Part shown: positions 1 through 34,525 of the stretch, piece after piece
How positions within the stretch are numbered: the first letter of the stretch is position 1
How the letters are laid out: each line of letters begins with the position of its first letter
The notes under the pieces: generated by a model
Databases searched by the model: none
What the model was told of the DNA's origin: nothing
What the model saw: only the letters and a program-made list of their open reading frames with translations
Made by a program: the position numbers and the translations under genes
NCBI GenBank assembly: GCA_947457885.1
Contig: CANGXU010000019.1
Coordinates: 1 to 34,525, forward strand
From: Betaproteobacteria bacterium
GTDB lineage: Bacteria; Pseudomonadota; Gammaproteobacteria; Burkholderiales; CAIKXV01
Direction of reading: 5' to 3'
Length of the DNA stretch: 34,525 nucleotides

Positions 1-297
1 AGCGCGAAGCGCCTGCCCACGGTGCCCGACGTACCGGCGATCGGCGAGTCGGTGCCTGGCTACGAGGCGCTAGGGTGGAACGGCCTGCTCGCACCGGCCG
101 GCACGCCGGCCGCGATCATCGACCGGATGAACCGTGAAGTGGTGCAGGTGGTGAACTCGCCCGACTTCCTCAAGCTGCTGGCCAACGAAGGCGCGATGCC
201 GGTCGGCAACACGCCCGCCGAGTTCGCGAAGGTGATCCGCGCCGACATCGACAAGTGGGCGAAGGTGATCCGCCACGCCGGCATCAAGCCCGAATAG
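1..297 (+). CDS. Bug/TctC-family tripartite tricarboxylate transporter substrate-binding protein, C-terminal part
   Basis: The reading frame is open from the first base, so the 5' part of the gene lies outside the window; about 98 C-terminal residues are visible. They carry hallmarks of the Bug (TctC) periplasmic receptors: the LPTVPDVPAIGE stretch, then GLLAPAGTPAAIIDRMN, and a C-terminal end WAKVIRHAGIKPE. Family members bind carboxylates or other small organic acids in the periplasm and either feed a TctAB permease or act in sensing. No TctA or TctB gene is visible. The stop is 12 bases before the next gene, an alpha/beta hydrolase, so the two are probably cotranscribed. The ligand cannot be read from the sequence. 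Confidence 0.93.
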   Translation, partial: SAKRLPTVPDVPAIGESVPGYEALGWNGLLAPAGTPAAIIDRMNREVVQVVNSPDFLKLLANEGAMPVGNTPAEFAKVIRADIDKWAKVIRHAGIKPE

Positions 298-309
298 AAG
301 GAACAGAAG

Positions 310-1101
310 ATGCCTTTCCTGGAACTGCCCGACGCGAAGCTGCACTACGAGATCGACGACCACACCGACGCGTGGACCACGCCCGAGACGGTGCTGTTCG
401 TGCACGGGTTCACCGAGAACCTCGACGCATGGCGCGCCTGGGTACCGCACTTCTCGCGCCGCTACCGGATGATCCGGATCGACCAGCGCGGCTTCGGCAA
501 GTCAGGTCCGGTCGCGCAAGACTTCCCACTGTCGACCGAGCTGTTCGTCGACGACCTGGTGCGCATCGTGAACCATGTCGCGGGCGGTGGCCCGGTGCAC
601 GTGGTCGGCGGCAAGAGCGGTGGCATCAGCAGCGCGGTGCTCGCGGCGAACCGGCCCGACCTGGTGAAGACGCTCACGCTCTGCAGCTCGATCGTCACCC
701 CGCCCAGCGGCGCCGGGTGGATCGAACACATGGAACAGCACGGCATGCGCAGCTGGGCGCGCAAGACGATGCGCAACCGGCTCGGCAGCCGGATGCCCGA
801 GCGCGGCATCGACTGGTGGGTCGACATGATGGGGGCCACCGCGCTGTCCACCGCGAAGGCCTACCTGCGCTGGGTCGGTGCGATCGACATCCGCGAGGAT
901 ATCCAGCGCATCCAGTGCCCGACGCTGGTGATCGGCACCAACGCCGCCGGCAAGGACCGCGCGACGATGTCGCGCTGGCAGCAGACGATCCCCGGCTCGC
1001 AGCTGGAGATCGTGCCGATCGACGGCTATCACGCCGCCGGCACCGATCCGGATGCGACGGCGAAGGTGGTGCTGGCGTTCCTGGCGGGCCGGTCGACGTA
1101 G
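310..1101 (+). CDS. Alpha/beta hydrolase
   Basis: A 263-residue protein with a complete alpha/beta-hydrolase pattern: the oxyanion segment VLFVHGF (residues 28-34), the DQRGFGKS strand-turn (58-65), the nucleophile elbow GGKSGG with Ser103, and a C-terminal catalytic His241 in DGYHAAG. An Asp near residue 217 is a plausible acid member. No signal peptide is seen, so it is probably cytoplasmic. The start follows an AGAAGGAAC ribosome-binding stretch. It sits 12 bases after a Bug receptor gene, which suggests that it hydrolyses an ester, lactone or ring-cleavage product of whatever that receptor binds. Its last 73 bases overlap the end of phnN on the other strand. The substrate is unknown. Confidence 0.9.
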   Translation: MPFLELPDAKLHYEIDDHTDAWTTPETVLFVHGFTENLDAWRAWVPHFSRRYRMIRIDQRGFGKSGPVAQDFPLSTELFVDDLVRIVNHVAGGGPVHVVGGKSGGISSAVLAANRPDLVKTLTLCSSIVTPPSGAGWIEHMEQHGMRSWARKTMRNRLGSRMPERGIDWWVDMMGATALSTAKAYLRWVGAIDIREDIQRIQCPTLVIGTNAAGKDRATMSRWQQTIPGSQLEIVPIDGYHAAGTDPDATAKVVLAFLAGRST

Positions 1102-1655
1102 GGAGGCCGCAACAGGCAATCGAGCAGAACGGCACCGGCTTCGTCGAGCGTCCGGTCGTTCATGATCGTGATGCCCGGCAGGTCCGGGGCGACCGTCACG
1201 CTGCGTGCGCGTTCCAGCCGCGCATCGACCTCGCGCGGCGATTCGCGTCCGCGCTCGAGCAGCCGCTGGCGCAGCAGGGCTTCCGGGGCGGTGATCGTGA
1301 CCACTTCAAGCCCCGGGAAGCGCGCGGCCGCGTCACGCAATCCGGCACGGGAGCCGCTGACCACCACGGTGTATCCGGCGGCAAGCCACTCGACGATCTC
1401 GACGCCGATGCCGTAGGCGTGTCCGTTGGCCCGCCACCAGAGTGCGAAAGCCCCCGCTTCGCGCAGCCGATCGAACGTCTCGTCATCGACGGCGACATGC
1501 CGTTCGCCCCCCGCATCTTCGGGGCGGTTGATGGTGCGCCGGGCAAACCGCACGTGCGCGACCTCCGCGGTGGCCAGGCGAGTGCGCGCCCAGTCGATCA
1601 CGCTGTCCTTGCCGGCGCCCGACGGACCGACGACCAGCACCAGGCGCCCGTTCAT
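1029..1655 (-). CDS. phnN: PhnN, ribose 1,5-bisphosphate phosphokinase
   Basis: A 208-residue guanylate-kinase-like protein. Residues 5-18 (LVLVVGPSGAGKDS) form a P-loop with the GKDS ending typical of PhnN, and FARRTINRP (38-45) matches the substrate-binding segment of the family. PhnN phosphorylates ribose 1,5-bisphosphate to PRPP, the last step in recycling the ribose moiety left by the C-P lyase pathway. The ATG overlaps the stop of the upstream DUF1045 gene (ATGA, 1652-1655), implying translational coupling. E. coli PhnN is 185 residues; the extra C-terminal tail here is encoded antisense to the 3' end of the neighbouring hydrolase. The longer frame reaching to 1952 is not used, because the family N-terminus is at 1655. 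Confidence 0.93.
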   Translation of the reverse strand: MNGRLVLVVGPSGAGKDSVIDWARTRLATAEVAHVRFARRTINRPEDAGGERHVAVDDETFDRLREAGAFALWWRANGHAYGIGVEIVEWLAAGYTVVVSGSRAGLRDAAARFPGLEVVTITAPEALLRQRLLERGRESPREVDARLERARSVTVAPDLPGITIMNDRTLDEAGAVLLDCLLRPPYVDRPARNASTTFAVASGSVPAA

Positions 1656-2359
1656 GACCGGAATCCGATTCGCTCGACGAGACGCAGCGGATGGCCTGGC
1701 TGCGCCTCTTCGAACAGGCAGACGGCATCGAAGCGCATCGGGCCCGTGGGCAGCAGACGAGCGATGTCCTCGAGCAGCGGGCCCGATCGGACGACCTGGC
1801 TGGCCTCGAGCGCACCGGTGAGCGAGAAATGGAAGCGGAAGCGATCGAGCACCCACGGATAACCCCAACGCGACAGCAGTTCGGATGCGCGGGTATCCGC
1901 GGGGTCCACAGCCCGGCGTGCGATCTCCGCCTCGGTGAGCGGCGCGCGCCACGCATCGAAGGCCGTCACGCAGCGGGCGGCAATCACCGCCACGTCATCA
2001 TTGCGCGGATGTCCCTCCAGGGGTACCAGCGCGATGAAGTCCTCCAGGCACCGCGGTTCGAGCGGTGGCAGATCGAAAGCCTCGCAGGGTTCGAATTCCG
2101 CACGCAGCGCCTGCACGAGTGATTCGCGGTCCATGCCGTCGGCAAGCCTGAACGGTGGCTTCAGCGTGGCATGGAAGCCGTAGCGGCGCGGTGCCGCGGT
2201 CATCTGCTCGATCTCCAGTCCGGCGCTGCGCACCTGGAACGGGACGCGCGGCAGGCCATCGGCCGCACAGCGGCCGAGCCAGGTGCTTCCGAACCGCCCC
2301 CATTCGCCACGCGGGTCGGGCGCGAAGTAGATCGCGTAACGATGTCGCGCATCCGTCAT
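1652..2359 (-). CDS. DUF1045 phosphonate-operon protein, 2H-phosphoesterase-like
   Basis: A 235-residue protein of the DUF1045 family (TIGR03223, putative phosphonate metabolism protein), often found in C-P lyase clusters. Two short His motifs are visible: HAT within GFHATLKPPF near residue 63 and HFS within FRFHFSLTG in the C-terminal half. This is the H-x-T/S arrangement of 2H phosphoesterases (LigT-like), which act on cyclic phosphates. It starts the operon DUF1045-phnN, divergent from phnG across about 104 bases. The C-P lyase route needs opening of 5-phosphoribosyl 1,2-cyclic phosphate; the usual enzyme, PhnP, is absent here, and this protein is a reasonable stand-in. That role is inference; the family assignment is firm. 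Confidence 0.88.
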   Translation of the reverse strand: MTDARHRYAIYFAPDPRGEWGRFGSTWLGRCAADGLPRVPFQVRSAGLEIEQMTAAPRRYGFHATLKPPFRLADGMDRESLVQALRAEFEPCEAFDLPPLEPRCLEDFIALVPLEGHPRNDDVAVIAARCVTAFDAWRAPLTEAEIARRAVDPADTRASELLSRWGYPWVLDRFRFHFSLTGALEASQVVRSGPLLEDIARLLPTGPMRFDAVCLFEEAQPGHPLRLVERIGFRS

Positions 2360-2371
2360 TGCGTAACCGGA

Positions 2372-2405
2372 CGGTCACGAGGCAGCAATGTTTCCGGCAT
2401 AGCCT
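2372..2405 (+). promoter_or_regulatory. Weak candidate PhoB-type promoter for phnG
   Basis: CGGTCAC (2372-2378) matches the PhoB heptamer CTGTCAY at six of seven positions. After a 4-base spacer, CAGCAAT (2383-2389) matches at only four. Ten bases later lies TAGCCT (2400-2405), a possible -10 element. The spacing equals that of the much clearer box upstream of phnC in this window. It would drive phnG-phnM. The second heptamer is poor, so this is tentative. Confidence 0.3.
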
Positions 2406-2420
2406 CTCTTCTCTTTGCCA

Positions 2421-2436
2421 GCGGCAGGTCTGCCGC
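2421..2436. promoter_or_regulatory. 16-bp palindrome in the divergent phnG / DUF1045 region
   Basis: GCGGCAG and CTGCCGC form perfect 7-base arms around a 2-base GT spacer. It lies between the divergent starts at 2359 (-) and 2464 (+), downstream of the candidate phnG -10. The two-fold symmetry fits an operator for a dimeric repressor. No regulator gene such as phnF lies nearby, so the binder is unknown. A hairpin is less likely with so small a loop. Confidence 0.4.
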
Positions 2437-2463
2437 ACTTTCTGGATGGAAGATAGCGTGGCC

Positions 2464-2931
2464 ATGTTGCAATCGGTTGACGGGTCCCCCGGAGTGAACG
2501 GACGGCGTCACTGGATGGGCCTGCTGGCTCGTGCAGCCCTGGATGATCTCGAGCAGGGCATTGCCGCCCTGGCACATGCGCCCCACGAATGGCTGCGCAG
2601 ACCCGAGACGGGTCTGTTCATGCTGCGCGGCAGGATCGGTGGCACCGGCGACAGGTTCAACCTCGGCGAGGTGACCGTCACGCGCTGTGCGCTGCGCCTC
2701 GCCACCGGCGAGACCGGGGTGGCCTATGTGCGAGGTCGCTCGCACCGGCACGCCGAACTCGCCGCGCTCGCAGATGCACTGCTGCAGTCACCCCTGCATC
2801 GGGAGGCCGTGCAGCGGACGCTGATCGCGCCGCTCGAACGTTCGACGGAAAGCGCCCGTATGCACATGCACCAGCAGGCGCAGTCGACACGCGTCGAGTT
2901 CTTCACCGTGGCGCGGGAGGCTGGCACATGA
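2464..2931 (+). CDS. phnG: PhnG, C-P lyase core complex subunit
   Basis: A 155-residue protein matching PhnG along its length: RRHWMGLLARA near residue 14, RPETGLFMLRGRIGGTGDRFNLGE in the middle, TVTRCALRL, and the end RVEFFTVAREAGT (E. coli PhnG is 150 residues). PhnG is part of the PhnG2H2I2J2 complex that moves a phosphonate onto ATP in place of adenine. The ATG at 2464 was chosen because GGAAG lies about 11 bases upstream and the length fits the family. An in-frame ATG at 2446 would add six residues without a visible ribosome-binding site. It is the first gene of phnGHIJKLM, and its stop overlaps the phnH start. Confidence 0.95.
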   Translation: MLQSVDGSPGVNGRRHWMGLLARAALDDLEQGIAALAHAPHEWLRRPETGLFMLRGRIGGTGDRFNLGEVTVTRCALRLATGETGVAYVRGRSHRHAELAALADALLQSPLHREAVQRTLIAPLERSTESARMHMHQQAQSTRVEFFTVAREAGT

Positions 2932-3539
2932 ACGTCTCGATCGACCTGTCCGGACTCGGCGCCGGATTCGCAGATGCCTCGATCGGCAGCCAGACGGTCT
3001 TCCGCCATTGCCTGGATGCCCTGTCGCATCCCGGGAAGGTGATTGCCGTGGAACCGTCCATCACGCTGTCCACACCCGCCGAGATGCATCGCCCCGCTGC
3101 GGCCATCCTGCTCGCACTGCTCGACCAGGATACGCGGCTGTGGCTTTCGCCGGCACTGCGCGGCGGCGACGCCGGGTCCTTCCTTCGCTTCCATACCGGA
3201 TGCACGCTCGTGGAGACGCCGGCATCGGCCGACTTCGGGCTTGCCGCCAGTGGCGCCGACCTGCCGCCCCTCACGGACTTCGCGGCTGGCAGCGAGTCGT
3301 ATCCGGATCGTTCGGCCACCCTGGTCGTGCAGTGCGCCGCGCTGACGGCCGGCAGCGGCTGGACCCTGACCGGCCCGGGCATCCGGGACCGTGCACGGCT
3401 GTCGGCCGAAGGCATCGGCAGCACCTTCACCAGCCAGTGGGCTGCAAACCGTGCCGGCTTCCCGTGCGGTGTCGATGTGTTCTTCGCCAGTGCCGACGCG
3501 CTGGCTGCACTGCCGCGCACGACGCGGCTGGAAGGCTGA
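2928..3539 (+). CDS. phnH: PhnH, C-P lyase core complex subunit
   Basis: A 203-residue protein of the PhnH family, shown by QTVFRHCLDALSHPGKV near residues 22-38, the central LALLDQDTRLWL strand, and the C-terminal NRAGFPCGVDVFF segment. PhnH is a PLP-transferase-like fold without the cofactor and dimerises inside the PhnGHIJ complex. The ATG (2928-2930) overlaps the phnG stop as ATGA, so translation is probably coupled. Length is close to E. coli PhnH (194). Confidence 0.94.
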   Translation: MNVSIDLSGLGAGFADASIGSQTVFRHCLDALSHPGKVIAVEPSITLSTPAEMHRPAAAILLALLDQDTRLWLSPALRGGDAGSFLRFHTGCTLVETPASADFGLAASGADLPPLTDFAAGSESYPDRSATLVVQCAALTAGSGWTLTGPGIRDRARLSAEGIGSTFTSQWAANRAGFPCGVDVFFASADALAALPRTTRLEG

Positions 3540-3540
3540 C

Positions 3541-4632
3541 GTGTACGTTGCAGTCAAGGGTGGCGAACGCGCGATCCTCAATTCCTATGCGCTGCTCGCG
3601 CAGGCGCGCCGCGGCGATGCCTCGGTGCCGGAGTTGACCCTGGATCAGATCCAGCAGCAGTTGCGGCTGTCGGTCGATCGCGTGATGTGCGAGGGGTCGG
3701 TCTACGATCCGGAACTGGCCGCGCTGGCGATCAAGCAGGCCGCGGGTGACCTGGTGGAAGCGATCTTCCTGCTCAGGGCCTATCGCGCCACCTTGCCCCG
3801 GCTCGGTTACGCGCGGCCGCTCGACACCGCCGACATGCGCCTGTGGCGAAGGATCTCGGCCACGTTCAAGGACCTGCCCGGCGGGCAGGTCCTCGGGCCC
3901 ACCTATGACTACACCCAGCGCCTGCTCGATTTCACGCTGGCGGCCTCGGGCGAGGCACAGGCAGGTCCCGTGGCTTCGCCGCAGTCGGAGGCAGGGGCGG
4001 TACCCCGCGTGGTCGACCTGCTCGGCAACGAGGGGCTCATCGAAAGCCACGAACCCTCGCCCGGCGATCCGGAGCCGGTCGACCTCACCCGCGTACCCAT
4101 CAGCTTCCCCGCAGACCGTGCCGCACGGCTGCAGAACCTCGCGCGCGGCGACGAGGGCTTCCTGCTCGCGATGGGTTACTCGACGCAGCGCGGCTATGCG
4201 AATTCGCACCCGTTTGCCGGGGAGATCCGCTTCGGGCTGGTCGACGTCGAGATCGAGCCCGAAGAACTCGGCTTCCCGGTGTCGATCGGGGAGATCGAGA
4301 TCACCGAATGCCAGATGGTCAACCAGTTCGCCGGATCGAAAACCGAGCCGCCGAAGTTCACCCGAGGCTACGGGCTCGCCTTTGGCGCCAGCGAACGCAA
4401 GGCGATGGGCATGGCGCTGGTCGACCGGGCGCTGCGTGCCACCGAACTCGGCGAGGCCGCCGATTCGCCCGCCCAGATGCAGGAGTTCGTGCTCTCCCAC
4501 ACCGACAACCTCGAGGCCTCCGGATTCGTGCAACACCTGAAGCTACCTCATTACGTCGACTTCCAGTCGGAACTCGAACTGGTCCGCAAGATGCGCGCAG
4601 CCATGCCGGAATCCGGCGCGGAGGCGGCATGA
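3541..4632 (+). CDS. phnI: PhnI, C-P lyase core complex nucleosidase subunit
   Basis: A 363-residue protein that resembles E. coli PhnI closely from its first residues (MYVAVKGGERAI). Further conserved blocks are KQAAGDLVEAIFLLRAYR, GPTYDYTQRLLDFTL, YSTQRGYANSHPFAGEIR, FTRGYGLAFGASERKAM and QHLKLPHYVDFQSELEL. With PhnGHL, PhnI displaces adenine from ATP by the phosphonate, giving ribose-1-phosphonate 5-triphosphate. The GTG start at 3541 lies one base after the phnH stop and is fixed by the invariant MYVAVKGGE N-terminus. The stop overlaps phnJ. Confidence 0.97.
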   Translation: MYVAVKGGERAILNSYALLAQARRGDASVPELTLDQIQQQLRLSVDRVMCEGSVYDPELAALAIKQAAGDLVEAIFLLRAYRATLPRLGYARPLDTADMRLWRRISATFKDLPGGQVLGPTYDYTQRLLDFTLAASGEAQAGPVASPQSEAGAVPRVVDLLGNEGLIESHEPSPGDPEPVDLTRVPISFPADRAARLQNLARGDEGFLLAMGYSTQRGYANSHPFAGEIRFGLVDVEIEPEELGFPVSIGEIEITECQMVNQFAGSKTEPPKFTRGYGLAFGASERKAMGMALVDRALRATELGEAADSPAQMQEFVLSHTDNLEASGFVQHLKLPHYVDFQSELELVRKMRAAMPESGAEAA

Positions 4633-5501
4633 AGGTCAGCGACCTGCCGCCGCCCGTCGAGCGCGATGCCAACTTCAACTTCGCCTACCTGGACGAACGC
4701 ACGAAGCGGATGATCCGCCGCGCGATCCTGAAAGCCGTGGCAATCCCGGGCTATCAGGTGCCGTTCGGTTCGCGCGAGATGCCCCTGCCCTACGGCTGGG
4801 GTACCGGCGGCATCCAGGTGACCGCATCCATCATCGGTCCGGACGATGTCCTCAAGGTGATCGACCAGGGCGCCGACGACACCGTAAACGCCGTGAACAT
4901 CCGGCGCTTCTTCCAGCGCACGACAGCGGTGGCGGTGACCTCGGTCACGACCGAGGCGACGATCATCCAGACACGGCACCGGATCCCCGAAACGCCGCTG
5001 CATGACGGACAGGTCATGGTCTACCAGGTGCCGTTGCCGGAGCCGCTGCAGAAGCTGGAGCCACGCGAGGCCGAGACCCGCGTGATGCACGGGCTGGCGG
5101 ACTACGGGCTGATGCACGTGAAGCTCTACGAGGACATCGCACGCTTCGGCCATATCGCCACCACCTACGACTATCCCGTGATGGTCGATGGTCGGTTCCT
5201 GATGGCGCCGTCGCCGATCCCGAAGTTCGACAACCCCAAGATGCACATGAACCCGGCGCTGCAACTGTTCGGGGCCGGGCGCGAGAAACGCATCTACGCG
5301 ATCCCGCCCTGGACCAGCGTCGAGAGCCTCGCGTTCGACGACCACCCGTTCGAGGTACAGCGCTGGAGCGAACCGTGTGCATTGTGTGGTGCGACCGACA
5401 GCTTCCTCGACGAAGTGATCACCGACGACCGCGGTGGGCACATGTTCGTCTGTTCCGATACCGATCATTGCAGACTCAACAGGCAGGACGATGACCGATA
5501 A
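4629..5501 (+). CDS. phnJ: PhnJ, radical-SAM C-P lyase
   Basis: A 290-residue protein, the enzyme that breaks the carbon-phosphorus bond of 5-phosphoribosyl 1-phosphonate. It can release methane from methylphosphonate. All key residues are present: Gly41 in AVAIPGYQVP corresponds to the glycyl-radical Gly32 of E. coli. Cys250, Cys253 and Cys275 form the CX2CX21C iron-sulfur motif. Cys281 corresponds to catalytic Cys272, an exact 9-residue offset due to a longer N-terminus. Other conserved blocks are PYGWGTGGIQ and YEDIARFGHIATTY. The ATG overlaps the phnI stop (ATGA). The 3' end overlaps phnK by 11 bases. Confidence 0.98.
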   Translation: MKVSDLPPPVERDANFNFAYLDERTKRMIRRAILKAVAIPGYQVPFGSREMPLPYGWGTGGIQVTASIIGPDDVLKVIDQGADDTVNAVNIRRFFQRTTAVAVTSVTTEATIIQTRHRIPETPLHDGQVMVYQVPLPEPLQKLEPREAETRVMHGLADYGLMHVKLYEDIARFGHIATTYDYPVMVDGRFLMAPSPIPKFDNPKMHMNPALQLFGAGREKRIYAIPPWTSVESLAFDDHPFEVQRWSEPCALCGATDSFLDEVITDDRGGHMFVCSDTDHCRLNRQDDDR

Positions 5502-6270
5502 CCCCCCGCTGCTTCGTGTCCAGGGCGTCACGATGCACTACGGTGCCCGCCGGGCCGTGGACGATGTCTCGTTCGACCTGTGGCCGGGCGAGGTGCTCGC
5601 GGTGGTCGGCGAGTCCGGCTCCGGCAAGACGACTCTGCTCAATGCGGTCGCGGCGCGCGTGAAGCCGGATGCCGGGCGCGTCGGGTTCATGACCCGGCAC
5701 GATGGCATGGTCGATGTGTATTCGATGTCCGAGGCCCAACGCCGCTTGCTGGCCCGCACCGACTGGGGCTACGTGCACCAGGATGCCGTGCAGGGCCTGC
5801 GCATGAACGTCTCCGCCGGAGCGAATGTCGGCGAGCGCCTGATGGCCCTGGGCGAGCGACACTACGGCCGCATCCGCACCGAGGCGGCCAACTGGCTGCA
5901 GCGGGTAGAGATGGACGCAGGACGGATCGACGATACGCCGGCCACGTTCTCCGGCGGCATGCGCCAGCGCCTGCAGATTGCACGCAACCTCGTCACGCGG
6001 CCCCGCCTGGTGTTCATGGACGAGCCCACCTCGGGCCTGGACGTGAGCGTCCAGGCCAAGCTGCTCGATCTGCTGCGCACGCTCACCCGCGGCCTGTCGC
6101 TGGCAGCGATCGTGGTCACCCACGACCTGGCCGTCGCGCGGCTGCTGGCGCACCGGATGATGGTGATGAAGGAAGGCCGCGTCGTGGAGACCGGACTGAC
6201 CGACCAGGTCCTCGACGATCCCCAGCACCCGTACACGCAGTTGCTGGTGTCCTCGGTGCTCCAGCCATGA
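5491..6270 (+). CDS. phnK: PhnK, ABC-type ATPase of the C-P lyase system
   Basis: A 259-residue ABC ATPase. It has Walker A GESGSGKTT (residues 40-48), the signature SGGMRQRLQIARNL, Walker B RLVFMDEPTSGLD and the switch His in VVTHDL. TDWGYVHQDAVQGLRMNVSAGANVGERLM is characteristic of PhnK rather than peptide importers. PhnK dimers bind the PhnGHIJ core, contacting PhnJ, and are not part of a membrane importer. It starts inside the last codons of phnJ and ends in ATGA with phnL. E. coli PhnK is 252 residues. Confidence 0.95.
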   Translation: MTDNPPLLRVQGVTMHYGARRAVDDVSFDLWPGEVLAVVGESGSGKTTLLNAVAARVKPDAGRVGFMTRHDGMVDVYSMSEAQRRLLARTDWGYVHQDAVQGLRMNVSAGANVGERLMALGERHYGRIRTEAANWLQRVEMDAGRIDDTPATFSGGMRQRLQIARNLVTRPRLVFMDEPTSGLDVSVQAKLLDLLRTLTRGLSLAAIVVTHDLAVARLLAHRMMVMKEGRVVETGLTDQVLDDPQHPYTQLLVSSVLQP

Positions 6271-7019
6271 TGCCCGGTGTCGGCGTGAAGCCCGTGCTCC
6301 GGGCCTCCGGCCTGTCCAAGCGGTTCGTCCTGCACAACCAGGGGGGCGTCGAACTGCCTGTGCTGGAAGGCGTGGCGTTCGAAGCCTTCCCCGGCGAATG
6401 CATCGCCCTGGACGGGCCGTCGGGCGCGGGCAAGAGCACGCTTCTGAAACTGATCTATGCGAACTATCGAGCGAGTACCGGGTCGGTCCACGTGCGGCAC
6501 GACGACGGGGTACAGGCCGGCGCCGAGGTCGACATGACCCGGGCCAGTGCGCAGACGCTGCTGGCCGTGCGCCGGTCCACGATCGGCTACGTCAGCCAGT
6601 TCCTGCGCACCGTCCCGCGCGTGGGTTCGCTCGACGTGGTGGCTGAACCGCTGCTGGCCGGTACCGGAGCGGACCCTGAAGCACTGCGCGACGCGCACCG
6701 GCAGGCGCAGGACCTGCTGCTGCGCCTGCGCATACCGCAGCGCCTGTGGCACGTGGCGCCCGCCACCTTCTCCGGCGGCGAGCAGCAGCGCATCAATCTC
6801 GCGCGCAGCTTCGTTCGCGACTGGCCGGTACTGCTCCTCGACGAGCCGACCGCATCGCTCGACGCCAGCAACAGCGCGACCGTCGTGGCACTGATCAACG
6901 AGGTACGAAAGCGCGGTACGACCGTGATCGGGATCTTCCACGATGCCCACATCCGCGAGCAGGTCGCCACACGCGTACTCGACATGGGCTGCTTCCAGCC
7001 GGGACCGAGGTCAAGATGA
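6267..7019 (+). CDS. phnL: PhnL, ABC-type ATPase of the C-P lyase system
   Basis: A 250-residue ABC ATPase: Walker A GPSGAGKST near residues 49-57, signature FSGGEQQRINLARSF, Walker B VLLLDEPTASLD, and switch His in GIFHDAH. YVSQFLRTVPRVGSLDVVAEPLL is typical of PhnL. It works with PhnGHI in nucleosidase transfer and binds the PhnK face of the complex. Two adjacent ATG codons open the gene; the first overlaps the phnK stop. The stop overlaps phnM as ATGA. Confidence 0.95.
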   Translation: MMPGVGVKPVLRASGLSKRFVLHNQGGVELPVLEGVAFEAFPGECIALDGPSGAGKSTLLKLIYANYRASTGSVHVRHDDGVQAGAEVDMTRASAQTLLAVRRSTIGYVSQFLRTVPRVGSLDVVAEPLLAGTGADPEALRDAHRQAQDLLLRLRIPQRLWHVAPATFSGGEQQRINLARSFVRDWPVLLLDEPTASLDASNSATVVALINEVRKRGTTVIGIFHDAHIREQVATRVLDMGCFQPGPRSR

Positions 7020-8173
7020 ACAGCGACATGGTTTTCAAGAGTGCCCGTCTGGTGCTCGGCGACGAGGTCGTGCAGGGCACGCTGGCGGTGGTCGGGGGCA
7101 GCATCGCGGCGATTGCCGCCGGCGGCACCGGTGTCTCCGGTACGCAGGACGTGGATGGTGACTTCCTGATCCCGGGCCTGGTAGAACTGCATACCGACAA
7201 CTTCGAGCGGCACCTGATGCCGCGCCCGAAGGTGCGCTGGCCGGCCCTGCCCGCGCTGTTCGCGCATGACGCGGAACTCGCTGCCTCCGGCATCACCACG
7301 GTCTACGACTCGCTGGGCGTGGGCGACATCGATGAAGAAGCGCTGCGCGGCCAGGGCTGGGGCGAAGTAATCGAGATGATCGACAGCGCCAGCGCGGCCG
7401 ACCTGCTGCGCGTAGAGCACCTGCTGCACGTACGCTGCGAGCTCGCGGCGGCCAACACCCTGTCGCTGTTCGAGCCCTTCATCGACCACCCACGCGTGGG
7501 CCTGATCTCGCTGATGGACCACACGCCCGGCCAGCGCCAGTGGGAAGACCTCGAGCAGGCACGCATCTATTACACGGGCAAGAAGGGATGGTCCGACGCC
7601 AAGTTCGATGCGCAGGTGGTCAACGCGAAGCAGGTGCAGGAGCGCTATGCGGCCCCGCACCGCAGGCACTTCGTCGAGTACGCGAAGCAGCGCGCGATCG
7701 CGCTCGCGAGCCATGACGACACGCTGCCCGAACATGTCGACGAGGCCCATGCCGACGGCGTGGCCATCTGCGAGTTCCCGACCCGCGAAGGCTCGGCCCG
7801 GGCTGCGCACGGATTCGGCATGTCGGTGCTGATGGGTGCCCCGAACGTGGTGCGTGGCGGCTCGCATTCGGGCAACGTCGCAGCGATCGAACTGGCGCGG
7901 CTGGGCCTGCTCGACATCCTGTCCTCTGACTACATCCCGGTCAGCCTGCTGATGGCCGCGTTCCGGCTGGTCGACGATGCCGGCTTCGACATTCCGCAGG
8001 CCGTGAACCTGGTGACGCGAAACCCGGCTCGGTCGGTCGCGCTCGACGATCGAGGCGAGATCGCCATCGGCAAGCGAGCCGATCTGGTACAGGTCAGACT
8101 GGTCGAAGGGCAGGCGGGCCGCATGCACCCAGTCGTGCGCGCGGTCTGGCGATCGGGCCACCGGGTGGTGTGA
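7016..8173 (+). CDS. phnM: PhnM, 5-triphosphoribosyl 1-phosphonate diphosphohydrolase
   Basis: A 385-residue amidohydrolase-superfamily protein. Metal-site motifs are in order: ELHTDNFERH (after GLV, near residue 60), ASHDDT, GGSHSGN and SSDYIPVSLL. These are the PhnM hallmarks. It removes pyrophosphate from ribose-1-phosphonate 5-triphosphate to give the substrate of PhnJ. The start overlaps the phnL stop. It is the last gene of the phnGHIJKLM operon and ends 63 bases from the convergent phosphonate monoester hydrolase gene. E. coli PhnM is 378 residues. Confidence 0.96.
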   Translation: MNSDMVFKSARLVLGDEVVQGTLAVVGGSIAAIAAGGTGVSGTQDVDGDFLIPGLVELHTDNFERHLMPRPKVRWPALPALFAHDAELAASGITTVYDSLGVGDIDEEALRGQGWGEVIEMIDSASAADLLRVEHLLHVRCELAAANTLSLFEPFIDHPRVGLISLMDHTPGQRQWEDLEQARIYYTGKKGWSDAKFDAQVVNAKQVQERYAAPHRRHFVEYAKQRAIALASHDDTLPEHVDEAHADGVAICEFPTREGSARAAHGFGMSVLMGAPNVVRGGSHSGNVAAIELARLGLLDILSSDYIPVSLLMAAFRLVDDAGFDIPQAVNLVTRNPARSVALDDRGEIAIGKRADLVQVRLVEGQAGRMHPVVRAVWRSGHRVV

Positions 8174-8236
8174 TACACGCGGGCCGCCGAGGGGTGCGAC
8201 CGGCACGGCGCGCCCGAGGCGGCGAGCGGCCAGGCG

Positions 8237-9730
8237 TCAGGTCAGCGTCCGGTCGGCGTGGCCAAGGCGCCAGTCGAGCATGCGTCTGGCCATGTCCAGC
8301 GCCACGTCGCGCGACTTGGGATCGTCGGCCCTGTTTACCAGCCAGTCCGGATCCCGGCGCAGATCGAACAGCAGCGGCGGCAGCGCGGCAAAGTGCACAT
8401 AGGCGTGGTCGGCGTCGCGGATCACCGCGAGGCTGCACTGGTGGCGTGCGATGCCGAGCAGCAGTGGTGCCTTTCCGCCGGCGAGATCGCGGAAGTCGTA
8501 CTCCCAGCGCGCTTCCCTGCGCCAGCCGGCAGGCACCGTGCCCCGCAGGAACCCGAGCAGCGAACGTCCGTCGCACTGTTCCGGGATCGTCTGGCCGAGC
8601 CAGTCGAGGATCGTCGGCAGCAGGTCGACATTTTCGCTGAAGGCCGTGACCGTGCTTCCCCGTGTCGCATCCGCTCCGGGCCGCGGATCGACCACGATGC
8701 ACGGCACATGGTACGAGGACGGGTAGTAGCCGCGCTTGCTCAGCATGTGATGATCGCCCAGTTGCTCGGCGTGATCGGAGGTCAGGATCACCAGCGTACT
8801 GCCGGATTGCCCGGTCGCGTCGAGATGGTCCAGTACGCGGCCCAGGTGGTGGTCGACCTCGGCGACCAGGCCGTGATAGGCGACGGCGATGCGGCGCAGG
8901 TCGTCGGCCGACACGTTGCAGGACAGCCCCGCCATGCCGGTCACCGACGTGCCCGCCCTGAGCGTGTCGAGCAGCAGCCGGTTCAGTGGATGGATCGCCG
9001 CTTCCTGCTCCACGCTCGCGGCTCGCACGGGCGGCGGTATCCGGCCTGGATCGATCAGCGGGTCGAAGGGGGCAGTGGCCATGAAGGGCGGATGCGGCCG
9101 GAAGAACCCGAGCTGCAGGAACCAGGGGCGCCCGGCGCGGACGCGCAGGTAGTCGAGCGCGCCATCCGCGCACCAGGCGGTGTCGGTATGTTCGGCCGCG
9201 ATCGGCGCGGCCGGGAAGCGGCTGGCGTCGTCGGCGACCGCAGCACAGCGGAACAGATCGGCGTAATCCGGGCCCACGGAATAGCCGTGCCCTGAAAGCC
9301 AGGCCAGATAGTGCCGTCGATCGCCTTCGAAGTCGCGCACCACGTCCCATCCGGCGGCGATCGAATGCGTGCGCGGTCGGGCCAGGCCCGGATGCAGCCC
9401 ACGCAGGTCCGGCAGCGTCGTGGTGTAGCCGACCAGCGCCGGTTCATAGCCGGCTTCGCGCAGGAACCAGGGCAGCGTCTTCAGGTGGGCCGCGGTCGGC
9501 GTCTCGTTGTTGACCACCCTGTGGCTCATCAGGTACTGCCCGGTCGCCATCGATGCACGGCTCGGCCCGCACGGCGCGCCCTGGGCATGGTGCCGTGCGA
9601 ACAGGATGCCGCGCCGCGCCAGCCGGTCGATGTTCGGCGTGTGCGCGCAAGAGCTTCCCATGCAGCCGAGCGCGTCTGCGCGCAACTGGTCGATGACCAC
9701 CAGCAGGACGTTCGGCTGCCCGGGATTCAC
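8237..9730 (-). CDS. Phosphonate monoester hydrolase / phosphodiesterase, formylglycine sulfatase superfamily
   Basis: A 497-residue alkaline-phosphatase-fold hydrolase. Cys54 in CGPSRAS fits the CxPxR motif whose Cys becomes formylglycine. Metal and phosphate residues appear in TSDHAEQLGDHH (Asp319, His320), Lys332, His213 in RPHPPF and GYTTT (101-105). The C-terminal YVHFAALPPLLFDL and WRLGHADRTLT strongly resemble Rhizobium and Burkholderia phosphonate monoester hydrolases rather than true sulfatases. Those enzymes cleave phosphonate monoesters and phosphodiesters. No signal peptide is seen. The GTG start is 10 bases after phnE2 with no clear ribosome-binding site, so reinitiation is likely. 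As the last gene of the phnCDDEE operon it probably frees phosphonates from imported esters. A formylglycine-generating enzyme must be encoded elsewhere. Confidence 0.88.
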   Translation of the reverse strand: MNPGQPNVLLVVIDQLRADALGCMGSSCAHTPNIDRLARRGILFARHHAQGAPCGPSRASMATGQYLMSHRVVNNETPTAAHLKTLPWFLREAGYEPALVGYTTTLPDLRGLHPGLARPRTHSIAAGWDVVRDFEGDRRHYLAWLSGHGYSVGPDYADLFRCAAVADDASRFPAAPIAAEHTDTAWCADGALDYLRVRAGRPWFLQLGFFRPHPPFMATAPFDPLIDPGRIPPPVRAASVEQEAAIHPLNRLLLDTLRAGTSVTGMAGLSCNVSADDLRRIAVAYHGLVAEVDHHLGRVLDHLDATGQSGSTLVILTSDHAEQLGDHHMLSKRGYYPSSYHVPCIVVDPRPGADATRGSTVTAFSENVDLLPTILDWLGQTIPEQCDGRSLLGFLRGTVPAGWRREARWEYDFRDLAGGKAPLLLGIARHQCSLAVIRDADHAYVHFAALPPLLFDLRRDPDWLVNRADDPKSRDVALDMARRMLDWRLGHADRTLT

Positions 9731-9740
9731 GTGCGGGCGG

Positions 9741-10613
9741 TCAATGTATGACGGTGGGGGCGTCGGTACCGCCGGTGATCTTCGCGCGCAGGCGTTTCGA
9801 GAACCAGTCGATCACGTACACCGTGCCGAGGATCATCAGCATGATGAAGCAGGCTTCCTCCCACAGCATCGTCCGGATACGGTCTGCGAGGAAGAATCCG
9901 ATCCCGCCTGCACCGACGATGCCGAGGATAGTTGCAGAGCGCGTGTTCGACTCGAAGATGTACAGGATGTTCGAAAGCATGATCGGAAGCACCTGCGGGA
10001 TCACGCCGAAACGCATGGTCTGCACCGGGCTTGCACCCGACGCGCGCAGCCCCTCGACGGGCTTGCGATCGATGTTCTCGATCGCCTCGGAGTACAACTT
10101 CGCGAGGGTCCCGGTGTCGGCGATGATGATCGCGAGGATGCCGGCCAGCGGGCCGAGGCCGACCGCACGCACGAAGATCAGCGCCCACACCAACTGGTCG
10201 ACGCCGCGCATGACGTCGCTGGAGCGCCGGAACACGAAGCGGACGATCCACCCGGGCACCATGTTACGTGCACAGGCGAATCCCAGCGGTACCGCAAGTA
10301 CCGCGGCGATGACCGTGCCGATCAGCGCCATCGCCACCGTCTGCAGCATCGCATAGGCATAGTCGAGCGCCGCGCCCTTGGCCGTCGGCGGGAACATATG
10401 GCCGACCACCTCCAGCAGCTTGCCGAAGCCCGCCCAGAGCCGGACGGGAGACATCTCGAACAGCACGATGCAGTAGACGGTGAGGCCCACGAACAGTGCG
10501 CCCGCCGCGAGGGCGGGGATCCGCTCGCGCAGGGGCTGCGAGAATGCGCCAGGGCTGATCGCGCGTGCGCGCGCGATGGCTGCCGCGTCGATGCCGGATA
10601 TGCGCAGGGTCAT
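9741..10613 (-). CDS. phnE: PhnE-type phosphonate ABC transporter permease, second copy
   Basis: A 290-residue inner-membrane permease with several hydrophobic helices. The EAA loop reads EAIENIDRKPVEGLRASGAS near residues 180-199 and GIVGAGGIGFFL follows, both typical of PhnE. The ATG at 10613 overlaps the stop of phnE1 as ATGA. A longer frame reaching 10820 is only the shadow of phnE1. Two PhnE permeases probably form a heterodimeric channel with PhnC as ATPase. It is followed after 10 bases by the phosphonate monoester hydrolase. Confidence 0.94.
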   Translation of the reverse strand: MTLRISGIDAAAIARARAISPGAFSQPLRERIPALAAGALFVGLTVYCIVLFEMSPVRLWAGFGKLLEVVGHMFPPTAKGAALDYAYAMLQTVAMALIGTVIAAVLAVPLGFACARNMVPGWIVRFVFRRSSDVMRGVDQLVWALIFVRAVGLGPLAGILAIIIADTGTLAKLYSEAIENIDRKPVEGLRASGASPVQTMRFGVIPQVLPIMLSNILYIFESNTRSATILGIVGAGGIGFFLADRIRTMLWEEACFIMLMILGTVYVIDWFSKRLRAKITGGTDAPTVIH

Positions 10614-11494
10614 GCGAAACCCTCCTTGCCGATCAGGCGGTGCCGCACCCGCTCGCACACCATGTCGATCAGGATCACGGTGCAGACCATGAGGATGATC
10701 AGCGCGCTGATGTCTTCGTAGTAGAGGCGGCTGATGGCAGTGTAGAACTCCTGGCCGATGCCACCGGCACCGACGAAACCGATGATGGAGGCCGAGCGCA
10801 CGTTGATCTCGAAGCGCCACAGGCTGAACGACGTGAAGTTCGGCAACACCTGCGGCAGCACCGCGAAGCGGATGGTCTGCACCCAGTTCGCGCCGGTCGC
10901 GCGCAAGCCGTCCACTGGCTTCATGTCGATGTTCTCCACGGCTTCCGCGAACAACTTGCCGCTACCGCCCATGGAATGGATGGCAATGGCCAGGATGCCT
11001 GCCAGCGGCCCGATGCCGAAGGCGAACACGAAGACCAGCGCGAACACCAGCTCCGGGATGGTCCGGGCCACCTCGAACACGCGCCGGGCGATCCAGTAGC
11101 TGGTGCCGCCCCGCGACAGGTTGCGGGCCGCGTGAAAGCACAGGGCAAGGGCGCCCAGCGTGCCCAGCAACGTCGCGATGTACGCGATCAGGATGGTCTC
11201 CCAGAGCAGCATGAGCCACTTGGGAAGGCCATAGAACCATTCGGACAGATCGCCCCAGAGGTTGTCGAGGGTCAGTACCGGAAGGGTCTTGGCGACATAC
11301 TCGTGGATGCGCGGCAACCCCTGGAAAAGCTTCACCAGGTTGAACTCGCCGACCCATGCCGATGCGGCGAACACGGCGGCGAACAGCAGCCCGTAGCCGA
11401 GCGTGAGCCAGCGCTTGCGCACCTGCAACGCTCGCCAGGACGTCTCGAACGTGCGGACCGCTTCCAGGCCGGTAGCCGTGCTGGACATGGTCAT
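10610..11494 (-). CDS. phnE: PhnE-type phosphonate ABC transporter permease, first copy
   Basis: A 294-residue permease. A first membrane helix at about residues 30-48 is followed by a periplasmic loop (LPVLTLDNLWGDL), more helices, the EAA loop EAVENIDMKPVDGLRATGAN, and GFVGAGGIGQEFYTAI. The longer N-terminal part before the core resembles the phosphonate/phosphite permease type. The ATG at 11494 overlaps the stop of phnD2 (ATGA), and an in-frame ATG two codons later is equally possible. It pairs with phnE2. Confidence 0.94.
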   Translation of the reverse strand: MTMSSTATGLEAVRTFETSWRALQVRKRWLTLGYGLLFAAVFAASAWVGEFNLVKLFQGLPRIHEYVAKTLPVLTLDNLWGDLSEWFYGLPKWLMLLWETILIAYIATLLGTLGALALCFHAARNLSRGGTSYWIARRVFEVARTIPELVFALVFVFAFGIGPLAGILAIAIHSMGGSGKLFAEAVENIDMKPVDGLRATGANWVQTIRFAVLPQVLPNFTSFSLWRFEINVRSASIIGFVGAGGIGQEFYTAISRLYYEDISALIILMVCTVILIDMVCERVRHRLIGKEGFA

Positions 11495-12396
11495 CCCTTC
11501 CGCCGCATGCGGCGTTGCTCCTGCACGGCATCGAGCAGGGGCTGGTACATGTCATGGGTCACCGGGACATAGCCCTGGGTCTTGCCGCGCGCGACGATCT
11601 CGGCCATCCGGGGGTCGATCGAGTACAGGTCGACGAACAGCTTCTGGATGTCGCGCTTCATGTCCGCCGGCAGGTCCTTGCGGACGGTGACCGGCGACCC
11701 GGGGATCAAGGGCGAACGCCAGACTACGCGCAGCCGGCTGGTATCGAGTACCCCGCGCTGGGCCATCATGTGCAGCACGCCGCGTGCGAGCGGATCGCGC
11801 GCGCCGAACACGAATGCGCTGTCGAACTGGCCGCCGACCACGCCCAGCGCACTCTGTTCATGGCCACCGGAGAACACCGTGCGCCCGAAATGCTTCGTCG
11901 CGTCGATGCCGGACGCGCGCAGCGCGACCAGCGGAATCAGGTAGCCCGAGGCCGAGTTCGGATCCGCCCAGGCGAGGCTGCGTCCCTTCAGGTCCTCGAT
12001 CTTCTGGAAGGGCGAGTCCGACCGCACGATCAGGTGCGAGTGGTAACCGATATCGCCATCGACCTCTTTCGCCGCCGCCAGCGGCTCCACGCCGCCGTCG
12101 GAGTCGATCCATGCGGCTGCGTATGCGGCAGGGCCGAGATTGGCGAACTGGATCTGCCCGGAAGTGAGTGCCTGGATCGTGCCCGAGTAGCTCGATGCGA
12201 TGTGGATGCGCAGCTCGACCCCGAACCGATCCTTGAAGACCTTGGCGAAGTCCTTGAACCGCGCTTCGGTGGCACCCTGGCTCTCGGAGCTGACCGCGCT
12301 CATGGAGACCACCGGATACTTCGCCCGCCAGTCCTGCGCCGAGGCGGCCGCGGCGAGGAGGGCGAGCAGCGGCGCTGCGATCCAGGCGAGCCTCAC
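11491..12396 (-). CDS. phnD: PhnD-type phosphonate-binding protein, second copy
   Basis: A 301-residue periplasmic receptor. A GTG start is chosen: it gives a clean signal peptide (RLAWIAAPLLALLAAAASA, cleaved before QDW) and lies one base after the phnD1 stop, whereas the longer frame to 12492 overlaps phnD1. The body has ALTSGQIQFANLG, SDSPFQKIEDLKGRSLAWADPNSASGYLIPL and SGGHEQSALGVVGGQFDSAFV, the PhnD fold of the phosphate/phosphonate receptor family. It is a clear paralogue of phnD1, but differs around FGARDPLARGV where phnD1 has WSSKGHNAGQI, so the ligand may differ. Confidence 0.93.
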   Translation of the reverse strand: MRLAWIAAPLLALLAAAASAQDWRAKYPVVSMSAVSSESQGATEARFKDFAKVFKDRFGVELRIHIASSYSGTIQALTSGQIQFANLGPAAYAAAWIDSDGGVEPLAAAKEVDGDIGYHSHLIVRSDSPFQKIEDLKGRSLAWADPNSASGYLIPLVALRASGIDATKHFGRTVFSGGHEQSALGVVGGQFDSAFVFGARDPLARGVLHMMAQRGVLDTSRLRVVWRSPLIPGSPVTVRKDLPADMKRDIQKLFVDLYSIDPRMAEIVARGKTQGYVPVTHDMYQPLLDAVQEQRRMRRKG

Positions 12397-12397
12397 G

Positions 12398-13315
12398 TCA
12401 CCGCTTCCGGTTCTTGCGCACTTCGAGGGCAGCATCGAGCACCGGCTTGTACATCTCGTGCGTAGCCGGGACGAAACCGGCGGTCTTGCCACGGGCGGCC
12501 AGTTCCGCCATCTGCGGATGCGTCTTGGCCAGGTCGGTCCAGAACGCGAGCAGGTCGCGGCGCATGTCGGCCGGGAGATCCTTGCGCACGACCACCAGCG
12601 GATTCGGGATCAGCGGCGACTCCCAGATGACCCGGAACTGATCCATCTTGAGCACGCCGCGGTCGACCATCGCGCGAATCTGGCCGGCGTTGTGGCCCTT
12701 CGACGACCAGGTGAAACCGGAATCGAACTGACCGTTGATGACGCCGAGCACGCTCTGCTCGTGGCCACCCGAGAACAGCGTCTTGCCGAAGAACTTGTCG
12801 GGCTCGATACCGATGGCGCGCAGCGAAACGAGCGGAATCAGGAAGCCGGATGTGGAGTTGGGATCGGCCCAGGCGAGCGACCGGCCCTTGAGATCCTCGA
12901 CGCGCTTGAACGGGCTGTCCGACTTCACGATCAGGATCGAGTGGTAGCCGAGCGAACCGTCGACTTCCTGGTTGGTCACCAGCGGCTCGACCTGGCCGTT
13001 GGAGTCGATCCAGGCCGAGGCGTAGGCGCTGGCACCCATCTGCGCCATCTGGATCTGCCCCGACGTCAGCGCCTGCACGGTTCCGGCGTAGTCGGTGGCG
13101 GTGAAGATACGCAGTTCGACGCCCATCTTCTCCCGGAACACATCGGCCAACTGCTTGTATCGGGCGAGCGTCGCCGACTGGTTCTCGGCGCTCACCGAAC
13201 TGAACCCGACCACCGGAAACTTCTTCTTCCACTCCTGCGCGTGGCTGGCGGCGGACGAAAGTGCCACGCCGATGCCGAGCAGGCCTGCAGCCAGAAGGCG
13301 ATTGCTTGCGAACAT
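12398..13315 (-). CDS. phnD: PhnD-type phosphonate-binding protein, first copy
   Basis: A 305-residue periplasmic receptor with a signal peptide (FASNRLLAAGLLGIGVALSS, likely cleaved after SHA). GGAGAAG lies about nine bases before the ATG at 13315, which decides the start; the frame open to 13522 has no such site. Conserved PhnD blocks are ALTSGQIQMAQMG, DLKGRSLAWADPNSTSGFLIPL and FSGGHEQSVLGVINGQFDSG. It follows phnC by 40 bases and is followed one base later by phnD2. Best read as the main phosphonate receptor of the importer. Confidence 0.94.
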   Translation of the reverse strand: MFASNRLLAAGLLGIGVALSSAASHAQEWKKKFPVVGFSSVSAENQSATLARYKQLADVFREKMGVELRIFTATDYAGTVQALTSGQIQMAQMGASAYASAWIDSNGQVEPLVTNQEVDGSLGYHSILIVKSDSPFKRVEDLKGRSLAWADPNSTSGFLIPLVSLRAIGIEPDKFFGKTLFSGGHEQSVLGVINGQFDSGFTWSSKGHNAGQIRAMVDRGVLKMDQFRVIWESPLIPNPLVVVRKDLPADMRRDLLAFWTDLAKTHPQMAELAARGKTAGFVPATHEMYKPVLDAALEVRKNRKR

Positions 13316-13355
13316 TGGAACTTCTCCCTGTGAGTGTTGCGGTATGGGGGGCAGA

Positions 13356-14174
13356 TCAGGCGGCTGCGGCCTGGGCCACCGTTGGCGGCTCGAATCCGGC
13401 CGCGGTGGAGGTCGCCGATTCGTCGAACCCGGCCGCGTCGCCTTCGACGCCATAAATGCGGCGTACCGTTTCGGTGGTGAGTTCGGCCGGCCCGCCGTCG
13501 AACAGCACTTCACCGCTGGCAATGCCGACGATCCGGTCGCAGTACTGGCGAGCCGTGTCGAGGGTGTGCAGGTTGCAGATCACCGTAATGCCATCGTCAC
13601 GGTTGATCGAGCGCAGCGCCTGCATCACCTGGATGGCGCTGCGCGGATCGAGCGAGGCGATCGGCTCGTCGGCCAGCAGGATGTCCGGGTCCTGCATCAT
13701 CGCGCGCGCAATCGCCACGCGCTGCTGCTGGCCACCGGACAAGGTTTCAGCGCGCTGCAGTGCCAGGTGCGCGCAGTCGAGCCGCTCCAGGGCCAGAACG
13801 GCCATCGCCCGCTCCGCCTCGGTGAAGCGCTTGACCAGAGAAGGCAGGGTGCCATGCCGGGATACGCAACCCATCAGCACGTTGGTGATCACGTCGAGGC
13901 GCGGCACGAGGTTGAACTGCTGGAAGATCATCGCGCAGCGCGCACGCCACTGCAGCAGGGCCCTGCCCCTGAGCGCGCTGACCGCCTCGCCCTTCCAGGT
14001 GATCGTGCCCGAGGTGGGTTCAGCGAGGCGATTGATCATGCGCAGCAGCGTCGACTTGCCGGCACCGGACCGACCGATGATCCCGACCATCTGGCCCTGC
14101 GGAATCTCGAGGGTCACGGACTTCAACGCGTGAACCTTCCCGAACGCCTTGCCAATCTGCTGGATCTCGAGCAT
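13356..14174 (-). CDS. phnC: PhnC, phosphonate ABC transporter ATPase
   Basis: A 272-residue ABC ATPase: Walker [10 protein letters not shown] (residues 34-42), [21 protein letters not shown], signature [15 protein letters not shown], Walker [14 protein letters not shown], and switch His in CNLHTLDTA. The QFNLV..L.VLTNVL-like segment is typical of PhnC. The start at 14174 is preferred because GGAG lies about 8 bases upstream and family proteins begin this way; a frame from 14210 would run into the promoter. An Ala-rich C-terminal tail of about 25 residues is extra. First gene of phnCDDEE-hydrolase, directly behind a strong PhoB box. Confidence 0.95.
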
Positions 14175-14200
14175 CGCCTGTCTCCGTCGATAAGCGGCGA

Positions 14201-14245
14201 AAGGTAGCAACCGCTCGTGACAGGACTGGGACAGTTATGTGTCAG
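14201..14245 (-). promoter_or_regulatory. phnCp: PhoB box (three heptamers) and -10 element for the phnC operon
   Basis: Read on the minus strand there are three direct heptamers, each 4 bases apart: CTGACAC (14245-14239), CTGTCCC (14234-14228) and CTGTCAC (14223-14217). This is the 11-base period of PhoB binding sites, consensus CTGTCAT. Ten bases after the last heptamer is TACCTT (14206-14201), the expected place for a -10 in a PhoB-activated promoter. The predicted transcript starts about 20 bases before the phnC ribosome-binding site. This makes phosphate-starvation control of the importer and the ester hydrolase very likely. Confidence 0.82.
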
Positions 14246-14269
14246 GAAACCCGGAGGCGATCGGCGTGC

Positions 14270-15466
14270 TCAGCGCGGACTCACCCTGGGCATCAGCAGC
14301 AGGGCTCCCAGGGCCGCCGCACCCAGCACGGCGGACAGCCAGAGTGCGCCGCCCCCCCAGCGGTCGATCGCCGCACCGAACGCGAGCGGGGCAATCGCCT
14401 GCGACAGACGTGCCGGCAGGGTCAGCCAGCCCTGGCGCAGGCCATAGCCCTGGGGGCCGAACAGCACCAGCGGCAGTGTTCCCTTGGCGATGGTGAGGAT
14501 GCCGTTGCCGGCGCCGTGAAGCAGCACGAATGCCGGGGCAAGCGCGGTGCCCCCGGCCGCGAGCAGCACGACGCCCAGGGGATGGCCGAGCGCGGCCAGC
14601 CGCGCCGAGAGGAGCGGATGCACATGGCGCAGGAAACCGAACTCGAGCAGCCGCGCGGCGACCTGGGCCGGCCCGACGATCGCGCCCAGTGCCACGGCCA
14701 TCGCCAGCGAGGCGCCTGCCTCCTGCAGCAGGCGCGGCAGGTGGGCGGCCATCGCAGTGCTGATGAACCAGGTGACGGCGAACACGAAGGCCAGCAGGAT
14801 CGCAGCCAGCGCCGCCCCCGGCACGGGCGCCGACTCGGCGCCCGGCTCGGACTGCGCCAGTGCATCGCGGTCGGCACGGCGGGCGGCACCGGGAGCACGG
14901 GTGGCGCGGGGCAGCGACAGGTTCAGTGGCAGGCCCACGATCAGGTGCAACAGTGCCCATCCGACGCAGGCGCCGCGCCAGCCCAGGTGCGTCTCCATCA
15001 CGGCCGACAGTGGCCAGCCGACGGTGCTGGCGAAACCGGCGATCAGCGTGATGCCGGTGATCGTCGCCCGCGCATCGCTGCCCCGCAGGCGGACCAGGGT
15101 CGAGAAGGCGGCCTCGTACAGCCCGGAGCCCATCGCCAGCCCGATCACCGCCCAGCCGATGAACAGCCCGACCGTGTCCTGGGACAGCGCCAGCATCACG
15201 AGGCCGCCAGCGAACGCCAGGCTGGCACCGGCCAGGACGGGCCGCCCGCCCGCGCTGTCGATCAGCCGGCCGGCGAGCGGACCGACGAACGCAGATACCA
15301 GCAGCGCAAACGAGAAGGCAGCGAACACGACGATCGGACTGACGCCAAGGTCGGCCGCCATCGGCCCGGCCAGCATCGCAGGCAGATAGTAGGAAGAAGC
15401 CCAGGCGAGCGTCTGCGCGGTGCCCAGGATCGCGACCAGTCGCGCATCGCCTGCCTTGTCTTTCAT
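14270..15466 (-). CDS. MFS transporter
   Basis: A 398-residue integral membrane protein with about 12 hydrophobic helices in two halves of six, separated by a polar loop near residues 190-215 (ATRAPGAARRADRDALAQ). The GRLIDSAGGRP motif after helix 2 is the major-facilitator loop 2-3 signature, and it is repeated in degenerate form (GAAIDRWGGG) in the second half. It is divergent from an operon for a PhnZ-type oxygenase and a phosphonoacetaldehyde dehydrogenase, 143 bases away, and may import their substrate. It ends 95 bases before phnC, with the PhoB promoter in between. The substrate is not predictable. Confidence 0.88.
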   Translation of the reverse strand: MKDKAGDARLVAILGTAQTLAWASSYYLPAMLAGPMAADLGVSPIVVFAAFSFALLVSAFVGPLAGRLIDSAGGRPVLAGASLAFAGGLVMLALSQDTVGLFIGWAVIGLAMGSGLYEAAFSTLVRLRGSDARATITGITLIAGFASTVGWPLSAVMETHLGWRGACVGWALLHLIVGLPLNLSLPRATRAPGAARRADRDALAQSEPGAESAPVPGAALAAILLAFVFAVTWFISTAMAAHLPRLLQEAGASLAMAVALGAIVGPAQVAARLLEFGFLRHVHPLLSARLAALGHPLGVVLLAAGGTALAPAFVLLHGAGNGILTIAKGTLPLVLFGPQGYGLRQGWLTLPARLSQAIAPLAFGAAIDRWGGGALWLSAVLGAAALGALLLMPRVSPR

Positions 15467-15526
15467 GCCGGTAGCGTCGGCGGCGCGACGCGGCGGGTCA
15501 AGCGTCGTGCAGGGGCTTTCACCAAA

Positions 15527-15544
15527 AGTTCATCCGGCTGTCAT
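15527..15544 (+). promoter_or_regulatory. Low-confidence PhoB half-site before the HD oxygenase gene
   Basis: CTGTCAT (15538-15544) is an exact PhoB heptamer. Four bases before it, AGTTCAT (15527-15533) keeps only the TCAT end. No convincing -10 element follows at the expected distance. It could let PhoB act on the HD-phnY-SDR operon, but one exact heptamer can occur by chance. Confidence 0.25.
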
Positions 15545-15546
15545 GT

Positions 15547-15565
15547 TCGGGCGCAGTACGCCCGA
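15547..15565. promoter_or_regulatory. Perfect inverted repeat between the MFS and HD oxygenase genes
   Basis: TCGGGCG and CGCCCGA form perfect 7-base arms around the 5-base centre CAGTA. It lies in the 143-base region between divergent starts at 15466 (-) and 15610 (+). An operator for a dimeric regulator controlling both sides is the simplest reading. No regulator gene is adjacent, and a leader hairpin is possible. Confidence 0.45.
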
Positions 15566-15609
15566 TACGCTCTGCGACGTCGTCGACCAGACCGGAAGCC
15601 GCAACGCCC

Positions 15610-16170
15610 ATGAACGCAGACTCCTCGCCCGTGCTGGCAATCATAGAGCGTCTCTATACAGCGCACGGGGCGCTCGTCTACGGCGAGCAGGTAAACCAGA
15701 TCCAGCACGCATTGCAGTGCGCCTCGCTCGCGCAGCAGTCCGGGTCGACGGATGCGATGGTAGCAGCGGCAATGCTGCACGACATCGGACACATGCTGCA
15801 CGGAGACGCCGCCACGGCCCTGGACACCGGCGAGGACGATCGTCACGAAAGCCTGGGTGCCGACTGGCTGGCCCGCTGGTTCGGCGACGACGTCGTGCAA
15901 CCCATCGCATTGCACGTGCAGGCCAAGCGCTACCTGTGCGCGCGCGAGCCGGGCTATCTGGAAGGGCTCTCGCGGGTATCCACCCGGACACTGCAGCTCC
16001 AGGGCGGCCCCATGGACGCCGGGCAAGCCGCGGCGTTCGAGCGCATCCCGCATGCACAGGATGCCATCGCCCTGCGCCGCTGGGACGACCTGGGAAAGAA
16101 GGCCGCCCACGAAACCGCACCGCTGGCGCACTTCATGACGGTGATCCAGCGTTGCCTGCTGCCGGCATGA
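15610..16170 (+). CDS. PhnZ-type HD-domain di-iron oxygenase, phosphonate degradation
   Basis: A 186-residue HD protein of the phosphonate-operon HDIG family (TIGR03276), which includes PhnZ, the enzyme that oxidatively cleaves 1-hydroxy-2-aminoethylphosphonate to glycine and phosphate. All six iron ligands can be placed: His33, His57-Asp58 in MLHDIGH, His79, His102 and Asp160. They match PhnZ with an offset of one or two. AKRYL (105-109) is kept, as is Glu26, equivalent to PhnZ Glu27; the position of PhnZ Tyr24 appears to be Val23. No partner 2-oxoglutarate hydroxylase is in the window. The stop overlaps the next gene, phnY, as ATGA. The exact substrate is uncertain. Confidence 0.86.
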   Translation: MNADSSPVLAIIERLYTAHGALVYGEQVNQIQHALQCASLAQQSGSTDAMVAAAMLHDIGHMLHGDAATALDTGEDDRHESLGADWLARWFGDDVVQPIALHVQAKRYLCAREPGYLEGLSRVSTRTLQLQGGPMDAGQAAAFERIPHAQDAIALRRWDDLGKKAAHETAPLAHFMTVIQRCLLPA

Positions 16171-17630
16171 CGGGGTTGCGCGCCGGGACGGCAGGCAGTC
16201 GGGGCAGCCCCTCGTCGGTCGAAGCGATGCGGATCGCGGGCGAACGCGTGCACTCGGAGCGGGTGATCGAGGTGCGCTATCCCTGGTCTGGAGAGGTGAT
16301 CGCCACCGTGCCACGCGCGACGGTGGACCAGGTGCGTCATGCCTTCGCCATCGCCCACCGCTACGTGCCGGCGCTCAGCCGGCACGAACGCAACATGATC
16401 CTGTCGCGGACGGCTGCGCTGGTCTCCGAGCGGCGCGACGCGATCGCGCGCACGATCACGCTGGAGTCGGGGCTGTGCATCAGCGATTCGCTCTATGAAG
16501 TGGGCAGGGCCAGCGACGTGCTGCTGTTCGCGGCGCAACAGGCCCTGCTCGACGACGGACAGTCTTTCTCGTGCGACGTGACCGCGCACGGGCGTTCGCG
16601 CCGGGTGCACACCATGCGCGAACCGCTGCTCGGCGTCATTTCGGCGATCACGCCGTTCAACCACCCACTCAACCAGGTGATCCACAAGGTCGCGCCGGCG
16701 GTGGCCACCAACAACCGGATGGTGCTCAAGCCGAGCGAGAAGACGCCGCTGTCCGCCCTTCTGCTGGCCGACCTCCTCTACGAGGCAGGCCTGCCGCCGC
16801 AGATGCTCAGCGTGGTCACGGGTGATCCGGCCGAAATCGGCGACGAAATGATCGTCAACCCCTGCGCCGAACTCATCACGTTCACCGGCGGGGTCGCCGT
16901 GGGGCGCAGGATCGCCGCCCGCGCAGGTTATCGCCGGCAGGTACTGGAACTCGGAGGCAATGACCCGCTGGTGGTCATGGACGACGCAGACATCGACCGT
17001 GCCGCGGCCCTGGCAGCCAGCGGGTCGTATCGCAACTCGGGGCAGCGCTGCACGGCAGTCAAGCGCATCTTCGTACATGAACGCATCGCCGAGCCGTTTA
17101 CCGAGGCGATGATCGACGTCACCCGCAAGTGGCGTCACGGCGATCCGCTCGACCCCACGGTCGACATGGGCACCGTGATCGACGAGCGCGCAGCGATGCT
17201 GTTCGAGCGCCGCGTCTCCGACGCGGTGGCCCGCGGGGCCCGCCTGCTGCACGGAAACCAGCGCGACGGAGCGTCCTACTCGCCGACCCTGCTCGACCGT
17301 GTCAGCGGCGACATGGAACTGGTGCGCGAAGAGACCTTCGGTCCGGTGTCACCGATCATGACCTTCACGAGCGTCGACGACGTGATCGCCAAGGTCAATT
17401 CGACGGCGTTCGGCCTATCCTCTGGCGTCTGTGCCAACCGGCTCGACGACATCATGCGGTTCGTGCGCGAACTGCAGGTCGGGTCGGTGAACATTTGGGA
17501 AGTCCCCGGATACCGCCTGGAGGTGACGCCCTTCGGCGGCATCAAGGACTCGGGCACCGGCGTCAAGGAAGGCGTGCAGGAATGCTGCCGCAGCTTCACC
17601 ACGGTCAAGACCTACTCCCTGCCGTGGTGA
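16167..17630 (+). CDS. phnY: Phosphonoacetaldehyde dehydrogenase (PhnY type)
   Basis: A 487-residue aldehyde dehydrogenase. Catalytic residues are clear: Cys295 in NSGQRCTAVKR, Glu261 in LELGGNDP, Asn165 in TPFNHPLNQ, and FTGGVAVGR for the cofactor. Arg294 directly before the Cys, His166 and Arg114 resemble the phosphonate-binding residues described for Sinorhizobium PhnY (family TIGR03250). The enzyme oxidises phosphonoacetaldehyde to phosphonoacetate with NAD. Coupling to the HD oxygenase gene by ATGA supports a phosphonate role. An in-frame ATG at 16227 would remove a 20-residue leader and is a possible alternative start. No phnA or phnW is present to complete the aminoethylphosphonate route. 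Confidence 0.85.
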   Translation: MTGLRAGTAGSRGSPSSVEAMRIAGERVHSERVIEVRYPWSGEVIATVPRATVDQVRHAFAIAHRYVPALSRHERNMILSRTAALVSERRDAIARTITLESGLCISDSLYEVGRASDVLLFAAQQALLDDGQSFSCDVTAHGRSRRVHTMREPLLGVISAITPFNHPLNQVIHKVAPAVATNNRMVLKPSEKTPLSALLLADLLYEAGLPPQMLSVVTGDPAEIGDEMIVNPCAELITFTGGVAVGRRIAARAGYRRQVLELGGNDPLVVMDDADIDRAAALAASGSYRNSGQRCTAVKRIFVHERIAEPFTEAMIDVTRKWRHGDPLDPTVDMGTVIDERAAMLFERRVSDAVARGARLLHGNQRDGASYSPTLLDRVSGDMELVREETFGPVSPIMTFTSVDDVIAKVNSTAFGLSSGVCANRLDDIMRFVRELQVGSVNIWEVPGYRLEVTPFGGIKDSGTGVKEGVQECCRSFTTVKTYSLPW

Positions 17631-18406
17631 CCGCAAGCGGTGGCGGCAATGGCCGGGTGGCACTGGTCACCGGTGCGTCGCGCGGGATCGGTGCCGCGTG
17701 CGCCGGCGCGCTGCTCGAGGACGGCTGGCAGGTGGTATTCGCGGCACGCGATGCGGCGCGCGCGACGGCCGCGGTGGAGGCCTGCACGGCCGGCGAGGCG
17801 CAACGGGCGCGTGCCCTGGCGGCTGCGGTGGATGTCGCAGACCCCGCCTCGGTCGACGCCCTGTTCTCGGTCATCCGGTCGCGCTACGGCCGGCTCGATC
17901 TGCTGTTCAACAACGCCGGCGTGTTCCCGCCGCACCGCCCGGTGGACGAAGTGTCCGAGGCAGACTGGCGCGACGCGGTGAAGACCAATGTCGACGGCAT
18001 GTTCTACGTGCTGCAGCGGGCGTTCCGGCTGATGAAGTCGCAGCGGCCGCAGGGTGGCAGGATCATCAACAACGGCTCCCTGGCTGCGTATGCACCCAGG
18101 CCCGAGTCGGTGGCCTATACCGCAACCAAGCATGCGGTGCTGGGCATCACGCGCGCCGCCGCCCTGGACGGCCGCGCGCATGGCATCGCGGTGGGCCAGA
18201 TCGACATCGGCAACGCAGCGACCGCGATGACCGCGCATGTCGAGGGCGGAGCGCTGCAGGCCGACGGATCGATGCGCCCGGAGACACGGCTCGACCTGGC
18301 GCATATCGCAGCGACCGTACGCGAAATCGCTCGCATGCCGAACGATGTCAACGTGCTGTCGGTAACGCTCCTGCCGACCACCATGCCGTTCGTCGGACGC
18401 GGCTGA
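17627..18406 (+). CDS. SDR-family oxidoreductase
   Basis: A 259-residue classical short-chain dehydrogenase. TGASRGIG (residues 15-22) binds the cofactor, NNAG is at 95-98, and the catalytic set is Asn121, Ser151, Tyr164 and Lys168 (YTATK). The GTG start (17627-17629) overlaps the phnY stop as GTGA and is preferred because no other start precedes the glycine motif in frame. It ends the HD-phnY-SDR operon. A role in oxidising a hydroxyalkylphosphonate is plausible, but the sequence does not show the substrate. Confidence 0.9.
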   Translation: MTASGGGNGRVALVTGASRGIGAACAGALLEDGWQVVFAARDAARATAAVEACTAGEAQRARALAAAVDVADPASVDALFSVIRSRYGRLDLLFNNAGVFPPHRPVDEVSEADWRDAVKTNVDGMFYVLQRAFRLMKSQRPQGGRIINNGSLAAYAPRPESVAYTATKHAVLGITRAAALDGRAHGIAVGQIDIGNAATAMTAHVEGGALQADGSMRPETRLDLAHIAATVREIARMPNDVNVLSVTLLPTTMPFVGRG

Positions 18407-18491
18407 TCGCTGGCCGGGCGGACGGCGCATCCCGCGCGTCGCTGCACCTGGCCCACCTCGCGCGCGCCGGGAAGCGGGCAAGGCACGGCGG

Positions 18492-18860
18492 TCAGTTCTT
18501 CGGTGCCGAGCACCCGAGGCGCTCGCAGGCCGCCTGCAGGGGCCTGTCGCGTGTCCACAGCGTCGCGTGCTCGCTGAGCACGACCGACACCAGCAGGGCG
18601 ACGTCGACATAGCCGAGCCCGGTGCAGGACAGGCGGTGCCGCTCGATGAACAGCACGACTTCGGCAGGCTCCGCGACCACCGCCATCGGCATGTCGGCCA
18701 GCAGCGAAAGCAGTGAAGCCCGGTCCTCGAGCTGGCCAAGCGCCAGTTCTCCCAGCACGAGCGGGTGCATCAGGATCTCGCCGCGTTCCAGCCGTTCCGC
18801 AAGCAGGGCATCGCCGCGCCTGAAATGATTCACCCAGACGGACGTGTCCGCGAGGATCAA
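18492..18860 (-). CDS. vapC: VapC-family PIN-domain ribonuclease toxin
   Basis: A 122-residue PIN-domain protein. The acidic residues of the nuclease site are present: Asp5 in ILADTSVWV, Glu39 in VLGELALG, Asp87 in GYVDVALL and Asp105 in WTRDRPL. Such toxins cut RNA, often initiator tRNA or rRNA. The start is TTG at 18860, overlapping the VapB stop as TTGA. It gives the standard N-terminus MILADTSVW; no ATG or GTG fits. The toxin depends on the upstream antitoxin for translation and control. Confidence 0.9.
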   Translation of the reverse strand: MILADTSVWVNHFRRGDALLAERLERGEILMHPLVLGELALGQLEDRASLLSLLADMPMAVVAEPAEVVLFIERHRLSCTGLGYVDVALLVSVVLSEHATLWTRDRPLQAACERLGCSAPKN

Positions 18861-19057
18861 TTCGGCGCTGCAACCCGGCGCCGGCGCGGGGCTTCCAGCC
18901 CCGGCTGGCTGCCACCCAGCCTTGCAAGGCGGCGGCCGCTCTCGCGCTCGATCAGCGCCTTGAACGCCTCCCGCACCAGGGCCGTGCGATCGATCGGACC
19001 CATCAGATGGGCCGCCCGCTCCAGCAGGTCGTCGTCTATGTTGATCGTCGTACGCAT
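18857..19057 (-). CDS. vapB: VapB-family antitoxin
   Basis: A 66-residue protein. The N-terminal MRTTINIDDDLLERAAHLMG followed by RTALVREAFKALIERES is a ribbon-helix-helix DNA-binding domain of the VapB type. The Arg-rich, Pro-containing tail (residues 50-66) should bind and block VapC. GAGAG precedes the ATG. An AT-rich palindrome upstream is the likely autoregulatory site. It lies between two catabolic regions and belongs to neither. Confidence 0.88.
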   Translation of the reverse strand: MRTTINIDDDLLERAAHLMGPIDRTALVREAFKALIERESGRRLARLGGSQPGLEAPRRRRVAAPN

Positions 19058-19093
19058 GGATGCTCTCTTTTTCGGCAGGGTCTTCAGGCATCA

Positions 19094-19122
19094 AAACTAT
19101 CATCAAATGATGCTCCTTTCAA
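19094..19122 (-). promoter_or_regulatory. vapBC promoter with palindromic operator
   Basis: On the minus strand TTGAAA (19122-19117) is a good -35. After 17 bases TAGTTT (19099-19094) is a modest -10. The spacer holds ATCAT-TTG-ATGAT (19111-19099), a perfect inverted repeat, overlapping a second one, CATCA-TT-TGATG. The stretch is AT-rich in a GC-rich setting. Binding of VapB, with VapC, here would block the promoter. Confidence 0.55.
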
Positions 19123-19262
19123 TGCGCCCTTGGGATGCTCGCGCAGCTCGTGGGGGATGTTGGCGCCGTCCTGGCGTCGCAGCGCAGCGCGAAAGCGGGT
19201 AAAAGGCGGGGATTCCCTGCCTGCGCCTGCCCGTTCCGGCACACGATCCACGGACGTCTCTC

Positions 19263-20732
19263 CTGAACCCCGACACCGCCCTTCACCACCTCGGCGCCGC
19301 CGAACTCGCCCGACGCATCCGCCGCGGCGAGCTGTCCTCGCGTACGCTGGTCGCGCACTGCCTGGACCGCATCGCGCGTTTCAACCCGGCGTTGAATGCG
19401 GTCGTGCTGCTGCGTGGCGCCGAGGCGCTCGCGCAGGCGGATGCAGCCGATGCCGCGTTGCGCGCAGGTGCCGCGACCGGGCCGCTGCATGGCGTGCCGG
19501 TGACGATCAAGGAATGCTTCGACTGGACCGGCACGCCGTCCACGTTCGGGCGCCCGTCACGGCTGGGGCACCGCGCTGCGTCCGATGCCGCAGTGGTGGA
19601 GCGGCTGGTCGCGGCGGGTGCGATCGTGCTCGGCAAGACCAACGTGCCGCTCGACCTCGCCGACTGGCAGACGTACAACGAAGCCTATGGCGCCACCGTC
19701 AATCCATGGGATGCCACGCGCTCACCCGGCGGTTCGTCCGGCGGCTCGGCCACCGCGCTCGCGGCCGGCTTCAGCGCGCTGGAGGTGGGCAGCGACAACA
19801 GCGGCTCGATCCGGATACCGGCGCATTTCTGCGGCGTGTACGGACACAAGCCGACCTGGGGCGTGGTGCCGGTGCGCGGGCATGCGCTGGAACCCGGGCT
19901 GCCGGCCGACGACGTGAACGTGGTCGGACCGCTGGCGCGCACGACGGAAGACCTCGCGCTGGCGATGCAGTTGTTCGCTGGCGTGGACGGCACGGCGGCG
20001 CGTGGCTGGACGCTGGAACTGCCCGCCGCCGACCTGTCTTCGCCCGGGGAATGCACGATCGCGGTAGTCACCAGCGATGCGGACTTCCCGGTCGATGCCG
20101 ACACGACGCGCACTACGCACGAGGTCGCCGCGCGACTGCAGGACCTCGGCGTGACGGTCGTGATCGATCCGCCGCTGCCGATGCCGTCGCGCGACTACTA
20201 CGAACTGTTCCTCGCCCTGGCCCGCGGCTCGACAGCGTTCCGCCGCGACCGGGCATCGATCGCCGCACTCGCGCCCGCCGCAGCCGCGCTGGACACCGAC
20301 GATCGCGGCTATGAAGCCCTGATGCTGCGCGGCCTGACCCAGTCCCACCGCGAATGGCTGGAACGCAATGCCGAGCGCCAGCGATTGCGCGATGCATGGG
20401 AGGTGTTCTTCACCCGGCACCATGCACTGATCGCGCCGGTGTCGCCGACACCGGCCTTCCCGCACATCCGCGACCTGCCGAAGCCGATGCACACGCTCGA
20501 TGTCGATGGCATCCAGCAGCCGATGGCGGATACCTACTTCTGGATCGGACTCGCATCTGCGGCGAACCTGCCGTCGACGACGATACCGGCGGGGTGGTCG
20601 ACGTGCGGCAAGGCGCTGCCGATCGGCCTGCAGGTGATCGGCCCCGAATACGCCGACCTGCGCTGCATCGCGCTCGCGCGCCTGCTCGAACGCACGCACC
20701 GCGGCTTCACCCCACCCCCCGGGTTCGACTGA
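19263..20732 (+). CDS. Amidase-signature family hydrolase with apparent CTG start
   Basis: A protein of about 489 residues of the amidase-signature family. The Ser-cisSer-Lys triad is complete: Lys83 in VTIKECF, Ser158 in SPGGSSGGS and Ser182 in DNSGSIRIPA, with the 75- and 24-residue spacings of the family. The usual GG before the nucleophile is SG here. Family-like N-terminal sequence (LHHLGAAELARRIRRGELSS) is encoded from 19263, yet the frame has no ATG, GTG or TTG between the stop at 19200 and TTG at 19392. A TTG start would lose about 43 conserved residues. CTG at 19263 is therefore proposed; a frameshift is the alternative. It may cleave an amide intermediate of the adjoining catabolic genes. 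Confidence 0.82.
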   Translation: MNPDTALHHLGAAELARRIRRGELSSRTLVAHCLDRIARFNPALNAVVLLRGAEALAQADAADAALRAGAATGPLHGVPVTIKECFDWTGTPSTFGRPSRLGHRAASDAAVVERLVAAGAIVLGKTNVPLDLADWQTYNEAYGATVNPWDATRSPGGSSGGSATALAAGFSALEVGSDNSGSIRIPAHFCGVYGHKPTWGVVPVRGHALEPGLPADDVNVVGPLARTTEDLALAMQLFAGVDGTAARGWTLELPAADLSSPGECTIAVVTSDADFPVDADTTRTTHEVAARLQDLGVTVVIDPPLPMPSRDYYELFLALARGSTAFRRDRASIAALAPAAAALDTDDRGYEALMLRGLTQSHREWLERNAERQRLRDAWEVFFTRHHALIAPVSPTPAFPHIRDLPKPMHTLDVDGIQQPMADTYFWIGLASAANLPSTTIPAGWSTCGKALPIGLQVIGPEYADLRCIALARLLERTHRGFTPPPGFD

Positions 20733-20739
20733 ACCCGGG
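20718..20739. terminator. Hairpin at the convergent ends of the amidase and Bug genes
   Basis: CCCGGGTTC and GAACCCGGG form a perfect 9-base stem with a 4-base GACT loop, spanning the amidase stop codon (20730-20732) and ending 8 bases before the stop of the opposing Bug gene. Placed symmetrically between converging genes it could end or stabilise transcripts from both sides. There is no T-run on either strand, so it is not a classical intrinsic terminator. Confidence 0.5.
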
Positions 20740-20747
20740 CGTGCCGG

Positions 20748-21743
20748 TCACTCGGGCTTGATGCCCGCGACCTCGACGATCCTGCGCAGCTGCTCTGCGT
20801 CGGCGCGCATCAGCGCACCCATTTCGTTGCCGCTGGCGAAGGCTACCTCCAGGCCGCCGCCGGACACCCGCTTCGCCACGTCGGGCAGCGCCATCACCGT
20901 GCGCAGGTCACCCTCGATCTTCGCCGCGATGTCGCGCGGCGTCGCCGACGGCACCATGAAGCCGTAGTACACGCTGCTGGCGTAGTCCTTGAGCTCGGGC
21001 ACGCCCGACTCCCGGAACGTCGGCACGTCCGGTGCCGACGCAGAACGATCGCGCGAGGTGATCGCCAGTACCTTGAGGCGGCCGGAAGCCTGATGCGGCA
21101 GCAGCGTGTTCAGCGAAGACATCACCGTCTCGACCTGCCCGCCGGCTGCGTCCGCCACAGCCGCGGCGCAGCCGCGGTAGGGGATGTGCAACGCCGACAG
21201 CTTCGCCTGGATCTTGTACAGCTCGAACGCGAAGTGATGCGAGGTGGCCACGCCGCAGGTGGCGTAGGACAGCTTGCCCGGGTTGGCGCGCATGTTCGCG
21301 GTGAACGCGCGCAGGTCGGTCTCCTTCACCTTCGGATTCACCGCCAGCGCCATCGGCGACACCGTGACCAGCGCCACCGGCGTGAGGTCCTTGAACAGGT
21401 CGAAGGGCAGCTTCGGATACAGTGCGACATTGATCGGCTGCGCAGACGACGCGAGCAGCAGCGTATGTCCATCGGGCGTTGCACGCACGACCGCCTCGAC
21501 GCCGATGTTACCGCCGGCTCCGATACGGTTCTCGACCACCACTGGCTGCTTCCAGAGTTCACTCAGGCGCTCGCCGACCACGCGGGCCGTGAAGTCCGCC
21601 GCACCGCCCGCGGAAAAGGTGACGATGATGCGCACCGGCCGGGCCGGAAAGGCGGACTGGGCGACACTCGCGCTCGCGGCCGCAAGCAGCGAACTGCCCA
21701 GCACTGCAGTGAACAGCGAACGGACGATCATTCCTCTATTCAT
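20748..21743 (-). CDS. Bug/TctC-family substrate-binding protein
   Basis: A 331-residue periplasmic receptor with a signal peptide ending ASASVAQSA near residue 31. Bug landmarks are PARPVRIIVTFSAGGAADFTAR, VVVENRIGAGGNIG (which wraps the ligand carboxylate), ATPDGHTLLL, FDLFKDLTPVALV, APDVPTFRESGVPEL and the end VEVAGIKPE. The ATG at 21743 overlaps the stop of the upstream hydrolase (ATGA). The pairing suggests a receptor for the substrate of that hydrolase. No TctAB permease gene is near. Confidence 0.94.
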   Translation of the reverse strand: MNRGMIVRSLFTAVLGSSLLAAASASVAQSAFPARPVRIIVTFSAGGAADFTARVVGERLSELWKQPVVVENRIGAGGNIGVEAVVRATPDGHTLLLASSAQPINVALYPKLPFDLFKDLTPVALVTVSPMALAVNPKVKETDLRAFTANMRANPGKLSYATCGVATSHHFAFELYKIQAKLSALHIPYRGCAAAVADAAGGQVETVMSSLNTLLPHQASGRLKVLAITSRDRSASAPDVPTFRESGVPELKDYASSVYYGFMVPSATPRDIAAKIEGDLRTVMALPDVAKRVSGGGLEVAFASGNEMGALMRADAEQLRRIVEVAGIKPE

Positions 21744-23023
21744 GGCGCGTTCCTCGTGACGACGTTGCCGTTCGCCTCGACGAACAGGCGAGCGCTTTCG
21801 AAGGGAACGCCGTTCAGGCGATCGAGCATCCAGTCGGCGCTCATCGACGGTGGATTGGGGCCGAGCACGGTCGAGGGCACGTTGCCGACCGAGTGCCGGG
21901 ACTCCTGGTACACCATCAGCTGCGTCGGGCCGCGCATCGCATCGAGCGTGCGGTAGGCCCATTCGACCGGGCAGAGTTCGTCGCGCTCGCCGGCCACGCA
22001 CAGGAAGGGCATGCGGATACGCTTCGCATGAGGCTCGAGCGTCATCGACTTGCGCATCCGGTCGAAGCGCACCTCGTCGGTGAAGCCCGACATGTACATG
22101 AACCGATGCTTGAAGGTCGGAGAGGCCTTCTGGAAGATGGTCTCGCCGGCGGGCTCCAGACAGATCGAGGTGATCGCTGCGGCGCAGTAGCGCGGCTCCC
22201 AGGCAGCGGCGAGCGTCGCGAAGAACGATCCGAAGCTGTTGCCGATGATGCCGATACGATGCGCATCGACTTCGCTGCGCGCCTTCAGCCAGCCATAGGC
22301 AGCCTTGCCGGTCTGCTTCCACGCATCCATGCTGAACGGTACGCCGCCGAGTACCGCCTCGTACTGGCCCGGCCCTTCCAGTACCAGCACCGCGATGCCG
22401 CGCGACAGCCAGCGGTCGCCGGCCAGCGCAACGTTGGCCTCCTTGAAGCCGTCCATGCCGGGGATCGACACGATCGCAGGCACCTTGCCGTCACGGTAAC
22501 CGTACGGCAGGTGGAACCATCCCGGCAGCCGGCCACCGCCCGGCAGCGGCACCCAGGCTGCCTCGACCCGATGGTCGGCGTTCTTCGCATACGCATCGAA
22601 ACACGCCCGCTTGCGCACGTTGTTCGCGAGGTTGTGCGCATCGTTGGACAGCAGCGTCCATTGCGATGCGGCCCAGAACACCGAGGCGATGAAGTAGTTG
22701 TCGCGCGCGGTCGCCGCATGGCCGGCGGCTTCGGCCGTCTTCGCCACCGCCTCGCGCCGGCGGGCGGCGCCCTCGAAGGCCGGGTTGATGTCGCTGTACT
22801 TCTGCACCCGCGCACGCACCGCTGCCAGGTCGCCGGAGGCCAGCGGGCCGCAGGCCGTGCCGTAGCTGTTCAGCCGCGGCTGGTCCCATTCGACGCCGAC
22901 CGAGCGGATCGTCGCATCGACCAGCCAGCGCTGGTCTTCCATTCGCTGCACGTGCGGCTCGTACGGCTTGGCCCGCCCCGATACCGGCCTGCGCTTGCCC
23001 GGCTTCTTCCTCGTCACTGCCAT
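21740..23023 (-). CDS. Alpha/beta hydrolase, FrsA / 2,6-dihydroxypseudooxynicotine hydrolase-like
   Basis: A 427-residue protein. A helical N-terminal part (about 1-150) is followed by a hydrolase domain: SIPGMDGFKE, the elbow GNSFGS with Ser263, Asp348 in AGERDELCP and His377 in ESRHSVGN. The Ser-Asp and Asp-His spacings (85 and 29) closely match the C-C-bond hydrolase of nicotine breakdown (83 and 29). This supports that family, not the exact substrate. GAGGGGAA precedes the ATG at 23023; an equal site precedes an in-frame ATG at 23041 because a 13-base tandem repeat duplicates it. The gene is coupled to a Bug receptor and divergent from a molybdenum hydroxylase. Confidence 0.85.
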   Translation of the reverse strand: MAVTRKKPGKRRPVSGRAKPYEPHVQRMEDQRWLVDATIRSVGVEWDQPRLNSYGTACGPLASGDLAAVRARVQKYSDINPAFEGAARRREAVAKTAEAAGHAATARDNYFIASVFWAASQWTLLSNDAHNLANNVRKRACFDAYAKNADHRVEAAWVPLPGGGRLPGWFHLPYGYRDGKVPAIVSIPGMDGFKEANVALAGDRWLSRGIAVLVLEGPGQYEAVLGGVPFSMDAWKQTGKAAYGWLKARSEVDAHRIGIIGNSFGSFFATLAAAWEPRYCAAAITSICLEPAGETIFQKASPTFKHRFMYMSGFTDEVRFDRMRKSMTLEPHAKRIRMPFLCVAGERDELCPVEWAYRTLDAMRGPTQLMVYQESRHSVGNVPSTVLGPNPPSMSADWMLDRLNGVPFESARLFVEANGNVVTRNAP

Positions 23024-23024
23024 C

Positions 23025-23050
23025 GCATTCCCCTCGCGCATTCCCCTCGC
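23025..23050. repeat. 13-bp tandem repeat duplicating a ribosome-binding site and start codon
   Basis: GCATTCCCCTCGC occurs twice head to tail (23025-23037 and 23038-23050). On the minus strand each copy reads GCGAGGGGAATGC, a ribosome-binding sequence and an ATG. As a result the hydrolase gene has two in-frame ATG codons, 23041 and 23023, each preceded by GAGGGGAA. Confidence 0.9.
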
Positions 23051-23141
23051 AGACATCGCTGCGAGGCTGACCGAGCCTCCAGCCCTTGTCAATGGCGAGC
23101 CCCGGCTGCAACCGCCGCCACTGGCATACTCGGCATCACTC

Positions 23142-23159
23142 AGGAGGCAATCGCAGTTG
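23142..23159 (+). promoter_or_regulatory. Strong ribosome-binding site that fixes a TTG start
   Basis: AGGAGG (23142-23147) is a full Shine-Dalgarno sequence. Nine bases after it comes TTG (23157-23159), followed by the expected N-terminus of a molybdenum hydroxylase large subunit. No ATG or GTG is suitably placed in the frame. Confidence 0.8.
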
Positions 23160-25529
23160 AACGACCCGGCACCCTTCAGCGGCTCCACCGTCACGCAGGC
23201 ACGGCTGATCGGCCAGGGCATCGATCGTATCGAGGATGCAAGGCTGCTGCGCGGCGCGGGCGCCTTTGCCGATGACCTGCACCTGCCCGGCATGCTGCAT
23301 GCCGTGGTGCTGCGCAGCGCGGTCGCGCACGGACGGCTTCTGCGCGTCGACGTGACGGCCGCGCGCGCGATGCCGGGTGTGCACGATGCGTTCACTGCTG
23401 CAGACGTGATCGACGGCATCGCCGGGCCAGGCCGCGGCACGATGCCGCGCATCCCGATGCTGCTCGACCCGCTGCCAGAGGCGGAGCCCTTCCTGCAGCC
23501 GGTGATCGCCGATCGAAGGGTGCGCTACGTGGGCGAGCCGCTGGCCGTGGTGGTGGCCGACACACAGGCGCTGGCCGAGGATGCACTGGAAGCGATTGCC
23601 GTCGAGATCGAAGCGCTGCAGGCGGTGGTCGATGGCGGGCTGGACGCCGACGACCGCGTGCTGCTGGCCGAGACGGCCGGCAGCAACAGGGTCGTACGCC
23701 TCGACGCCGTGCGCGGAGATGCGCCGGGGATCGACGCGCTGTTCCGGTCAGCACCGTACGTGCGCCGAGAGCGCTTCCGTGTGCATCGCCATTTCGCGGC
23801 ACCGATCGAGACGCGTGGCCTGCTTGCCCGGCGCGATGCCGGCAGCGGCAGGCTGGTGGTTTCGGGCGCGGCGAAGATGCCGTTCGCCAACCGCCGTATC
23901 CTCGCCGGGCTGCTCGGGCTGCCGGAGGACACCATAGACCTGATCGAGGGCGATACCGGCGGTGCCTTCGGCCAGCGCGGCGAGTTCTATCCCGAAGACT
24001 TCCTGGTGCCGTTCGCGGCGCTGCGCTGCGGCCGGCCGGTCAAGTGGATCGAGGACCGGCGCGAGAACCTGATCGCCGCGAACCATGCACGCGAGGCGGA
24101 CTGCGAACTCGAAGTGGCGTGTACGCTCGACGGCAGGCTGCTCGCGCTGCGCGGCCGGGCGGCGACCGATGTCGGCGCCTACCTGCGCACCACCGGCCTC
24201 GCACAATCGCGCAACCTGGCGCAGGTGGCGACCGGGCCCTACCGGGTGCCCGTGGTCGCACTGTCGGTCGACGTGCGCGTGACGAACAAGACACCGTCCG
24301 GTCCCTACCGCGGCCCGGGGCGCTTCGAGACCGACTTCTGCCGCGAGCGGCTGTTCGACATCGTGGCCGGTGAACTCGGCCTGGACCGTGTCGCGTTCCG
24401 CCAGCGCAACCTGCTGCGCAGCGACGAGATGCCCTGGGCGCTGCCCACGCTGCTGCCCTGGAAGGCGGACACCGCCACCGACAGCGGCGACTACGCACAG
24501 ACACTCGACCGTTGCCTGCAGGTGTTCGACTGGACGCGCAAGTCGGCACTGAACGGCCGGGAGATCGACGGCCGCCGGCACGGCATCGGCGTGGGCTGCT
24601 ATATCGAGGGCGGTGCCGCAGGGCCGCGCGAAGGAGCACGCCTGGTGCTCGAGGCCGATGGACGGGTCGCGGTCTTCACCGGCGCATCGCTGGTCGGGCA
24701 GGGGCTCGAGACCGTGTTCGCCCAGATCGCCGCCGACGCGCTCGACCGGCCACTCACCGCGATCCGCGGCGTGTTCCATGGCTCGACCACCGGCGTGCGC
24801 GAAGGCTTCGGCAGCTACAGCTCGCGCAGCACCGCGATGGGCGGCTCCGCGATCGTGATGGCCGCACGGCAGCTGAAGGACATGATCGTATCGGCCGCCG
24901 CGACGCTGCTGGGCTGCGCGGCAACGGAACTCACGATCAGCGGCGGTGACCGCATCGTCGCGGCCGATGGCCGCTCGCTCGCGCTGGCTGCGGTCGCGCG
25001 CCACCATGCACCGGAGGGCGGGCTGGTCGCACACGGCACGTTCTCCAGCACGAACCGCACCTACAGCTACGGCGCCCATGCCGCCCATGTCGCGGTCGAC
25101 CCGCGCACCGGCAGCGTCGAGGTGCTCGACTATGTCGCGGTCGAGGATGTCGGACGGATCATCAACCCGCGCACGCTGGAAGGCCAGGCGATCGGCGCGA
25201 TAGTGCAGGGACTCGGCGGCGTGTTCCTAGAGCGGCTGGTGTACGACGCCGAAGGACAGCTGCAGACCGGGTCGCTTGCCGACTACCTGCTGCCGACCGC
25301 AGCCTGCTTCCCGACGATCCGCATCGTCGCACTGGAGAACCATCCGTCGCCGCACAACCCGCTCGGCGCGAAGGGTGCCGGCGAAGGCGGCATCATTCCC
25401 GTCGGCGGCGTGATCGCCAACGCCGTGTCGGCCGCGCTCGCCCCGCTCGGCGTCTCGGTGACCGACCTGCCCCTGCCGGCTTCACGCCTCTGGGCACTGG
25501 TGGACACCTGCCGCACCCGCTCGCGCTGA
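23157..25529 (+). CDS. Xanthine dehydrogenase-family molybdenum hydroxylase large subunit (CoxL-like)
   Basis: A 790-residue molybdopterin-cytosine-dinucleotide-binding subunit. The N-terminal domain has GQGIDRIEDARLLRG and YVGEPLAVVVAD. The Mo-binding domain has GAFGQRGEFYPED, SGPYRGPGRFE and the C-terminal GAKGAGEGG with the base Glu743. The CO dehydrogenase loop (AYxCSFR) is replaced by GPYRGPGR, so it is not a CO dehydrogenase. Such enzymes hydroxylate N-heterocycles, aromatic acids or aldehydes with water. They normally work with a 2Fe-2S subunit and an FAD subunit, and neither is in the window, so electrons must pass to partners encoded elsewhere. Divergent from the C-C-hydrolase-like gene. 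Confidence 0.92.
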   Translation: MNDPAPFSGSTVTQARLIGQGIDRIEDARLLRGAGAFADDLHLPGMLHAVVLRSAVAHGRLLRVDVTAARAMPGVHDAFTAADVIDGIAGPGRGTMPRIPMLLDPLPEAEPFLQPVIADRRVRYVGEPLAVVVADTQALAEDALEAIAVEIEALQAVVDGGLDADDRVLLAETAGSNRVVRLDAVRGDAPGIDALFRSAPYVRRERFRVHRHFAAPIETRGLLARRDAGSGRLVVSGAAKMPFANRRILAGLLGLPEDTIDLIEGDTGGAFGQRGEFYPEDFLVPFAALRCGRPVKWIEDRRENLIAANHAREADCELEVACTLDGRLLALRGRAATDVGAYLRTTGLAQSRNLAQVATGPYRVPVVALSVDVRVTNKTPSGPYRGPGRFETDFCRERLFDIVAGELGLDRVAFRQRNLLRSDEMPWALPTLLPWKADTATDSGDYAQTLDRCLQVFDWTRKSALNGREIDGRRHGIGVGCYIEGGAAGPREGARLVLEADGRVAVFTGASLVGQGLETVFAQIAADALDRPLTAIRGVFHGSTTGVREGFGSYSSRSTAMGGSAIVMAARQLKDMIVSAAATLLGCAATELTISGGDRIVAADGRSLALAAVARHHAPEGGLVAHGTFSSTNRTYSYGAHAAHVAVDPRTGSVEVLDYVAVEDVGRIINPRTLEGQAIGAIVQGLGGVFLERLVYDAEGQLQTGSLADYLLPTAACFPTIRIVALENHPSPHNPLGAKGAGEGGIIPVGGVIANAVSAALAPLGVSVTDLPLPASRLWALVDTCRTRSR

Positions 25530-25577
25530 TCGCCCGAAGCTTCCTGCGCCCGGTCACTGCACGAGCGGCGCGACAAC

Positions 25578-26057
25578 TCAGGGCGCCAGTTCGAACTCGC
25601 CGTTGATCTCGATCACCGCGCGCCGGGGCAGTTCTGCGATGCCGACCGCCGTGCGCGCATGACATCCCCTGTCCGGCCCCCAGAGTTCGTAGAACAGGTC
25701 GGATGCGCCATCCATCACCGCGAACTGGCGCTCGAAGCCGGGTGCGGAGTTGACCATGCCGTAGAGCCGGATGATGCGCGTCACCTTGTCGAGGTCGCCG
25801 GTGTAGGCCTGCAGCGTGCCGATGATCACCAGCGCGACCGACTTCGCGGTGAGCTTCGCCTCGTCTTCGGTGACCTCGCTGCCGACCTTGCCGGTGGTGC
25901 GCGCACCGAGCGGCATGTCGTGGCGGCCGGAGCTGTGTCCGGACAGGTACAGCACGTTGCCAGAGCGCACGCAGGCGGTACGGTTCGGGTTCGAGTGGGG
26001 ATGGGGTGCAGGCAGTTCCAGGCCCATCGCTTGCAGGCGGTCGAGGATCACGCTCAT
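25578..26057 (-). CDS. RidA/YjgF-family protein
   Basis: A 159-residue protein, longer than the 128-residue RidA core because of an N-terminal helix (ILDRLQAMGLELPAP). Conserved features are VLYLSGHSSG, the stretch GTLQAYTGDLDKVTRIIRLYG, and DRGCHARTAVGIAELPRRAVIEI, whose Arg is the imine-binding residue of active RidA proteins. Members hydrolyse enamines or imines; some, such as 2-aminomuconate deaminases, act in aromatic breakdown. GGAG lies 9 bases before the ATG. It is the last gene of the lyase-Bug-monooxygenase-RidA operon and converges on the molybdenum hydroxylase gene 48 bases away. Confidence 0.9.
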   Translation of the reverse strand: MSVILDRLQAMGLELPAPHPHSNPNRTACVRSGNVLYLSGHSSGRHDMPLGARTTGKVGSEVTEDEAKLTAKSVALVIIGTLQAYTGDLDKVTRIIRLYGMVNSAPGFERQFAVMDGASDLFYELWGPDRGCHARTAVGIAELPRRAVIEINGEFELAP

Positions 26058-26131
26058 TTCACTGGCTCCATTTGCTTGACCGCGCCGATCCGGCTGCCGG
26101 CGATGAGATCGAATTCGAGGTTTCGACGAAA

Positions 26132-27346
26132 CTAGGCGAGCGCTTCGGCCTCGCGCACGCTCTGGATCAGCGAAGTGCGCAGCAGGAACTGCCGCGCCCG
26201 GGCCGGATCTTCGGCGGTGCGCCGGATCTCGTCGTGGTTCTTCTCGCGCACCGCGGGATCCTGCTCGGCCAGCAGCTTCTTGTTGCGTTCGGTATGCATC
26301 TTCGTGTGGTTCACCGCCACATGCCGGCGCTGCCGGCTGTAGCGGTCGAGTACATCCAGCCCGGCGCGGCCTTCGGCGATCGCATGCAGCTTCGCACCGA
26401 GGTTCATCGCGTCGTGCACGCCGCTGTTCATGCCCATGCCGCCGATCGGGCTGTTCACATGCGCCGCATCGCCGGCGATGATCGCGCGCCCCTTGCGGAA
26501 GGTGGTGGCGATGCGCTGGTGCACGGTATAGAGGGACCGGGTCACGACCTCGTACGGCTGGTCGCGCGGCAGCAGGCGGTTCAGCCGTGCCTGCACCGAT
26601 TCATCGGTGAGCAGCGCGTCCGGATCCTCGCCTTCAACGGTGGGCAGCACGACACGCCACACCGCCGGGTCGCCCCACTTGAACAGGTTGGCCCATTCGA
26701 CCGGGTCGGACAGGTAGTTTCGATAAGCGTAGCCGTGGGCCTTGTCGTAGTCGAAGGCCACGCTCAGGATCAGCGTGCGCTCGGGATAGGTGTAGCCCTC
26801 GAACTCGATGCCGAGCGCCTTCCGGACGAGGCTGTGCGAGCCCTCGCCGCTGACGATGAAGCTGCCGGGTATCGCCTCGACCTCGCCGGCTTCGTTGGTC
26901 ACCATCGCCTCGACGCCATCATCGGTCTGGGTGAAGGTGTTCAACGTCGTGCCCATGCGGATGGTGCAGGCGTCGCAGGCCTGCAGCGCACGCCAGGCTT
27001 CCTCGACGATCTTCAGCCGGTCGCATTGAAGCACGTAGGGGAATCGCGTGTCTTCCTTCAGTACCGCATGGTCGAACTCGGCGAACTTCGTGTCGGCAAG
27101 CCGATCCCAGTAAGCGACGGTCGGCGCGATCAGGCCGCGCGACTCCAGCGTCTGGTACAGGCCGAGCTCTTCGAGCATCTCGAGCGTCGCCGGGTGGATG
27201 GTGCCGGCGCGCAGCACCTGCCCGAGGAACCGCTCGGCGGGCAGCGTCTCGAGCAGCACCGAGCGCACGCCCTTGCGCGCGAGGTACAGCGCGAGGCAGA
27301 GGCCCACCGGACCGGCACCGGCGATGATCACGGGTGAAAGGGTCAT
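26132..27346 (-). CDS. FAD-dependent aromatic hydroxylase (MhpA/PheA-like monooxygenase)
   Basis: A 404-residue flavoprotein of the single-component aromatic hydroxylase family. GAGPVG (10-15) binds FAD, with Glu33 ending the second strand. VLRAGTIHPATLEML is typical of the MhpA-like group, and GDAAHVNSPIGGMGMNSGVHDAMNL (292-316) is the second FAD motif. The usual DG of the third motif is EG here (SGEGSHSLVRKALG). Such enzymes hydroxylate phenols or hydroxypyridines using NAD(P)H and oxygen. The ATG at 27346 is chosen from the family N-terminus; an upstream in-frame ATG at 27385 is less likely. In an operon with a Bug receptor and a RidA protein. Confidence 0.88.
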   Translation of the reverse strand: MTLSPVIIAGAGPVGLCLALYLARKGVRSVLLETLPAERFLGQVLRAGTIHPATLEMLEELGLYQTLESRGLIAPTVAYWDRLADTKFAEFDHAVLKEDTRFPYVLQCDRLKIVEEAWRALQACDACTIRMGTTLNTFTQTDDGVEAMVTNEAGEVEAIPGSFIVSGEGSHSLVRKALGIEFEGYTYPERTLILSVAFDYDKAHGYAYRNYLSDPVEWANLFKWGDPAVWRVVLPTVEGEDPDALLTDESVQARLNRLLPRDQPYEVVTRSLYTVHQRIATTFRKGRAIIAGDAAHVNSPIGGMGMNSGVHDAMNLGAKLHAIAEGRAGLDVLDRYSRQRRHVAVNHTKMHTERNKKLLAEQDPAVREKNHDEIRRTAEDPARARQFLLRTSLIQSVREAEALA

Positions 27347-27427
27347 CTGCGCTCGATCCTCGCTGGCAGGTCTGACGGCATGCAACCGCCTGACGACATC
27401 ATAGACCGATGCGATCGCAGGGACGCA

Positions 27428-28435
27428 CTAATCCAGCTTCGCCCCCGACTGCCTGACCACCTTGCCCCACTTGATGCTCTCGCTCCGGGCAAACGCCGCG
27501 AGCTGTTCCGGCCCCGCGCCCGATGGCGTGATGCCATCGGCTTCGAACTGCGCACCGAGCTCACCCTTGAGCAGGGAGACGATCTCGGTGTGCAGCCGCC
27601 GCACGATCTCCGGCGGTGTGCCGCGCGGCGCGAGCAACGCATACCAGACGCTCGACTCGTAGCCCTTCACGCCGGCCTCGGCGATCGTCGGCACCTCCGG
27701 CAGGGCCTTCGAGCGCTGCGCGGTGGTGGCACCGAGCGGACGCACGCGCGCCGCCTTGAAGTGCCCGACGCCGGCACCGTAGCTCACGAACATCGCCTGC
27801 AGCTGCTCGCCCAGCATGTCGGTCATCGCCGCACCGGCGCTCTTGTACGGGGCATGCACGATGTCGATACCGGTCATCGTCTTGAGCAGCTCCATCGACA
27901 GGTGCAGGCCGCTGCCGTTGCCCGTCGAGCCATAGGTCATCGCACCGGGCTTCGCGCGGGCGAGCTTCAGGAACTCCTCGACCGTGTTCGCCGGCGTGCC
28001 CTTGCTGACCGAGAGGAAGTACGGCGCGGAGCCCAGCAGCGTAACCGGCGCGAAGTCCTTCACCGGGTCGTAGGGGATCTTCGTGTAGAGAAACGGGTTG
28101 ATCGCGAGCTGGGCGGTGAGCGCCAGCCCCAGCGTGTAGCCGTCGGCCGGGGCTCGCGCGACCATCTCCATCGCGATGTTGCCGTTGGCCCCGCCGCGGT
28201 TATCGACCAGGAACTGCTGGCCGAGTCGCTGCGACAGGTGATGCCCGAGCGGACGCGCAACGACATCGCTGCCGCCACCCGGGCCATAGGGCAGGATCAA
28301 CCGTACCGGCTTGGCCGGCCATGACTGCGAGAACGCGCCGCCGGCAGCGGTTGCAAGGAAGACCACCGCAAGCACGCGCGCCGCGCGAAATCGCACGGTC
28401 GGTGAACCTTCACGTATCGGGACTGACCTCTTCAT
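27428..28435 (-). CDS. Bug/TctC-family substrate-binding protein
   Basis: A 335-residue receptor with a basic N-terminus and signal peptide (VLAVVFLATAAGGAFSQS, near residues 21-38). Bug motifs are PAKPVRLILPYGPGGGSDVVAR, VDNRGGANGNIAMEMV, APADGYTLGL, PVKDFAPVTLLG, ALPEVPTIAEAGVKGYE and LLAPRGTPPEIVRRL. AGGAG precedes the ATG by about 10 bases. It lies 20 bases after the lyase gene and 81 bases before the monooxygenase gene, so it probably binds the substrate of this operon. Confidence 0.94.
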   Translation of the reverse strand: MKRSVPIREGSPTVRFRAARVLAVVFLATAAGGAFSQSWPAKPVRLILPYGPGGGSDVVARPLGHHLSQRLGQQFLVDNRGGANGNIAMEMVARAPADGYTLGLALTAQLAINPFLYTKIPYDPVKDFAPVTLLGSAPYFLSVSKGTPANTVEEFLKLARAKPGAMTYGSTGNGSGLHLSMELLKTMTGIDIVHAPYKSAGAAMTDMLGEQLQAMFVSYGAGVGHFKAARVRPLGATTAQRSKALPEVPTIAEAGVKGYESSVWYALLAPRGTPPEIVRRLHTEIVSLLKGELGAQFEADGITPSGAGPEQLAAFARSESIKWGKVVRQSGAKLD

Positions 28436-28455
28436 CGGTACTGATCTCCTGATAT

Positions 28456-29883
28456 TCAGCCGGCAGCGATGGTGGAAAATGCAGCCCCCCGCAACCGGCT
28501 CGCCCGTGCGAGCCGGGACCGCACCGTGTCGAGCCAGCGCCGCGTAGCCGCGACCGCGTCGGCCTGCTCGTCCTGCATGGATTGCACCTCGGCCAGTTGC
28601 GGGCCACCGCGTCCGCGCCGCCCGAACACCATGTACTCGGGGCTGATCGCCTCTCGGAACTTCGCCTCGTCGAGCGGCAGCGGCGTGCCGGTCTGTTCGA
28701 GGTAGATCCGCTGCGCGTCCGCGAAGTCGATCTCGTGCAGCCGCAGGCCCCGGCTGCGGCCGTGGTCGGTGAGCAGCGATGCGTAGTGATGGCCGGTGCG
28801 GAACGGCACTTCGAGCCGGGCCAGCGTGTCGGCGATCTCGGTGGTCGTCGAATAGTCGTCGCGCACCTCGGCCAGCGCGCGCTCGGGGTCGACCACGAGG
28901 CCTTCGACCACCCTCGCGATCAGGTCGATCACCGCGACGGGACGCACGCTCGGCACCGGATCGTACATGCGGTAGTCGAACATCCCGGTGCGCACGTTAT
29001 GCGAGAGCATCGCCACCGACTGCAGCTCGACCAGCAGGAGGCTGGCCTGCGCGCGCAGCTGCTCGATCGCGGCCGGGTTGCGCTTCTGCGGCATGATGCT
29101 GCTCACGCCGGTGAGCGCGCCGGTGCGCAGCAGCAGCCAGGGGCGCGGGCTCGAATAAGGCGCATGGACATCCTGCGCGAACTGACCGGCCTGCACGGCG
29201 AGGATCTGCAGCGCGCAGGCCACCTCCATCGCGCAGTCGACGCTGGCGAGCTGGTTGGCGTCATAGGCGTTGATGACCAGCGCGTCGAAGCCGAGGAGTT
29301 CCGCCAGCCGATCGCGATCGATCGGGAAGCTGGAAGTCGCCAGCGCGCCCGTGCCCAGCGGGCTGACATTGACCCGGGCCCACGCCTCGCACAGCCGCTC
29401 GGTGTTGCGGGCGAGCATCGCGCTCACCGCGAGCAGGTAGTGGGCATACGTGGTCGGTTGCGCCTGCACGCCGTGCGTGAAAGTCGGGATGATCGTGCGC
29501 GCGTGGCCTTTCGCGACGGTGAGCACCGCTTCGCGCGCCGCGCACAACGCGTCGATCTCGCGCAGCAGGCCGTCGCGCAGGTTCATCCGCGCCAGCGTCG
29601 ATGCCAGGTCCTGGCGGCTGCGCCCGGTGTGCAGGCGCGAGGCCTCGGCGCCGCCGATTTCGAGCAGGCGTGGCTCGAAGTCGAGGTAGTCGGCGGTGGT
29701 ACGAGGTGGCGCGGCGGCATCGCGGATGCGCAGTTCGGCGAGCGCGCGTGCGATGCGTCCACCGGCGGCTGCCGGCAGCACGCCCGATTCGACCAGGACC
29801 ACCAGCGAGGCCGCGTTAACCTCGTCGAGGAACTCGACGGAGCGCCCGCCGCCGCGGAACGACTGATTCAGGTCGCCACTCAT
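28456..29883 (-). CDS. Argininosuccinate lyase-like enzyme of the fumarase/aspartase superfamily
   Basis: A 475-residue lyase. Its three active-site regions are recognisable: SRLHTGRSRQDLAST (near residue 84), THGVQAQPTTYAHYL (near 136) and the signature SSIMPQKRNPAAIEQL. These match argininosuccinate lyase, but the signature reads GVSSIMPQ rather than GSSLMPQ and no arginine genes are near. Operon partners (Bug receptor, FAD hydroxylase, RidA) point to catabolism, for instance C-N cleavage of an aminosuccinate-like compound, as in EDDS lyase of the same superfamily. First gene of a four-gene operon. The true biosynthetic enzyme is probably elsewhere, which cannot be tested here. Confidence 0.88.
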   Translation of the reverse strand: MSGDLNQSFRGGGRSVEFLDEVNAASLVVLVESGVLPAAAGGRIARALAELRIRDAAAPPRTTADYLDFEPRLLEIGGAEASRLHTGRSRQDLASTLARMNLRDGLLREIDALCAAREAVLTVAKGHARTIIPTFTHGVQAQPTTYAHYLLAVSAMLARNTERLCEAWARVNVSPLGTGALATSSFPIDRDRLAELLGFDALVINAYDANQLASVDCAMEVACALQILAVQAGQFAQDVHAPYSSPRPWLLLRTGALTGVSSIMPQKRNPAAIEQLRAQASLLLVELQSVAMLSHNVRTGMFDYRMYDPVPSVRPVAVIDLIARVVEGLVVDPERALAEVRDDYSTTTEIADTLARLEVPFRTGHHYASLLTDHGRSRGLRLHEIDFADAQRIYLEQTGTPLPLDEAKFREAISPEYMVFGRRGRGGPQLAEVQSMQDEQADAVAATRRWLDTVRSRLARASRLRGAAFSTIAAG

Positions 29884-30197
29884 CGGGGCGGCTCTTCACG
29901 GACCGGGACCATGCTTCCTCCTCTGCCTGCCGCCGGGATTATGCCTCGGCACGCGACTCACAACCGAATCGAGGCCCTGCAGAAGCGGCGCGTCCCTGCA
30001 GACCGGCCCGGATCTGCGCAAGGCTTGCGCTCCGCGACCATCGATATTACCGACTGCAGCGCAGGCTCATGGTGCCCCACCGCCCCTTCCATCCCGCTGC
30101 CACACACACTACCCTCAACCCTGTGGAACGATTCGGCTCCTCGACGGGCCGACGTTACCGGGCCGTGCCCGGACAATCGTGGAGGAGGAACGGTTCG
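29884..30197. other. 314-bp divergent intergenic region
   Basis: This stretch separates the lyase operon (-) from the Bug-CitE-CoA-transferase operon (+) and should hold both promoters. I see no convincing -35/-10 pair and no credible small gene. It holds the palindrome CCGGGC-CGT-GCCCGG (30158-30172) and, just before the Bug start, the purine-rich ribosome-binding site GGAGGAGGAA. Confidence 0.6.
30158..30172. promoter_or_regulatory. Palindrome just upstream of the Bug gene
   Basis: CCGGGC and GCCCGG are perfect 6-base arms around CGT, ending 25 bases before the ATG at 30198. It could be an operator or a short leader hairpin next to the ribosome-binding site. GC-rich palindromes of this size also arise by chance in such DNA. 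Confidence 0.3.
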
Positions 30198-31181
30198 ATG
30201 GCGATACACCGTCACACGGGGTACGGCTGCAGCGCAGCCCTGCTCCCGCTGTCCCTGATGACCGGCATCGCGTGCGCCGCCGATCCCTACCCCGTCAAGC
30301 CCATCCGCTGGATCGTACCCACCTCCGCCGGCTCGGGCGCCGATACCGTCGGGCGTATCGTCACCAACGGACTCGCCCAGGTGACAGGCCAGACGGTGGT
30401 GGTCGAGAACCGCGCCGGAGCGGCCGGCAACATCGCCGCCGAGTTCGTGGCCAAGGCGCCGAAGGACGGCTACACCGTGCTGCAGGCGAACTTCAGCCAT
30501 GGCGTGAACATGAGCCTCTACAAGAAGCTCGGCTACGACCTGCTGCGCGACTTCGCCGCGGTGACCAACCTCGGCGCCTCACCCGCGCTGCTGGTGGTGC
30601 ATCCGTCCCTGCCGGTGAAGAACGCGAAGCAGCTGGTCGCGCTGGCGAAGGCGCGGCCCGGTGCCATCAACTACGCATCGGCCGGCGCCGGCTCACCCAC
30701 GTTCATCGGTGGCGAACTGTTCCGCTTCATTACCGGCGCCAACATGCTGCACGTACCCTATCGCGGCGGCGGCGAGGCAATCAACGCGATGGTGAGCGGC
30801 GAGACCTCGGTGTACTTCGCCCCACTGGCCTCGGCGCTGCCGCATGTGAAGTCCGGGCGCCTGCGTCCGATCGCGGCCATGAGCGAGCGGCGGATCTCGC
30901 TGCTGCCCGAGGTGCCGACGATCGCAGAGGCTGGCTTCCCCGGCGCGGAATCCGGCTTCTGGCACGGCTCGATGGTGCCCTCGGGGACGCCGGTCGAGGT
31001 CATCAACGCACTGCACGCCGCGACCACGTCCGCGCTCAAGCGCGACGACATCGCGCGCCGGCTGACCGATGTCGGCTATTCGGTGATCGGCGATCCGCCC
31101 GGTCCCTTCCTGGAATTCGTGAAGTCGGAGGTGCAGAAATGGCGCAAGGTCGTGCAGGCCACCGGGCTCACCGCGGAATGA
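30198..31181 (+). CDS. Bug/TctC-family substrate-binding protein
   Basis: A 327-residue receptor with a signal peptide (CSAALLPLSLMTGIACAAD). Bug motifs are YPVKPIRWIVPTSAGSGADTVGR, VVVENRAGAAGNIAAEFV, APKDGYTVLQ, YDLLRDFAAVTNLG, LLPEVPTIAEAGFPG and MVPSGTPVEVINAL. GGAGGAGGAA lies directly upstream of the ATG. It begins an operon with a CitE-like lyase, a CoA-transferase and an MmgE/PrpD protein, which suggests a di- or tricarboxylate ligand. The longer frame from 30069 crosses the promoter region and is not used. Confidence 0.95.
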   Translation: MAIHRHTGYGCSAALLPLSLMTGIACAADPYPVKPIRWIVPTSAGSGADTVGRIVTNGLAQVTGQTVVVENRAGAAGNIAAEFVAKAPKDGYTVLQANFSHGVNMSLYKKLGYDLLRDFAAVTNLGASPALLVVHPSLPVKNAKQLVALAKARPGAINYASAGAGSPTFIGGELFRFITGANMLHVPYRGGGEAINAMVSGETSVYFAPLASALPHVKSGRLRPIAAMSERRISLLPEVPTIAEAGFPGAESGFWHGSMVPSGTPVEVINALHAATTSALKRDDIARRLTDVGYSVIGDPPGPFLEFVKSEVQKWRKVVQATGLTAE

Positions 31182-31212
31182 CGCAAGACCCGGTCGCAGC
31201 GAGGAACGTACA

Positions 31213-32112
31213 ATGAGCGGCCCGCGCAGCCTGTTGTTCGTGCCGGGCAACAGGCCCGACATGCTGGCCAAGGCACCGAAAAGCGGCGCCGATGCCCTGA
31301 TCATCGATCTCGAGGATTCGGTGCCGGTCGCCGAGAAGGACCGTGCACGCGGCATCGCGCAGGACTTCATCGCGAGCCATGGCGCATCGAACGTGCTCTA
31401 CGTGCGGGTGAACGCGATCGGCACCGGCCTGCTCGAGGCAGACCTTGACGCGATCGTGCGCCCCGGGCTGTCGGTGGTGCGCCTTGCGATGACCGACAGC
31501 GCCGAGACGGTGCGCGAAGTCGACCGGATGATTACCGCGCTCGAGAAGAAGCAAGGTATCCGCGAAGGAACGGTGCGCATCACGCCCAGCCTGGAGACCG
31601 CACGCGGCTGCTGGTTCGCGTTCGACATCTGCTCGGCCTCGCCGCGCGTGAATGCCGTGAGCTGCGGCACCGCCCAGGACGGCGACCTGCAGGCAGACCT
31701 CGGCTACACCTGGTCGCCCGAGGGCCACGAGGTGCTGTACGTGCGCTCGCATGTACTGCTCGCCGCCAAGGCTGCGGGCGTCGGGCATGTACTCGACGGC
31801 ACCTACGCGAAGATCCGCGACCCGGAGGGGCTGCGTACCTGCTGCGAGGCGGTGCGCCGGCTCGGCTATCGCGGCAAGTCGTGCATACATCCGAACCAGG
31901 TCACGCTGGTGAACGAGGTGTTCACGCCGACCGAGAAGGAGCTCGACTACTACCGGCGGGTGATCGTGGCGTTCGATGAAGCCGTCGCACGCGGCTCGGC
32001 CGCCACCACGATCGACGGCGGCACGATGATCGACTATGCAATGGCCGAGACGGCACGGCGGGTGCTGGTCTGGGGCGACAGCGCGAAACGCGGGGGACAG
32101 GACGTTGGCTGA
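31213..32112 (+). CDS. CitE-like CoA-ester lyase (HpcH/HpaI superfamily)
   Basis: A 299-residue TIM-barrel lyase. RSLLFVPGNRPDML opens it. LIIDLEDSVP (30-39) holds the acidic pair, YVRVNAIGTG the substrate Arg, and TPSLETARG the metal Glu. DGDLQADLGYTW and GKSCIHPNQV complete the CitE pattern. Members cleave malyl-, methylmalyl-, citramalyl- or citryl-CoA-type esters into acetyl-CoA plus a ketoacid. It overlaps the next gene, a class III CoA-transferase, by 8 bases, so the transferase probably makes the thioester that this lyase splits. Confidence 0.9.
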   Translation: MSGPRSLLFVPGNRPDMLAKAPKSGADALIIDLEDSVPVAEKDRARGIAQDFIASHGASNVLYVRVNAIGTGLLEADLDAIVRPGLSVVRLAMTDSAETVREVDRMITALEKKQGIREGTVRITPSLETARGCWFAFDICSASPRVNAVSCGTAQDGDLQADLGYTWSPEGHEVLYVRSHVLLAAKAAGVGHVLDGTYAKIRDPEGLRTCCEAVRRLGYRGKSCIHPNQVTLVNEVFTPTEKELDYYRRVIVAFDEAVARGSAATTIDGGTMIDYAMAETARRVLVWGDSAKRGGQDVG

Positions 32113-33340
32113 GAACGGTATCGGTAAGGACACATCGTCGGCGCTGCCGCTCTCCGGAATCACGGTCTTCGATTGCGGACAGGTGGTGGCCGGCCCGACG
32201 ATCGCGATGATCCTCGGCGACTTCGGCGCCGAGGTGATCAAGGTCGAGAACCCGCGCGGCGGCGACCAGGGCCGCTACTTCGGGCGCAACAAGGGCGGCG
32301 TGCCGCTGGTCTGGAAGCAACTGTCGCGCAACAAGAAGACGATCACCCTGTCGCTGAGCAAGCCGGAGGGCCAGGCGCTGTTCTGCCGGCTGGTCGAGAC
32401 GCTGAAGGCCGATGTGGTGATCGAGAGCTTCCGCGCCGGCACCTTCGAACAGTGGAACCTCGGCGAGGAACGCCTGCGCGCGCTGAGCCCGGGGCTGGTG
32501 ATGGTGCGCGTCTCCGGCTTCGGCCAGACCGGCCCGTACAGCGACCGCCCGGGCTTCGGCACGCTCGCCGAAGCGATGAGCGGCTTCGCCCAGATCACCG
32601 GCCAGCCCGACGGCCCGCCCACCCTGCCGCCCTTCCCGCTCGCCGATACCGTCGCCGCGCTGTACTCGACGATCGGCGTGCTGCTGTCGCTGTACCAGCG
32701 CGACGCGAAGGGCACCGGGCGCGGCCAGTCGATCGACACCAGCCTGGTCGAGACGCTGTACACGGTGCTGACCGGGCATGCAGTGTCATGGGACCAGCTC
32801 GGGTTGCCTGGCAAACGCTACGGCAACCGCACGACCGGGTCGGCACCGCGCAACACCTATCGCACGAAGGACGACCGGTGGGTCGCGATCGCCGGGTCGA
32901 CGCAGGCGATCACCGAGCGGCTGTTCGCGGTGATGGGACAGTCGGACCTGCTGAAGGACGAGCGCTTCGCGACCAACCAGGCGCGGCTCACGAACGTGGA
33001 TGCGGTCGATGCGGTGGTGTCGGCCTGGATCGGTGCGCGTACGCAGGCCGAGTGCATGCAGGTGCTGCTGGCGGCGGAAGTGGCCGCGGCACCCATCGCG
33101 GACTTCAAGGACCTGGCGGAAGACCCGCACATGATCGCGCGTGGGGCGCTGACGGAGATCGATGATCCGGAACTGGGGAAGCTGAAGATGCCGACGGTGC
33201 AGCCGCGGTTGTCGGAGACGCCGGGGCGGATCGAATACGCCGGGTTGCCGATAGGGGTACACAACCGGGAGATCTACATCGAGCGGTTGGGGATGGGGGA
33301 AGGGGAGTTCGAGCGGTTGAGGGAGAATGGCGTCGTCTGA
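32105..33340 (+). CDS. Class III (CaiB/BaiF) CoA-transferase
   Basis: A 411-residue CoA-transferase. LSGITVFDCGQVVAGPTIAMILGDFGAEVIKVE is the family N-terminus. IESFRAGTFEQWNLG, RVSGFGQTGPYSDRPGFG and GRGQSIDTSLVETLY follow. Asp181 in PFPLADTVAAL lines up with catalytic Asp169 of formyl-CoA transferase. The TTG start follows GGGGGACAGGA and overlaps the lyase stop; the earlier ATG at 32036 would give an unlikely 77-base overlap. With the CitE-like lyase it suggests breakdown of a dicarboxylic acid through its CoA ester, as in itaconate or malate CoA-transferase pathways. Confidence 0.9.
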   Translation: MAENGIGKDTSSALPLSGITVFDCGQVVAGPTIAMILGDFGAEVIKVENPRGGDQGRYFGRNKGGVPLVWKQLSRNKKTITLSLSKPEGQALFCRLVETLKADVVIESFRAGTFEQWNLGEERLRALSPGLVMVRVSGFGQTGPYSDRPGFGTLAEAMSGFAQITGQPDGPPTLPPFPLADTVAALYSTIGVLLSLYQRDAKGTGRGQSIDTSLVETLYTVLTGHAVSWDQLGLPGKRYGNRTTGSAPRNTYRTKDDRWVAIAGSTQAITERLFAVMGQSDLLKDERFATNQARLTNVDAVDAVVSAWIGARTQAECMQVLLAAEVAAAPIADFKDLAEDPHMIARGALTEIDDPELGKLKMPTVQPRLSETPGRIEYAGLPIGVHNREIYIERLGMGEGEFERLRENGVV

Positions 33341-33406
33341 CAGGCACAGGAACAACCAGGGCGGCCCCGCACGCGGCGCGCGCCGTTCATGAAGGAGCAG
33401 GAACTG

Positions 33407-34525
33407 ATGGGCACCACCGAGACGCTTGCACGCTTTGCCGTCGAAACACCGGCCGGCTTCCTGGACGCAGCCATGAAGGATTCGGCGCGGATGAAGTTCC
33501 TGGACACCATCGGAACGATGGTCGCCGGCGCCCGCCATCCGTCGGGCAGGATAGCCATCAACATCGCGCGCAAGCTCGGTGGAAAGAAGCAGGCGACGCT
33601 GTGCGGCACGCCTTCGCAGACTTCGGTGGAACTCGCTGCATTCGCCAACGGCGTCAGCGCACACGCACTGGAGTATGACGACTACACCCGCAGCGTCGGC
33701 CACGCCAGCGTCTGCCTCGTGCCCGGATGCCTTGCCGTCGCGGAAGCGGAAGGCAAGAGCGGCATCGCCATGCTGGAGGCGTTCGCCGTCGGTTTCGAGG
33801 TCACCGCACGAATCGCCAAGGGCCTGCGCCCCAGGCTGATCAACAACGGCTGGCATCCCATCGGCATCGTCGGTGGGCAGGGCGTCGCGGTGGCAGCAGC
33901 GCGGTTGATGGGCCTCGACCAGATGAAGACACGCATGGCGATGGGCGTGATGGCTTCGTCCGGCGGCGGCGTGCGCAAGAACGTGGGCTCCATGGGCAAG
34001 GCCTTCCATGTCGGCCATGGCGTCAAGTCCGGCGTGCTGGCGGCGTTGCTCGCGCGCGAGGGCTTCATCGTCGACCCCGACATCATCGAGGGCGTGGATG
34101 ATGTCGGCGAAGGCCACCAGCGCTACGGCATGGCCGACACCTTCAATGGCATCGGCGATTACCGTCTGCACCTGATGACCGACGGGCTCGGGCGGGATCT
34201 CGAGCTGGGTCGAAACTCCACGATGATCCGCATGCATCCCGGATCCACCGCGCCGGGCGCCGCGATCGACGGCATCATCGCGATCGCCACCGAACGCGGC
34301 CTGACCGCGAAGGACGTGAAGGAGATCGTCGTCGAATGCACGCCGCAATGCGCGGCGATCGCACCCTATCCGGAACCGACGAACGAACATCGGGCCAAGT
34401 TCTGCCTGCCCTACTCCATGTCGGTGGCCTTCCTGGACCGAAAGGTGGGACTGGCGCAGTACTCCGAAAAGCGCATCCGGGACAGGAAGGTGCTGGCGTT
34501 CATGGAACGTATCACCATCGAACAG
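33407..34525 (+). CDS. MmgE/PrpD-family protein, 3' end cut by the window
   Basis: The frame is open to the last base, giving 373 residues of a family usually about 450 long. Typical blocks are FLDTIGTMVAGARHPSGRIA, LAAFANGVSAHALEYDDYT with GHAS after it, NNGWHPIGIVGGQGVAVAAARLMGL, MGKAFHVGHGVKSGVLAALLAREGF and an NEHRAKFCLPYSM segment. The family includes 2-methylcitrate dehydratase and cis-aconitate decarboxylase. The usual DDTH is DDYT here. AGGAG precedes the ATG at 33407; an in-frame ATG at 33389 has no such site. It lies 66 bases after the CoA-transferase and probably belongs to the same operon. Confidence 0.9.
   Translation, partial: MGTTETLARFAVETPAGFLDAAMKDSARMKFLDTIGTMVAGARHPSGRIAINIARKLGGKKQATLCGTPSQTSVELAAFANGVSAHALEYDDYTRSVGHASVCLVPGCLAVAEAEGKSGIAMLEAFAVGFEVTARIAKGLRPRLINNGWHPIGIVGGQGVAVAAARLMGLDQMKTRMAMGVMASSGGGVRKNVGSMGKAFHVGHGVKSGVLAALLAREGFIVDPDIIEGVDDVGEGHQRYGMADTFNGIGDYRLHLMTDGLGRDLELGRNSTMIRMHPGSTAPGAAIDGIIAIATERGLTAKDVKEIVVECTPQCAAIAPYPEPTNEHRAKFCLPYSMSVAFLDRKVGLAQYSEKRIRDRKVLAFMERITIEQ

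Follow-up and report, generated by a model that had tools for sequence, protein, structure and literature searches.

A probable PhoB-activated promoter in front of the phosphonate transporter genes of a betaproteobacterial phn cluster

The repeats that stand in front of phnC in this betaproteobacterial genome raise two questions: whether they form a promoter that is activated by PhoB, and whether the transporter unit behind them, rather than the C-P lyase unit, carries the main Pho signal of the cluster. The window, i.e. the whole stretch of 34,525 nucleotides that was analysed (contig CANGXU010000019.1), was compared with the rest of the genome and with genomes of the same genus and order. 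With a probability of roughly 0.9, the phnC-phnD1-phnD2-phnE1-phnE2-pehA unit has a PhoB-activated sigma-70 promoter at positions 14201-14245 of the minus strand. This is considered very likely owing to the rarity of the site, its matrix ranks, its conservation, the presence of PhoB in the genome and the occurrence of Pho-like sites before phnC elsewhere in the order; the binding, the activation and the start site would very likely follow the E. coli model. Such a promoter would tie both phosphonate import and the C-P lyase route, by which methane can be released from methylphosphonate, to phosphate limitation in an uncultured lineage from fresh water.

The transporter unit lies on the minus strand. 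It opens with phnC, the phosphonate ABC transporter ATPase (13356-14174; TIGR02315, 323 bits against a cut-off of 266), followed by the phosphonate-binding protein phnD1 (12398-13315; TIGR03431, above cut-off) and a second phosphonate-binding protein, phnD2 (11491-12390), whose start codon is uncertain and which scored 250 bits with TIGR03431 (cut-off 261) and above the cut-off of TIGR01098. The permeases phnE1 (10610-11494) and phnE2 (9741-10613) both exceed the TIGR01097 cut-off, and a pehA-like phosphoric/sulfuric ester hydrolase (8237-9730; best family NF045661, 548 bits, below the cut-off of 900) is the last gene of the unit. Consecutive genes are separated by at most ∼40 bases or overlap by 4 bases. 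Given the fact that all six genes share a strand with such short gaps, the importer and the ester hydrolase are very probably under phosphate starvation control together, as the initial annotation had proposed. The lyase unit phnGHIJKLM occupies the opposite strand (2464-8173), with phnN/DUF1045 beyond. The products of phnG, H, K, L, M and N were all over their family cut-offs, while phnI and phnJ were assigned from open frames that lie where these genes would be expected and that align with the clusters of the congeners. The window therefore holds phnGHIJKLM together with phnCDE, the gene set that defines a C-P lyase (phn) cluster. The proteins scanned in the window included no phnF regulator.

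In E. coli, import and lyase genes form one operon (phnCDEFGHIJKLMNOP), whereas here they form separate, convergent units. This arrangement resembles other split phn clusters of the Burkholderiales, such as the phnCDE and phnN-DUF1045-phnMFGHIJKLM units of Achromobacter (PMC11203657). The split clusters have Pho-like sites before phnC and often before phnG; the present transporter unit differs from theirs by its two phnD genes and the pehA-like hydrolase. The tandem phnD genes (11491-13315, minus strand) are ∼60% identical to each other and both are kept in the congeners; they possibly provide one transporter with two substrate ranges. Upstream of phnC, on the same strand, lies an MFS gene (14270-15466) that is kept between phnHD and phnC in five clusters. 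Of the named families, the arsenite exporter ArsK comes nearest to it, with a score far under the cut-off (222 of 400 bits).

Read from 14245 to 14201 on the minus strand, the site is CTGACAC-ATAA-CTGTCCC-AGTC-CTGTCAC-GAGCGGTTGC-TACCTT, just 5' of the phnC start codon (14174). The three heptamers (14239-14245, 14228-14234 and 14217-14223) were identified from the sequence and the heptamer score, the second and third also by a genome pattern search, and they follow one another at steps of exactly 11 bases. The -10 element TACCTT (14201-14206) begins exactly ten bases past the third heptamer, and a likely ribosome-binding site, GGAG (14182-14185), was read from the sequence 7 nt 5' of the phnC ATG. 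The coordinates and steps given for the heptamers and the -10 in the initial annotation were right. A Pho box consists of at least two direct repeats of seven bases near CTGTCAY with an 11-base period (PMC4415409); the region 14217-14245 holds three, with 1, 1 and 0 mismatches, and the single mismatch in each of the first two heptamers counts against the promoter. No sigma-70 -35/-10 pair was found in the window between 8000 and 16200, as would be expected of a promoter that depends on an activator. A -10 at exactly ten bases without a good -35 is the form of a PhoB-activated sigma-70 promoter, and the initial claim of a classical PhoB promoter layout is supported. In E. coli, most PhoB-bound sites are inert, though these are mainly intragenic (PMC10294691).

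The summed consensus score of the three heptamers, taken at three 11-base steps, was 23.5, which makes this the best three-heptamer site in the window. The best scores in 40 order-2 Markov copies of the window had a mean of 12.2, a standard deviation of 2.0 and a maximum of 16.5. When the 4.03-Mb genome was searched with CTGTCAY-N4-CTGTCAY-N4-CTGTCAY, allowing up to three mismatches, the phnC site was the single match, and the reversed control gave 0. Two position matrices were built, one from seven E. coli Pho promoter sites with sequences from NC_000913.3, and one from pstS, phoB and phoU of the host's genus, without any phn site. In the matrix scoring that had been suggested as a check, each of them ranked the phnC site first among 68,984 positions of the window. 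The full-promoter pattern CNGTMAY-N4-CNGTCAY-N10-TANNNT, with at most one mismatch, matched four times in the whole genome (phoB, pstS, phnC and gapdh-arsJ), and the control gave none. This pattern was written after the phnC, pstS and phoB sites had been seen, so that recovering those three is no independent evidence; the informative part is that there are few other matches and that the sole unforeseen one is also a phosphate-related operon.

The layout matches that of known Pho promoters. The E. coli phoA, pstS, phoB and ugpB boxes share the 11-base heptamer steps and the spacer of exactly 10 bases to the -10 hexamer, and the pstS, phoB and phoU promoters of the host's own genome and its congeners follow the same order of heptamer-4-heptamer-10-TAnnnT. 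The phnC site differs from the E. coli boxes by having three heptamers in a row and more G+C in the spacers, and from pstS, phoB and phoU of its own genome in that none of these has three heptamers that stay within three mismatches of the consensus. As at the E. coli phnC promoter, a PhoB site just 5' of phnC drives, or here would drive, the phosphonate uptake genes; the E. coli site is a poor match (ATTAACCAAATCGTCACA, PMC10294691), whereas the present one is near consensus. Pho boxes before phnC are already known from E. coli and, by a citation given in PMC10294691, from Caulobacter. The site is therefore of an ordinary kind, and is a new and unusually clean member of it.

The genome encodes the regulator itself. 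PhoB was identified with TIGR02154 (363 bits, over the NCBI cut-off of 296) and is 61% identical to E. coli PhoB. The stretch RTVDVHIRRLRKALEP, recognition helix included, is identical in the two proteins, and the DNA-reading helix is thus conserved. In the PDB, the host protein has close relatives in the effector-domain structures of E. coli PhoB, which include 1gxp. The open frame immediately 3' of phoB (L040 5173-6498) was judged by eye to encode a histidine kinase at the position where PhoR would be expected. Several OmpR-family regulators are encoded in the genome, and members of this family bind direct repeats of about 11 bases, so that another of them, for instance a CreB-like protein, might own the phnC site. 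The TTCAC-N6-TTCAT core of the box before phnHD (see below) may resemble a cre tag. Such ownership is very unlikely: the phnC site is like the phoB and pstS promoters of the host in both sequence and geometry, and the three next-best PhoB-like proteins resemble OmpR, the PmrA/QseB type and a heavy-metal regulator. CreB itself is an unlikely owner, as the CreB cut-off is not reached by any protein of the genome and the best CreB match is PhoB.

Conservation within the genus also speaks for the promoter. A cluster with phnC is present in five genomes of the genus, host included, and the site is kept in the four congeneric genomes. Two of these copies are near-identical; the other two belong to genomes with a PhnC of ∼84% identity and diverged flanks. 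The diverged pair retains ACATAACTGTC, a GTRTMAC-like third heptamer and the TA of the -10, and likewise TGAAACATAACTGTCTC..GTGTAACGG and TAG[TC]CT, with the spacing unchanged, and is further from the consensus (heptamers TGAAACA and GTGTAAC). If the site were a chance match, phnC could be transcribed by read-through from the MFS gene, whose stop codon precedes phnC by only ∼95 bases; nothing resembling a terminator was found between the two genes, which counts for read-through. We consider this highly improbable, because the site is rare in the genome, is kept while the rest of the gap between the two genes diverges and changes length, and recurs before phnC in other genera with different synteny.

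To assess that recurrence, twenty more regions were collected with phnG as the anchor. Nineteen belong to other genera of the order, and the remaining one comes from a sixth congener in which phnC is off the contig. For the other genera, the 180 bases that precede phnC (accepted at 40% identity or more) were searched for their best site, which was then compared with windows of the same region. All 11 regions that hold phnC showed a significant Pho-like site before it (p 0.005-0.024 each), mostly 67-82 bases upstream. The combined p-value, 2e-12, is too optimistic, since the genera are related and the individual values are not independent. These regions replaced a first order-wide sample of PhnC-like ATPases at ∼45% identity, which was mostly boxless and many of whose members may serve other transporters. 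The site is thus kept in relatives, across five congeneric clusters and 11/11 phnC regions of other genera, which suggests that phnC is as a rule controlled by PhoB in this betaproteobacterial order. This apparent generality is mildly new, given that such control was concluded not to be widely conserved around E. coli (PMC10294691).

On the E. coli model, PhoR would phosphorylate PhoB when phosphate is scarce, and phosphorylated PhoB would occupy the 11-base repeats in a head-to-tail array. The pair of heptamers nearest the -10 (14217-14234) would take the place of the missing -35 element, and the distal one (14239-14245) probably strengthens the binding by accommodating one more PhoB subunit. 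PhoB would then recruit RNA polymerase to TACCTT, with a predicted transcription start near 14194 and a leader of ∼20 bases. The transcript would cover the whole unit from phnC to pehA, the extent of the operon being predicted as well. The C-P lyase unit, from phnG onward, would very likely be governed by the same regulator through a weaker site of its own.

That weaker PhoB-like site lies at 2361-2405 on the plus strand, before the phnG ATG at 2464, and reads GCGTAAC-CGGA-CGGTCAC-GAGG-CAGCAAT-N10-TAGCCT. It was identified by genus conservation, matrix score and recurrence in the order, and its -10 stands at the same 10-base spacing as that of the phnC site. The spacing is the same in five congeneric clusters, where the changes keep the GTCA and AAY cores. 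The initial annotation had called the phnC box far clearer than anything before phnG, and by score this is true: 17.9 bits vs 13.1 with the genus matrix and 12.3 vs 3.2 with the E. coli matrix. The phnG site is weaker, not absent. It ranked second in the window with the genus matrix, whereas the E. coli matrix placed it twelfth. Its score is equalled by a few background positions, and it is not outstanding by itself in the whole genome, so the case for it is one of place and conservation. Across the order, sites before phnG were found at p<0.05 in 13 of the 20 regions, often in the form GTCAY-GAAA-nnTTCAY. An apparent site facing DUF1045 (2483, minus strand) was not counted, as it lies within the first codons of phnG and its conservation may be coding.

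The further claim, which assigns the main Pho signal to the transporter unit instead of the lyase unit, is not supported. It would have only or mainly the transporter unit answer to PhoB, with the lyase unit controlled by substrate or constitutive. The phnC site does outscore the phnG site with every matrix, and in Variovorax xiamenensis grown on methylphosphonate vs phosphate, phnC-E were reported as highly upregulated and phnG-M as upregulated too (PMC12226003), a result that would be compatible with a gradient or with an effect of the substrate. Such a division is nevertheless improbable, as the site before phnG shows every element of the geometry, is kept within the genus and turns up again across the order. 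Box clarity is moreover no measure of output: the E. coli phnC site is weak by matrix, yet a ChIP-seq study lists its operon as strongly PhoB-dependent (PMC10294691). Control of both units by PhoB therefore remains the preferred reading.

A third box stands before the phnHD/aldehyde dehydrogenase operon, where the triple heptamer CTTTCAC-CAAA-AGTTCAT-CCGG-CTGTCAT (15516-15544, plus strand; heptamer score and conservation) is present in all five congeners. A possible -10, TACGCT (15566-15571, plus strand), lies 21 rather than 10 bases past it. These boxes did not recur in other genera among the phnG-anchored regions of the order. It is conceivable, though doubtful, that graded boxes stage the three phn units, with uptake induced early and C-P cleavage following only when phosphate starvation deepens; the gradation would run from the strong triple box at canonical spacing (phnC) to the weaker box at canonical spacing (phnG) and the box whose -10 lies an additional 11-base turn away (phnHD). 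In two congeners the pehA-like gene lies within the phnHD operon, vs the end of the transporter operon here, and has thus moved between two units that each start with a Pho-like site.

The unforeseen match of the genome-wide pattern search is a Pho-type promoter, CCGTCATGAAACCGTCAC-N10-TACATT (contig C87:13363-13396, minus strand), which begins 70 bases before the ATG of the ArsJ-associated gapdh, followed by arsJ, and is present in four congeneric genomes. Its sequence suggests that arsenate detoxification may be induced by phosphate starvation, since high-affinity phosphate uptake would also admit arsenate. A literature search did not find ArsJ, GAPDH, PhoB and arsenate treated together, and this promoter may be worth more than the phnC site itself. 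The phoU gene does not adjoin pstSCAB in the congeneric genomes, and it has its own conserved Pho-type promoter, CCGCCAT-N4-GTGTCAC-N10-TAnnCT (L064 345-378 and congeners).
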